This document shows positions 1-33,690 of a stretch of DNA of 33,690 nucleotides, one piece after another. Numbering within the stretch: the stretch's first letter is position 1; each line of letters opens with the position of its first letter. The position numbers and the translations under genes were made by a program. The DNA is from a virus. The DNA is taken from the IMG/VR virus record IMGVR_UViG_3300035670_000790, positions 1-33,690 of that record; one strand, 5' to 3'. The notes below the pieces were generated by a model. The model saw only the letters and a program-made list of their open reading frames with translations. It was not told the DNA's origin and did no database searches.

Positions 1-2
1 CG

Positions 3-65
3 CGCAAATACACATACAAAACGCGGTCGAAAGGCCGCAAGCCAAAGCCGGAGATTAGAAAATGA
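3..65 (+). CDS. C-terminal end of an unidentified basic protein (partial)
   Basis: An open frame runs from the window edge to TGA at 63-65 and encodes a very basic 20-residue tail rich in Lys and Arg. Its stop overlaps the ATG of the next gene (ATGA at 62-65), the coupling seen throughout this genome, which is the main reason to believe it. The other two frames stop in the same stretch without such coupling. No family can be named from so short a piece. Confidence 0.45.
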   Translation, partial: RKYTYKTRSKGRKPKPEIRK

Positions 66-454
66 TTGAAGAATGGCGACCAATCAACAGGACTTACGGT
101 AACTATGCCGTCAGCAATCAGGGACGAGTGATGAATGTAGACAGGGACAAGGTGCTAAAGACCAAGGACAAGGGAAAGACTGTTTCACTGATGTACGAGA
201 AGGGCAAGAACCGCAGCTACTCCATCACTCGGTTAATGTACTCAGCGTTTGTTGGCGAGATACCAGATGGTTACTATGTGGTCTGTGATGGTGCTGTGAC
301 TGTGGATAACCTCAGGCTTGAACACCAGAACGAGCGCAAGCGATTAGCAGGTATGGCGAGTGCTAGGCAGCGCAGGGGGAATTTTATTCCAGGCGAGTCG
401 CCAAACGAGATGATAGCGTCATGGCTAAAGATGCAATGGGTAGAGGCTGCATGA
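62..454 (+). CDS. NUMOD4-type HNH endonuclease-like protein, nuclease part degenerate
   Basis: 130 residues. Residues 3-31 (EEWRPI, then GNYAVSNQGRV) match the NUMOD4 DNA-binding motif found at the N-terminus of phage HNH homing endonucleases. The following part has the NLRLEHQNE pattern that in HNH proteins follows the Asn of the motif, but the expected His-Lys-Asp-Gly segment is replaced by VVCDGAV, so the metal site looks damaged. It may be a decayed or purely DNA-binding homing protein. It starts at an ATGA overlap with the upstream gene and overlaps the next gene's start in the same way. It lies just left of the first cassette array. The domain call is fairly sure; nuclease activity is doubtful. 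Confidence 0.65.
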   Translation: MIEEWRPINRTYGNYAVSNQGRVMNVDRDKVLKTKDKGKTVSLMYEKGKNRSYSITRLMYSAFVGEIPDGYYVVCDGAVTVDNLRLEHQNERKRLAGMASARQRRGNFIPGESPNEMIASWLKMQWVEAA

Positions 455-732
455 TAGGTGAGCGGATGAACAATGAAGCGAGTCCAGCGAGAGAAACGAG
501 CGATGTTGAGCGAATTGTTATACCCCACGAGGTATTAGACCTAGTGAGGTTTATGTGTGCGACATGGACAGATATAGACAAGTGGGCATACACAACCGGC
601 GATGCAATTATGCAATATCCAGTGATCCAAGGCACAAGAAACCAGATGAATCTGATGCGGATTGGTGAGCAGAAACACGATACAAGAAACATTCCAGCGG
701 CAGTAAAGTGGATGCTGGATAATGGGGTATAA
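451..732 (+). CDS. Unknown small protein whose ORF runs through a cassette boundary
   Basis: I chose ATG 451 because it makes an ATGA overlap with the preceding stop and has AGAGG at 441-445; an in-frame ATG at 421 is possible. The first ~22 residues are Glu/Ser/Arg-rich and are read from DNA resembling the inside and right half of an attC-like palindrome (ending GTTATAC at 517-523). The remainder (RFMCATWTDIDKW and on, ending MLDNGV) is the cassette-borne part, 517-733, bounded by GTTATACCCC and GGGGTATAAC. The stop TAA sits in the left box of the next attC-like site. The protein is therefore probably a chimera of site-encoded N-terminus and cassette body. No family recognised. Confidence 0.6.
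   Translation: MIGERMNNEASPARETSDVERIVIPHEVLDLVRFMCATWTDIDKWAYTTGDAIMQYPVIQGTRNQMNLMRIGEQKHDTRNIPAAVKWMLDNGV
501..523 (+). repeat. Right half of an attC-like site (left border of array 1)
   Basis: TTGAGCGAATTGTTAT here matches the right arm and right outer box of the complete attC-like sites at 26076-26134 and 31914-31967. The outer box GTTATAC (517-523) fits GTTRRRY except for one base. I could not find a convincing left arm (AGCTAACC-like) upstream, so this looks like the junction between phage DNA and the first cassette. Its box is complementary to the cassette's own right end: GTTATACCCC (517-526) against GGGGTATAAC (724-733), 10 of 10. Confidence 0.65.
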
Positions 733-774
733 CCCAGAGCTAACCGGCTAGTCCGGTTCAGCGAGTTGTTATAT
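727..774 (+). repeat. attC-like recombination site 1
   Basis: Outer boxes GTATAAC (727-733) and GTTATAT (768-774) are inverted. Inner arms GCTAACCGG (739-747) and CCGGTTCAGC (753-762) pair completely except for one extrahelical base, C759, on the right arm. The layout R''-L''-L'-R' with an unpaired arm base is the hallmark of integron attC sites. The stop codon of the ORF to the left lies in the left box, and the ORF to the right starts 25 bases after the right box. Confidence 0.85.
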
Positions 775-798
775 GGCAACTAATTAGAGGATTGAAAG

Positions 799-1392
799 AT
801 GAAAGTATTGATTGCGTGTGAATATAGCGGCATATCCAGGAGGGCGTTTGAGGCTCTAGGGCATGACGTTTGGAGCGCTGATTTTGAGCCTGCCGAAGAT
901 GGCGCGGCGAATCATTACCAGGGCGATTGCTTTGATCTCATAGAGCGTGAGCATTTTGATTTGATGATAGCGCACCCGCCATGTACGCACCTGGCAGTAA
1001 GTGGCGCGGCTTGGTTCAAGGAAAAGATTGCAGACGGCAGGCAACAGGCAGCACTTGATTTTGTGAAAAATCTCATGGGTGCGCCTATTGAAAGAATTGC
1101 TATTGAGAACCCTGTCAGCGTGATTAGCAGCAAAATACGAAAGCCAGACCAGATAATTCAGCCATGGATGTTTGGGCATACAGAACAAAAGGCTACTTGT
1201 CTATGGCTGAAAAATTTACCGAAGCTGACAGAAACAAATAACGTAAAAGCCGAAATGATGTTATTACCTAAAAGAGAGAGAGAGAGATTGCATTACTTGC
1301 CGCCAAGCCCAACTCGATGGAAAGAAAGAAGCAGAACCTACCAAGGCATTGCTGATGCTTGGGCGATGCAGTGGGGCGGTATTGCCATATAA
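799..1392 (+). CDS. Cytosine-C5-methyltransferase-fold protein, short form
   Basis: 197 residues with the layout of a C5 methyltransferase core: a motif I-like SAM loop at residues 3-20 (VLIACEYSGISRRAFE), the PPC motif with nucleophile-position Cys at 60-62, an ENP version of motif VI at 103-105, and a closing segment RTYQGIADAWAMQW near 179-192 resembling motif X. Full Dcm-type enzymes are 300 residues or more with a target-recognition domain; that domain is absent, so DNA methylation is plausible but not shown. Similar short proteins are common in phages. Start supported by AGAGG upstream. This is the whole cargo of cassette 768-1393, whose ends GTTATATGGCAA and TTGCCATATAAC pair 12 of 12. 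An (AG)n tract of about seven units from 1273 could slip. Confidence 0.75.
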   Translation: MKVLIACEYSGISRRAFEALGHDVWSADFEPAEDGAANHYQGDCFDLIEREHFDLMIAHPPCTHLAVSGAAWFKEKIADGRQQAALDFVKNLMGAPIERIAIENPVSVISSKIRKPDQIIQPWMFGHTEQKATCLWLKNLPKLTETNNVKAEMMLLPKRERERLHYLPPSPTRWKERSRTYQGIADAWAMQWGGIAI

Positions 1393-1393
1393 C

Positions 1394-1430
1394 ACTGGGT
1401 TAGACATTACATGACGGGATGTTTTACGTC
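1394..1430 (+). repeat. Type B palindrome, copy 1, right end of array 1
   Basis: Directly after the cassette end ATATAAC (1387-1393) comes ACTGG, then GTTAGACAT and the core GACGGGATGTTTTACGTC (1413-1430), closely matching the copy at 27024-27083. The right arm (ATGTCTAATACC in the other copies) is missing or replaced here by AAAGGACATAAC, which gives the next gene its ribosome-binding site. It marks the right end of array 1. Confidence 0.75.
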
Positions 1431-1442
1431 AAAGGACATAAC

Positions 1443-1610
1443 ATGAAATTCGAGTACAGCCATGAAGTACAGTTACGCCATGCACGAAACGATGGCAGGG
1501 GATATAACACAGTGGTCAGCTATAACTGCAAGATATGCGGCCATAACCGAGGGAGCAAACTGCATACGGACAAGTGCAGCCGCAAGATTAAAGAGTTGAC
1601 CAAGAGCTAG
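1443..1610 (+). CDS. Small zinc-finger-like protein
   Basis: 55 residues from ATG 1443, which has AAAGGAC at a proper distance; an earlier in-frame ATG at 1419 lies inside the type B palindrome and lacks such a site. C29, C32, H41 and C45 form a C-x2-C-x8-H-x3-C pattern that could bind zinc. The protein is basic, so nucleic-acid binding is possible, but no named family is recognised. It is the last plus-strand gene before the late operon, and its TAG stop overlaps the stop of the convergent small gene. Confidence 0.55.
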   Translation: MKFEYSHEVQLRHARNDGRGYNTVVSYNCKICGHNRGSKLHTDKCSRKIKELTKS

Positions 1611-1684
1611 TTATCTTCAGGAAGGATCAGCACAGCAGGGGTGTAGAACATTATCTCTTTAAACTTGGTTGTGTCGGTAGTCAT
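1607..1684 (-). CDS. Possible 25-residue peptide at the end of the late operon
   Basis: ATG at 1684 lies one base after the endolysin stop (1686-1688), and the AGGGGG of the endolysin tail serves as a ribosome-binding site. It encodes MTTDTTKFKEIMFYTPAVLI and a short acidic end, with a mildly hydrophobic middle. It may be real through coupling to the endolysin, or just a chance short frame. No transcription terminator is evident between it and the convergent plus-strand gene. Confidence 0.35.
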   Translation of the reverse strand: MTTDTTKFKEIMFYTPAVLILPEDN

Positions 1685-1685
1685 A

Positions 1686-2117
1686 TCATCCCCCTGCGAA
1701 CAGTTGGCGTTCAGCCTCACGCCTGCGCCGCAACCCTGCCTCAAACGATGTCCCCTTGTTTATCCATCTGCCAAACTGACCCGCAGCACCAGAGTAATCA
1801 CCGGCATTTAGCAGTCTGAGCAGTGTTGACTTACGCAATGCACCAAGCCCGACATTGTAGGCAAAGCTCACAAGCGCATCGAATTGTGATTGAGTAACCG
1901 GAACTTGCAACAGGTCAGTAACACCTTGGGAAAATTCCTCCAGATGTTTACCCAATGCCGCCTCAGCCTGCTCCTGTGACCACACAAGCCCTTCCTTGAT
2001 ATTCTGACCAGTCGCACCATAGCCTATAGTCCAGACCCCAGCAGGGCATTTGTATGCCTTCAGCTTGCAGCCCTCAAAGGATTTGATAAGGTCAATGCCT
2101 CGGTCGGATATTTTCAC
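1686..2117 (-). CDS. Endolysin, GH24 (T4-type) lysozyme with E-C-T active site
   Basis: 143 residues, full length for the T4/P22 lysozyme family that cuts the MurNAc-GlcNAc bond of peptidoglycan. SFEG with catalytic E15 and WTIGYG with T30 are clear. The usual Asp nine residues after the Glu is Cys (C24), giving E-x8-C-x5-T; T4 lysozyme is known to tolerate Cys at that position. The normally His-containing GYGHT is GYGAT. There is no signal or anchor sequence at the N-terminus, so it should depend on a holin. It follows the holin by a few bases in the late operon. Confidence 0.92.
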   Translation of the reverse strand: MKISDRGIDLIKSFEGCKLKAYKCPAGVWTIGYGATGQNIKEGLVWSQEQAEAALGKHLEEFSQGVTDLLQVPVTQSQFDALVSFAYNVGLGALRKSTLLRLLNAGDYSGAAGQFGRWINKGTSFEAGLRRRREAERQLFAGG

Positions 2118-2121
2118 AAGA

Positions 2122-2514
2122 TCACCTCTTGGCTAATGCACCGGCAAGTGCGGGAGCTATTTTCTCGACAGAACGACCAACAACATACCCGCCCAACCCA
2201 AGCTCTACGATGTCCCATAGCTTTAGGTACTCGGATTCTGTTAGCTCAGGTGCAGCATATCCAAACCAACGCGCAACAATCAATGCAACAAAGGTCAGCA
2301 TTGTGATTGGTCGCCATGATGCAGCAAGCCAGTTTGCAGATGCCGCCTCGGCTTGTACGATGTCAGACCTGCGATTAAATTCTGCAAGCTCGCCAGACTG
2401 CGCCAACTCCAACAATTTCAACTTAGCCTGATCAGCCGCCCCTTTGTCAGGGATGATCTTGTCAATGACTTTGCCGATTAACTCAATTCCTGCTGTTACT
2501 GGTTCTAGTGCCAT
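2122..2514 (-). CDS. Holin, three-transmembrane GTA/phage type
   Basis: 130 residues from ATG 2514, which overlaps the upstream stop as TGATG; a GTG one codon earlier is possible. The order is a short amphipathic N-terminal helix (IELIGKVIDKIIPD), an acidic coil, SWRPITMLTFVALIVARWFGYAAP as a clear membrane segment, then LGGYVVGRSVEKIAPALAGA. The WxxxSWRP-TM signature is characteristic of the GTA_holin_3TM family. Its place directly before the endolysin supports the role of forming the inner-membrane lesion. Confidence 0.85.
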   Translation of the reverse strand: MALEPVTAGIELIGKVIDKIIPDKGAADQAKLKLLELAQSGELAEFNRRSDIVQAEAASANWLAASWRPITMLTFVALIVARWFGYAAPELTESEYLKLWDIVELGLGGYVVGRSVEKIAPALAGALAKR

Positions 2515-2678
2515 CACTTGTTACCCCTGTGCCTGTTCATTTCATCAGTCAATACACTGATAACCCTGTCCTGATCTGCAACCTTGGCAGGATTGTGCAA
2601 CGATAGAAACGCTCGGTATTCCTTGGCACTCTGGATAGCCAGATAAAGACCATCAGCTATTATCTGTGACTCACTCAT
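2514..2678 (-). CDS. Small hypothetical protein before holin
   Basis: 54 residues, MSESQIIADGLYLAIQSAKE to ...RHRGNK. It is joined to both neighbours by overlapping codons (ATGA with the gene before it, TGATG with the holin), which makes it very likely to be translated. It is hydrophilic and helix-forming with no membrane segment. Function unknown; the position suggests a lysis-cassette accessory gene. Confidence 0.7.
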   Translation of the reverse strand: MSESQIIADGLYLAIQSAKEYRAFLSLHNPAKVADQDRVISVLTDEMNRHRGNK

Positions 2679-2986
2679 GACACCTCCAACACAACCTTCC
2701 CGCCAGAATCAACTTCCTGCATAACCATCTTGACCAAGTGTGCAATCTTGGCTCGTGAACCAATAGCAGCACCATCAACGATAAACTCAGCAACCAATAC
2801 GCCAGCATCCCTGGATTCCTCACCGTGCAAAACAGTGTCGCAACCTACAATATAAGGGTAGGTGTTTCCACCTCGGTTCACAGCTATTACATTGTAGTCC
2901 CCGCACTTTATCCCTGTCCGGTCATCGTATAAACAAAATTGTTTACCGTTGACATACAGCCTGCCATTTTCAATTTCAATTAGCAT
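2675..2986 (-). CDS. Hypothetical protein, 103 residues
   Basis: Starts at a TAATG overlap with the end of the 663-residue virion protein and ends at an ATGA overlap with the next small gene. The beginning (MLIEIENGRLYVNGKQFCLY) looks like a small beta-rich protein, with three Cys residues. No family recognised. The position between a large structural gene and the lysis genes makes a virion or lysis accessory role possible, but the sequence itself does not show it. Confidence 0.65.
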   Translation of the reverse strand: MLIEIENGRLYVNGKQFCLYDDRTGIKCGDYNVIAVNRGGNTYPYIVGCDTVLHGEESRDAGVLVAEFIVDGAAIGSRAKIAHLVKMVMQEVDSGGKVVLEVS

Positions 2987-4977
2987 TACTGATCTTCCCG
3001 TGTGTTAATAGACCCAGTCACATAAGACGGCGTGCCGAATGTAGACTTGGCGCATAGTGTAAGCCATTCGCCTGGTTGCAGTGTAGTTTCTTCAGACCCA
3101 CCATTAAAATGGTGATCCAGCTCACCAGTATCTCCCAAGTGTCCAGACCATATAACCTGATTATTGTTTGACCATGTAACTGTAGTGGCCGATGTGTCCC
3201 ATGTTGTACAGGATGTTGTGGAGTAATCCGCAAAGCTAGGATTGCCTGCAAGTGTGCCATTCTTGACCAGATAAAGAATGACAGGGCTACTGTGTTTTAT
3301 TGCGCCTGATACAGATAGCAGATTTACAACAGCTTGATTGGCAATGCCGCCGTAATATCGTTTGTTCATCACGGTAAACAGTGCGCGATATGTTGCCGCA
3401 TCAACAGCGGTTGACTGTGCAAAGTAGCTGAACCTGTTTCCATGCAACTTCTTCTCGCCTTCGATAAACCCTGCAAATGATGCACTACTAACAGTCAAGT
3501 TAGTAGTTGACCCCGCAGAATAAGCCGACATAGTAAACGGAAACGATGGATTGCGAAACGATGTTGCCGTCAATGTATTAGGCAGAGCTAACGTGTGGCA
3601 TGTGACAAATACAGCATTGTTTCCAGCAGCCGACACCTCAACCTGAAACACTATCGCACCATAGCCTAAATACTGAATACCTATCTGGTACACGTTACCT
3701 TTCGTTGGGTCAATGGTAACACCGCTTGACCCAGTGCCGTCCATTGGATCGCCATTCCAGTCAGCTTGCGCGATGAACTGTTCAGTAACAGCTGCACCTG
3801 CGCGAGTCTGTGCAAACGACCCGACAACAGTAGTACCGCTAATGGAATAAACACCACTCGCAGCACCTACAGAATCGCGAACAAACACAACAGTAGCACC
3901 AGTTGCATAGCACTTCCATCCTGCAAAAGTACCCTGTGACAATTCCCATACCGTACGCTGTATGTTGGCACTGTTAGTCACAGCGATAGTGTATGCAGTG
4001 CCGTTCAATGTTACTGTGACATTCTCTGTCGTACTTGATGCGGTAGATATGGTCAGCGTCCTGACTTCCCTTGCACCACGCTTGTTATAGATAATCCCGA
4101 AATCAGCACCCTTGTAGCCAAAATATACCCCATCTTCAGAATGACCAAAGCCAGCCACTTGGTAGCTATCTGCAACGCCAGTTGTATATTTAGCTGTGAA
4201 CCTACCAACAACACCCTGACCTGGTCTGTACCTTAGCCTCTTGCGTGACTGGATAGCAGCATAACTGTAGATTGTCGTGCCTGTTGAACAGGTGAAGCTG
4301 GAATCACTGGCACTAGCTGACCCAGAGCCAGATTGCGTAGCTTCAACCTGCCCTTCATTCACTCCATAAACTGCATCTGTCTGGAATATGGGGTTAAGAT
4401 TTTCTGTGTGGATTGATCCGAAAGGAAGGCGAGGCGAGTGAAGCGCAACCTCTAAATGACCGTGTTCGTCTACCGGAACATTAGCCCACGATCCAGAATC
4501 AGTTTGCCCCATCAGCACAGAACGAGTGACAGCAGCATCAGCATCAGACTGGACAGTAGATGATAGTGTAGATGTCAAGGCAGGCTGAAATCCAACTAGA
4601 GTTTGCAATCTGAAATAGGTTTGTGGAGTGCCACCGTTAACATATCGAACGCGGAACCATTTACGGGTTATCGTGTAGCGGTGAACCTCGTTAACTCCAG
4701 CAGTAACAGTAGACGATAGCGAACTGTCCCAATTCTCCCCGTCTGGCGAGAACTCTGCATACAAAGTGCCGGATTGGTCAGTCTTTAACGCAATGACCAC
4801 AGACGCATAACTTGATACATTGACAGCCTCTCCAGTGTAAGTGCCAGCAGCACCTAGTATCTCACTGGTAGTGTTTTGATCAACCTCGACACCAATAGCC
4901 GCAGCCATGATGCCCTGTGCAATCATCTGTGTATGTTCTACATTGTGGATGTATAGATCGTTTACACCACTAGCCAC
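2986..4977 (-). CDS. Large putative virion surface or receptor-binding protein
   Basis: 663 residues, rich in Ser, Thr, Gly, Ala and Val with few charged runs, typical of beta-structured phage appendage proteins. A short low-complexity Ser/Gly linker (SGSGSASASDSS) near residue 220 separates an N-terminal segment, probably a virion-attachment part, from a long C-terminal part with repeated short beta-like strands. I do not recognise a tailspike enzyme motif. It lies downstream of the tail fibre among small structural genes, so a second fibre, spike or decoration is the best guess. Start ATG 4977 overlaps the previous stop by 8 bases. Confidence 0.6.
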   Translation of the reverse strand: MASGVNDLYIHNVEHTQMIAQGIMAAAIGVEVDQNTTSEILGAAGTYTGEAVNVSSYASVVIALKTDQSGTLYAEFSPDGENWDSSLSSTVTAGVNEVHRYTITRKWFRVRYVNGGTPQTYFRLQTLVGFQPALTSTLSSTVQSDADAAVTRSVLMGQTDSGSWANVPVDEHGHLEVALHSPRLPFGSIHTENLNPIFQTDAVYGVNEGQVEATQSGSGSASASDSSFTCSTGTTIYSYAAIQSRKRLRYRPGQGVVGRFTAKYTTGVADSYQVAGFGHSEDGVYFGYKGADFGIIYNKRGAREVRTLTISTASSTTENVTVTLNGTAYTIAVTNSANIQRTVWELSQGTFAGWKCYATGATVVFVRDSVGAASGVYSISGTTVVGSFAQTRAGAAVTEQFIAQADWNGDPMDGTGSSGVTIDPTKGNVYQIGIQYLGYGAIVFQVEVSAAGNNAVFVTCHTLALPNTLTATSFRNPSFPFTMSAYSAGSTTNLTVSSASFAGFIEGEKKLHGNRFSYFAQSTAVDAATYRALFTVMNKRYYGGIANQAVVNLLSVSGAIKHSSPVILYLVKNGTLAGNPSFADYSTTSCTTWDTSATTVTWSNNNQVIWSGHLGDTGELDHHFNGGSEETTLQPGEWLTLCAKSTFGTPSYVTGSINTREDQ

Positions 4978-5221
4978 TTGGCGTACTCCTGAGCCACTCT
5001 ATAAACAATCGACCTATCCACGCAAATACTGAAATAGCAGCAGCACCAAGGGCAGCGAAGATAGCACCAAAAAACGATGTCCGGTATTTCTCCCAACGCT
5101 CACGCGCCATCTTCCTCTCGTCCAAATACTCGCGAACCAACGGGATAACATCACGCAGGAACTCATGATGCTCCCTGTGTTCATCAGGTTCGATATGCCT
5201 TATTTTTGCAGGATCACTCAT
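4970..5221 (-). CDS. Single-membrane-segment protein, XhlA-like or holin-associated
   Basis: 83 residues from ATG 5221; the longer frame up to 5287 overlaps the preceding small gene and is less likely. The N-terminal 48 residues are charged and helical (REHHEFLRDVIPLVREYLDE), followed by one membrane segment (FFGAIFAALGAAAISVFAWIGRLF) and a short tail. This order resembles small XhlA-like or holin-associated phage proteins. It could be a second holin or pinholin-like protein, but the real holin candidate lies at 2122-2514. Confidence 0.6.
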   Translation of the reverse strand: MSDPAKIRHIEPDEHREHHEFLRDVIPLVREYLDERKMARERWEKYRTSFFGAIFAALGAAAISVFAWIGRLFIEWLRSTPSG

Positions 5222-5351
5222 CACCGCCCACTTCTGGGAGCGCATCGCCAGGCTCGTAAACCACAACAGAATCTCCCTTGTAGTCAATCGCTACAACAGG
5301 ATGCGATGCCACATAGGCATTAGCTTCTTCAACTGTAAGAAATGTTTTCAT
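5214..5351 (-). CDS. Small hypothetical protein, 45 residues
   Basis: Runs from MKTFLTVEEANAYVASHPVV to ...EVGGDE, acidic. ATG 5351 makes an ATGA overlap with the stop of the preceding structural gene, and its own end overlaps the start of the next gene by 8 bases. The coupling on both sides supports translation. Function unknown. Confidence 0.65.
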   Translation of the reverse strand: MKTFLTVEEANAYVASHPVVAIDYKGDSVVVYEPGDALPEVGGDE

Positions 5352-5857
5352 TTCATCACCCGTATGTTGTAGTTTTCCAGTGTAACAGTTTCTGTTCCTG
5401 TCGCTTTTGTGCCTGTTATTATTATTTTCTGTGCTAATGATGTATCAATCGTGCCAGTCGCTACCGAAAGATTTGCAGTAATCGCACGGCCAGCATAAAT
5501 ACCTCCAGCATTTACCGCCTGACTTGCCCTGTTGCCAATCCAGAAGCTGAACCCGCTAGATGATGTTGAAGCCTGAGCGTTAAACACAACAAAAGCAGTG
5601 GATGTACCAACAGTTAACGCACCACCAACAGAACCATTGCCATTGCCCAAGTAGACTCTGTATGTCTTTGTATTGGTAGAGTTAGTATGGCTTATAAATA
5701 CATCGCCTTTCATCATGCCACTTAATCCAAGCAATCCAGCAGGCAAAGCTATGACTGCCAAGATTCTTTCATCAGTGGTATTTTCAGAGATCGTTACAGC
5801 GGTCGAACTCTCGGAAAGAGTAAACGCACCGCCTAGTGGTGTGCCTATAGTTAACAT
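5348..5857 (-). CDS. Putative minor structural protein, 169 residues
   Basis: Start ATG 5857 is coupled to the upstream stop (TGATG). The sequence is Ser/Thr/Gly/Ala/Val-rich with alternating hydrophobic residues and almost no charged stretches, as in small beta-sandwich decoration or fibre-associated proteins. It lies in a run of four similar small genes between the tail fibre and lysis genes. No named family recognised. Confidence 0.6.
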   Translation of the reverse strand: MLTIGTPLGGAFTLSESSTAVTISENTTDERILAVIALPAGLLGLSGMMKGDVFISHTNSTNTKTYRVYLGNGNGSVGGALTVGTSTAFVVFNAQASTSSSGFSFWIGNRASQAVNAGGIYAGRAITANLSVATGTIDTSLAQKIIITGTKATGTETVTLENYNIRVMK

Positions 5858-6186
5858 CACGACACCTCGCGAACAACTAGGTAAAAGTCCCTGTCAGCAG
5901 CTTCAGCACTGCCAACACTCAGCACAACATAAGGCATGCCACAGTACAAGGCAGGATCAAGTGAAATGTACCTGTCAGTCCCTAGCGCAATTGTTGGAGA
6001 GTTGCCAAGGTAATCAGTGTGGACCTTGCCATTAGTCCCATCAATCGATGCAACTATGGTCATTGTGGTCGATGTCAATGCAGCCGGGGTGACTACAGCA
6101 ACAAGACCCATCTGCCCAACATCACCACCTATGTGGATTGTTTCACTGTCCGTCTGGCCGCTTCTTACTGTGCATCTGATTAACAT
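5857..6186 (-). CDS. Putative minor structural protein, 109 residues
   Basis: Begins MLIRCTVRSGQTDSETIHIG; beta-rich composition and no membrane segment. It is coupled to the next gene by TGATG. The closing segment (DFYLVVREVS) and DRYISLDPALYCGMPYVVL suggest a compact beta domain. Together with its neighbour it may form part of a head or tail decoration, but this rests only on position and composition. Confidence 0.6.
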   Translation of the reverse strand: MLIRCTVRSGQTDSETIHIGGDVGQMGLVAVVTPAALTSTTMTIVASIDGTNGKVHTDYLGNSPTIALGTDRYISLDPALYCGMPYVVLSVGSAEAADRDFYLVVREVS

Positions 6187-6198
6187 GGTGTAGCCCTC

Positions 6199-6699
6199 TT
6201 AAAATGGTCTTACATAAACGATTGCGGTGATGTCTGACCCTGTTACAGCAGCATCGATAGCCGCATAGTCAGCATCCCGAAGCGCCATAACCTGCCCGAA
6301 TATATAACATGTCAAGTCGAAGTCATTTTTAACAGCAGCATGCACATCCGCAGTCGTAGCTAATCCTGACTCTGCCTGATACCCGTCATAGTATGGCGTG
6401 TCATTTGCCACATTGTCAGTGTAGGCAACACTATCCGCACGGGCAGCAAGATACATCAAGCCCACCAAAATACTTGCAGGATCGGACGTAACAGCAAAAG
6501 CCGCCATAAGATCGTTATTGAGATCAGTGTTGTACTGGTTTTTTACAGCTAACCGAGTCGCTGCAAGGTCATATTCCCATGTGGACAATCCTGCATTCCA
6601 TGTACATGTAGGATATGGACGCTGTGTAACCTCAGTGTCAGAAGCTGAACGCCTATCGCCCTCGTAATAATTGGATGAACCGTCTATGTAGTAACCCAT
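6199..6699 (-). CDS. Tail-fibre-associated protein, possible assembly factor
   Basis: 166 residues beginning MGYYIDGSSNYYEGDRR, followed by RPYPTCTWNAGLSTWEYD. Short motifs of the type 'YYeG...RP...W' near the N-terminus occur in phage proteins encoded just after tail fibres (tail-fibre assembly and DUF4376-like proteins). The C-terminal half is helical and acidic. Its start directly abuts the fibre stop at 6699, supporting a chaperone or accessory role for that fibre. Moderately uncertain. Confidence 0.6.
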   Translation of the reverse strand: MGYYIDGSSNYYEGDRRSASDTEVTQRPYPTCTWNAGLSTWEYDLAATRLAVKNQYNTDLNNDLMAAFAVTSDPASILVGLMYLAARADSVAYTDNVANDTPYYDGYQAESGLATTADVHAAVKNDFDLTCYIFGQVMALRDADYAAIDAAVTGSDITAIVYVRPF

Positions 6700-8378
6700 T
6701 AAAATTTCCTCTTACAGATTAGCTGTGTGTTCCAGTTAGCAGATGTTAGTGTTCTAACAGTATCATTTGCTGCGACGTCAAATATAAGAGTTAAATACGC
6801 AGACATTGATATGCCGCATTTTTTCCAGTTTCCATCTGTTGCATTATTTCTTGCAAATGTATTTCCGCCTGTGTATGAGCCTGCATACCATAACAACGCA
6901 TCAACCTCGTCACCTATTCTGTATCCATACTCTGCCGTTTTACATATCAGTTTACCGCTAACATCAAAAGGCGCACCGATATTACAATTGAATGTGGTTA
7001 TTGTGCTTAACGATATTACAGCAGGCGTAGACTCATAGTAACCATTGTAGGCATAGGCAACAGTTGAAGTTACCGCGCCACCACTAGCAACAGCCTCACC
7101 AACAATCACGCGCCATGTTGCACTTGTAGCCGAACCATCGCCTACATACATCACCATCCGTCTGTAGTCGTATGTGTGAAGCCCGTTAGTAGTAGCAGCC
7201 GTGCCGCCATTCTGGAAAGCAGGGGCTACAGTAGTTACTCCGGTGGTAAATGTGCCATCAGTGCCGACATCTACATATAGATAATTTGTGGCATTGTTGG
7301 TCACAGTCCATGTAAAGTTAGCTGTGGCAGTAGCTATACGATCAGAGCCAAGCCCAAACCCTTGGGATGCACAGACAACAAACGGAACATTGCTAGTTAT
7401 ATTCTGTGTAGTCAGGGTTAAGTCTGCATCAGTAGCAGGCAGGAAATCAGGCAAGCCAGCAGATGTTATCGGGCCACCCTGTACTGTTTGCCGTACATTA
7501 GTCAACGGCATCATTGGCAAAGGGTTAAGGATTACAAAGTCAGTCCCATCATACTCAATAATCGCAACCTGACCGGACACCATAACACCTGACCGCTTGT
7601 TACCCGCCGCATCATATTGCTTGAGATTCTTGGCACCCAACGCATTTACATTGATGTCGTTACTTCCAGTTGTGCCGGTAGAGTGACAGACAACAGTAAA
7701 CCTCTGACCAGTGACATAGGCAGCAACCGCAGGACTGGCAGTAGTCAGTGTGTAGTTTGGCGCAGTACCCGCAGTGGCATACCGGATGCCTTCCTGCTCT
7801 CGGTTATTCTTCACCGTTTCCAGTGTCGCCCTAGCCTGTGCGCTAGTAGCATCGTCTAACAGTGTTTCGGCAAATGCCGTGATAGTAGTGACAGGCGAAA
7901 GGTCAGCAGGAACTATAAGAGCAGGGTCACCGCTACCATCAAAGCCTAACAATTTGTTAGCCCTGTCAGCAGAATCACCCACTATTTCCATGCCAGTAGC
8001 AGTCGTATCAGCAAAGGTCAATGTCCTGGACTGTACTGAATCTTGGTACTGCAAGATGGAATAAAGCCGGTCAATGTCATTGTCTAGCGTTTCAGACAGC
8101 AACTCCCCGCTCTGCTGGTACTCGTTTTCCCTGTCCAGATTAGGGACTAGCTTGATCAGCAATTCGGCAACACTGGCAGCAGGTGCAGTGGTGAACACAA
8201 CATTACCGCCAGTCCTTGTGCCTATACCTGTCACCGTGTACTCACTATCGGCAATCAGCACATCATCGGCATAGACCTTTAACTCCGCCTCATCAAAGCA
8301 GCAGAAAGTGTAGGCAAATGTAACCACTACCCCATCAGGGTTATAGGTGTTGTACTGTGTCTGTTCAGTGATCGCCAT
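6699..8378 (-). CDS. Tail fibre with T7-type N-terminal attachment domain
   Basis: 559 residues from ATG 8378, which overlaps the terminase stop as TAATG; an in-frame start further upstream would lie inside the terminase gene. Residues 1 to about 130 (TEQTQYNTYNPDGVVVTFAY, the YADDVLI hairpin, NDIDRLYSILQYQDSVQSRTL) match the T7 gp17 N-terminal domain that docks the fibre to the tail. The rest is Thr/Gly/Ala-rich beta structure without a T7-like shaft and should carry host recognition. Unlike T7, it lies after the large terminase. Confidence 0.88.
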   Translation of the reverse strand: MAITEQTQYNTYNPDGVVVTFAYTFCCFDEAELKVYADDVLIADSEYTVTGIGTRTGGNVVFTTAPAASVAELLIKLVPNLDRENEYQQSGELLSETLDNDIDRLYSILQYQDSVQSRTLTFADTTATGMEIVGDSADRANKLLGFDGSGDPALIVPADLSPVTTITAFAETLLDDATSAQARATLETVKNNREQEGIRYATAGTAPNYTLTTASPAVAAYVTGQRFTVVCHSTGTTGSNDINVNALGAKNLKQYDAAGNKRSGVMVSGQVAIIEYDGTDFVILNPLPMMPLTNVRQTVQGGPITSAGLPDFLPATDADLTLTTQNITSNVPFVVCASQGFGLGSDRIATATANFTWTVTNNATNYLYVDVGTDGTFTTGVTTVAPAFQNGGTAATTNGLHTYDYRRMVMYVGDGSATSATWRVIVGEAVASGGAVTSTVAYAYNGYYESTPAVISLSTITTFNCNIGAPFDVSGKLICKTAEYGYRIGDEVDALLWYAGSYTGGNTFARNNATDGNWKKCGISMSAYLTLIFDVAANDTVRTLTSANWNTQLICKRKF

Positions 8379-9994
8379 TAGTAATCTACCTGCGCCTCGA
8401 AAACGCCCGACCTTGGACTCCAATTCTGACCCTTGCTAGGGTTGAATTTCCCAAACGATTGGACACGCTCTGGAGTCATGGAAATAGCCTTGGCAGCAGA
8501 ATCTATATAGTCGTCATCGTTACTGGTAGCCGATGGGTTGAACTCTAGCAGCTCGTTATATGCCGGAGAGTCAGCTACCTGCCTGCTCATTGCCAATTGG
8601 TTTGACAGGATCAAAGGCTCAAAGGCCTCTAATATCCGCTTGTTTTTATTCTCGGATGAATGATCATCCCCTACCCCACAGACCAGTTTCCTTTGCTTGA
8701 ACGCCGCCTTTAGTACGGCAGGCATGAACTTCCCTATCCCGTTAGTCTCAACCTGCACCCTGCTAATCCGGTACTTTTCCACCACATCACAGATAGTCAT
8801 AACCTGACCACCGGTTATAGTCCTGCCATCCTCGGCAAACTCGGCAACCTCGCCAACCAACGGCAAAGCCCTGTGCCAGTACCGCTTGCCGTTCCCATCC
8901 TGTAATACCAAGGCTAGGGCAGACACATCAGACTTCAGCTTGCCGGATGCAGGGTCTATAGTAAGCGCAGCACCTACCATCTGAATCCCGTTCAATGTCA
9001 TCCTCAGCCCACCATTGACCTCATCAATGACCGGCTCACAGTCATAGACCTCTACACGCTCAGGGTCAAGCCTCACATTCCCGATAGGTCTAGCCATTAA
9101 CATATACTGACTATCCCACTCGTTCAGCGTCCGGCATTCCTTCCTGCGCTTTGCCATTTCCTTTCTGGTAAACCGCTCAGGCCATAGCGATTCAGAGTAG
9201 AAATCCACAACCTCTGCACGCTCCATCATCATCACATGCCAGCCATCAGCCGTATTGGTCAGGGTGTAGTCCTGACCTGCCTCCAATAACCTAGCACCCG
9301 ATCCGATACCAGTGAACACGAACTCAGGCTTGAACGGCATTACACCGTGATCGGTATTGTTTACCCTGTAATAATGCTCGAACATCCGCAAGATAAGACA
9401 GTCAGCACCGCCTTTCTTTACCTCATCATATAAGGAGTGATGGGTATGTGGAGTGCCTACATATAGCCTGCGCCCTCCTGGCACTAGGATGTGCGTCTGT
9501 TCGCTTAACCTATACCTTAGCTTTTCCCTAGCCTCGGCACTCTGTATATTCCTTGGCACTTCTACATCATCATTCTGTATCTCATCCGCACGGGAACTGG
9601 TGACGTTAGAGGTTATCCCCCTTGCCTGCATTGACGGGTTGCGAGGATCGGTAGAACCTTCCACCCACCACATCTGCACTTCCCCTTGCTGCTTTTTCAT
9701 CTTGCGGGTAAGTGGATGCCGCTCTATTACTGCTAGGGTATCTCTGCTCATCTTGTATGCGGTATCGTCCTGATCGCCTTGATGCAAGATCCTATAGGAA
9801 GGATCACAGTAGTATCTCCAAGCGTTATAGACAGCAAGGATAGTAGACTTTGCATGACCCCTTGGCATCATCAGTAAAGCCGTTTCAGTGAACGACTCAA
9901 GGAACGCACAGACTCGAAGGTGAAAGTCCGGCACATCCCATCTCTGGACATCAGCCCAAATCAGGAAGAAAACCGAAAAGCTAACCTTGTTCAC
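8378..9994 (-). CDS. terL: Terminase large subunit, T7 gp19-like
   Basis: 538 residues. ATPase: Walker A-like PRGHAKST at 44-51 and SRADEIQNDDVEVP near 134-147 with the Walker B acidic pair D142-D143. Nuclease: TIDPASG with D347, D356 in KSD, and VETNGIG with E416, the pattern of the RNase H-like headful-type nuclease. Length and the RAD...DDVE block agree with T7 gp19-type motors. It pumps DNA through the portal and cuts concatemers. It overlaps the small-terminase candidate by 14 bases. Confidence 0.95.
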   Translation of the reverse strand: MNKVSFSVFFLIWADVQRWDVPDFHLRVCAFLESFTETALLMMPRGHAKSTILAVYNAWRYYCDPSYRILHQGDQDDTAYKMSRDTLAVIERHPLTRKMKKQQGEVQMWWVEGSTDPRNPSMQARGITSNVTSSRADEIQNDDVEVPRNIQSAEAREKLRYRLSEQTHILVPGGRRLYVGTPHTHHSLYDEVKKGGADCLILRMFEHYYRVNNTDHGVMPFKPEFVFTGIGSGARLLEAGQDYTLTNTADGWHVMMMERAEVVDFYSESLWPERFTRKEMAKRRKECRTLNEWDSQYMLMARPIGNVRLDPERVEVYDCEPVIDEVNGGLRMTLNGIQMVGAALTIDPASGKLKSDVSALALVLQDGNGKRYWHRALPLVGEVAEFAEDGRTITGGQVMTICDVVEKYRISRVQVETNGIGKFMPAVLKAAFKQRKLVCGVGDDHSSENKNKRILEAFEPLILSNQLAMSRQVADSPAYNELLEFNPSATSNDDDYIDSAAKAISMTPERVQSFGKFNPSKGQNWSPRSGVFEAQVDY

Positions 9995-10274
9995 GCTTAA
10001 ATGCCACCACTCTATTTTGCGCGGATTGTATCAGTGCGTTTATCTCTGCTTCCTCATGTCCTTCATCGTCCGGCCTTTCGACATTAGCCAACATCCTTGT
10101 TATGTCAGCCGACAGTTTCAACGAACTTGAAGCCATCATGGTAAGCCATCGCCTGTCGCCTCTCTGGTCTTTCTCTTGTAGCGTCAGACCACAAGCCTCA
10201 TCAAACTCGGCAATGGCATTATCAATAGCCTGATCCTTGATACGCTCTAATTCCTTGCGCTGATCTTCTCTCAT
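9981..10274 (-). CDS. Putative terminase small subunit (gp18-like position)
   Basis: 97 residues, mostly charged helix (MREDQRKELERIKDQAIDNA, then LKLSADITRMLANVE). Size, helical content and position immediately before terL match the small terminase of T7-like phages, which recognises the genome end and regulates the motor. No helix-turn-helix is obvious. Its start overlaps the preceding gene as ATGA. The call is mainly by context. Confidence 0.65.
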   Translation of the reverse strand: MREDQRKELERIKDQAIDNAIAEFDEACGLTLQEKDQRGDRRWLTMMASSSLKLSADITRMLANVERPDDEGHEEAEINALIQSAQNRVVAFKREQG

Positions 10275-12727
10275 TCGCCCACCGCCGCTGATAGGTTAGG
10301 TGATCTTTCCGGCAATCCTGCACCCAAATCCCACCAATACTGTGCGCCAGTCCTTGCCTCATCCCTTGCGCGTTTACTGTCAAGATAACCAGGGCTAACC
10401 ATTTCCTGCATTTCATGGAACACAAACCGGTCAATAGCTGCACGGGTGTACCACAACTTGACAGCCGGAATGTTGTTAGATGCTATACGCAGTAATTCAG
10501 ATTGCATGTTGGTGTCTATTTCCTCGCCGCCTGTCATTTGCCTCCATGCCTCTCCAGCATTTCCTAGCGTAACGGATGCAATGTCAGCACCAAGTGATAC
10601 AGTAGGGCCTGCCAGATTCATCCAGTTAGCTGCACCAGTCCTAGACTCCCCGCCCAATCCTGTATTGATAATGTCTGCCAATATACCCAAGCCACCAGAC
10701 TGGATAACAGCACGCTTCCAGAAGTCTCCAGTCGTCATATCCTCAGGGTCTTTACCTGCCTGCATGCTCTTGCCCTGCAAAGCCAAAGCACCAAATCCGA
10801 TAAGTGCCGCAAAGTGACTTACCGCCCATTGTGCAGCCTTGGCTTTACCCTTAGCGGCAGTGATGTCTGAAATGTTATCCATCATCCTTGCAGTCATAGC
10901 TATCGGGAACGACTTGAACTGATACAAGTGTCTGGCAACCTCGCCACCTAATGTGCCTTTCTGGTGTGCGCCAATCCTTGCCCTATGCTCAAGGTTTAAC
11001 GATGTAACAGCCGTGTCAGACTGCTCCATTATATAGCCCATCAGCTTATAAGCAGCCTGCCTTTTAACTGTGTCATCAAGTCCTTCGATTGCCATGATAG
11101 TATCGACATTCAATAACATCGTATGGCGACCGCCTTTCTCTGGCGTAGCCATATTCCAGACATCCCATGTTGCCTCATCAACACCATTTCTGGACAGCAT
11201 TATCTGGTCAGACTTGGCAAGTTGCGCCCACTTGTTACGGCTAAACTTAGCCAGCGCAGCAGATTGACTTATTGCAAATGCTTCCTTGAGCCTGTCAGTC
11301 CACATATTCATAAGCGATGCGCGGAAAGTTACATCTGCCATCTTGTTAATGATGCCGTCAGTAGCACCGCCTTCCATCCATCTATTAGTGCGATTCAATA
11401 TCGACTCAGCCATAAAGCCAACAATCTCTGCATCCTGTTTTGGCAGGCTGACAAAATCACGCAGGATAGGCATGAAGCCCATATTGTTTTTATGCGCCTG
11501 ACTCATCACAGTAGCAAGATCAGTAGTGGAAGATATAACCGCGCCACCCAATAACCTTGTGGCATTCCATGTCCTGATATTGGCGTTAATATCCGCAGCC
11601 CTGACATTGTAAGGATGATTCAAACCAGCTACCTGATTCCATACATCATCCAGCTTTAGCCCTATGCCTACAGACTTTATACCGCCATCATCTATCTGTG
11701 CGCGAGTTGCCATCATCCTGTAATTACTTGAAGCCTCAGGCCCCCATTGCTCCATCAATGCAATATCCCTAGCCATAGATGAAATATGATGCCCCATAGC
11801 TTGAAACAAAGTACCACGACCAAGCTCGTTATTATATTCAATGGTCGCAGTTGCATCCTTGAAGTGTAATGCCCTATGTGCATCATGCCTCTTGGCTATA
11901 CCGCCGCCACGCGATGACCCGAAACCTATAGACTTTCCAGCCTCCAGCTTTGACAGCCCACCAGTGGTTATTGTGTCAAACACATCATCAAGCATTTCGT
12001 GCATTTCAACATCAGATAGCCTAGTGCCATCCTCACGCAAATACCTGTTACGGTCTAGCCGCTCAAGCACATACGGCATCCACTTATCTTTTCCCATCTT
12101 CAGAATCTTTGCAGCATCATGGGCAGTAGGGATATAGCCATAATCCAGCTTCCCGATATTAGCCCCGACACTATTAGCGTGAGTGCGGATTGACTCGACA
12201 AGCTCTAGCCATTTATCAGCCACTCCCTTTGCAACCTTGTTACCTGAGCCGCCTTCCAGTATTTCCTTTATAATGTTTTCTGACATTTCCTTATCGTTAA
12301 ACATACCGAAATACCTGTCTGGCACAGCGTCCATCATTTCCTTTAGAGTGCGCTGCCATGTCCTTTCCATCCCATTGGCGTACATATAGGTATCCTTGAG
12401 CATCTGGAATACAACCTTATGCCCACCAGTCCTTCCTATCTTGTACGAGTTATAAACTTCAGTCTGCTTATATGCAGCAATGGTAGATAGCTTCTTGTTC
12501 TGTATCTTCTTCGCAGACTCGGCCTGTATTTCATCCATTGCGTTCAATGCAGCCTGCTCTATCTGCTGCTGCTCAGTCATGCCCTTGTATGTGACCAAAT
12601 CCTTTTGCGCCATTGCAGTGCGATGACGGGCTATCCTTGTCTCAAGGTCAGCTAACAGCTTTTCAGTTACCTTATCCTCACCAATTTTATTGATAAGCCT
12701 AGTAACGCAACGCGCATTTATAGCCAT
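10271..12727 (-). CDS. Large internal virion / DNA-ejection protein (gp16-like position)
   Basis: 818 residues, largely helical, starting MAINARCVTRLINKIGEDKV. It lacks a recognisable lytic transglycosylase motif at the N-terminus. Repeated amphipathic helices and Ala/Gly-rich hydrophobic stretches (WAVSHFAALIGFGALALQGK) fit proteins released with the DNA that build the ejection channel. It is the last and largest gene of a block (gp14-, gp15-, gp16-like order) preceding the terminase genes. The functional call is from order, size and composition. Confidence 0.7.
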   Translation of the reverse strand: MAINARCVTRLINKIGEDKVTEKLLADLETRIARHRTAMAQKDLVTYKGMTEQQQIEQAALNAMDEIQAESAKKIQNKKLSTIAAYKQTEVYNSYKIGRTGGHKVVFQMLKDTYMYANGMERTWQRTLKEMMDAVPDRYFGMFNDKEMSENIIKEILEGGSGNKVAKGVADKWLELVESIRTHANSVGANIGKLDYGYIPTAHDAAKILKMGKDKWMPYVLERLDRNRYLREDGTRLSDVEMHEMLDDVFDTITTGGLSKLEAGKSIGFGSSRGGGIAKRHDAHRALHFKDATATIEYNNELGRGTLFQAMGHHISSMARDIALMEQWGPEASSNYRMMATRAQIDDGGIKSVGIGLKLDDVWNQVAGLNHPYNVRAADINANIRTWNATRLLGGAVISSTTDLATVMSQAHKNNMGFMPILRDFVSLPKQDAEIVGFMAESILNRTNRWMEGGATDGIINKMADVTFRASLMNMWTDRLKEAFAISQSAALAKFSRNKWAQLAKSDQIMLSRNGVDEATWDVWNMATPEKGGRHTMLLNVDTIMAIEGLDDTVKRQAAYKLMGYIMEQSDTAVTSLNLEHRARIGAHQKGTLGGEVARHLYQFKSFPIAMTARMMDNISDITAAKGKAKAAQWAVSHFAALIGFGALALQGKSMQAGKDPEDMTTGDFWKRAVIQSGGLGILADIINTGLGGESRTGAANWMNLAGPTVSLGADIASVTLGNAGEAWRQMTGGEEIDTNMQSELLRIASNNIPAVKLWYTRAAIDRFVFHEMQEMVSPGYLDSKRARDEARTGAQYWWDLGAGLPERSPNLSAAVGE

Positions 12728-12728
12728 G

Positions 12729-14132
12729 TTATAACCCCAAAATACAAGTTGCCGCCTCTTTAATCGCAGCGGTTAGCGTGTCTGCCTGTTGCTTTTCAGC
12801 CCTTATATATTCTAGCGCATCACTAGCCTTGCCCACAGTGCCAGCCTCTACCTGACCAGTCAAATGGTTAATAACATTAACCTGTATATCCATATCACCA
12901 CGCTCATCAATCAATGCCTTCAAGTCAGCATCGACAGGCTCAACGTCTTGCGCCTGCTCTTTCGGCTTCTTACTAACAGGCTTTGGCTTTGTCTGCTTTA
13001 CCGGCAGCTGCTCGTCTATCCTAGATACCTCTGCCTTTATAGATGCAGCCTCATCACCTACAACAATTGCAGGCTTGCCAGACTCAAACTCCAGATTGCC
13101 AGCCTTTACATTCACCGGCTCGCCACGATTAAGCGACTCAACGGCAGAGTCCAACTGGTTAACATGGGCATGCACAACATCAGGCGATACAGGGCGACCA
13201 GGCATAGAGCCATAAACCCTGTGGTGATAATTAGCCAACACCATCAACGCATCGTGAACGCCTGGCAATTCACCCTGAGCCTTCAGGAATGATGCCCTGT
13301 CCTTGATACTAGCCCCTGCCTGCATCAGCTTGTTGCCAAACACAGCATCCCCTACAGTTGGCGCTACCTCGCCCTTGATTGCAGACCGACCGGCAAACGC
13401 CATACCCATCAAGGCATCCATTGCTATAGCATTGGCATCCCAAGGATTAAAGTTTTCAGCATACTCACCCTCGGCAATCTGCTGCTGTGTAGCCCGTTCA
13501 GCTATACCAATGGCAGGGTTTGACAGTGCAGCTATCCCCAACTTTGAAAGAATAGTATTACCAAACACCGGAAGCCATGCACCAACAGCCGCCGCAGCAC
13601 CTCGAACCACGCCCATAGTTGCGGCATCTTCCTGACCCGCTCTAGCTGCCTCTAGTCCGGCAGTCATTTGCTGTGTGGCTACAAATCCGGCAGGGCCAGT
13701 CATTACAAAGTTACCAATCCCGCCTAGTACATTTGACACAAGCTCAACAGGCGCATCAATCTCACCACCATTCGGAGTCCAGTAGTCAACAGCATCGCCA
13801 CCAATGCCATCTACAACATTCTCAAAATACCAATCCTGAGCCTGAGTGCCATTATCAAACAGATAGTCGTAAGCCATCGGAGCAACTGAACCAGCAAATA
13901 ACGCAGCCTGTCCAGTCTTGGCGAATGTTTCACGCATCATTATGTTACCCGCTTGCGGTAACTGCTGATCCCAATAGCTTTCTATCCCATCATCTTCAGT
14001 CAGCACATTGCCAACAGAGGTTACAAACTCGCCTACCTCAGATATGTCAGCCTTTGCAGTAGTGCCGAAACGCTGTGCATACCTTGTAGCGTATTCCTCA
14101 TCGTCACCGGAAATGTCAAAAATGTCAGTCAT
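12729..14132 (-). CDS. Internal virion protein, 467 residues
   Basis: Acidic N-terminus (MTDIFDISGDDEEYATRYAQ), then several Gly/Ala-rich hydrophobic stretches (VLGGIGNFVMTGPAGFVATQ; VVRGAAAAVGAWLPVF) that could insert in membrane during ejection, and a Lys/Pro linker (KQTKPKPVSKKPKEQAQD) before a helical end. Placed between the two larger internal proteins, it is probably an ejection protein, an extra one compared with the three-gene T7 set. No enzymatic motif was found. Confidence 0.65.
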   Translation of the reverse strand: MTDIFDISGDDEEYATRYAQRFGTTAKADISEVGEFVTSVGNVLTEDDGIESYWDQQLPQAGNIMMRETFAKTGQAALFAGSVAPMAYDYLFDNGTQAQDWYFENVVDGIGGDAVDYWTPNGGEIDAPVELVSNVLGGIGNFVMTGPAGFVATQQMTAGLEAARAGQEDAATMGVVRGAAAAVGAWLPVFGNTILSKLGIAALSNPAIGIAERATQQQIAEGEYAENFNPWDANAIAMDALMGMAFAGRSAIKGEVAPTVGDAVFGNKLMQAGASIKDRASFLKAQGELPGVHDALMVLANYHHRVYGSMPGRPVSPDVVHAHVNQLDSAVESLNRGEPVNVKAGNLEFESGKPAIVVGDEAASIKAEVSRIDEQLPVKQTKPKPVSKKPKEQAQDVEPVDADLKALIDERGDMDIQVNVINHLTGQVEAGTVGKASDALEYIRAEKQQADTLTAAIKEAATCILGL

Positions 14133-16104
14133 AAACTGGATTCACCATTATCGGCTTGCCCATCGCATCTAGCAAAGGCTCGCGACCATCAAATAACTGG
14201 TACTTTCCACCAGACCGAGGCACAAACTGCAAGTCATTTGCCTCTACCTTTCCGCCATACTCAGCAGCGGCAGCCGCATAACCACGCATTACAGCATCCT
14301 TGTGTTCTACCGGCTTCCTGCCATGCGGAACTATTACTTTACCTGCACCATAACCTAACTTGACCTGTTCACCAATGGCTAACTTCATCGCCTCGGCTTT
14401 GTGCTTCTGGCTGATTTCACTAATAGTCACCCCATCCTTTGACACAAGCGAAGCGTAAACAGCATAAGCATTCTCAACAGCAGCATTTGCAGCCGCAGGA
14501 TTATTCCGCAAAGCATCGCCATACTGTGACATGATAGCTTGTCTGAACTTGTCAATGCTTGGCAGCGTTGTCTGCTTTTCATCAATGACCTTTCTGCCCT
14601 CAATCAGTGTGATGGCATCCTTCTCCCTGCCTCCAGTAGCCCACTTTCCCGCTAGTGCATAAGTTGTAGACTTCTTGTCCAACTGCTGCATGGCTGAATT
14701 ATACAATTCCCTGTCATCACCCAAGGCAGAGGATAACCCTTTCAACTCAGCTATAACCTGATCGGGTGCAGCAGTATCGAGTTTCTCAACTATGGCATCA
14801 ACTTCCTGCTTCTTTAATATTCCAGGGTCTTTCCCCTGCTTTTTAGCTACAACCTCTCGCGATGCTATACGATCTGCCACAGACTCAGGATCCGGATTTG
14901 ACCAGTCCACTTGCGTAGGATTTGCGCCTAACTCAATCTCGCCAGCCTCTAACGGGTTTTCCTTCCTGAGAGAAGCCCGCCGGTTTATCTCTGTTTCCAT
15001 ACTATCGACAAACTTCTTCTCCTCTGGAGTGCTGCCACTCTGGTTCATCCTTGCCCGTGTATCAGCAAGCCAAGCCCTTTGTGCATCTTCTGGTGCTTTA
15101 AGCAATCCCTGTATTTCATCTTGCCGCTTGGCATACTCGTTAGCCGATGTCTCGTAAACCGTCCCCTTTGTAGCCTCACTTACCTCTTTTATCATTTCTG
15201 GTGTAGCAATGCCGCCATCTGCTATGTGAGTTTCAAAACGCTTTGATACAACTTCTGCCTTCCTTTCACGCTTTTCCTGCTCACGCTCTGCACGATAAAT
15301 AGCACGCTCGTTCAGATTATTGATCTGGCTTTGCAGTGATGCCCTCTGCTTTATCAGGTAGTCAGGGTCTAACCTGGATTGCGACTCTTTACTGCTCAAT
15401 TGCGACAATACGCCAGACAATGCGACAGAATCATCACCGGCCTTTGATATGGCTAGGTTGATTGAATCCATGTTCGCCTGCTGGATAAATTCACGCTTGT
15501 ACTTTGCAGCATCTGGCCCGAATGCCCTATCCAATTCAGCACCAAACTCACCGTTAACATACGCCTCGGCAGCTACAGCATTGCCAAGGTTAGCCCTACG
15601 GAAAGCATCAGCAGATTCTAGCAGGGTAGATTGGTAATCCTTTTTACTTGCATTAAGTGCAAGGTTCTGGAAACTTTCCTTCCTGTTTATATTCCGTGCA
15701 TCCATTTCCGCATAGAATTGTGCCTTGCTTTCTTCATCAAGGTCATCAGCAACGCCTGCTATTGACTCCCTGATTTTCTTCTCAGCTTCATCCCTTGCAC
15801 CTAACAATGTATCAGACTTGACAGTACCTTCAGAATAGCCACGCTCCAATTCCTGCTCAGCAGTCTGTAACTGTGTTTCATACTCCATCAACTTGGTGGC
15901 AGCATTTGCCTTTTTCTTTCTGGCTTCAATATCCCTTTGCATTTCGGCAGCAGCCCTGAACTCAGCAGAAAAGCTACTAGCCGCCTTGCTAATAGTACGC
16001 GCCACTACTCCGGCAGAATCATCCTGAACCCGTGTAGATATGGCAGGCGAACTCCTGACCTCAGGCGAGGCATAGCCAAAATTACCTAACGGTATCTGCG
16101 CCAT
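14125..16104 (-). CDS. Internal core protein, long coiled-coil (gp15-like position)
   Basis: 659 residues, dominated by charged helix with likely coiled coils (EARKKKANAATKLMEYETQL and RAEREQEKRERKAEVVSKRF). The N-terminus MAQIPLGNFGYASPEV is typical of podovirus inner-core proteins. Such proteins stack above the portal and leave with the DNA. It is coupled to the 172-residue core protein by TAATG. Confidence 0.7.
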   Translation of the reverse strand: MAQIPLGNFGYASPEVRSSPAISTRVQDDSAGVVARTISKAASSFSAEFRAAAEMQRDIEARKKKANAATKLMEYETQLQTAEQELERGYSEGTVKSDTLLGARDEAEKKIRESIAGVADDLDEESKAQFYAEMDARNINRKESFQNLALNASKKDYQSTLLESADAFRRANLGNAVAAEAYVNGEFGAELDRAFGPDAAKYKREFIQQANMDSINLAISKAGDDSVALSGVLSQLSSKESQSRLDPDYLIKQRASLQSQINNLNERAIYRAEREQEKRERKAEVVSKRFETHIADGGIATPEMIKEVSEATKGTVYETSANEYAKRQDEIQGLLKAPEDAQRAWLADTRARMNQSGSTPEEKKFVDSMETEINRRASLRKENPLEAGEIELGANPTQVDWSNPDPESVADRIASREVVAKKQGKDPGILKKQEVDAIVEKLDTAAPDQVIAELKGLSSALGDDRELYNSAMQQLDKKSTTYALAGKWATGGREKDAITLIEGRKVIDEKQTTLPSIDKFRQAIMSQYGDALRNNPAAANAAVENAYAVYASLVSKDGVTISEISQKHKAEAMKLAIGEQVKLGYGAGKVIVPHGRKPVEHKDAVMRGYAAAAAEYGGKVEANDLQFVPRSGGKYQLFDGREPLLDAMGKPIMVNPVYD

Positions 16105-16622
16105 TATTTTTTCCCCTTCGCCGCCTTGTAATCCTGAAATCCACCGAACGCCTCTTTACCAGCAGTGATAAAGCCCGCAGTCCTTGCTGCCCTGCCCTTA
16201 TTCTTCAAAGCCGTAGCCTCATTCTCTGACCGTATCTGCATTGCCTCACCCTGCTGATTGCCACGCTTGAACGCATCAAGCCCACCGAATATAGACATCT
16301 GTGCATCAGTCTCAGCACCCTCGGTTACACTTGTTGTCAAATCAAGTGCCGTACCCATGTCAACATCCATCCCACTAGCCGCCGCCGCCGCCCGGGTCTT
16401 GGCTCTCTGCTCCTTGCCTGCCTTGCGTATCTGCTCTGCCCTTACAATAGCCGCGTCACGCTCTGCCTTCGCATCAGCTTCAGCCTGCTTCCTTTGCGCC
16501 TTGCCTTCAATCTCTGCCTGCTTTGCTTCAGCGTCAGCCGCCTTTTTCTGCTCCATCCCGCCATAAATTGCCGTTCCCGCAGATACTAATGTGCCTACCA
16601 ACATAGCAGTTTCAATGCCCAT
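16104..16622 (-). CDS. Small internal core protein (gp14-like)
   Basis: 172 residues: a short hydrophobic N-terminus (TAMLVGTLVSAGTAIYGG), a long Ala/Lys/Glu coiled coil (roughly residues 25-75), then AAAASGMDVDMGTALDL and a helical tail ending KAAKGKK. This outline, including the small 'GG...AA' N-terminus and coiled coil, is shared by gp14-type internal virion proteins, which are thought to form the outer-membrane pore. It is first in the run of four ejection-protein genes. Confidence 0.75.
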   Translation of the reverse strand: MGIETAMLVGTLVSAGTAIYGGMEQKKAADAEAKQAEIEGKAQRKQAEADAKAERDAAIVRAEQIRKAGKEQRAKTRAAAAASGMDVDMGTALDLTTSVTEGAETDAQMSIFGGLDAFKRGNQQGEAMQIRSENEATALKNKGRAARTAGFITAGKEAFGGFQDYKAAKGKK

Positions 16623-17076
16623 GACCTACCTCCAATACCTTCCCAAAAAGCCGTCCAGTCTGGACATAGCCCATCTTCTCGTAAAACCTTTGCGTCTTGT
16701 CCTCACTGATTCCCGTAGTGATTCCAATGTCAATTTCGACCGCTCCCTTAGCCTTTGCCCAATGCTCGAATGCCAGCAGCAAACGAAAGGCAGCACTACC
16801 GCCGCGCTTATCAGGAAGAACATAGAAACTAAAATCGAAAGCATGCAAGGTATCACCAAACCAGAACGCATCGATGCCTCCCGCAATTGCCCCAATGATT
16901 TCACCACCACTCTCAGCAACGAATACAACGCCATATTCTCCCCCTATCAAACCGCACATCATCGACGCTACCTTGTCACGCGAATAGGTATGACGGGCAT
17001 ACTCAGACTCAGCGTGTAGCATCTCGCCAAACTCTACCAACTGTTCAACATCATCAAGCGTAGCCGGTCTTATCAT
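16612..17076 (-). CDS. GNAT-family N-acetyltransferase
   Basis: 154 residues with the GNAT layout: MIRPATLDDVEQLVEFGEML start, VVFVAESGGEIIGAIAG beta hairpin, acetyl-CoA loop around VLPDKRGGSAAFRLL (R-x-x-S/G-x-A type), and the late FYEKMGYVQTG motif. It transfers acetyl from acetyl-CoA to an amine; the substrate is unknown. It sits within the virion operon, coupled to tail tubular B by TGATG and overlapping the core protein by 11 bases, so it is made late. It may modify a virion or host protein. Confidence 0.88.
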   Translation of the reverse strand: MIRPATLDDVEQLVEFGEMLHAESEYARHTYSRDKVASMMCGLIGGEYGVVFVAESGGEIIGAIAGGIDAFWFGDTLHAFDFSFYVLPDKRGGSAAFRLLLAFEHWAKAKGAVEIDIGITTGISEDKTQRFYEKMGYVQTGRLFGKVLEVGHGH

Positions 17077-19553
17077 CAGTCGTTACTCGTAAACTTGTAG
17101 ATAACCTGCAATATGTGCATGGCTACAGGAGCGTCCTGTGTTATTGTGACATTGACATCACCACGATTCCACCCCATAACCTCCATGCGATGCAGGCCGG
17201 TAAAACTCTCTGGAGCATCATCAAGATTCATCTGGTCTATCTGCCTGAATGCAACATAATCACCATTGATCTTGCACCCTACCGTATCTAGATACCTGAT
17301 CGTTACTTCACCAATCCGGTTACTGTTCCCATGAATTGAACCGGCACCACTACCAAAGTCCTGCATCAGAGTCTCAATGGTAGTCGTATATCCCAAGCCA
17401 ATAGTCACAGCCGATGCAGTACGATTCAAGGTGATGGAACCACTAGCTACCGTGTACTCCCCGATGAAAACCCCATCAGCGATTACCTGTACAACCTGAC
17501 CTTCCAAATGATCCAGACCACTCCATGTTGCAGTAGCCGGTGATGCCGTACCCTGTATAGCAGAATCAAGATAAACACCTGTCTGCATCTTCTCAATATA
17601 AACGCCATTATCCCTCTGAACCGCCATCCATAAGACATCACTTCCTTCTGCTGGCACACTGCAAACCGATAGGACAGTGCCATCAGTCTCATGACCGGCA
17701 AAGGCTATAACCTCGTTGTCCTTCTCTACAGTGACAGATACCAAGCCACCATCATCAAGACATAACCACAGGATAGACTCAGGCTCAGCAGCATAGGTCA
17801 TATCCTTGATACCACCACTAGTCAAATGCTCGGACATGATAGTAATGTCTGGCGAACTACTAGCCTCAATATCCATGTTATATCTGAATGAACGAATCTT
17901 TTTCCCTGCTCTCTGCACAAAATACAAATCTGACCCAATCCGTGCCGGTCTGATATTGTCGCACCCATAGGTAGATTGATTCTTTATCTGCACATTGGTC
18001 GGAGCTATCGGCTTTTCCACGCCGCCCTCAAATGTGTATTCCCCGTTTGTACACAAGGCAGTCAGTACACGACCAGGCACTAGGTGCGAAACTTCTGCAC
18101 GCTCATCGCCTGAAACAGATACAACAATACCCTCATCATCCAGAGTGCCGGGTAGGAAGTCGAAAAAGTTACCGATTGCACTGAACCAAATAGTATTTGG
18201 ATTGGTAGCAGTACCAGCAGCTACAAGCCTTTGCTCATAGGTAGACACAGCAGTAGGATAGCCATTTACATCACTCCACGCCGGCCTCATCACTATCCAT
18301 GAATTAGCAATAGGCGCAGTCGAACTGTTAAGCGTGCGCACAACCTCGCCGGTATAGAAGTTAGCCGTCGCCTCAGTCACTCGGACATATCCACCATTGA
18401 GCTTGATTACAGATCCAACATCATCGGCAGTGGCTAGATTAGCCCCAGTATTGCACCGCCTTACCTGTTGCGCCCCGATCAATGTAGAACCGACATCCTC
18501 ACTCTTAGGCAGGACATAGAACACCACAGTACCACCTACAGAAGCACTGCCAGTAGCGTTAAAGATCGTATAGTAAACAATCTCGCCGTTAGTCTTGGTT
18601 GCCTTCAGGATGTCACCATCGACAGGTATAGCCACCCCGCCGGTATTAGTTGCTGTAATCCGGAACGCCCTAAGTGAGTAGTACGTACTCTCATCAGCAG
18701 CCGTAACGGTAAACGATGGAGTAGCGCCCGCCGTACCATTGGCAAGCGTGACTGTAGAACCCTGCGATAAACTGCCACCAATTGTTATAGTTACCTGTGG
18801 CTGACCATCCATCCACCAGTTACCTGGTTCAATCGTGGTCGATTCAAACTCCTTGATAATCTCGACAGTGTGCGGAGTACCAGCAGATGTAGCCGCATTG
18901 TTTCCGGTAATAATTGCCTCACCGCCACCCTGTGAATAAATCTTCCTTGATACATTGATACCATTGGCATCCCTGCGATAATCAGCAGTACGGAAGATAG
19001 GACAGGTAGCCACACGACCAGTGCCGACAGTTACATTGTCCAGCACCAAAGCGTAGTTGGGTCGCCATACATCATCAAGTACAGGGTTGTTAAGGAACCT
19101 GACATTACTGATCAGCCACGCATTATCTGCCAATCTCTCCAACTGCCTGAGCGGATGATTAGGATGTGCAATGAATAAATAGTTCCCATACTGGGTAAAC
19201 CGTAAATCATATAACTCACTCGCCTGATAATTAGTCTCAATCTGATACTGCGTATTGACATCATTTAACACCATGCCGGAATCGGTAAAGAACCGGATGT
19301 ACTCTGGCCCGAACTCCAGACAGTACGACAGTGTTCTGGTGTAGACATACTTGACCAGCCTACAGGATGCGCTTCCAGCCTCGGCAACATACAGAGTGCC
19401 ATCCCTGCGCTTTACCCCGCCATGCTGTAAGCATATCCCGTTAGTGATTTCCTTCGCACCTGCCATGTAACGGGCAAGATCAGAACGACCATAAAGCCGA
19501 GGGCTAATCTCCCCCGCCGTGAAATTCTGCTGTGTGACTGTGACTCTAGGCAT
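17076..19553 (-). CDS. Tail tubular protein B / tail nozzle (gp12-like)
   Basis: 825 residues, near the T7 gp12 size. The N-terminus TQQNFTAGEISPRLYGRSDLARY with GAKEITNGICLQHGGVKRRDG is a strong signature of podovirus tail-nozzle proteins (FTAGE-SP...YAxGxxxxxNfxvxxqGgvxRRpG). The remainder is beta-propeller-like. It forms the distal tail tube to which fibres attach. It is coupled to tail tubular A by TAATG. Confidence 0.92.
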   Translation of the reverse strand: MPRVTVTQQNFTAGEISPRLYGRSDLARYMAGAKEITNGICLQHGGVKRRDGTLYVAEAGSASCRLVKYVYTRTLSYCLEFGPEYIRFFTDSGMVLNDVNTQYQIETNYQASELYDLRFTQYGNYLFIAHPNHPLRQLERLADNAWLISNVRFLNNPVLDDVWRPNYALVLDNVTVGTGRVATCPIFRTADYRRDANGINVSRKIYSQGGGEAIITGNNAATSAGTPHTVEIIKEFESTTIEPGNWWMDGQPQVTITIGGSLSQGSTVTLANGTAGATPSFTVTAADESTYYSLRAFRITATNTGGVAIPVDGDILKATKTNGEIVYYTIFNATGSASVGGTVVFYVLPKSEDVGSTLIGAQQVRRCNTGANLATADDVGSVIKLNGGYVRVTEATANFYTGEVVRTLNSSTAPIANSWIVMRPAWSDVNGYPTAVSTYEQRLVAAGTATNPNTIWFSAIGNFFDFLPGTLDDEGIVVSVSGDERAEVSHLVPGRVLTALCTNGEYTFEGGVEKPIAPTNVQIKNQSTYGCDNIRPARIGSDLYFVQRAGKKIRSFRYNMDIEASSSPDITIMSEHLTSGGIKDMTYAAEPESILWLCLDDGGLVSVTVEKDNEVIAFAGHETDGTVLSVCSVPAEGSDVLWMAVQRDNGVYIEKMQTGVYLDSAIQGTASPATATWSGLDHLEGQVVQVIADGVFIGEYTVASGSITLNRTASAVTIGLGYTTTIETLMQDFGSGAGSIHGNSNRIGEVTIRYLDTVGCKINGDYVAFRQIDQMNLDDAPESFTGLHRMEVMGWNRGDVNVTITQDAPVAMHILQVIYKFTSND

Positions 19554-20128
19554 TACCAGTTGCCGCCGTATCTAGCAGCTATGAACGGGAAGTCTCCCAT
19601 CGTTTCCGGCATGTCATCCTGACCATCCACCGCCCTCGCCCGCTTCATGTATTGCGCTAATTGCTGCTCAGATACCTGAACCTGACTAGCAGACTGAGTG
19701 ATAGCATATGCCATCCTGGCCGCCATTGCGTAGGTCATCGCATTGATCAGCGATACATCCCAAGTGCCTACCGATTCATTTCGGTACACATAAACTAGCT
19801 TCAGGCTAGACTCACTGCACAGAATCTTGCGACCCTCGCACTTGTAGTACGACTCATAGCCATACTCGCCAATCTGTACATTCCGGATCCAGTCAGTAGG
19901 CAAGGTGTACTGGTAGGTGTAATCAAACGCCGGAGCGTCTACATCTGGAGCAAGAGTGGTACGCTTTATCGCGCAATTCCAGAAGTGCGACCGCAGTACG
20001 TCATCGCGTACCGTATCCCACAAATTAGCACAGAGTCTTGCCCTGTCGCTATTCTCATCAAGTGAGTTGATTGGCTGTGCGCCTAGAGTCAGCAAGGCAT
20101 TTGAACAAACGCTAACAACTGAAGCCAC
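19553..20128 (-). CDS. Tail tubular protein A / head-tail adaptor (gp11-like)
   Basis: 191 residues from GTG 20128, preferred because GGGGG lies 5-6 bases upstream; TTG 20140 or GTG 20134 are possible. ASVVSVCSNALLTLGAQPI, then RARLCANLWDTVRDDVLRSH and WNCAIKRTTLA match the gp11-type gatekeeper that binds under the portal. The order A then B is the T7 order. Confidence 0.9.
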   Translation of the reverse strand: MASVVSVCSNALLTLGAQPINSLDENSDRARLCANLWDTVRDDVLRSHFWNCAIKRTTLAPDVDAPAFDYTYQYTLPTDWIRNVQIGEYGYESYYKCEGRKILCSESSLKLVYVYRNESVGTWDVSLINAMTYAMAARMAYAITQSASQVQVSEQQLAQYMKRARAVDGQDDMPETMGDFPFIAARYGGNW

Positions 20129-20138
20129 GCGCACCCCC

Positions 20139-20178
20139 AAAAAGAATTAGAATCCCCGCCACCTTTTGAGCAGCGGGG
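20139..20178 (-). terminator. Hairpin with T-rich tail after the capsid genes
   Basis: On the minus strand CCCCGC (20178-20173) pairs with GCGGGG (20159-20154) around a 13-base loop, followed by ATTCTAATTCTTTTT. It lies after the capsid/decoration genes and before tail tubular A, the place T7 has its T-phi terminator. The T tract is broken, so it is probably partial, allowing less transcription of tail genes than of capsid. Confidence 0.5.
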
Positions 20179-20186
20179 AGTGTTAC

Positions 20187-20696
20187 TTAGTCACCGTCTG
20201 TGTAGAAAACCAGAAGGCTTACAGTGCCAGCGGCATCAGCAGCGGCAGTCAGTGTGGCACAAACATCGTACATGATGTTCGGGTCAGTAGACAAACCTGC
20301 AATCTGGTACAACTGTGTTTCAATGTCCTCAACGCCATACACTGCTGACTCGTGATGAATCATAGTGCCTGCAACAGCACCATCTTTCAGAGATACAGCA
20401 GAGGCAAACGCATCGGCATCTACAACAGCACCACCATCGGCAGCAGTCTTGTACAAACCGAAATCAGCGATAGTAGTTGTGCCAACATCATCAGACCATA
20501 ACTGGATCATGACAATGCGTGCAGATGACGGCAGACGGCAGAAACGGTACACACTGGCAATGTCGTCGCCATTTGCAGTTTCTACAGTGCCACGCGCAAC
20601 CTTAACAACACCACCAGATAACCCTTTCTTGTTAAGGGTATAGGTAGTGGAGTCAGCGTTGGTGATTACAGTACTTTTAGTGTTAACAACGGCCAT
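20187..20696 (-). CDS. Putative head decoration / minor capsid protein
   Basis: 169 residues, MAVVNTKSTVITNADSTTYT and on, Ala/Thr/Val-rich and beta-like, with no membrane segment. It starts 14 bases after the major capsid stop and ends before the putative terminator, so it is made with the capsid protein. This place and composition fit a head-stabilising or decoration protein. No family named. Confidence 0.65.
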   Translation of the reverse strand: MAVVNTKSTVITNADSTTYTLNKKGLSGGVVKVARGTVETANGDDIASVYRFCRLPSSARIVMIQLWSDDVGTTTIADFGLYKTAADGGAVVDADAFASAVSLKDGAVAGTMIHHESAVYGVEDIETQLYQIAGLSTDPNIMYDVCATLTAAADAAGTVSLLVFYTDGD

Positions 20697-20709
20697 AAAT
20701 CACCCCCAA

Positions 20710-21627
20710 TTAAGATGCAAAGATTTCGTAGACTTTTTCTTCTTCTACGCGCACCGCACCCAATGCCATTTTGGCATAGACACGAGTGTTGAAGCCGCGA
20801 GAAGGATCAACGCCTACAGTGATGGTTTTGTCCTTGCCCATGCCCAATGCCACACCAGACTTGGCGAAAGCATACGCAACCCAACCAGTAGCAGGATAGA
20901 TAGTGCTGCCGCCAGGGCCAGATGTAGTGGTAACAGCAGGGAGCTGTTCAGAGTGGATCAGACGGAAGCCCATGACTTTACCAGTCTTGATGTTGCCTGC
21001 ATGCCAATCTGCAATTGTGTTGTACTCAGCAGTAGACAGTGAGCTATCGTTCAACAGATCGCCCAACATGCTAGAGTTAATAACCAGACACAGTTCTTCA
21101 CCGCTTTCTTCATCGCACTCATTTGCACGGAAGTATTCACGGGCACCAACAAGTTTAGCCTTTGTCAGTGCTGAACTCGTCAGGTCAGCGTTTCCGGCTT
21201 TGCTTGAGTTTGTGCGTGAAAGGCCGACAGTAGTGCTTGCACCAGTACGGGCAGCAGCACCAAGAGCAGTGATGATCACGTTATCCTTGGCACGGTTCAT
21301 ACCATTGATCATAGCCTTGACATAGTCAGACTTGGGATCGATCAGGGTGCGAACGATGTCAAGGTCGTCAATCATGTCGCCATCTTCCCAGTCATACAGG
21401 TCAATGTAGCGAGTGCTGTGAGCTTGTTCGTTGATCGGAGTATCACCGTGGCGAACAGTTCTACGCTGTGCAGTACGCTTGCCAAGACGGTTGATTGATT
21501 TGCTAGAACCCTGGATGTTAGGAACCAGTGTTACAGCACCTTCAAGACGAGACTCGGACTGTTGAGCCACATGCATGAAGTTGTCGGCAAACTGCTGCCG
21601 GAATGCTTCTGTGATTTGGTTAGACAT
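20710..21627 (-). CDS. Major capsid protein
   Basis: 305 residues, MSNQITEAFRQQFADNFMHV. The pattern matches HK97-fold capsid proteins of podoviruses: acidic helical start, an RRTVRHGDTP segment, DxYDWEDGDMIDDLDIVRTL spine helix, then LCLVINSSMLGDLL and VGVDPSRGFNTRVYAKMALGAVRVE near the end. It follows the scaffold gene after a 140-base gap holding a hairpin, which may raise its own expression. Confidence 0.88.
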   Translation of the reverse strand: MSNQITEAFRQQFADNFMHVAQQSESRLEGAVTLVPNIQGSSKSINRLGKRTAQRRTVRHGDTPINEQAHSTRYIDLYDWEDGDMIDDLDIVRTLIDPKSDYVKAMINGMNRAKDNVIITALGAAARTGASTTVGLSRTNSSKAGNADLTSSALTKAKLVGAREYFRANECDEESGEELCLVINSSMLGDLLNDSSLSTAEYNTIADWHAGNIKTGKVMGFRLIHSEQLPAVTTTSGPGGSTIYPATGWVAYAFAKSGVALGMGKDKTITVGVDPSRGFNTRVYAKMALGAVRVEEEKVYEIFAS

Positions 21628-21686
21628 AAAATGTCCCTCGCAAGTTGATTGGTTTGGTTTTGTCGGCCTTGTCCTTTCGGGAGCCT

Positions 21687-21721
21687 AAAAACGCCGTTAT
21701 CAACCTTGAAGGGTTGGCGGC
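21687..21721 (-). terminator. Imperfect hairpin plus T5 between scaffold and capsid
   Basis: On the minus strand GCCG...AACC (21721-21702) pairs with GGTT...CGGC, with unequal internal bulges, followed by GTTTTT (21687-21691 is a run of A on the plus strand). It could be a weak terminator or an RNA-processing or leader structure for the abundant capsid message. The rest of the gap 21628-21766 shows no ORF or clear promoter. Confidence 0.35.
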
Positions 21722-21766
21722 AGTACCGTGATAGTAGCTGCCGACCGTGTTGAATATCCCAAACGA

Positions 21767-22573
21767 TTAGCCCATACCGTGTGCTGGTGCTTTGCCGTAC
21801 TGCCTGTTGTACAGGTCATCCAGCTTTTGCAGCATCGCAGGGCGTCTTGGATCAGTCACCGGCATCTGTGCCAGTTGCTCCCTCAGGTCATGCACCACAG
21901 AACCGAACTCAGCAGGGTCAATAGTCTGCATGGCTAACGGCGGGGAGTCCTCGCGCAAGCCCTCGCCAAACTTGGCTAGATACTTGAGCACCACAGGATC
22001 ATTCCCGTAGTTGTCCATAATGTAGTCGGCATCATCACCGGCAACCATAGTCACAGCACGATAAGCGTCTGCCAGTACTTCCTTGGCTCTTGTCTCGCCT
22101 AACTCAGTGGTCAGCGTTTCGATTGTTTCGTTAGCTGATAACTGCGATGCCGCCTCCAAATCCTGAGGCAATACTTTCATATAGGTATCTAGCACATACG
22201 ATACCTGAGCATTGGTCATGCCTAGCTTGTGTGCGCCCTCCATGAACTGACCGACTACAGGGTCGGCTTTAATCTCATCGAACGAGATAGGCACTTCCTC
22301 ACTGAACTGTACCTGATATTCTTCATGCGACTTGGGCGGAGCTTCGCCAGTGCCTAGCTTCTTCTCCAGATAGCTATAAGACTGAGCCATCTTGATACTT
22401 GATGCCTCGTAATCCAGTGAGCCATCCTCTTTCTTGACTTGGAACTTCTCGGGTATTGCCGGTGCTTCACTTGCCGGTTGTGTAGTGGCTAGGTCCGCTG
22501 CCTGCCTGAGTGCGCTTGGTTCATCGTGTTGGATCGTTTCGTCAGTTGTCGCGTTAGCGGCTGCCACGGTCAT
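21767..22573 (-). CDS. Capsid scaffolding / assembly protein (gp9-like)
   Basis: 268 residues, acidic and helical, with Ala/Glu/Asp-rich stretches. The pattern EKFQVKKEDGSLDYEASSIK, then SYSYLEKKLG, and a C-terminal segment ending NRQYGKAPAHGMG is shared by podovirus scaffold proteins. It guides procapsid assembly and leaves. It lies between portal and capsid as in T7 and overlaps the preceding gene by 20 bases. Confidence 0.85.
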   Translation of the reverse strand: MTVAAANATTDETIQHDEPSALRQAADLATTQPASEAPAIPEKFQVKKEDGSLDYEASSIKMAQSYSYLEKKLGTGEAPPKSHEEYQVQFSEEVPISFDEIKADPVVGQFMEGAHKLGMTNAQVSYVLDTYMKVLPQDLEAASQLSANETIETLTTELGETRAKEVLADAYRAVTMVAGDDADYIMDNYGNDPVVLKYLAKFGEGLREDSPPLAMQTIDPAEFGSVVHDLREQLAQMPVTDPRRPAMLQKLDDLYNRQYGKAPAHGMG

Positions 22574-22766
22574 TTTCTTGTGCCTCGTTTAGTTTTTCAT
22601 TGATGTAGTCCAGAACGGACATTGCCCCTGCATTGTATGCAGTCTGTGTAGGATCACCCTGTACATAAGGGTTCTTCCAAAATTGAAGTAACAGATCATT
22701 CAGAACGATCTGCCCGTTTTCACTACCCTCGAACAACATCGAATAGATAATAGGCTCAGGCCGCAT
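22554..22766 (-). CDS. Small Bbp19-like protein
   Basis: 70 residues. The core LFEGSENGQIVLNDLLLQFW, KNPYV and YNAGAMSVLDYI is the pattern of the Bbp19-like phage domain first named in Bordetella phage BPP-1. Its function is not known; it is regularly found between portal and scaffold genes. It overlaps the portal end by 11 bases and the scaffold start by 20. Confidence 0.75.
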   Translation of the reverse strand: MRPEPIIYSMLFEGSENGQIVLNDLLLQFWKNPYVQGDPTQTAYNAGAMSVLDYINEKLNEAQENDRGSR

Positions 22767-24366
22767 TCTGCTGCATCATCCCTTGGGCTATCTGTGGTGC
22801 AGCACGGGTAGCCATTTCAGCCATCATCGCCTGCTGCTGTGCCTGTTGCTGTGCCTCTGCCCTTTCTTCCCTTTCAGCCTCTACCGCATCTTTTTTCTTG
22901 ATGATCTCGGTAGGTACACCCAATGCTTCAGCCATTACACGGACGATCTCATCACCATCCAACAGGTCTAAGACCTCAGGCTTCATCTGGGCAACAGCAC
23001 CAATAGTCCCCAACATGCGCTCTATAGAGGAGACATCCTCCATCTTCTGCGCTCTTGCCAGTGGGCTAATATACTTTACCTTGTATTCCTTACCTCTTAG
23101 CGTCTGTGGCGGTGCAGGAAATACACCCGCACGGAACAAGATCCCAAATACTCGCTCGATCATTGGCTGTAGATATTCAGACTGGAACCTGCCGAACACA
23201 GGGCCAAGTAACTGCCTGATCAACTGCTGACGAACATGAACCTCGGTAGCCGTCATTGCAGGGCCATCCTGAGGCTGTAACTGGTCAGCCATCAAGATTT
23301 TACGGATAGCCGATTGTGCCAGCTTGATTTCTTCCTGAGCCAATTGCCAGTTGCCCGGGGGATTCAACGGCTTCATGCTGTCAACAGAGTTGGCGACTAT
23401 GATCTTCCTTGGCCCGACCTTGATTGATCTAGGATTCAATACCCCGTCATCTTCAGCTATCCACATCCCCGCTACATTCAACTCGGCATTAGCCAAGTGA
23501 AAACGCTTCATAGTGTTGAGCATCATGGCATCAGGCAAGGCATCAAGTACCGGCCCGACCCCATACATAGACTCTGGAACCTTCACCCAACGAGGGATAG
23601 TGCATGGGAACTCGTGATAGCCAGACTCACGGCATACATGCTTGTTCTCTGTCTCTACCGTGCAAGAGCTGAACGGAAACTCTCTGGCATTCTTCGCACC
23701 AGACTTGTACCCCATATCCCGTGGTCTTACCTCAATAGCCAGCTTGACATGGTCATCGCCCTTCTCATCAGCGACTAGCTTTCTAACTTTCTCGGATACA
23801 TTTGACTCGCCGAACTCAGCAATACACTGGTTAGCTGTGAGTGAATACTCCCTCAGTATGGTGTCAATCCTGCCATCTGGTCGGGTCGATGTCACATAGC
23901 ACTGAGCAATCGGCCATTGCTGAAACACCAGACCGCCACGCTCTTTGTCTTCATCAATGTACAGGACAAACCAACCGGCTATGATAGCGTCTGTCAGTGC
24001 CTCGAATGACTCAGCATCGAAGTTTGAGGCATGGATATTTTTATAGACCAACTCAGCCGCATCAGATAGCCACCGCTTTTCATCTTCGGTGGAGTTGTGT
24101 ATCTCTAGCTCAAACCATTGTGCGTTTGAAGGATGCAGGCCGGAAGCCATCTGACTTGACAGTGTACGGGTGGCATCACCAGTCACCCCATCCATGATCC
24201 TTGCCTTGGCATTAGGCAGGCTAGTGCCGTCCATGACCTCACCTTCTAGCCCGTGGGCGCGGACAGGATTGGTCACCAAATAGCAGTCACGCCAGATCGA
24301 CTCAAGCGGCGAACGATCCGACTTGAGCTTGGTTAACCTGCGGATTATCTGAGCGGCTTTGATCAT
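22756..24366 (-). CDS. Portal protein / head-to-tail connector (gp8-like)
   Basis: 536 residues, the T7 gp8 length. Typical features: DATRTLSSQMASGLHPSNAQ in the N-terminal part, WVKVPESMYGVGPVLDALPD (the S-YGRGP-like motif), MTATEVHVRQQL, and a Gln/Ala-rich C-terminal barrel (EEEAQQQAQQQ-type helix). It forms the dodecameric vertex through which DNA passes. ATG 24366 overlaps the previous stop as ATGA. Confidence 0.94.
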   Translation of the reverse strand: MIKAAQIIRRLTKLKSDRSPLESIWRDCYLVTNPVRAHGLEGEVMDGTSLPNAKARIMDGVTGDATRTLSSQMASGLHPSNAQWFELEIHNSTEDEKRWLSDAAELVYKNIHASNFDAESFEALTDAIIAGWFVLYIDEDKERGGLVFQQWPIAQCYVTSTRPDGRIDTILREYSLTANQCIAEFGESNVSEKVRKLVADEKGDDHVKLAIEVRPRDMGYKSGAKNAREFPFSSCTVETENKHVCRESGYHEFPCTIPRWVKVPESMYGVGPVLDALPDAMMLNTMKRFHLANAELNVAGMWIAEDDGVLNPRSIKVGPRKIIVANSVDSMKPLNPPGNWQLAQEEIKLAQSAIRKILMADQLQPQDGPAMTATEVHVRQQLIRQLLGPVFGRFQSEYLQPMIERVFGILFRAGVFPAPPQTLRGKEYKVKYISPLARAQKMEDVSSIERMLGTIGAVAQMKPEVLDLLDGDEIVRVMAEALGVPTEIIKKKDAVEAEREERAEAQQQAQQQAMMAEMATRAAPQIAQGMMQQNAA

Positions 24367-24596
24367 GCACCCAACTTGGTCTTGCCGCCAGTTGCACCAG
24401 GCATAGTAGTAGCTCCACTACCACCCCTTGCGCTAGAACGCATTGCCAGCATCTTGGATTTAGCCTTGCGAGCCTGTGCAGCTTCCTCGTTGGCTTTCTT
24501 GGCTGCTTCAGCCGCCGCCGCTTCCTGCTCTGCTTTTACATCGCGCTCTACCACCTTAGGTGGAGCCTTGGGTTTCTTTGGTTTTTTGCCGCACAT
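24363..24596 (-). CDS. Small Lys/Ala-rich protein before the portal (T7 gp7.3-like position)
   Basis: 77 residues: MCGKKPKKPKAPPKVV, then an Ala/Glu/Lys coiled coil and a Gly/Ser-rich end (MRSSARGGSGATTMPGATGG). T7 has the lysine-rich virion assembly protein gp7.3 at the same place, also ending in an Arg-Ser-Ser-Gly-Gly-like stretch, but the likeness is mostly in composition. ACGAGGG gives a good ribosome-binding site. Likely virion-associated. Confidence 0.65.
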   Translation of the reverse strand: MCGKKPKKPKAPPKVVERDVKAEQEAAAAEAAKKANEEAAQARKAKSKMLAMRSSARGGSGATTMPGATGGKTKLGA

Positions 24597-24641
24597 AGAT
24601 TTACCCTCGTTAACATGTTGCCAATTTATACCGTGTCGCGT

Positions 24642-24863
24642 TTATTTTCCTATACGATGACGGGTCGATAGGGTCAATGGAACTTGGGTTATAGTCGTCT
24701 CCCACAGATCCATCAGTGCCACCCCATCCATATAGTTGGGTGTTGAGCCATTCACCCATCCGTGTACAGTGGTCTTGTGTACTCCGATATGCTTGGCTAT
24801 CGTTTCCAGACTATGACCCCTGCCGCGCAACTCAGTGACAATGCGGAACCAGTCCACCATCAT
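24642..24863 (-). CDS. Helix-turn-helix DNA-binding protein
   Basis: 73 residues from ATG 24863, with GAGGA eight bases upstream; the longer frame to 24926 would need a TTG and covers the dyad upstream. HSLETIAKHIGVHKTTVHGW is a clear helix-turn-helix (residues about 17-37), followed by NGSTPNYMDGVALMDLWE, like compact Cro/XRE-type phage regulators. It may control the late operon; a 13-bp dyad lies 63-75 bases before its start. A role as an alternative small terminase cannot be excluded. Confidence 0.75.
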   Translation of the reverse strand: MMVDWFRIVTELRGRGHSLETIAKHIGVHKTTVHGWVNGSTPNYMDGVALMDLWETTITQVPLTLSTRHRIGK

Positions 24864-24925
24864 CTGCTGATTCCTCGCGCCGGAAAAAGCTCTACGCGTT
24901 GTAGCACATAAATCATACACTTTCA

Positions 24926-24938
24926 ATACGACCCGTAT
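24926..24938. promoter_or_regulatory. 13-bp dyad, candidate operator
   Basis: ATACG-ACC-CGTAT is a perfect 5+5 dyad about 60 bases upstream of the helix-turn-helix gene start. A site of this size could bind that protein as a dimer. ATACG also recurs at 24652-24656 without its partner arm. No footprint or promoter can be assigned from the sequence. Confidence 0.3.
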
Positions 24939-24948
24939 CGTTTCATAT

Positions 24949-25044
24949 CTAGCCCTCGAAGCTGAAGCCTAGCCACGTAAGCACATAGGATACTATGATG
25001 CACCATGCTATTAGCTCAATCATTATGCGTGTTTGGTCTTTCAT
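24949..25044 (-). CDS. 31-residue single-pass membrane peptide
   Basis: ATG 25044 overlaps the preceding stop as ATGA, which fixes this start over a longer in-frame ORF from 25134. The peptide is MKDQTRIMIELIAWCIIVSY and an ending VLTWLGFSFEG, essentially one membrane helix. Such tiny membrane proteins are frequent in phage operons; function unknown. Confidence 0.5.
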   Translation of the reverse strand: MKDQTRIMIELIAWCIIVSYVLTWLGFSFEG

Positions 25045-25328
25045 GATGCGTCCAGTAACCAGTAGCACATATCGCCATTCGGTGTTAGTGCATTGATTCT
25101 TATGATGTTTTCCGATACTTGGACAGCCTGCCACCCTTGGGGGAGTGAGTGTTTATCAGATAGCAGCCTGTCGTATTCTTCTTGTAATACCGCAAGTTTA
25201 GCAGCTAGCATCAGTGCCTCGGCCTCTGGTGATCCTGCTATTACTGTATGTTCAATCCATGCCTGGCTCTTTTGGTCTGCTGATCCGCACATAGTTTCCA
25301 TCACGCTTATTTCTGATCCGTGGGTCAT
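25041..25328 (-). CDS. Hypothetical protein, 95 residues or fewer
   Basis: The central part (EAEALMLAAKLAVLQEEYDR) is a likely coiled coil, followed by GWQAVQVSENIIRINALTPN and a hydrophobic Trp end. ATG 25328 is inside the preceding 46-residue ORF in another frame; an ATG at 25301 is an alternative start. Ends at ATGA with the membrane peptide. Function unknown. Confidence 0.55.
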   Translation of the reverse strand: MTHGSEISVMETMCGSADQKSQAWIEHTVIAGSPEAEALMLAAKLAVLQEEYDRLLSDKHSLPQGWQAVQVSENIIRINALTPNGDMCYWLLDAS

Positions 25329-25392
25329 GCGCTGGAGTCTCCGGCTTGGCTGGCTGGTCAGGTTGTGGCTTGGGCTTTCTTCCTCTAGGCAT
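25252..25392 (-). CDS. Small basic proline-rich protein, 46 residues
   Basis: Starts MPRGRKPKPQPDQPAKPETP at a TAATG junction with the previous gene and ends KEPGMD at 25252. It is strongly basic and Pro-rich at the front, so likely unstructured. It overlaps the beginning of the next gene by 77 bases in another frame; one of the two starts must be wrong or the genes truly overlap. The tight start coupling favours this one being translated. Confidence 0.5.
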   Translation of the reverse strand: MPRGRKPKPQPDQPAKPETPAHDPRIRNKRDGNYVRISRPKEPGMD

Positions 25393-25646
25393 TAGCGTCT
25401 ACCCATTGCGATGTCGAGCGGTGATAGTTTCTTTTTCTTTGCCTCTGCCTGATTCTTTTTATGCTGAGCATCAGCCGCTGCCTTTTCTGCTGCAATTTTG
25501 GCAGCATTAACCCTCTCTGTTTTTGCCTTGGCTTGCTGGCTTACGTCCTTTGCCTTTGCTCCGGTGTGTACTGTAATGCCGCCGGCATCATCACCGCGTT
25601 TAATTGCCGTCTCCTTTGATGATCTGACTGCGCGTTTCTCTGCCAT
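25392..25646 (-). CDS. First gene of the late operon, Lys/Ala-rich coiled-coil protein
   Basis: 84 residues, MAEKRAVRSSKETAIKRGDD, then a long Ala/Lys/Glu helix (KTERVNAAKIAAEKAAADAQ) and a Lys cluster. GAGGG upstream is its ribosome-binding site and the tandem promoters end within 20 bases of it. Function unknown; composition suggests a nucleic-acid- or virion-associated small protein. Confidence 0.6.
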   Translation of the reverse strand: MAEKRAVRSSKETAIKRGDDAGGITVHTGAKAKDVSQQAKAKTERVNAAKIAAEKAAADAQHKKNQAEAKKKKLSPLDIAMGRR

Positions 25647-25659
25647 TGCCTTACCCTCA

Positions 25660-25702
25660 CTATTATCCCTTATAGTGTATCAAGTCAATGCTTTGCGGTC
25701 AA
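25660..25702 (-). promoter_or_regulatory. Tandem sigma-70-type promoters for the late operon
   Basis: On the minus strand, TTGACC (25702-25697), 17 bases, TACACT (25679-25674); and TTGACT (25688-25683), 17 bases, TAATAG (25665-25660). Both have optimal spacing and near-consensus -35 boxes, and they overlap. They lead directly into the first late gene. Use of host RNA polymerase for the late operon is therefore likely. Confidence 0.7.
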
Positions 25703-25708
25703 TCATCC

Positions 25709-25773
25709 AAATGTCTTATATACTTGAACTGTGTGCTTGTTAATATGGACACATCAACCACGGAGATGCAGAC
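25709..25773 (+). promoter_or_regulatory. Duplicated promoter/leader block, copy 1
   Basis: A 65-base block ending at the ATG of the next gene, repeated at 29718-29782 with exactly the same spacing. The left part shares AAATGTCTNATNTACTNGA; the right 29 bases before the start codon are almost identical, from TATGGACACATCAACC through CGGAGATGCAGA, including the GGAG ribosome-binding site. TAATAT at 25741 could be a -10 box. It faces away from the late promoters, making 25660-25773 a divergent control region. Confidence 0.6.
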
Positions 25774-25944
25774 ATGAGCAAGTACCACGTTACAAAAGAA
25801 GGGTTAAGGGTTGGCGCTGGCGGTTATCCGATATGCGGAACAAGAAACAAGGACAGATATTTTGTTGTGACGCTGAAAAAATCAGATTTTGAAGCGTTAC
25901 CGCCTGAGCAACAATGCAGTAAGTGCGCGGTAAGAATTAAATGA
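25774..25944 (+). CDS. Small hypothetical protein, first early gene
   Basis: 56 residues, MSKYHVTKEGLRVGAGGYPI through CSKCAVRIK. C47-x2-C50 and an earlier Cys could make a small metal site (first CGTR near residue 21). It starts right after the duplicated leader with its GGAG site, and ends at an ATGA overlap with the next gene. Probably an early regulator or accessory protein; function unknown. Confidence 0.65.
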   Translation: MSKYHVTKEGLRVGAGGYPICGTRNKDRYFVVTLKKSDFEALPPEQQCSKCAVRIK

Positions 25945-26081
25945 AACCAAAATCTGAACTCATGGCCAGACTTCGCAAGGAGCGAGCTGGCAAGGGGCTG
26001 GTAGAGCTGCGGCTGTGGCTTACGCCAGAACAGAAAGAGCGCGTCTTGAAGTGCGTGTCGCGGCTGAAGCGTGACGCATAA
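25941..26081 (+). CDS. Small ribbon-helix-helix-like protein
   Basis: 46 residues: KSELMARLRKERAGKGLVEL, then RLWLTPEQKERVLKCVSRLK. The Lys/Arg helix, 'GLVELRLWLTPEQ' strand and following helix resemble short phage proteins thought to bind DNA through a ribbon-helix-helix fold. Starts at ATGA. Its stop TAA forms part of the left box of the first attC-like site in array 2, so it is the last phage gene, or an unflanked cassette ORF, before that array. Confidence 0.6.
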   Translation: MKPKSELMARLRKERAGKGLVELRLWLTPEQKERVLKCVSRLKRDA

Positions 26082-26134
26082 TCCAGAGCTAACCGGCTCG
26101 CGTTAGCGAGTCCGAGTTGAGCGAATTGTTATGT
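26076..26134 (+). repeat. attC-like site 2, first of array 2 (59 bp)
   Basis: Outer boxes GCATAAT (26076-26082, final C changed to T) and GTTATGT (26128-26134). Arms GCTAACCGG (26088-26096) and CCGAGTTGAGC (26112-26122) pair throughout except A26115 and G26119, two extrahelical bases on the right arm. Loop CTCGCGTTAGCGAG is itself self-complementary. The 59-bp length and two-bulge structure are classic for attC. Read on the minus strand it begins ACATAACAATTCGCTCAAC, very close to the start of common class 1 attC sites. Confidence 0.9.
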
Positions 26135-26156
26135 GCTGGTAAGGTAAGGGGTATTT

Positions 26157-26333
26157 ATGGAATATGAAGAACTGAAACGAAGATGCGAAGTCATTGAACA
26201 ATGCTTACCCGATTCTCCATTTAAGAATCAAATTATAGAGCTGCATAAAGAGATGCTTTACCGGATTGATTCTTTAGGACAGGCATTAGAAGCAACGAAT
26301 GACGAATTGGCTGATTTGCTTTATAGCACATAA
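26157..26333 (+). CDS. Cassette ORF, 58-residue helical protein
   Basis: MEYEELKRRCEVIEQCLPDS to ...LADLLYST. Mostly acidic helix with two Cys. AAGGGG lies upstream of ATG 26157. The stop TAA lies in the left box of the next site. Its cassette is bounded by GTTATGTGCT (26128-26137) and AGCACATAAC (26325-26334), a perfect 10-bp inverted repeat. Function unknown. Confidence 0.65.
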   Translation: MEYEELKRRCEVIEQCLPDSPFKNQIIELHKEMLYRIDSLGQALEATNDELADLLYST

Positions 26334-26402
26334 CCCAGAGCTATGGGGCGAGCGTAGCGAGTCCAACGAACGGAGTGAGTGACCATGAGCGAATTGTTAT
26401 AT
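26328..26402 (+). repeat. attC-like site 3 (75 bp, extended loop)
   Basis: Outer boxes ACATAAC (26328-26334) and GTTATAT (26396-26402). Arms GCTATGG (26340-26346) and CCATGAGC (26383-26390) pair except for G26387, one extrahelical base on the right arm. The long middle contains its own short complementary pieces, like the variable terminal structure of many attC sites. Confidence 0.88.
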
Positions 26403-26418
26403 GGCTAAAGGAGATTAT

Positions 26419-26745
26419 ATGAGCGTGATTTGTAGAAACACCGGATGCAGACAGGAAATAGAATGTATAAATTGCGATTGTGGGTTAGTGGTTTATTTGC
26501 ACAGTCTAACACCGCAGGCAAAAACAATGACTTGGAATGAATGGAGAGCCGCTGGCGGTTGTGGGCTTTCTATGTTAGCAGATGGTGAACTGCATAGGAG
26601 CGGGATATTAGAAAAGCCATTGGCTATACAAAACCCGCTGCTAGGAGATGTTGCGCGTGGTTCTGTTCTTGCAGAGCGCGAGATTGCAAGATTTGGGTAC
26701 AAGAATCTAGGCATGGATAATTGGGCTGTGCGAGAAGCCATATAA
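26419..26745 (+). CDS. Cassette ORF, Cys-rich protein
   Basis: 108 residues from ATG 26419, which has AAAGGAG six bases upstream; a longer in-frame start ATG 26401 lies in the attC box. Residues 5-23 carry six Cys (ICRNTGCRQEIECINCDCG), probably a zinc-binding knot, followed by a Trp-containing helical body. No family recognised. The cassette ends GTTATATGGC and GCCATATAAC are a perfect 10-bp inverted repeat. Confidence 0.65.
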   Translation: MSVICRNTGCRQEIECINCDCGLVVYLHSLTPQAKTMTWNEWRAAGGCGLSMLADGELHRSGILEKPLAIQNPLLGDVARGSVLAEREIARFGYKNLGMDNWAVREAI

Positions 26746-26792
26746 CCCAGTTTTTCAGCGGGCGAAGCTCCGGTGCAAAACCGTTGTTAGGC
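26740..26792 (+). repeat. attC-like site 4
   Basis: Outer boxes ATATAAC (26740-26746) and GTTAGGC (26786-26792); GTTAGGC fits GTTRRRY exactly and is the commonest integron right box. Arms TTTTTCAGCGG and CCGGTGCAAAA pair with two mismatches around GCGAAGCT. The boxes do not match each other because each belongs to a different neighbour cassette. Confidence 0.82.
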
Positions 26793-26818
26793 GTTGTAAT
26801 TAACGAGAGGTAGAGAAG

Positions 26819-27022
26819 ATGGACGAAATCAGGAAATATAGATTTACAATTGATGTAGAGATTCAGATTTCAGGAAGGCAGATAGACGAAGAAAAAATAA
26901 ATCAGATGCTTGTATGTTCGACTAATGAGCATGGAATGCCTGGAGTGCTTTTCGATGATGATGATTTAGATATTCAGGCATTTAGTAATTCGTGGGAAGT
27001 TTCATGCGATAGGATCGCCTAA
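26819..27022 (+). CDS. Cassette ORF, 67-residue acidic protein
   Basis: MDEIRKYRFTIDVEIQISGR, with an acidic DDDDLDIQ segment near the end. The alternating pattern in residues 5-20 suggests a beta strand pair. GAGAGG precedes the start. The stop TAA lies in the cassette's right box; ends GTTAGGCG (26786-26793) and CGCCTAAC (27016-27023) are complementary over 8 bases. Function unknown. Confidence 0.65.
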   Translation: MDEIRKYRFTIDVEIQISGRQIDEEKINQMLVCSTNEHGMPGVLFDDDDLDIQAFSNSWEVSCDRIA

Positions 27023-27023
27023 C

Positions 27024-27083
27024 ACTGGGTTAGACATCACATGACGGGAAGTTTTACGTCATATCAGCGGAATGTCTAATACC
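27024..27083 (+). repeat. Type B palindrome, copy 2, right end of array 2
   Basis: After the cassette end GCCTAAC comes ACTGG, then GTTAGACAT (27029-27037), core GACGGGAAGTTTTACGTC (27043-27060) whose ends TGACG/CGTCA pair, and ATGTCTAATACC closing the outer arm. GTTAGACAT and ATGTCTAAT are inverted with one mismatch, so it looks like a minimal cassette without an ORF. It has no T tract, arguing against a simple terminator. Confidence 0.8.
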
Positions 27084-27136
27084 ACAATTGCTATGGATTG
27101 CTAGAATGAGGCTGTAAATCAAACGAGGGTACGCAA

Positions 27137-27358
27137 ATGAAAAACATAGTGATAGTAGGTATTTTAGTAATCGGAGCGGCTTGGTACGGGTATAACCGTG
27201 ACCTGACGATTATCAAGGAATCAGCCAGTGACAGGATGCACGCCATGCAGGAAGCCTGTAGAGAGCAGGGAGCGGAGTATATGGATATGGGGTTTCAGTT
27301 TGATAGTGACGGCAAGGAAGTGTTCAGCCTTACCTGCCGCATGGGAGTAGCAAGATGA
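27137..27358 (+). CDS. Small membrane-anchored protein
   Basis: 73 residues: N-terminal membrane segment IVIVGILVIGAAWYGY, then a polar periplasmic or cytoplasmic domain with two Cys (C40 and C68) that could form a disulphide if exported. GAGGG precedes the start. It is the first gene after array 2 and is coupled (ATGA) to the next small membrane gene. Function unknown. Confidence 0.65.
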   Translation: MKNIVIVGILVIGAAWYGYNRDLTIIKESASDRMHAMQEACREQGAEYMDMGFQFDSDGKEVFSLTCRMGVAR

Positions 27359-27501
27359 AGCGACCAATGGCAACACGTATAACCCCTGTCACTGATACAT
27401 GGCAGGATGGGTGGAACAAGCCTAAAGCATGGGAGGTGGCACTAGCCGCCTTCGGGCTGGCACTGATGCTGGCTTTCTTCCTGTCACTGTTGGCGGTGTG
27501 A
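27355..27501 (+). CDS. Small C-terminally membrane-anchored protein, 48 residues
   Basis: MKRPMATRITPVTDTWQDGW, then EVALAAFGLALMLAFFLSLL as a membrane helix at the C-terminus. The ATG overlaps the previous stop (ATGA), and the next gene starts one base after its TGA. The paired anchors in opposite ends of two adjacent proteins hint that they may work together, but nothing more can be said. Confidence 0.6.
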   Translation: MKRPMATRITPVTDTWQDGWNKPKAWEVALAAFGLALMLAFFLSLLAV

Positions 27502-27502
27502 T

Positions 27503-28273
27503 ATGAAAGAAAGACCGATACTGTTTTCAGCCCCTATGGTTCACGCCATTCTGGAAGGTCGCAAGACGCAGACTAGGCGGATGGTGAAGGGACAAGAGTT
27601 TTGGGGGGAGTTTTCTCGTAGCGCAAGGCCAATTGATAGCGGCATGTGGAGGGTTGAGGGCTGCGAGCCAATCAATGAGGATTTGCAAGGAAACAAAGTC
27701 ACATTTGTTGATGTTCGCTGCCCCTACGGCCAGCCCGGCGACAGGCTGTGGGTGCGGGAGACTTGGCAGTATTACGACTGGACAGAGGATGGTATGCCGT
27801 GGATCAGGTATTGCGCTGACGGGAAAACAATTATCCGTAGCGCAAATGTGCCTGATGAGTGGAGCGAGAAAATCAGCGGTATCTGGGAGTCGCTGTCTGA
27901 TCCGGCGAATTACGACATCGACCAAAGAGCGGCGGACAGGCGCTGGCGACCATCCATCCACATGCCGCGCTGGGCTTCCCGCATCACGCTGGAAATCACT
28001 GGCGTCAGGGTGGAGAGGCTGAACGATATAAGCGAACAGGATGCGATTGCGGAAGGACTCAAGGCAATTACGAAGGACGGCTCGCTGGTTAAGTACGGCA
28101 TCCCAGACCGTGACGGCCTGCCAGGAGCAGATGATGACGGCTGGCCATGGAAAAAGTGGTGTACCGATCCGAGAGGCGCGTTTTTTGGCCTATGGGAATC
28201 AATCAACGGCGCAGGAAGCTGGCGGCAGAATCCTTTGGTGTGGGTTGTTGAGTTTAAGAGGGTGCATCCATGA
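27503..28273 (+). CDS. ASCH/PUA-like phage protein
   Basis: 256 residues. The start MKERPILFSAPMVHAILEGR with KTQTRRMV, the PYGQPGDRLWVRETW block, and ISEQDAIAEGL with FGLWESINGAGSW are highly characteristic of a widespread phage family. The fold relates to ASCH/PUA-type nucleic-acid-binding domains (short PGD..WVRE segment). Its biochemical role is not established. ATGA overlap with the next gene. Confidence 0.75.
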   Translation: MKERPILFSAPMVHAILEGRKTQTRRMVKGQEFWGEFSRSARPIDSGMWRVEGCEPINEDLQGNKVTFVDVRCPYGQPGDRLWVRETWQYYDWTEDGMPWIRYCADGKTIIRSANVPDEWSEKISGIWESLSDPANYDIDQRAADRRWRPSIHMPRWASRITLEITGVRVERLNDISEQDAIAEGLKAITKDGSLVKYGIPDRDGLPGADDDGWPWKKWCTDPRGAFFGLWESINGAGSWRQNPLVWVVEFKRVHP

Positions 28274-28671
28274 ACCCCCCTATGATAGCAGGGGCGTACC
28301 AGTGGCGCGGTCAGGGGATGGATGCGACCGTACCCAACATGCCAAGGCATACGGTTGATTGCGACTACGGAACAACAGGGAGGCTCAGGTGTGACTGTGG
28401 GGTTAGCAGGTTCAGGGATAGGCTAACATGGCATTATCAGGAGCAGAATAGAAATGGGTATGAATACGAGGAATTGCGGCAGAAATTGGCGGCAGCATTG
28501 CAGGCCGAAATAAACGCGATGGATCGCGTCATCGCACTACAGGACGTGCTGGTGGAATACATGGATGTTGCCAAGGCCGGTGATCAGGTCATCGTTGGCG
28601 GTGGCCTGTGGGATCGCGGCATGGAACAGGTGAAGGGCTACGGAGACTTGCCGTGGGGAGGTAAAGCATGA
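28270..28671 (+). CDS. Hypothetical protein, 133 residues
   Basis: Starts MNPPMIAGAYQWRGQGMDAT, with DCDYGTTGRLRCDCGVSRF containing C31, C40 and C42 and a helical second half (LRQKLAAALQAEINAMDRVI). It is coupled to both neighbours through ATGA. The Cys/His set at residues 27-42 might bind zinc. No family recognised. Confidence 0.6.
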   Translation: MNPPMIAGAYQWRGQGMDATVPNMPRHTVDCDYGTTGRLRCDCGVSRFRDRLTWHYQEQNRNGYEYEELRQKLAAALQAEINAMDRVIALQDVLVEYMDVAKAGDQVIVGGGLWDRGMEQVKGYGDLPWGGKA

Positions 28672-28823
28672 AGCCGTGCAGCCTGTGTAGAACCAACGAG
28701 AAATCCAAAGGAATGACTCGTTGCAAGCCATGCAATGCTGATTATATGAGGGAATACATGCGAAAACGGAGAAGTCATACTGTAGGCAAAGGCCTGTCTT
28801 CCCTGCTTGCAAGAGGTTGGTGA
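28668..28823 (+). CDS. Small zinc-ribbon-like protein, 51 residues
   Basis: MKPCSLCRTNEKSKGMTRCK with PCNADYMREYMRKRR: C4-x2-C7 and C19-x2-C22 make a four-Cys zinc site followed by a very basic helix, as in small phage HNH-related or DNA-binding proteins. ATGA overlap with the previous gene; a terminator follows 17 bases after its stop. Confidence 0.65.
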   Translation: MKPCSLCRTNEKSKGMTRCKPCNADYMREYMRKRRSHTVGKGLSSLLARGW

Positions 28824-28839
28824 TGTGCTTGGAGCAGAC

Positions 28840-28864
28840 TAAAACCCTTCTGGGTCTTTTTTTT
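28840..28864 (+). terminator. Rho-independent terminator
   Basis: AAACCC-TTCT-GGGT followed by CTTTTTTTT. The stem is short (4 pairs plus flanking A-T pairs) but has a compact loop and an eight-T tract. It ends the 27.1-28.8 kb gene group before the replication gene. The 130 bases after it (28865-28995) contain a TATACT at 28898 but no well-spaced -35 box. Confidence 0.6.
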
Positions 28865-28995
28865 GCTTTGGCGTACCGGTGAACTGTATGCGTGTTTTAT
28901 ACTTTGATGTGCGGCTAGGGTAGCTCCCGAAAAGCCTGCCCTGTCTGACGGGCTTGCCGCATATCTTATCAGACCACCTAGACAGAGGTATTACA

Positions 28996-29709
28996 GTGAG
29001 CAACAAATTCCTAGATTTGGCATGGAAAGCCAATGTCACGCATACGCAGAAACTTGTCCTAATATCACTCGCAGATCAGGCTAACGATGACGGCATATGC
29101 TGGCCATCTGTATCAACGACATCCCAGCGCACCGGATTATGCGAACGAGCGACCAGACGCGCACTGGCTGACCTAGAGAAACAGGGTAATATCAAGAGAA
29201 GCTACCACACCGGCAGACCGACAATATACACCCTAACCCCTGCACTAGATGCACCCATGCACGAAATGCACCCCTGCACCACATGCCCCCCACCCCTGCA
29301 CCACATGCAGGACACCCCTGCACCAGATGCCTATGACCCCTGCACCACGAGTCAACATAACCATAAAGAACCATCATTGAACCATCAATTAACCATCATT
29401 GACGCTCCAGCCAAGGCTGTCGCCAAAAAGGTTAGGGCTACTAGGTTGTATTCTGATTGGAAACTACCAGAGGAATGGGCAGAGTGGGCAACGATAGAGG
29501 GTATGGATAGCGTGACAGTTAGGAAGCAAGAGAGCATATTCAGGGACTACTGGATAGCAAAGTCAGGAAAGGATGCTGCCAAACTGGACTGGGAGGCAAC
29601 TTGGCGTAACTGGGTCAGGAGGCATCTAGATCGTAATCCGGTTAAGGCACAGCCTGCTGATGACTTCCTGGCTCGTCACACAGACAGGTCATGGGCTGAG
29701 GGTCTGTAG
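28996..29709 (+). CDS. Replication initiator, helix-turn-helix plus DnaT-like C-terminus
   Basis: 237 residues from GTG 28996, preferred over ATG 28954 because of AGAGG at 28983-28987 and because MSNKFLDLAWKANVTHTQKL is the usual beginning. Residues 1-85 are the helix_turn_helix_36 domain (WPSVSTTSQRTGLCERATRR, ALADLEKQGNIKR). A linker (residues about 80-125) is encoded by the iterons. The C-terminus (ESIFRDYWIAKSGKDAAKLD, WEATWRNWVRRHL) is the DnaT/primosomal type seen in phage replication proteins. It should bind the iterons and recruit helicase, as lambda O does. Confidence 0.85.
   Translation: MSNKFLDLAWKANVTHTQKLVLISLADQANDDGICWPSVSTTSQRTGLCERATRRALADLEKQGNIKRSYHTGRPTIYTLTPALDAPMHEMHPCTTCPPPLHHMQDTPAPDAYDPCTTSQHNHKEPSLNHQLTIIDAPAKAVAKKVRATRLYSDWKLPEEWAEWATIEGMDSVTVRKQESIFRDYWIAKSGKDAAKLDWEATWRNWVRRHLDRNPVKAQPADDFLARHTDRSWAEGL
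29236..29352 (+). repeat. Iterons, putative replication origin inside the initiator gene
   Basis: Six copies of a 17-bp unit, consensus ACCCCTGCACCACATGC, starting at 29236, 29253, 29270, 29292, 29314 and 29336. Spacing is 17, 17, 22, 22, 22 bp; 22 bp is about two helical turns. The last copy is diverged at its end. An AT-rich tract with repeated ACCATCATT-type words (29357-29400) follows and could be the unwinding element. Location inside the initiator gene next to an AT-rich stretch matches lambda ori in gene O. Confidence 0.8.
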
Positions 29710-29717
29710 CCTACGAC

Positions 29718-29782
29718 AAATGTCTAATTTACTGGATTTGCAGGATTGGTAGTATGGACACATCAACCACGGAGATGCAGAT
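29718..29782 (+). promoter_or_regulatory. Duplicated promoter/leader block, copy 2
   Basis: Same 65-base layout as 25709-25773: AAATGTCTAATTTACTGGAT, then at the same distance TATGGACACATCAACC and CGGAGATGCAGA up to the ATG at 29783. The identical spacing with a diverged middle suggests that the ends are constrained by function, probably a promoter plus leader with ribosome-binding site. Confidence 0.6.
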
Positions 29783-29911
29783 ATGAACACACTCAGCAAG
29801 AAACAAGAGATTCAGGTTCGCCGCCAAGCGCAGAAACACTTAAGAGGTATCCCAGCTCGCCAAAATGCTGCAGCCATTGTCAGAGCAGCAGCAGAGATAG
29901 GAAAGCAGTAA
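29783..29911 (+). CDS. Small basic protein, 42 residues
   Basis: MNTLSKKQEIQVRRQAQKHL with RGIPARQNAAAIVRAAAEIG and a KQ end; one basic helix-rich domain. It starts directly after the duplicated leader and its TAA overlaps the next ATG (TAATG). Likely an early nucleic-acid-associated peptide; function unknown. Confidence 0.6.
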   Translation: MNTLSKKQEIQVRRQAQKHLRGIPARQNAAAIVRAAAEIGKQ

Positions 29912-30114
29912 TGAACGACATAGAACTTATGAAAGTGACTGGTTATAACTACACGAAAGACGAGACAAAAAGCTATACCTACGAAGATCAGCACCTAAAG
30001 CTAGAGATGGTGCTGAAGGGTAACGCACTCAATTTCCCGTCACGGTATGAAGTTGAGGAGGCGGTTAAATCACTGTTGAGAGGGGCGTATGGTTATGAAA
30101 ACGAGGATGAGTAA
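29911..30114 (+). CDS. Hypothetical protein, 67 residues
   Basis: MNDIELMKVTGYNYTKDETK to ...YENEDE. ATG 29911 is fixed by the TAATG junction; the open frame extends upstream to 29746 but there it overlaps the leader and the previous gene. Acidic and probably alpha/beta. It overlaps the next gene by about 25 bases. Function unknown. Confidence 0.6.
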   Translation: MNDIELMKVTGYNYTKDETKSYTYEDQHLKLEMVLKGNALNFPSRYEVEEAVKSLLRGAYGYENEDE

Positions 30115-30385
30115 AGCCAGCCTTGATGCTTGGTACTTGAACATGGGAATCGGGCTGACCAGTAAGCAGTTGATAGATGTGGCTGAGTATGTCAGGAAGA
30201 ACGCCAGGAAGCCGATTAGCAACAATCAAATAAGCATTGGAATGAATCTGCCTATCAATGCTGTATCTGCAAGGCGCAATGCCCTAGTGCATCTAGGTGT
30301 GCTAATTAAAGAGCCAGAGTTATCTAAATGCCCTGTGACAGGCAGGGGAGTGAGCAAGGTTAGGCATGTGGGGGTTAAGGTATGA
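30089..30385 (+). CDS. Winged-helix-like small protein, 98 residues
   Basis: GLTSKQLIDVAEYVRKNARK, then NNQISIGMNLPINAVSARRN and ALVHLGVL resemble a winged helix-turn-helix in which the second helix follows 'NNQIS'. GAGAGGGG precedes ATG 30089; ATG 30095 is an alternative. The C-terminus is basic. It may be a DNA-binding regulator or replication accessory factor. Ends at ATGA with the next gene. Confidence 0.55.
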   Translation: MVMKTRMSKASLDAWYLNMGIGLTSKQLIDVAEYVRKNARKPISNNQISIGMNLPINAVSARRNALVHLGVLIKEPELSKCPVTGRGVSKVRHVGVKV

Positions 30386-30693
30386 ACACAGAAAAGCTAA
30401 AACTACTGGAGCTTTGGAAATACAGAATGTTAAGCATGGATATACAGACTGACACACTTATTAGTTGGATGATGGTATCGCCTGAATCCCCGCTTATCAC
30501 TGCTGTTAGTAGGATGATGGAATCATACACCATGACTACGGCACTACTTGTTGGCGATGATAGCGAGTGGCTTACATGGTACTGGCTGGAGTGTGATCTA
30601 GGCAGGAAGCCGAAGCAGGCAGGCAATGGAGATAACATGCGGATGATTGAGAGTATAAACGATCTGGCAGAGTTGATAGATGCGCAAGTGTAA
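30382..30693 (+). CDS. Hypothetical protein, 103 residues
   Basis: MNTEKLKLLELWKYRMLSMD and on; mainly helical, with several Met and Trp and WLTWYWLECDLGRK in the middle. It is coupled through ATGA at its start and overlaps ninG by 14 bases at its end. No family recognised; its place just before ninG suggests a lambda nin-region-like accessory gene. Confidence 0.6.
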   Translation: MNTEKLKLLELWKYRMLSMDIQTDTLISWMMVSPESPLITAVSRMMESYTMTTALLVGDDSEWLTWYWLECDLGRKPKQAGNGDNMRMIESINDLAELIDAQV

Positions 30694-31225
30694 GCTGTGC
30701 AAATCCAAGACGGCAGGGCTAATCATTAACCTTAACGCCTTCTGCTCACTCGACCACGCAATTGAGTGGGCTAGGGATGAGAAGCGGATTCGCGAAACGC
30801 GAAAGAAAGAATCACGGCGTAAAAAGAGAGAGTATTATGAAAACAGCAAAGAGCATTGGGAAAAGAAAGCGCGGATGGCGTGTCATGCTTATGTCCGTTA
30901 CCGCGACAGTGGCAAGCCTTGCCCTGCTTGTGGGATCACTAACCCTGTACAATGGCATGCCTCACACTACAGACCGTCAGGCGTTAACAGCAAATTGCGA
31001 TACGATGCAGAGCGCAACATCCACGCATGTTGTTCCCAGTGTAATACACATATGTCCGGCAACCTCACAAAGTACAGGGCAGGACTGGTTGAACGAATCG
31101 GGGAGGCAGCAGTGGCAGAACTCGATGCCAACCACGAGACAAAGCGGTGGACACTAGATGAGCTGAAAGAGGTTCACAGGTATTACAGTGAGAAGCTGAA
31201 GGAGTTGAAATGCCAAAGTATCTAG
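30680..31225 (+). CDS. ninG: NinG recombination protein (lambda Rap-like)
   Basis: 181 residues. N-terminal C4-x2-C7 with C22 and H26, a Lys/Arg coiled helix, then C81-x2-C84, WHASHYRPSG (H93, H96), NIHACCSQCN (C117, C121) and GNLTKYRAGL. This is the NinG/Rap layout, a structure-specific endonuclease acting on branched recombination intermediates. It overlaps ninB by 16 bases. Confidence 0.92.
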   Translation: MRKCKLCKSKTAGLIINLNAFCSLDHAIEWARDEKRIRETRKKESRRKKREYYENSKEHWEKKARMACHAYVRYRDSGKPCPACGITNPVQWHASHYRPSGVNSKLRYDAERNIHACCSQCNTHMSGNLTKYRAGLVERIGEAAVAELDANHETKRWTLDELKEVHRYYSEKLKELKCQSI

Positions 31226-31620
31226 TAAACACACAAGAAAAAGCATTCAGCGTAGCCAGCATGATTAGCAGCTTGAACCTGGAGAAAGCATGGGACATCA
31301 CTATCGAACCACACGCAGACAAGCGCACACTGCCTCAGAATGCGCTGATGTGGCGTTGGTACACAATAATAGGTAACGAGATAGGCTACACCAAGGATGA
31401 GATGCACAACCTGTTGCGTGAGATGTTTTTGCCGTGGGAGGAGATTGAGCTGAAGGGTGTTAAGCAGAAGCGGCTGATGTCTACCAGTACCGAAGAATTC
31501 AAGACCAAGCATATGAGCGCATATCTTGATGCTATCGACAGGTTTGCAGCTAGTGATCTACGTATAATCCTGCCTCGTTCCAGTGATGCGGCGTATGATG
31601 AGTGGAGTAGGATCAGATGA
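31210..31620 (+). CDS. ninB: NinB recombination mediator (lambda Orf-like)
   Basis: 136 residues, close to lambda Orf (146). PHADKRTLPQNALMWRWYTI is the family signature; GYTKDEMHNLLREMFLPWEE follows. The lambda protein binds single-stranded DNA and SSB and helps load annealing protein. AAGGAG precedes ATG 31210. Adjacent ninG and the downstream Sak3-like gene support a shared recombination pathway. Confidence 0.92.
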   Translation: MPKYLVNTQEKAFSVASMISSLNLEKAWDITIEPHADKRTLPQNALMWRWYTIIGNEIGYTKDEMHNLLREMFLPWEEIELKGVKQKRLMSTSTEEFKTKHMSAYLDAIDRFAASDLRIILPRSSDAAYDEWSRIR

Positions 31621-31664
31621 CTACGAGCAATGTCGTATATAAATCAGCATTGGAGTGTGGATAA
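31617..31664 (+). CDS. Possible 15-residue coupled ORF after ninB
   Basis: ATG 31617 overlaps the ninB stop as ATGA and reads MTTSNVVYKSALECG before TAA. It may be a chance frame or the remnant of a gene broken when array 3 entered. Nothing else is seen in 31665-31695. Confidence 0.25.
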   Translation: MTTSNVVYKSALECG

Positions 31665-31695
31665 TAGAGTTGTGGTGAGTGAAAGGAAGAATTAA

Positions 31696-31731
31696 ATGAC
31701 TACTGAACTTGTGCGACTTGTTAGGCTATGA
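31696..31731 (+). CDS. 11-residue leader peptide across the array 3 border
   Basis: AAAGGAAG lies seven bases upstream of ATG 31696, a better ribosome-binding site than most genes here. The frame reads MTTELVRLVRL and stops at TGA 31729-31731, overlapping ATG 31728 of the first cassette ORF (ATGA). It would feed ribosomes into a cassette that lacks its own site. The attI1 site of class 1 integrons is known to hold a similar short ORF that boosts cassette translation. Confidence 0.5.
   Translation: MTTELVRLVRL
31720..31726 (+). repeat. Single GTTAGGC box at the left border of array 3
   Basis: A perfect GTTRRRY box one base before the first cassette ORF, without the palindromic arms of the attC-like sites. 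It is complementary to the right end of the same cassette, GCCTAAC at 31914-31920. It therefore looks like a simple, attI-like or secondary insertion point. Confidence 0.6.
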
Positions 31732-31919
31732 AAAAGCATCATCTAGTCAAAATAGAATGGCGAGATCCTTGTTCAGATTGGCCGTGGTTTTTTATCATTG
31801 GATTTGATGGTGAATGGGTGCATTTGCGCGGCGCGGATTACCCGGATGGAACTGGGAAACACGACGGATCATCATTCTGGGTTCACAGAAATGAGATCAA
31901 GTCAATGATTGATGCCTAA
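31728..31919 (+). CDS. Cassette ORF, 63 residues
   Basis: MKKHHLVKIEWRDPCSDWPW and on, rich in Trp and His, ending NEIKSMIDA. The LVKIEWRDP and EWVHLRGAD strands suggest a small beta barrel (SH3-like), only a guess. It begins in the border box and has no separate ribosome-binding site; the overlapping leader peptide can supply translation. The TAA stop is in the next site's left box. Confidence 0.6.
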   Translation: MKKHHLVKIEWRDPCSDWPWFFIIGFDGEWVHLRGADYPDGTGKHDGSSFWVHRNEIKSMIDA

Positions 31920-31967
31920 CCCACAGCTAACCGGCGCGAAGCGTCCGAGTTGAGCGAATTTTTAGGC
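31914..31967 (+). repeat. attC-like site 5, first of array 3
   Basis: Outer boxes GCCTAAC (31914-31920) and TTTAGGC (31961-31967; first G of GTTAGGC changed to T). Arms GCTAACCGG (31926-31934) and CCGAGTTGAGC (31945-31955) pair except A31948 and G31952. The arms are identical to those of 26076-26134 while the loop differs (CGCGAAGCGT), showing the same site family. Confidence 0.88.
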
Positions 31968-31994
31968 GGCAACTAACTACAGAGGATAAACAGA

Positions 31995-32312
31995 ATGAAA
32001 CGCGATAAATATAAGTTACAAAAAGACTTTGAGGGCCGGTTTGCCGGTAGATTCGGAAATAATATCGTTTCCAAAAAAACACCATCTGGTGAATATGAAA
32101 ACGGCGATGTATTGGCTATGTATTGCGGATATGTTGCCGGGATAGACTCTGTGAAAATAAAAGTCCCGGCAACTTCAGTAAGATGGCGCGATGCAAATAC
32201 CGCAAAGCTAGAGGATATTTTAAATGCCGAAATAGAAATGAGAAATAAATTTATAGACGCCTGTCGAGAGGCTGGTATAGAGCCGGTATTCGGTGGAGAT
32301 ATAGATGATTGA
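31995..32312 (+). CDS. Cassette ORF, 105 residues
   Basis: MKRDKYKLQKDFEGRFAGRF, then EIEMRNKFIDACREAGIEPV and an acidic end. AGAGGATAAACAG precedes ATG 31995. Basic first half, helical second half; no family recognised. Its cassette is the only one whose two ends do not match: TTTAGGC on the left, GTATAAC on the right (32314-32320). Confidence 0.6.
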   Translation: MKRDKYKLQKDFEGRFAGRFGNNIVSKKTPSGEYENGDVLAMYCGYVAGIDSVKIKVPATSVRWRDANTAKLEDILNAEIEMRNKFIDACREAGIEPVFGGDIDD

Positions 32313-32313
32313 C

Positions 32314-32400
32314 GTATAACCCAGAGCTGAGGGGCGAGAGATGAGCGAAGCGAAGAACGAGTCCAGTGGCGAAGCCACGACCTCTAGCGAGTTGTTATGT
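32314..32400 (+). repeat. attC-like site 6 (87 bp, extended loop)
   Basis: Outer boxes GTATAAC (32314-32320) and GTTATGT (32394-32400). Arms GCTGAGG (32326-32332) and CCTCTAGC (32381-32388) pair except T32385. The long loop has an inner GTGGC...GCCAC hairpin and contains the ATG (32341) of the next ORF. Confidence 0.85.
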
Positions 32401-32601
32401 TGCAGAGAGTGCGGAAACACTTTTATAGAATGTTTCCCATCTTGGTGGGTTGGCTGCAAACCGTGCAATAACCATGTTAGCGGGGCGACACGCAGCGGTG
32501 CGGTTTCCAGATGGAATAAGCAACATAACCAGTTTATTCAGCGGTGCGCAGCATCCGCTGGAATTAGTTGTTATATGCCACATGGAGAAATCACATGGTA
32601 G
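32341..32601 (+). CDS. Cassette ORF with Lar-like zinc ribbon, fused through two attC-like sites
   Basis: 86 residues. The core CCRECGNTFIECFPSWWVGC, KPCNNHVSG and AVSRWNKQ has the spacing of short zinc-ribbon proteins of the Lar restriction-alleviation type (C-x2-C ... C-x2-C/N, then A-x-x-x-W-N). The first ~19 residues are read from the loop of site 6, the last ~17 from site 7 and the next cassette's beginning, because this frame has no stop in the box ACATAAC. The native product may thus be a chimera or start at an alternative codon near 32391. The cassette is only 32394-32529. Confidence 0.5.
   Translation: MSEAKNESSGEATTSSELLCCRECGNTFIECFPSWWVGCKPCNNHVSGATRSGAVSRWNKQHNQFIQRCAASAGISCYMPHGEITW
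32523..32576 (+). repeat. attC-like site 7
   Basis: Outer boxes ACATAAC (32523-32529) and GTTATAT (32570-32576). Arms ATTCAGCGG (32536-32544) and CCGCTGGAAT (32555-32564) pair with a single extra G on the right arm around loop TGCGCAGCAT. The arms differ in sequence from the GCTAACCGG family but keep the same architecture and bulge position, so structure is conserved rather than sequence. Confidence 0.87.
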
Positions 32602-32972
32602 TCACAGGCAGGGTACATGGAGCGGCAGCCAGAAAATATGCTGGTTATTGCTACAGAAAGCCTATAAAAACTAGGCTTGATATTTTTTCGATTGATCCCG
32701 CAAGGATTGATCCTTTACATGAATACCCGAGAATAATAGAAAAGCCCATGTACCCAGCGGAATGCAAAACTGTTGATCTGGCGGATTATGAAGCGTTTAT
32801 TGGCGCAATGAATGAGAAAGGTGAAAGCCAATTAACCATAACTATGCTGCCAAACGAGTACACACAAGCTGAAGTGCCGCTGGTAGTTTACGAGATGACA
32901 ATAAACGGGATACTGCCAAACAGTGGTTTTTGTATCGACGAGGCTATGAGACGCTGTTTCAGTGGCATATAA
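32595..32972 (+). CDS. Cassette ORF, 125 residues
   Basis: MVVTGRVHGAAARKYAGYCY and on, then IDPARIDPLHEYPRIIEKPM and LTITMLPNEYTQAEVPLVVY. ATG 32595 has GGAGAAA upstream; a longer frame from 32568 begins inside the attC box. Alpha/beta character, no family recognised. Its cassette has the best ends of all: GTTATATGCCAC (32570-32581) and GTGGCATATAAC (32962-32973), 12 of 12. Confidence 0.65.
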   Translation: MVVTGRVHGAAARKYAGYCYRKPIKTRLDIFSIDPARIDPLHEYPRIIEKPMYPAECKTVDLADYEAFIGAMNEKGESQLTITMLPNEYTQAEVPLVVYEMTINGILPNSGFCIDEAMRRCFSGI

Positions 32973-32973
32973 C

Positions 32974-33033
32974 ACTGGGTTAGACATCACATGACGCAAA
33001 ACATCCCGTAATATCAGCGGAATGTCTAATACC
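32974..33033 (+). repeat. Type B palindrome, copy 3 with inverted core, right end of array 3
   Basis: ACTGG, GTTAGACATCACAT and TATCAGCGGAATGTCTAATACC are the same as in copy 2, but the 18-base core is GACGCAAAACATCCCGTA (32993-33010). That matches the reverse complement of copy 1's core at 16 of 18 positions and of copy 2's at 15 of 18, and does not match either core in direct orientation. It follows the last cassette end at 32973. Confidence 0.82.
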
Positions 33034-33085
33034 ACAGCACCAAAAAGCATGGAACAATACAGACTCAATACATCGGAGAATGGTT

Positions 33086-33397
33086 ATGACTGAACAGTTT
33101 ATGAGCATAGACGACATCAGGGATTTACTTGGAGACCCTGTATACTACCCGACTGAGGTGGTGGGCATGATCGCCGAACGTGTGGCGAATATTAACGCTG
33201 CTGCCCTAGCGCACACTGTGTTTTTTAGCATTAACAAGTTTGCCAGTTACACAGTAATGAGCCGTGAAGCTGACAAGGCAGACATCAATATCGAGACAAT
33301 AAAGAAATACATAATAAAGCAGCATCCAATGGTAGCTATTGACTGCACCAAGGAACTGCTGGATATGTACAGATCATTAGAGGAGTGGGATGTATGA
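33086..33397 (+). CDS. Hypothetical early protein, 103 residues
   Basis: MTEQFMSIDDIRDLLGDPVY and on, helical; starts at ATG 33086 because CGGAG lies seven bases upstream (ATG 33080 is too close). It is the first phage gene after array 3 and ends at an ATGA overlap with the Sak3-like gene, so it belongs to the recombination operon. Function unknown. Confidence 0.65.
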   Translation: MTEQFMSIDDIRDLLGDPVYYPTEVVGMIAERVANINAAALAHTVFFSINKFASYTVMSREADKADINIETIKKYIIKQHPMVAIDCTKELLDMYRSLEEWDV

Positions 33398-33690
33398 GTA
33401 AGGTGGCGGAAGTGTGGAAAACCCTGTCAGCAGTAGATTGCAGTAAGCAGGTTGAAAAAAAAGGTCAGCTATCCTACCTGTCGTGGACATGGGCTTGGCA
33501 GATACTAATGGAGTATTATCCTTCCAGCACATTCGAGTTTCACCCTGACACGCACCAAGGCGAAACTGTAATGGTATCGTGTACCGTTACAGTTGAGGGC
33601 ATGGCTAGGACAATGTGGCTACCAGTAATGGATAACCGCAATAAATCAATAGTTAACCCAACAAGCAGGGAAATCAGTGACGCACGGATG
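33394..33690 (+). CDS. Sak3/DUF1071-type single-strand annealing protein (partial)
   Basis: The first 99 residues before the window end. VEKKGQLSYLSWTWAWQILM with EYYP and TMVSCTVTVEG... MARTMWLPVMDN is the N-terminal signature of DUF1071, the Sak3 family of phage single-strand DNA annealing proteins. With NinB and NinG it would complete a lambda-like recombination set. ATG 33394 overlaps the previous stop (ATGA). The C-terminus is outside the window. Confidence 0.85.
   Translation, partial: MSKVAEVWKTLSAVDCSKQVEKKGQLSYLSWTWAWQILMEYYPSSTFEFHPDTHQGETVMVSCTVTVEGMARTMWLPVMDNRNKSIVNPTSREISDARM

Follow-up and report, generated by a model that had tools for sequence, protein, structure and literature searches.

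In the early region of a phage contig we found what is very probably a true integron cassette array that resides in an early operon, carries its attC sites against the direction of its genes and ends on an attI-like palindrome termed type B. The window, meaning the whole stretch of DNA analysed, is the complete record of one virus contig of 33,690 bases, and the array under study (array 2) is one of three arrays of one kind on the plus strand of its early region, at about 476-1431, 26076-27086 and 31705-33036 (Table 1). An initial annotation had described array 2 as three attC-like sites, three small ORFs and a palindrome, all of which were found at the positions it had given, and its reading of them as an integron cassette array within a phage early operon is supported by a test of the cassette ends and by a bacterial attC covariance model, which agree. 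Cassette borders, marks of circular closure, attC structure, a polarity opposite to the genes, occurrence in many phages, IntI in some of these and gain and loss of units can all be read from sequence, and are claimed here on that footing only.

Table 1. Sites and units of the three arrays (positions in the window; CM, covariance model; z, fold score; attI-like roles are inferred).
Feature	Position	Strand	Remarks
Half attC S1, right half only	476-526	-	read through in frame by ORF 421-732
Cassette 1a	517-733	+	ORF 421-732, start inside half attC; 11-base end match
attC S2	727-774	-	CM 35.0 bits, E 4.7e-8
Cassette 1b	768-1393	+	ORF 799-1392, phage DNA methyltransferase family phrog_757, E 5.7e-69; 12-base end match
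attI-like site B1	1387-1431	-	right part different; from type B comparison
46-aa phage gene	25941-26081	+	TAA stop is left border of array 2
attC S3	26076-26134	-	CM 31.7 bits, E 4.4e-7, bounds exactly as in initial annotation; z -3.4
Cassette 2a	26128-26334	+	ORF 26157-26333, 58 aa, unknown; start GTTATGTGCT matches end AGCACATAAC, 10 bases
attC S4, weak, long terminal loop	26328-26402	-	conserved arms and end match; CM 10.5 bits, E 0.79; z +1.3
Cassette 2b	26396-26746	+	ORF 26401 or 26419-26745, 114/108 aa, unknown; 11-base end match
attC S5, intermediate site	26740-26792	-	CM 7.6 bits; z -1.3
Cassette 2c	26786-27023	+	ORF 26819-27022, 67 aa, unknown; 8-base end match
Type B, attI-like B2	27017-27086	-	L box GTCTAAC, 5 nt, G|TTAGGC, then phage-side palindrome
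Half attC, left end of array 3	31705-31726	-	from end test
Cassette 3a	31720-31920	+	ORF 31728-31919, 63 aa; 7-base end match
attC S6	31914-31967	-	CM 32.0 bits, E 3.6e-7
Unit 3b	31961-32320	+	ORF 31995-32312, 105 aa; sole unit without matching ends
attC S7	32314-32400	-	long loop with ATG in frame to next ORF (32341-32601); no stable fold
Cassette 3c	32394-32529	+	10-base end match
attC S8	32523-32576	-	CM 30.2 bits, E 1.2e-6
Cassette 3d	32570-32973	+	ORF 32595-32972, 125 aa; 12-base end match
attI-like site B3	32967-33036	-	palindrome loop inverted relative to B2

As the contig has no terminal repeats and an open frame, which by reading alone we take to encode a single-strand-annealing-like protein, runs off its end at position 33690, the genome is partial. 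Its structural genes mark a podovirus that is a distant relative of Yersinia phage YeP5 (54% in the portal), while no close DNA relatives were found among 50,697 phage records. One phage attC motif scanned over gammaproteobacterial genomes matched only one of 369, so that no host can be named. The 46-aa gene bordering array 2 has a 66% identical homologue in the viral contig L193, where an attC left half likewise follows it directly; in L193 (8924-9177) gene and half site are succeeded by an array with opposite gene direction, an arrangement that looks like an inversion that joined two arrays. Searches of Pfam, PHROGs and PADLOC gave no match for any cassette ORF, that of cassette 2b included, apart from the methyltransferase, and no cassettes were common to the window and the other fetched contigs, bar the methyltransferase family and flanking genes. 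Rfam returned no attC family match and only an int-alpA RNA (RF02996) at 28908-28975, barely over the gathering score and upstream of an HTH_36 replication-type gene; imperfect tandem repeats of about 17/22 bases (CACCCCTGCACCACATGC) lie at 29252-29348 within the HTH_36 protein gene.

The covariance model was built from 11 bacterial attC sites of near-equal length with a structure assigned by hand, none of them viral; a MAFFT alignment of full-length bacterial attC had been dropped for its poor right arm. When the model was run across the window with filters off, its top four matches were S2, S6, S3 and S8, with ends exactly as expected (30-35 bits, E 5e-8 to 1e-6), the next-best match elsewhere in the window reaching 16.8 bits, and control phages gave no matches. 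The check by attC covariance model that the initial annotation had proposed thus places window sites far above background. S4 and S5 are weak in this model, and S4 and S7 score near background; by the model alone array 2 consists of one strong site, S3, and two weak ones. Across 14 phage sites, six of the ten consensus pairs keep pairing after double changes, and a single unpaired column is located on the 3' arm. One correction to the earlier description concerns the extrahelical bases, which are on the arm opposite to that in bacterial cassettes. DNA folding supports S2, S3 and S8, less so S6 and S5, and S4 and S7 do not fold, so the proposed single-strand check divides array 2, with S3 folding, S5 intermediate and S4 lacking a stable fold. 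The sites qualify as folded attC, having a spacer, extrahelical bases and R and L boxes that pair, with S4 and S7 not stable, and the definition of a CALIN as at least two model-detected attC sites within a few kb without intI nearby is met too, with S6 and S8 of array 3 lying 0.6 kb apart. The arrays may be partly decayed, given the unfolded S4 and S7, the half sites at S1 and at the left of array 3, and the ends of unit 3b.

Integron cassettes make a further prediction, namely that the R'' arm at the end of a unit pairs with the first bases of the same unit, bases that the site upstream supplies within an array, and does not pair with the R' box of its own site. End matches of 7-12 bases were found in eight of the nine units, against at most 6 with the own box, which meets the definition of an integron gene cassette by R''/own-start pairing with closure at G|TT; the exception is unit 3b, running from S6 to S7. 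All three sites of array 2 are cassette borders by this test, with runs of 10, 11 and 8 bases compared to at most 5 with the own box. Summed over the nine units the end-match score is 81 bases, and among 362,880 assignments the true one alone reaches it. Because the closure rule recovered classical arrays when applied blind to bacterial intI loci, we regard it as a valid mark of cassettes. End matching alone is no proof, as six chance pairs of at least 10 bases occur outside the cassettes on the plus strand of the whole contig, all of them over longer distances.

These results bear on two explanations that do without an integron. Hairpin repeats that terminate transcription or direct RNA processing between small genes of the phage would account for palindromic sites placed between genes and for B2 folding better than shuffled sequence, yet they would predict neither a left arm that pairs with the downstream bases of the upstream site, nor a bacterial attC model match on the non-transcribed strand, nor units being gained and lost whole at these sites, and the end matches, which are not at chance level, contradict them; we hold this explanation to be very improbable. 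Small transposon-like units with terminal inverted repeats, such as MITE or IS remnants, would explain the inverted ends of 7-12 bases, but the end sequence varies from unit to unit, the units follow one another head to tail across attC arms, and what is conserved does not belong to the units, which leaves hardly any credibility for such an origin.

While the units behave as integron cassettes, their genes do not follow the usual bacterial order of ORF and then attC: the four confident model matches in the window all lie on the minus strand and all cassette genes on the plus strand, so that gene direction in attC polarity is not met in four of four confident sites. Single-base bulges agree with this assignment, being found in bacterial arrays on the arm at the stop-codon side (70 left, 22 tie, 4 right) and in all seven full window sites on the opposite arm. 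As a control, 35 bacterial intI loci were examined, where 100 of 100 among the matches listed lay on the strand expected from intI, and we consequently take polarity calls of the bacterial model to be reliable. Cassettes were counted when an ORF covered at least 60% and clearly exceeded the other strand; these coverage and length-ratio filters address the issue of both strands being open in GC-rich arrays and were checked with known-family genes. Those that fix the coding strand are the phrog_757 methyltransferase in the window, a C5-methylase in contig G402, a DHH phosphoesterase in L242 and a methyltransferase in L253. ORF and attC had the same polarity in 56 and opposite polarity in 2 bacterial cassettes, compared to 27 same and 50 opposite in viral contigs (Fisher p 1e-14), a p value that is too small, since the viral contigs are related and partly duplicated and independence is overstated. 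Some phage cassettes are thus standard (27 of 77 calls), nine of these 27 coming from one isolate contig, L252, with a normal chromosomal-type array. Contigs with terminase or other firm phage genes, picked by hand, gave 27 opposite and 6 same. Most viral loci were chosen by one attC motif, which is neutral to gene direction but represents one subtype. At the deposited circular phage MW202573 five attC matches lie on the minus strand and the annotated CDS on the plus strand, an inverted arrangement, and phage TJE1 showed standard polarity in the present test. A sole bacterial intI locus with inverted cassettes was seen (L165, G220:C57), where a protein with phage-family matches is encoded upstream and which may be a prophage.

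The opposite polarity in the window is read from structure, without recombination data for these sites, and that leaves room for an attC subtype with its extrahelical bases on the other arm and ordinary cassettes. We judge this unlikely, because in the IntI-bearing phages G402, L253, L254 and L251 the sites point away from intI as they do in bacteria while most genes point toward it, and because the L box and the conserved attI-like end stand on the side that inverted polarity predicts. Extrahelical bases direct attC strand choice in experiments (PMC2727003), and with inverted polarity it would hence be the coding strand that recombines, with the crossover on the stop-codon side. An explanation by reverse integrons of the Treponema type, defined by an intI transcribed toward attI, was rejected on intI geometry: G402 intI runs away from the array border and keeps its normal geometry toward attC, the majority of the cassette genes pointing toward intI. 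The phage KX853513 (Virus Rctr41k, L263) has, at positions 4680-9155, an IntI-like gene together with small genes that all run one way and have palindromes between them; a single weak attC match falls on the strand of the genes, and the locus is perhaps a phage-borne reverse integron of the Treponema type.

Integron cassettes set against their attC sites would place each attC 5' of a gene, where it can hold the translation start. An ATG within attC that is open into the cassette gene was found in the gene's frame in 25 of 141 distinct sites and in the other frames in 4 and 7, a comparison mildly biased by the gene's own frame being open downstream, and the in-frame ATG is often preceded by a Shine-Dalgarno sequence. 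Loops with both elements occur in L253, L215, L213, L254, L234 and others, and by eye the half site of array 1 (MNNEASPARETSDVERIVI...) and S7 (MSEAKNESSGEATTSSELLC...) likewise carry an in-frame ATG.

The palindrome that the initial annotation had placed behind array 2 is present; it does not count as a further attC like the other three but forms the attI-like end of the array, facing the conserved phage sequence. Read on the minus strand, B1-B3 are ...ATGTCTAACCCAGT-G|TTAxxx, identical up to the crossover G|TT and divergent past it, at the start of the first cassette. The motif GTCTAAC matches an inverse core box (L box RYYYAAC), and its distance of 5 bases from the G|TT that follows is that of an attI site. 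From this spacing and from conservation only up to G|TT we infer that type B is an attI-like landing site where each array starts. The type B motif was not found in IMG/VR outside the window. The inner loop of the palindrome (27038-27060 and 32988-33010) is inverted between B2 and B3, B1 resembling B2, which looks like the outcome of recombination between hairpin arms or of a strand switch in replication. Two repeats, 82% identical (25708-25780 and 29717-29789), precede two gene blocks and open with ATGTCTWAT, as the type B right arm does; an early promoter or operator common to the attI-like site is possible.

No match to the IntI family (TIGR02249) was found in the available 33.7 kb record, itself incomplete, so that the criterion of a complete integron, intI, is not met within it. 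The initial annotation had noted the lack of a nearby integrase, which holds for the record and cannot be taken as real absence, as the contig is incomplete and IntI is present in other array-bearing phages. Searches of IMG/VR with attC motifs returned 4, 30 and 1 contigs, and with the G402 IntI as query 22 viral loci with IntI relatives were obtained. IntI and large terminase occur together on one contig in G402, G408, G409 and G410, of which G402 further carries portal, capsid, tape measure and endolysin genes. L216 is related to the window phage, as seen from its lysozyme (58%), its tail-end gene (51%) and a flanking gene (43% over 30 residues); at the array 1 locus it holds cassettes that differ from those of the window. 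In the viral contigs L241 and L242 the sequence around intI is 99.9% identical, yet whole cassettes, delimited by attC, distinguish the two. Both cases imply that cassettes come and go, and the finding that would have spoken against the initial reading, relatives without gain or loss of units, was not made.

Against this must be weighed a dead remnant, acquired a single time from a chromosomal integron of the host and now decaying without adaptation to phage life. It would fit the half sites, the poor folding of S4 and S7 and the contig's lack of an integrase, and Vibrio and Shewanella phages do carry captured integron pieces (PMC9892861), the Shewanella one (L264) in standard orientation. It does not fit genes opposite to attC polarity in array after array, unrelated phages included, nor a phage gene as cassette (phrog_757), other cassettes at the same locus in L216, or one attI-like end common to three separate arrays, and we consider it quite unlikely.

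For the favoured reading, a resident cassette array with attC against the genes, we propose that each unit was formerly a closed circle joined at G|TT by an integron integrase. A cassette in phage orientation would consist of attC, ribosome site, ORF and stop TAA|C, where the bacterial one consists of ORF, stop and attC. With the crossover within the TAAC of the upstream gene, insertion would leave that gene intact, and the newly inserted gene would be transcribed from the phage's upstream promoter. Type B, of which this phage has three, would be the attI-like end at which the integrase adds cassettes, and the integrase itself could come from the phage (in the missing part of the contig), from another phage or from a host integron. 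It is by inference only that recombination is taken to continue, type B to act as attI, the integrase to have any of these sources, transcription to start at a phage promoter and the cassette genes to bring a benefit.

Phage-borne integron parts, cassette clusters and methyltransferase cassettes have been published by Qi et al. 2023 (PMC9892861), who found five of six tested phage attC sites to recombine with IntI1. The present arrays resemble their phage CALINs and integrons in attC arrays without integrase, in methyltransferase cassettes and in a site type proven active there by experiment, and MW202573, re-examined here, belongs to their set and has the same inverted polarity. Unlike here, no inverted polarity was reported in that work, TJE1 being standard in our own test, and no phage with three arrays having one repeated attI-like end in common was described (PMC9892861). 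The closest attC sequence match to the window is to gammaproteobacterial sedentary chromosomal integrons (e.g. Endozoicomonas L034), which share attC structure and cognate cassette ends; their genes, however, follow attC polarity and their array sits in a chromosome. Treponema reverse integrons (PMC3607928, PMC7691350) are alike in that intI and cassette genes are transcribed one way, but there intI runs toward attI and R'' contains the stop codon of ddl, as it would in an ordinary cassette, whereas in the present phages an intI, where there is one, has the usual geometry and it is the cassette genes that are reversed. The open literature yielded no account of phage cassettes with inverted genes, subscription papers and preprints being outside our scope, and the systematic gene inversion with attC as 5' leader appears unreported.

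The common view of integrons is that bacteria use them to capture genes and that phages carry such captured pieces now and then; early phage genes are where functions in anti-defence and host takeover tend to lie. We lean, with some reserve, toward the view that phages run their own branch of integrons, with inverted cassettes, an attC 5' leader that often provides Shine-Dalgarno sequence and start, phage-encoded or borrowed IntI, one or several attI-like sites in early operons and an exchanged pool of small early genes. Annotation tools that presume the order ORF and then attC are predicted to misassign cassette contents in phages. The arrays offer a testable explanation for the shuffling of small phage genes in whole units, and they may be a site where new cassettes are made, a long-open question of integron biology. 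Taken from early-operon arrays, phage genes, locus differences and inverted genes in many phages, some of them with integrase, the evidence suggests a gene exchange adapted to phages.

Follow-up and report, generated by a model that had tools for sequence, protein, structure and literature searches.

An ORF-11-like leader at the left end of a phage cassette array: probably a deletion scar and not an attI site

Described cassette systems and the phage fragment

The integration site attI1 possesses an inverted L box, CCCTAAA, a few nucleotides upstream of its R box (PMC12901181). Its short reading frame ORF-11, whose stop codon lies at core positions 3-5, promotes ribosome reinitiation on the cassette gene, as do short ORFs within attC sites (PMC8876359). 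The name attG has been given to recombination sites in genomes that belong to neither the attC nor the attI class (Loot et al. 2024, cited in PMC12444791). Cassette arrays of phages have been described as phage CALINs (clusters of attC lacking integron integrase), in which several attC-bounded cassettes lie in a single orientation and no integrase gene was found (Qi et al. 2023, PMC9892861).

The window analysed here, i.e. the whole stretch of 33,690 nucleotides of the IMG/VR record IMGVR_UViG_3300035670_000790, is a phage fragment bearing three integron-style cassette arrays, all in the early region. The plus strand harbours lambda-like early genes (replication O-like, NinG, NinB and a Sak-like annealing protein), and the opposite strand a podovirus-like head/tail block. 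Seven attCs were found in the window with a covariance model (CM R1) trained on 30 attCs, taken from the window and from other phages; six of the seven belonged to this training set, and the attC at 31912-31969 did not. Covariation in the model is well supported, the observed score being reached by none of 500 shuffles. A search of the window with Rfam gave no attC-like family. Cassettes were identified by a start box G/TTRRRY complementary to the R'' that ends the same cassette. This complementarity extends over 7-12 bp in the cassettes of arrays 1, 2 and 3, with 7 bp in cassette 1 of array 3 and 8-12 bp in the others.

No match to the integron integrase TIGR02249 or the tyrosine recombinase PF00589 was detected in the window or in the related 38-kb phage G001; the window is only a fragment, so an integrase gene could sit in the missing part. 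With at least two attCs, matched start and end boxes and no integrase found, the window is a phage CALIN of the kind already described. It is similar to the phage CALINs of PMC9892861 in the features named above, and differs from them, as far as the available part of that source describes them, in its three arrays per phage fragment, a common right-border element, and a gene, here called gene X, at left borders. The array-1 cassette gene at 799-1392 shares 53% identity with L047 1180-1788 in another phage array, and its presence in two phage arrays is evidence of cassette exchange between phages. An int-alpA RNA (Rfam RF02996, 37 bits, above the gathering score) is present at 28908-28975, upstream of the replication gene.

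The leader reading frame and the cassettes of array 3

Array 3 and its leader comprise the following features:

31682..31689, plus strand: Shine-Dalgarno sequence AAAGGAAG, with AGGA 8 nt before the leader ATG; anti-SD duplex -5.6 kcal/mol
31696..31731, plus strand: leader ORF (MTTELVRLVRL, then stop), 11 codons, running from a probable gene-X 5' remnant through an attC arm into the cassette
31720..31726, plus strand: core box G/TTAGGC, where cassette 1 begins, complementary to GCCTAAC at 31914-31920
31728..31919, plus strand: cassette-1 ORF, 63 aa, stop inside R'', without its own Shine-Dalgarno sequence
31912..31969, plus strand: attC of cassette 1, CM R1 29.7 bits
31995..32312, plus strand: cassette-2 ORF, 105 aa, with its own Shine-Dalgarno sequence
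32312..32402, plus strand: attC 3b, CM R1 41.3 bits, containing at 32341 an ATG preceded by a ribosome-binding site, from which an ORF continues into cassette 3
32521..32578, plus strand: attC 3c, CM R1 27.6 bits
32595..32972, plus strand: cassette-4 ORF, 125 aa; an 85.6% identical cassette in G001 has a normal attC behind it

The preliminary description placed the start of array 3 at the GTTAGGC box, and this is a genuine cassette start, with the same cassette ending in GCCTAAC at 31914-31920. The short ORF reported across the box is likewise present, with its ATG at 31696-31698 and its stop at 31729-31731, forming an ATGA overlap with the cassette-1 ATG at 31728. At this second ATG the Shine-Dalgarno energy is 0 kcal/mol, and no homologue of the 63-aa product was found. 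In the R' that follows the cassette-1 attC, the crossover base G is replaced by T (TTTAGGC, 31961-31967). The same replacement was observed at two attCs in total (GAATTTTTAGGC, GAGTTTTTATATG), the one in the window and the first attC of array A in L043 (minus strand), and it might freeze the array. The ORF at 32341-32601, which runs from attC 3b through R' into cassette 3, encodes a small Cys-rich protein with no Pfam match.

The ribosome-binding site of the leader had been called strong; it is an ordinary one, with -5.6 kcal/mol versus -5.8 to -8.7 kcal/mol in most cassette genes of the window, and 21% of the early-region ATGs have a Shine-Dalgarno sequence at least equal to it. A consensus scan revealed no promoter upstream of the leader. 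Two further candidates were rejected: an RNA hairpin or attenuator in the leader, since folding was no stronger than in shuffles (z = 0.28), and an origin of the leader as the start of a known phage gene, for which there was no significant match.

Similar to ORF-11 of attI1 (PMC8876359), the leader is a short ORF with a Shine-Dalgarno sequence and ATG that crosses the core box, takes its stop codon from the cassette and precedes a first gene without an initiation region. The anatomical part of the resemblance proposed earlier is thus retained, and the identification with attI is not. The leader is indeed 11 residues long; the agreement with the count in the name ORF-11 looks coincidental, the stop lying beyond the core box here. 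Unlike ORF-11, the leader lies outside an attI, stops past the core on the cassette ATG, and differs in sequence between arrays. It also resembles the short ORFs inside attCs (PMC8876359), which likewise extend from the right arm of an attC across R' into the cassette, but it contains the right half of an attC only and apparently takes its start from gene X. By analogy, it is plausible that the leader works like ORF-11 through translational coupling: it ends on the cassette-1 ATG, which lacks a Shine-Dalgarno sequence, so ribosomes completing the leader could reinitiate there.

Alternatively, the leader may be incidental, a chance open frame that does not influence how the cassettes are expressed. 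Of 3000 dinucleotide shuffles of the upstream sequence, 4.8% contain an in-frame ATG as good as this one, and at this rate of about 5% the leader as a functional element is suggestive and statistically not compelling. Crossing ORFs are also common, being present at 18 of the 49 array R' sites. Such a chance frame would, however, have to place its ATG overlap exactly at a gene without its own ribosome-binding site, and we consider this reading unlikely. Of the 49 cassette starts surveyed in array-bearing phages, eight lack an initiation region of their own. A crossing ORF lies ahead of five of these eight and of thirteen of the 41 proficient ones, a tendency of crossing ORFs to accompany deficient cassettes that is not significant (p = 0.12). 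In phage contig L052, attC-like sites at 722-835, 1659-1765 and 2712-2825 possess an ATG leader ORF (MTD/MTK/MID..KP.V..P...) that runs through R' into the next cassette. Two of these three leaders use the same frame as here, CGA CTT GTT, and two are fused to the next cassette gene. As they cross R', reading frames translated through R' boxes are a recurrent feature of such phages.

Origin of the left border

The features that bear on the origin of this border are the following:

31704..31719, plus strand: attC right-arm remnant TGAACTTGTGCGACTT, position matrix 9.5 bits
31674..31699, plus strand: copy of the region around the gene-X start (GTGAGTGAAAGG-AAGAATTAAATGA), aligned with 25918-25944 on the left side of array 2
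25941..26081, plus strand: gene X, 46 aa, next to array 2 on its left, with its stop codon in the R''-like GACGCATAA
26074..26136, plus strand: attC 2a, directly behind gene X, CM R1 42.3 bits

The core box had been described as lone and without palindromic arms. There is no complete attC at this position, but a right-arm match (9.5 bits) directly precedes the box. The 16-nt position matrix used was trained on attC right arms of other phages only, and a score at least equal to that of the arm at 31720 occurs at 16 of about 67,000 window positions, namely at six known attCs, at 31720 and at nine positions without GTT next to them. The site at 31720 is the sole non-attC position of the window that combines this score with a following GTT. 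A complete attC upstream of 31720 was sought and rejected, as the covariance model detected nothing with filters off (best 2 bits) and the fold gave z = 0.28. The high arm score together with the negative result of the full attC model indicates that what is present at the border resembles an attC reduced to its right half. Window array 1 and the array in phage contig L035 likewise begin, on the left, with half an attC. The motif GACTT occurs near codon 10 of gene X, so part of the "arm" before 31720 could be gene sequence.

Upstream of the arm, GTGAGTGAAAGG-AAGAATTAAATGA of the leader region matches the gene-X start GTAAGTGCGCGGTAAGAATTAAATGA with 13 nt exact. This level of match was reached by none of 3346 window tiles with stringent scoring and by two of 3346 with lenient scoring. 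A longer gapped alignment of the left flanks of arrays 3 and 2 was not significant, 44 of 1096 tiles being as good. The peptides agree loosely (leader M..TELVRL versus MKxKSELM, the gene-X N-terminus in relatives).

Gene X together with attC 2a at array 2 is the complete form of an array left border. The phage G001 (IMGVR_UViG_3300020043_004908), related to the window with about 70-75% DNA identity across structural genes, has the same arrangement of gene X and, behind it, an attC where its array A begins on the left; the start of this gene X aligns with the leader, more weakly than that of array 2. A second gene X of G001 abuts an element at the right end of array A. The L034 array has a gene-X remnant on its left. 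In a protein search, gene X turned up in three IMG/VR contigs only, each bearing an attC array and previously found via attC patterns; the 50,697 phage records contained no copy. Copies were located at 25941-26081 in the window, at 3353-3493 and 4608-4877 (minus strand) in L061 (the same phage as G001), at 3001-3138 in L068 and at 3001-3108 in L069. They encode a small protein (..LVELRLWLTPEQKERVLK..KRDA), in most copies with the stop codon within R''. A promoter-like module, CACTGTATGAATTA..GTAACGCGTTAC..ACATCAACCACGGAGATGCAGACATG, was observed in or beside cassettes, near cassette starts, in L043/L061, L039 and L069, sometimes upstream of gene X; a related shorter module is present in the window at 25709-25774 and 29720-29785.

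The left borders compared were those of arrays 1, 2 and 3 of the window, of arrays A and B of G001, and of L034, L035, L036 and L037. Besides that of array 3, they are of the following types:

Window array 1: half attC
Window array 2: gene X and attC
G001 array A: gene X and attC
L034: gene-X remnant and attC
L035: half attC
L036 and L037: phage gene and attC
G001 array B: lone G/TTATGTG crossed by a 16-codon ORF (MTQHTPELLSALLCEF, then stop), no attC arm (score -9.2)

Neither the leader nor the region upstream of the arm recurs in any two of these left borders, apart from the gene-X start that arrays 2 and 3 have in common.

The left end of array 3 is therefore read here as, probably, the result of a deletion that joined the first codons of gene X to the right half of an attC, with a product that can couple translation and is not an attI. 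It would be a shortened form of the border seen at array 2 and at G001 array A, where gene X, a complete attC and the first cassette follow each other. Most of a gene-X copy, together with the attC's left half, was probably lost in this deletion, which would have placed the ribosome-binding site, ATG and first codons of gene X before the attC right arm TGAACTTGTGCGACTT and the box GTTAGGC. The 11-codon ORF so formed would end on the cassette-1 start codon, where no Shine-Dalgarno sequence is available, and ribosomes finishing the leader may restart on the cassette-1 gene by termination-reinitiation. The cassettes themselves would have been loaded by an integrase supplied by the host. The arm score, the gene-X-start match, the presence of gene X and attC elsewhere, and the partial attCs at other left ends support such a deletion scar. 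Weighing against it, the gene-X match is short, consisting of one exact 13-mer and weaker flanks.

The lone-box border of G001 array B, which has no attC arm, indicates that another route to such borders exists. An attG-type insertion is one: cassette 1 would have been inserted by an integron integrase of the host at an opportunistic G/TT early in a phage gene, and the first codons of that gene would now serve as the leader. Array B of G001 is of this type, with SD-ATG-MTQHTPELLSAL/L at its lone G/TTATGTG. Similar to attG insertions (Loot et al. 2024, cited in PMC12444791), the window border has a cassette in a phage genome at a lone G/TT box; unlike them, it has an attC arm ahead of the box, the 16 nt before 31720 matching one. 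Moreover, the rest of the interrupted gene is not seen right of the array, where a recurrent element lies instead, and an empty site, in which the context GCGACTTG would be expected in a relative, was not found among the relatives searched. For array 3 we regard an attG insertion as unlikely, and the deletion of a gene-X border as the preferred explanation.

The preliminary description had also raised an attI-like true entry point, i.e. a phage site whose conserved leader takes in new cassettes and drives their translation. The ORF-11-like anatomy (PMC8876359) would agree with it, as does the GTTRRRY R box at the first-cassette junction (31720-31726). Nevertheless, no attI-type L box is visible, TGAACTTGTGCGACTT at 31704-31719 having no YCTAA-like box at the spacing of attI1 and an attC arm lying there instead, and no integrase was found in the window or G001. 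Sequence left of 31720, expected to be conserved where first cassettes differ, is not shared with the other window arrays, with G001, or with the other array-bearing phages examined. Judged by these comparisons, the leader does not look like an attI or a dedicated entry gate for new cassettes, and we consider such a site very improbable.

A phage with exactly the array-3 locus and a different first cassette was not found, and the available comparisons are with more distant relatives. With the leader DNA as query, viral_contigs yielded nothing and phages nothing significant. Searches with the NinB protein, ORF 33080, the leader DNA and the pattern of the right-border element revealed no close relatives in viral_contigs, genome_contigs or phages. 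NinB was not detectable in G001, and NinG relatives were too distant to give the array-3 locus. The attC pattern had three matches in genome_contigs, two of which are not attC and the third a 341-bp stretch with one attC-like site, so there was no host integron or host attI to compare.

The right border of the arrays

A single element recurs at the right ends of the window arrays:

32974..33036, plus strand: element T of the right border (R''-ACTGGGTTAGACAT...), with further copies at 1394 and 27024 and a homologue in G001

All three arrays of the window end with R'' and element T, at 1394-1431 (shorter), 27024-27086 and 32974-33036, and a similar element, the one that the second gene X of G001 abuts, is present at the right end of its array A. 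Element T consists of R''-ACTNNNTAGANATNACNTGACG, mostly with a downstream CGTCA partner, and its stem loop is inverted in the third copy. The cassette at 32595-32972 has T behind it here and a normal attC in G001, hence T is not a fixed part of the cassette. More generally, the last R'' is followed by ACT at seven of eight array ends versus one of 42 internal attCs (p = 6e-7; 2e-5 with the window counted once), a statistic based on trinucleotide lists compiled by hand after the pattern had already been noticed. Five phages have a last cassette whose terminal R'' is directly followed by ACT and then by sequence that the attC model does not recognise. On the opposite strand, R''-ACT reads AGTG/TTRRRY, which in the window and G001 is part of the conserved element T, with an L-box-like TCTAA and then, in most copies, a TGACG...CGTCA stem.

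On sequence grounds, the border conserved among phages is the right one (R''-ACT) and not the left one. Element T could be a degenerate attC, a tail-first attI-like site or a phage regulatory element. That the right border is a dedicated one, at which a host integrase would dock cassettes tail-first into a phage-borne attI-like site, with gene X and the promoter module as the other flank, seems distinctly unlikely.

The search for an entry point in cassette-carrying phages is redirected by these results: the left leader is probably a deletion scar, and the right border and gene X are what recur across phages. The leader of array 3 may be a natural case of an ORF-11-like leader that arose outside an attI. 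If so, it would show how easily coupling can evolve before cassettes without ribosome-binding sites.

Follow-up and report, generated by a model that had tools for sequence, protein, structure and literature searches.

Positions 31720-33033 of the window, the whole 33.7-kb virus record analysed here, are an integron-cassette array without an integrase (array 3), one of three arrays in this phage. Three attC-type hairpin sites, at 31914, 32314, and 32523, lie between four unrelated small ORFs. The array is probably of the integron type: its units, each with an inverted attC, would be moved by a recombinase of the integron-integrase type in an epsilon15-like podovirus. The inversion of the sites, the unit composed of attC, leader, gene, and TAA, and the repeated attI-like array ends go beyond what the earlier note on this DNA had described.

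The record is possibly incomplete. The portal of the phage is 43-54% identical in amino acid sequence to those of Yersinia phage YeP5 (54%), Alcaligenes phage Piluca (43%), and Acinetobacter phage TPWB-05, in which, unlike the window, the structural scan described below found no cluster of attC-type sites. The phage is probably temperate, since its relatives by portal carry integrase and repressor genes. Array 3 is located, as had been claimed, between ninB (phrog_72 match, 3e-19) and a gene for a Sak-like annealing protein (phrog_8492 match, 8e-25), the latter preceded by a small gene. Several other elements were observed in the window. Four iteron-like copies of CACCCCTGCACCAC, with a spacing of about 22 nt, are at 29252-29348 inside the O-like replication gene and are a possible origin; at the equivalent place, the related phage G013 carries different repeats. 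A promoter-like 73-nt repeat (82%) occurs at 25708-25780 and 29717-29789, upstream of two early genes, and an int-alpA RNA (RF02996) on the plus strand at 28908-28975 scored barely above the gathering score.

The sites and ORFs of array 3 are all on the plus strand. At the 5' end, reading of the sequence revealed an apparent 3' remnant of an attC at 31704-31726, composed of an arm, a spacer, and a GTTAGGC box at 31720; it matches the 3' portion of complete attC sites in phages, for example ..GAGCGACTTGTTATGC. ORF 1 (31728-31919, 63 aa) ends with a TAA stop codon, followed by the C of site 1 (31914-31967). Site 1 is inverted relative to the genes, with its extrahelical base in the 3' arm, as judged from the structural scan and folding. 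ORF 2 (31995-32312, 105 aa) is followed by site 2 (32314-32400), which is also inverted and was found by the scan. ORF 3 (32341-32601, 86 aa) is cysteine-rich and begins within site 2. Its reading frame continues through the following TAAC junction, so that the attC of the following unit encodes its C-terminus. Site 3 (32523-32576), inverted as well, was identified by the scan and folding, and the last codon of ORF 4 (32568-32972, up to 134 aa) is the TAA of the 3' junction. Thus, the three sites and four ORF units were present as the earlier note had described them. The other two arrays are also on the plus strand. Array 2 (25941-27029) contains attC sites at 26076-26134, 26328-26402, and 26740-26792 and four small ORFs; the orientation call for the last of these sites went neither way. 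Array 1 (457-1399) consists of a decayed site at about 457-523, an attC at 727-774, and a last cassette at 799-1392.

The sites were identified as attC by a strict structural scan, in which R''/R' pairing, a 7-bp L''/L' stem, one extrahelical base, and fixed spacers were scored up to a maximum of 14. Sites 31914, 32314, and 32523 scored 12, 12, and 13, respectively. In the window, six matches scored at least 12 and three at least 13, whereas 300 dinucleotide shuffles gave expectations of 0.99 and 0.07. Five of the six are inside the arrays, and the stray one (score 12; 13003-13061, minus strand), outside any array, is presumably due to chance. Three matches of at least 12 on one strand within 1 kb occurred in none of the 300 shuffles. 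The same scan recovered the attC at 1016-1075 of phage TJE1, which belongs to a published attC cluster. In addition, sites 31914, 32523, and 26076 are predicted to form single-strand hairpins with z values of -2.5, -3.1, and -4.2; the R and L boxes and the extrahelical base of attC are present in the window, and folding of site 32314 was no better than that of its own shuffles. With three sites and no intI in the record, array 3 corresponds to a CALIN, that is, at least two attC sites with no neighbouring intI. Two loose attC scans were dropped, since shuffles gave many matches. The matches in L011 and L038 were judged to be due to chance, as was that in L033, which falls inside a long tail-type gene, and these three were rejected as attC carriers. 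It is extremely improbable that the hairpins serve only as terminators or as RNA structures separating phage genes. They do stand directly after stop codons, between co-directional genes; however, neither the fixed box layout with a single bulge nor the gain and loss of whole units exactly at the sites fits this role.

In the viral contigs that carry arrays, the attC sites are, with few exceptions among those testable, inverted with respect to the genes. Orientation was defined by the arm that holds the extrahelical base, read in the sense of the genes. Of about 40 phage-array sites, all except a few had this base in the 3' arm; part of these sites were preselected by a scan demanding a 3' bulge, and the sites chosen from R boxes alone agree. 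The exceptions were a few ties, two of which are re-listings with shifted ends, and one classical site, whose arms are probably misplaced. In all six controls (five sites of Endozoicomonas sp. ISHI1 and one of phage TJE1), the base was in the 5' arm, and three of the five Endozoicomonas sites adjoin an IntI (TIGR02249, 448 bits). The orientation of genes and attC that characterizes a complete integron is therefore not found here: the extrahelical base occupies the other arm, and the units are bounded at TAA|C. A classical site orientation in the phage arrays was ruled out by the unit boundaries together with the Endozoicomonas controls.

This inversion also bears on the idea that the array is a transduced piece of a host chromosomal integron with ordinary cassettes. 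The sedentary chromosomal integron of Endozoicomonas sp. ISHI1 has the same CCCAGAGCT-type attC, and its attI junction resembles the phage array ends. Its cassettes, however, are in the classical orientation and an IntI is present, whereas the phage sites are inverted. Moreover, the pattern for the attC type of the window was found in only one of 84,980 genomes, cassettes are common to different phages, and one end element closes three arrays of a single phage. A transduced host integron is thus very unlikely. Neither 50,697 phage records nor 72,556 plasmids gave a match to this attC type.

Comparison of other phages defined the boundaries of the units. Units common to different phages have the form attC, leader, gene, TAA, with the junction at TAA|C. 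The crossover in the bottom strand of attC is 5'-AAC-3' (PMC4792948). The bottom strand is the coding strand in the phage arrays, and the TAA|C junction is the 5'-AA|C-3' crossover expected of an inverted attC. This evidence on junctions comes from the pairs L032/L034 and L035/G012 rather than from array 3 itself. L032 and L034 share cassettes A and B in opposite order (A-B versus B..A). The two copies of cassette B agree at 94% over 233 nt, a stretch that reaches from within the upstream attC to TAAC, and in the case of cassette A the entire upstream attC moves with the gene; the downstream attC of both cassettes differs between the two phages. Along 12,217 nt, L035 and G012 have the same sequence, yet the two are set apart by entire units joined at TAA|C. 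G012 has an extra unit between ORF4 and ORF5, bounded by TAA|CCCAAG at either end, and the end of ORF7 is present as a second copy. ORF4 follows not only ORF3 but also ORF6 in G012, the junction being TAA|CCC. In this one pair of sister phages, whole genes were gained or lost exactly at the hairpin sites, and some viruses thus appear to swap accessory genes via an integron-type system. It should be mentioned that contig IMGVR_UViG_3300030100_001240 (L037, L039) begins and ends within the cassette array, with ORF4 at either end. Repeated cassettes may break such assemblies and thereby hide arrays.

The same comparisons might be explained by homologous recombination or single-strand annealing between similar attC sites and leaders, the sites being repeats and no integrase being involved. 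The window phage encodes a Sak-like protein, and the sites and leaders are alike between units. In addition, both flanks of the ORF7 insertion in G012 share 9 nt (TAACCCAAG), and the left boundary of cassette B is within the attC loop. Against this, the gene-side boundaries are at TAAC in every informative comparison, even where the flanking sites have few bases in common. If similarity alone mattered, the hairpin and its extrahelical base would be expected to decay. This explanation is therefore considered unlikely, and movement of the units by an integron-type recombinase is preferred.

The arms of site 31914 had been reported as identical to those of 26076, and the cassette ORFs as different, which was taken as repeated use of one recombination system rather than local duplication. 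The inner arms are indeed identical (AGCTAACCGGC / GTCCGAGTTGAGCGAATT), and no significant similarity was detected among the cassette ORFs of the window. Local tandem duplication was ruled out on this ground: the ORFs are unrelated, the sites form one family, and other phages contain sites that are nearly the same, all of which agrees with repeated use of one system. The core of site 31914 is also present in the 58-kb phage contig G005, which carries about seven sites of this kind. Site 32314 has a counterpart in G013 (91% identity over 91 nt) with a different ORF downstream.

Across the structural genes, G013 and the window are syntenic (70% nucleotide identity over 5.4 kb). In G013, an array separates the replication gene from ninG, an interval without one in the window. 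Conversely, G013 lacks an array downstream of the homologue of ORF 25774, which is where array 2 of the window is found, and its stretch from ninG to the ERF-type gene contains no attC. The array loci differ between the two, which means that arrays occupy different loci in related phages. Thus, the comparison called for in the earlier note, made with this one related phage, yielded differently placed arrays. No exact empty counterpart of the array 3 locus turned up, as the collections contain no close relative; searches with ninB or with the gene after the array gave none in viral_contigs.

All three arrays of the window finish in one 67-nt element on the minus strand, which starts at the TAAC of the last ORF. 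The copies are at 32970-33036 (array 3, whose end at 33033 falls within it), 27020-27086 (array 2), and 1390-1456 (array 1, with a diverged 3' half). The first is 88% identical to the second and 69% to the third. On the minus strand, the element reads GTCTAAC-CCAGT-G|TTA, with L and R boxes like those of attI. It resembles the array ends of six other phages, the closest being those of G013, L035/G012, and G009, and also ATCTAAT-AGCT-G|TTATGT, the first-cassette junction beside intI in Endozoicomonas. An exact search found no copy elsewhere. The element is read here as a putative attI-like platform that closes the array on its 3' side. The proposed insertion point in array 3 is between 32972 and 32973. 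The 5' end would be the oldest part of arrays 1 and 3, as the decayed or truncated sites there are what is expected in that case. The inner loops of two copies (1411-1431 and 32992-33012) are in opposite orientation (inverted repeat I6, 90%), which suggests a hairpin flip.

No IntI above the family cut-off was found in any array-bearing viral record. PF00589 and TIGR02249 had no match in the window, a possibly incomplete record, so that the intI of a complete integron is lacking in these 33.7 kb. The integrase beside the G012 array and that of G005 are not IntI according to the curated model. The enzyme is most likely a host IntI acting in trans, as far as can be inferred. The lack of IntI in these records and the phage integrase adjoining the G012 array might instead point to Xer or an unrecognised phage recombinase acting on integron-like units. 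This seems highly improbable: the layout of the sites is that of attC, which integron integrases recognize as folded strands, and the G012 integrase is far under the IntI cut-off.

In the proposed mechanism, which assumes an integron-type recombinase, the mobile unit would be composed of an inverted attC, a leader with a ribosome-binding site, one small ORF, and its TAA stop codon; an array of such units reads as a phage operon. The bottom strand of attC, which is the coding strand, would fold as single-stranded DNA, and a tyrosine recombinase of the integron-integrase type would cut it at 5'-TAA|C-3'. Units could then excise, insert, or duplicate at TAA|C points or at the attI-like 3' end, where new units would presumably enter. 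The inverted orientation allows addition of a gene behind a stop codon, in the sense of the operon.

Integron parts in phages, including CALINs in TJE1, P12002L, PH101, and others, were described by Qi et al. 2023 (PMC9892861). Like the window, these phages have attC sites and small cassettes without intI, methyltransferase cargo, and GTTRRRY-type hairpins at the array borders. The arrays of TJE1 and PH101 were termed typical of bacteria (PMC9892861), and the one TJE1 site recovered by our scan is, unlike those of the window, oriented classically with respect to its gene. Neither repeated attI-like ends nor unit turnover between sister phages is described there. A literature search confined largely to open-access journal papers turned up no description of phage cassette arrays with inverted genes; within this scope, both the inversion and the presence of three attI-like platforms are new. 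The inverted orientation provides a simple, testable rule which separates phage arrays from captured host integrons.

As for the cargo, the ORFs of array 3 had no match in Pfam or PHROGs, and ORF 2 and ORF 4 had no tblastn match in phage records. The last cassette of array 1 (799-1392) encodes a DNA methyltransferase (phrog_757), and the G013 array encodes a Lar restriction-alleviation protein (PF14354); together these suggest a role of the cassettes in counter-defence.

Turnover of accessory genes in phages is usually credited to illegitimate or homologous recombination. The cassette units described here represent a modular, site-specific route with defined units and junctions and with turnover between sister strains. 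This route is common to viruses with differing backbones, and its cargo is likely to include counter-defence genes. More broadly, and tentatively, these arrays may represent a virus-specific branch of integrons with attI-like platforms of its own, sometimes several per genome, in which gene-inverted cassettes would circulate among unrelated viruses, recombining during infection while the phage DNA is single-stranded.

Follow-up and report, generated by a model that had tools for sequence, protein, structure and literature searches.

In the parts of their report available to us, Qi et al. 2023 (PMC9892861) describe CALINs (clusters of attC sites lacking an integrase) in phages, DNA methyltransferase cargo, GTTRRRY boundary motifs and IntI1 activity on phage attCs. 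Phage CALINs are known. A reference for cassette entry is the attachment site attI1: according to the excerpted text of PMC12901181, it consists of an L box (CCCTAAA) and an R box (GTTRRRY) 5 nt apart, with the minimum core AAACAAAGTTRRRY. Here we analyse a window, the whole 33,690-nt stretch of a linear IMG/VR virus record whose portal relatives are tailed phages. It carries three copies of an element, type B, that constitutes a defined candidate entry site.

The window resembles the phage CALINs of PMC9892861, as far as the excerpted report describes them, in carrying small attC-bounded cassettes and DNA methyltransferase cargo in a phage without intI. In contrast to those CALINs, it has three arrays, repeated attI-like heads and genes inverted relative to attC. 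Two or more attC sites, with no integrase close by within this linear record, place it under the CALIN definition. The cargo gene, at 799–1392 in cassette 768–1393, matches the phage DNA methyltransferase family phrog_757 (5.7e-69).

The first-pass annotation had described type A repeats alongside type B. Their context, attC cassettes and an array head, was overlooked. The type A repeats are laid out as integron attC sites and separate small plus-strand open reading frames (ORFs) into units ending in cassette-specific terminal inverted repeats of 7–12 bp. Nine cassette units form three arrays, at 517–1393, 26128–27023 and 31720–32973 (Table 1). Intervals ending in GTTA.../...TAAC with at least 9 bp number five on the plus strand versus 0.5 in shuffles, and a cassette's own ends match over 7–12 bp, compared with 4–7 bp for the ends of neighbouring cassettes. 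Matching R'' (RYYYAAC) and R' (GTTRRRY) ends of 7–12 bp occur in seven of the nine cassettes and, judged by eye, an 8 bp match in an eighth; the unit at 31961–32320 is the sole exception. The array tails differ: array 2 starts at a complete attC that directly follows a phage gene, arrays 1 and 3 at half an attC. An upstream search for a partner of the R'' box came up empty at all three complete left-most attCs tested, those of window array 2, L007 and L008.

Several further features of these cassettes are worth recording. ORF 421–732 runs through the half attC at 478–523, fusing upstream sequence to the cassette gene, and beside array 1 the segment 62–454 matches an HNH endonuclease family with a NUMOD4 motif. 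Contig L043 holds a second cassette with an attC at 6277–6472, on the opposite strand and apart from its main array. Immediately after R', cassettes of the window, L006, L007, L008 and L043 have a leader in common (by eye, roughly CTAAYTACRGAGG...ATG), and this sharing suggests that the cassettes of separate viral contigs come from a common phage cassette pool.

Table 1. Cassette arrays and type B elements of the window, in order of position.
Feature	Position	Strand	Basis or remark
Partial attC (L'-R' half in plus view), array 1 tail	478..523	-	Sequence layout
Cassette	517..733	+	11 bp terminal inverted repeat
attC	727..774	-	Extra base in plus-strand 3' arm, hence canonical orientation minus
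Cassette	768..1393	+	12 bp terminal inverted repeat
Type B copy 1, array head, left part only	1391..1431	-	Core 1413–1430, oriented as copy 2
Phage gene ending ...KRDA	25941..26081	+	Stop inside degenerate R'' of array 2's first attC
attC, degenerate R'' (GCATAAT)	26076..26134	-	Sequence layout
Cassette	26128..26334	+	10 bp terminal inverted repeat
attC	26328..26402	-	Orientation test
Cassette, ORF 26401–26745	26396..26746	+	11 bp terminal inverted repeat
attC-like site, orientation not scored	26740..26792	-	Sequence layout
Cassette, ORF 26819–27022, adjoins type B copy 2	26786..27023	+	Ends GTTAGGCG/CGCCTAAC, 8 bp by eye
Type B copy 2, array head	27021..27086	-	Core 27043–27060, orientation opposite to copy 3
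Cassette, half attC before	31720..31920	+	7 bp terminal inverted repeat
attC, degenerate R' (TTTAGGC)	31914..31967	-	Sequence layout
Cassette-like unit	31961..32320	+	Ends not matching
attC	32314..32400	-	Orientation test
Short cassette	32394..32529	+	10 bp terminal inverted repeat
attC	32523..32576	-	Orientation test
Cassette, G006 homolog similar exactly to last base of R''	32570..32973	+	12 bp terminal inverted repeat
Type B copy 3, array-head element	32971..33036	-	attI-like on minus (...GTCTAAC-CCAGT-G|TT); after R'' of cassette 32570–32973
Copy 3 core: arm GACG, loop CAAAACATCC, arm CGTA	32993..33010		Orientation as L043 homolog

The extra unpaired base of the attC L box lies on a fixed arm, and we used it to orient the sites in a test calibrated on two phage-borne integrons. 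Among the controls, Vibrio phage p16 has 13 of 14 attC hits and 15 of the 18 annotated genes after intIA on the plus strand, its sole discordant hit adjoining intIA. Shewanella M16-3 scores 7/7 minus in the main array and 1/1 plus in its CALIN, in both cases in the same sense as the genes, and the single array site of TJE1 (1/1) scores plus, agreeing with its genes. In the window and its counterparts, array attCs score minus and genes run plus: 4/4 in the window, 1/1 in L006 and 5/5 in L007, as well as the array site of MW202573 (L017), a contig of PMC9892861 for which the available parts of that report do not mention inversion. These counts cover array sites, setting aside as non-array the window site at 1502, L016 28166 (beside intIA), L015 12768, 27268 and 27478, L014 34544, L017 1223 and 25823, and L007 1270.

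A second signal points the same way. The T-N6-G type of extrahelical signature belongs to the attC bottom strand (PMC3053210, in the part available). In the attC right halves here, T-N6-G/C lies on the plus strand (read by eye, with four window sites scored). The longest ORF of terminal-repeat cassettes lies on the signature strand in 5/6 cases in the window, 3/3 in G006, 5/7 in G003 and 3/3 in L006; the same holds for 3/3 in the arrays of L043, 2/2 in the array of G007 and 1/1 in L017. In the controls the longest ORF is opposite the signature (8/8 array rows in L015, 3/3 in L014). This tally omits as non-array G007 8867 (both strands), G007 14408, L043 2961, G009 10218, L015 28976, 1650 and 102, and both rows of L011; L016 is covered by the extra-base test instead, and four G010 rows and G009 124 are ambiguous.

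Since array attCs score minus and genes run plus, the cassettes of this group carry their genes in the sense opposite to attC, and the usual, though not strictly defining, arrangement of genes in the attC sense does not hold for the window cassettes. The inverted genes would be readable by plus-strand phage transcription, an orientation that points to selection of the cassette pool for it. Because the attC sense is minus, type B heads every window array, all three copies lying at the same end of their arrays. Read on the minus strand, each cluster would then be a standard array, a type B head followed by cassette–attC units. We had considered type B first as a terminal attC and later as a top-strand recombination target, and set both aside because the orientation test makes the head reading simpler.

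At the head, type B occupies the attI position and has the layout of a simple attI site. On the minus strand it reads ...TGACG-N10-CGTCATGTRATGTCTAAC-CCAGT-G|TT, that is, TCTAAC-N5-G|TTRRRY, and both the L box and the R box are present in all three window copies. The boxes recur at the array heads of L043, G006 and G007 with a 4-nt spacer rather than 5. The G006 head is TGACG-TATTTAATTA-CGTCA in plus view, with TCTAATTAGTG|TT; that of L043 has the loop CAAAACATCA in plus view, again with TCTAATTAGTG|TT; and that of G007, read by eye, is GTCTAATTGTAG|TT without a hairpin. A TCTAA L box is missing from the array heads of L006, L008 and G003. Type B is like class 1 attI in that an L box, a 5-nt spacer and the R box G|TTRRRY stand at the array head, perhaps with repeats further upstream. 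Unlike class 1 attI, it occurs in several copies, has no adjacent cognate intI in the window and contains a hairpin with a flipping loop, and it is known here from its sequence.

Homologs of type B stand at the cassette end in the related phage G006 and in viral contig L043. G006 is genuinely related: its structural genes are syntenic and mostly 57–82% identical in amino acids, with three internal genes at 28–36%. Array 3's last cassette and its G006 homolog are similar up to base 32973, the final base of R'', and no further; beyond it lies type B in the window and an attC in G006. This sharp boundary places the recombination point at the start of type B. Separately, two paralogs of the KRDA gene lie in G006 (L029 3356–3493 and 4611–4745), one followed by type B and the other by an attC.

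We considered two other accounts of what type B is. It could be an ordinary phage intergenic element, such as an operator, a weak terminator or an RNA hairpin, beside which cassettes entered by chance via non-classical attG sites. In the window, G006 and L043 type B indeed separates the last cassette from the phage gene that follows, and ATGTCTAAT recurs near the promoter-like repeats at 25708 and 29717. Yet matches to ATGTCTAAT with at most one mismatch are at chance level (10 found versus 8.9 expected), no Rfam family matches type B, and similarity begins exactly at the recombination point; we consider this account unlikely. Type B could also be an attC body minus one R box, in which case the flip described below would fall in a variable terminal structure and be irrelevant to docking. 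Copies 2 and 3 offer some grounds for this: their shared sequence spans R'' to the expected start of R', where it ends as an attC remnant also would, and an 8 bp stem (TTAGACAT/ATGTCTAA) surrounds their hairpin. In addition, an internal attC in L007 has ACTGG as its R''-proximal spacer too. Against this, the outer arm is missing from copy 1, G006 and L043, leaving outer pairing in 2/5 copies; the second R box is missing from 5/5; and all five stand at the head end, none within an array. An attC origin seems to us unlikely.

The exact type B patterns had no match in viral or genome collections, and no bacterial type B was found with the exact pattern. Megablast of window 25000–33690 and blastn of the type B region and arrays 2 and 3 gave no match among phages, nor did blastn of the type B region among plasmids. 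A search for NinB relatives returned no result. The outer-stem pattern hit only L012, a coding match, and L044, one of three core-pattern hits, lies inside a coding gene and was judged a chance match. No docking site proved to be empty, that of G006 having an 8 bp cassette-like pair before it. The phages closest by portal, YeP4, TPWB-05 and Piluca, proved too distant for an empty-site comparison: YeP4 and TPWB-05 have no cassette candidates, and Piluca has two, taken as chance.

Type B copies differ in the orientation of their core. The first-pass annotation had reported that copy 3 carries, at 32993–33010, the reverse complement of the core of the other form with two or three changes, between near-identical flanks. 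These coordinates are exact, and the loop flip is real. In a pattern scan, the copy 2 pattern matches copy 3 on the minus strand only, with three mismatches, and none of 100 shuffles reached that number of matches. Because the arms, TGACG/CGTCA, are palindromic and silent on orientation, we left them out and compared the 10-nt loops. Copies 1 and 2 agree at 9/10 positions directly. Copy 3 agrees with copy 1 at 2/10 directly and 9/10 inverted, and with copy 2 at 3/10 directly and 8/10 inverted. Two random loops of the same composition would reach at least 9 in the better orientation with a probability of 0.00037. The near-identical flanks hold for copies 2 and 3 but not for copy 1, which has the left part alone, up to and including CGTCA at 1431, and lacks the right part (ATCAGCGGAATGTCTAATACCACA) that copies 2 and 3 share. 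The short inverted repeats noted around the core are likewise present, a 5–6 bp stem enclosing the loop in 5/5 copies (three in the window, G006 and L043) with one arm of copy 3 mutated.

Comparison between contigs informs the direction of the flip. The L043 loop matches that of copy 3 at 9/10 directly and that of copy 1 at 8/10 inverted, and the G006 loop is unlike either form (3–4/10 both ways). The cores do not split into two unrelated families, the outcome that would have told against a flip: each form is the reverse complement of the other, and the orientation of copy 3 is found again in L043. As the L043 loop has the copy 3 orientation, copy 3 may keep the older form and copies 1 and 2 have arisen from it by flipping, a parsimony argument that is weak with its single informative outgroup. 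The polarity is probably opposite to that assumed in the first-pass annotation, which took copy 3 as the inverted copy. An alternative is that copy 3 acquired its core by recombination from an L043-like phage, with no flip in this genome. The 9/10 identity of the two loops fits such a donor, but copy 3 shares its flanks with copy 2 rather than with L043, and some flip would be required anyway; we think this rather doubtful.

Small hairpin-linked inversions are common in plastid genomes. Type B resembles these, and template-switch spacer inversions generally, in having a short loop flipped between short inverted repeats; unlike them, it lies in a recombination-site context and its loop sequence is kept between contigs in either orientation. 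Template switching between short inverted repeats is a known process that inverts the spacer (PMC8604942, in the part available), and arms of 5–6 bp around a 10-nt loop have a geometry that suits it. The first-pass annotation had proposed a hairpin intermediate, template switching or a recombinase. The first two fit the stem and the known process, but a dedicated recombinase found no support. Such an enzyme would invert the core to switch the polarity of the docking site. Both orientations do occur, within one genome and between contigs, and the loop motif GATGTTTTG of copy 3 and L043 partly duplicates the L-box motif GTGATGTCTAA in the same direction, which the flip reverses. This is the one direct repeat-like motif seen (compare the IntI-bound DR1/DR2 of attI), and it is confined to copy 3 and L043. 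The arms are nevertheless short for a site-specific recombinase, and both orientations have arrays of 2–3 cassettes behind them. We hold a dedicated recombinase, for which no evidence appeared, to be very improbable and favour template switching for the loop flip. The flip itself is a small mutation of a known type, one that suggests that the hairpin forms and that the loop sequence is retained both ways round.

In our judgement it is about evenly balanced whether type B is an attI-like docking site of an integrase-less phage cassette platform, with its loop flipped by template switching. The model starts from the three integrase-less clusters of integron-type cassettes, which lie in a tailed phage's early region. 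The docking site would comprise TCTAAC, 5 nt and G|TTRRRY, with the upstream hairpin TGACG-N10-CGTCA. An integron integrase acting in trans, presumably the host's, would insert cassettes at type B, and a polymerase switching template between the two short hairpin arms would most likely account for an occasional loop flip. What the sequences show is the loop flip, the arrays and their orientation, the head position of type B and its homologs in two further viral contigs; we infer docking function, integrase supply in trans and template switching, the first from the position, boundary, repetition and geometry of type B. No integron integrase was found in the window, a linear record, or in the L006, L007, L008 and L017 contigs, in a search that scored the Vibrio record positive. 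No host was found for the phage. Both results count against the docking reading, as do the heads without a TCTAA L box, the 4-nt spacer of G006 and L043, the G006 loop that resembles neither form, the ends of copies 2 and 3 at an expected R' box, and the failure to find an exact bacterial match or an empty site. Like attG sites (PMC12901181, in its available part), type B would be a non-attI site of cassette entry into genomes; unlike attG, it is repeated and conserved between viral contigs.

Neither inverted cassettes nor repeated attI-like heads are described in the available parts of PMC9892861, and no further reports of phage CALINs were found by title. Together the two features look new; the novelty is provisional because the literature search excluded subscription papers and preprints. 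A broader scenario, which we offer as a long shot, is a phage lineage with its own integrase-less platforms, several attI-like sites per genome facing backwards to transcription, that borrows host integrase and gathers a pool of inverted-gene cassettes. There, the flip would change the polarity of an accessory integrase-binding motif and so tune acceptance.

Other elements in the window merit brief mention. The segment 28908–28975 matches the Rfam int-alpA RNA (RF02996) at 37 bits, over the gathering score, upstream of the replication gene at 28954; inside the replication gene, 29252–29348 holds imperfect 22-nt repeats (CACCCCTGCACCA...). The 73-nt copies at 25708–25780 and 29717–29789, 82% identical, are promoter-like leaders before early genes, and a similar leader (ACACATCAACCAAGGAGATGCAGACATG) precedes the KRDA-gene block of G006.
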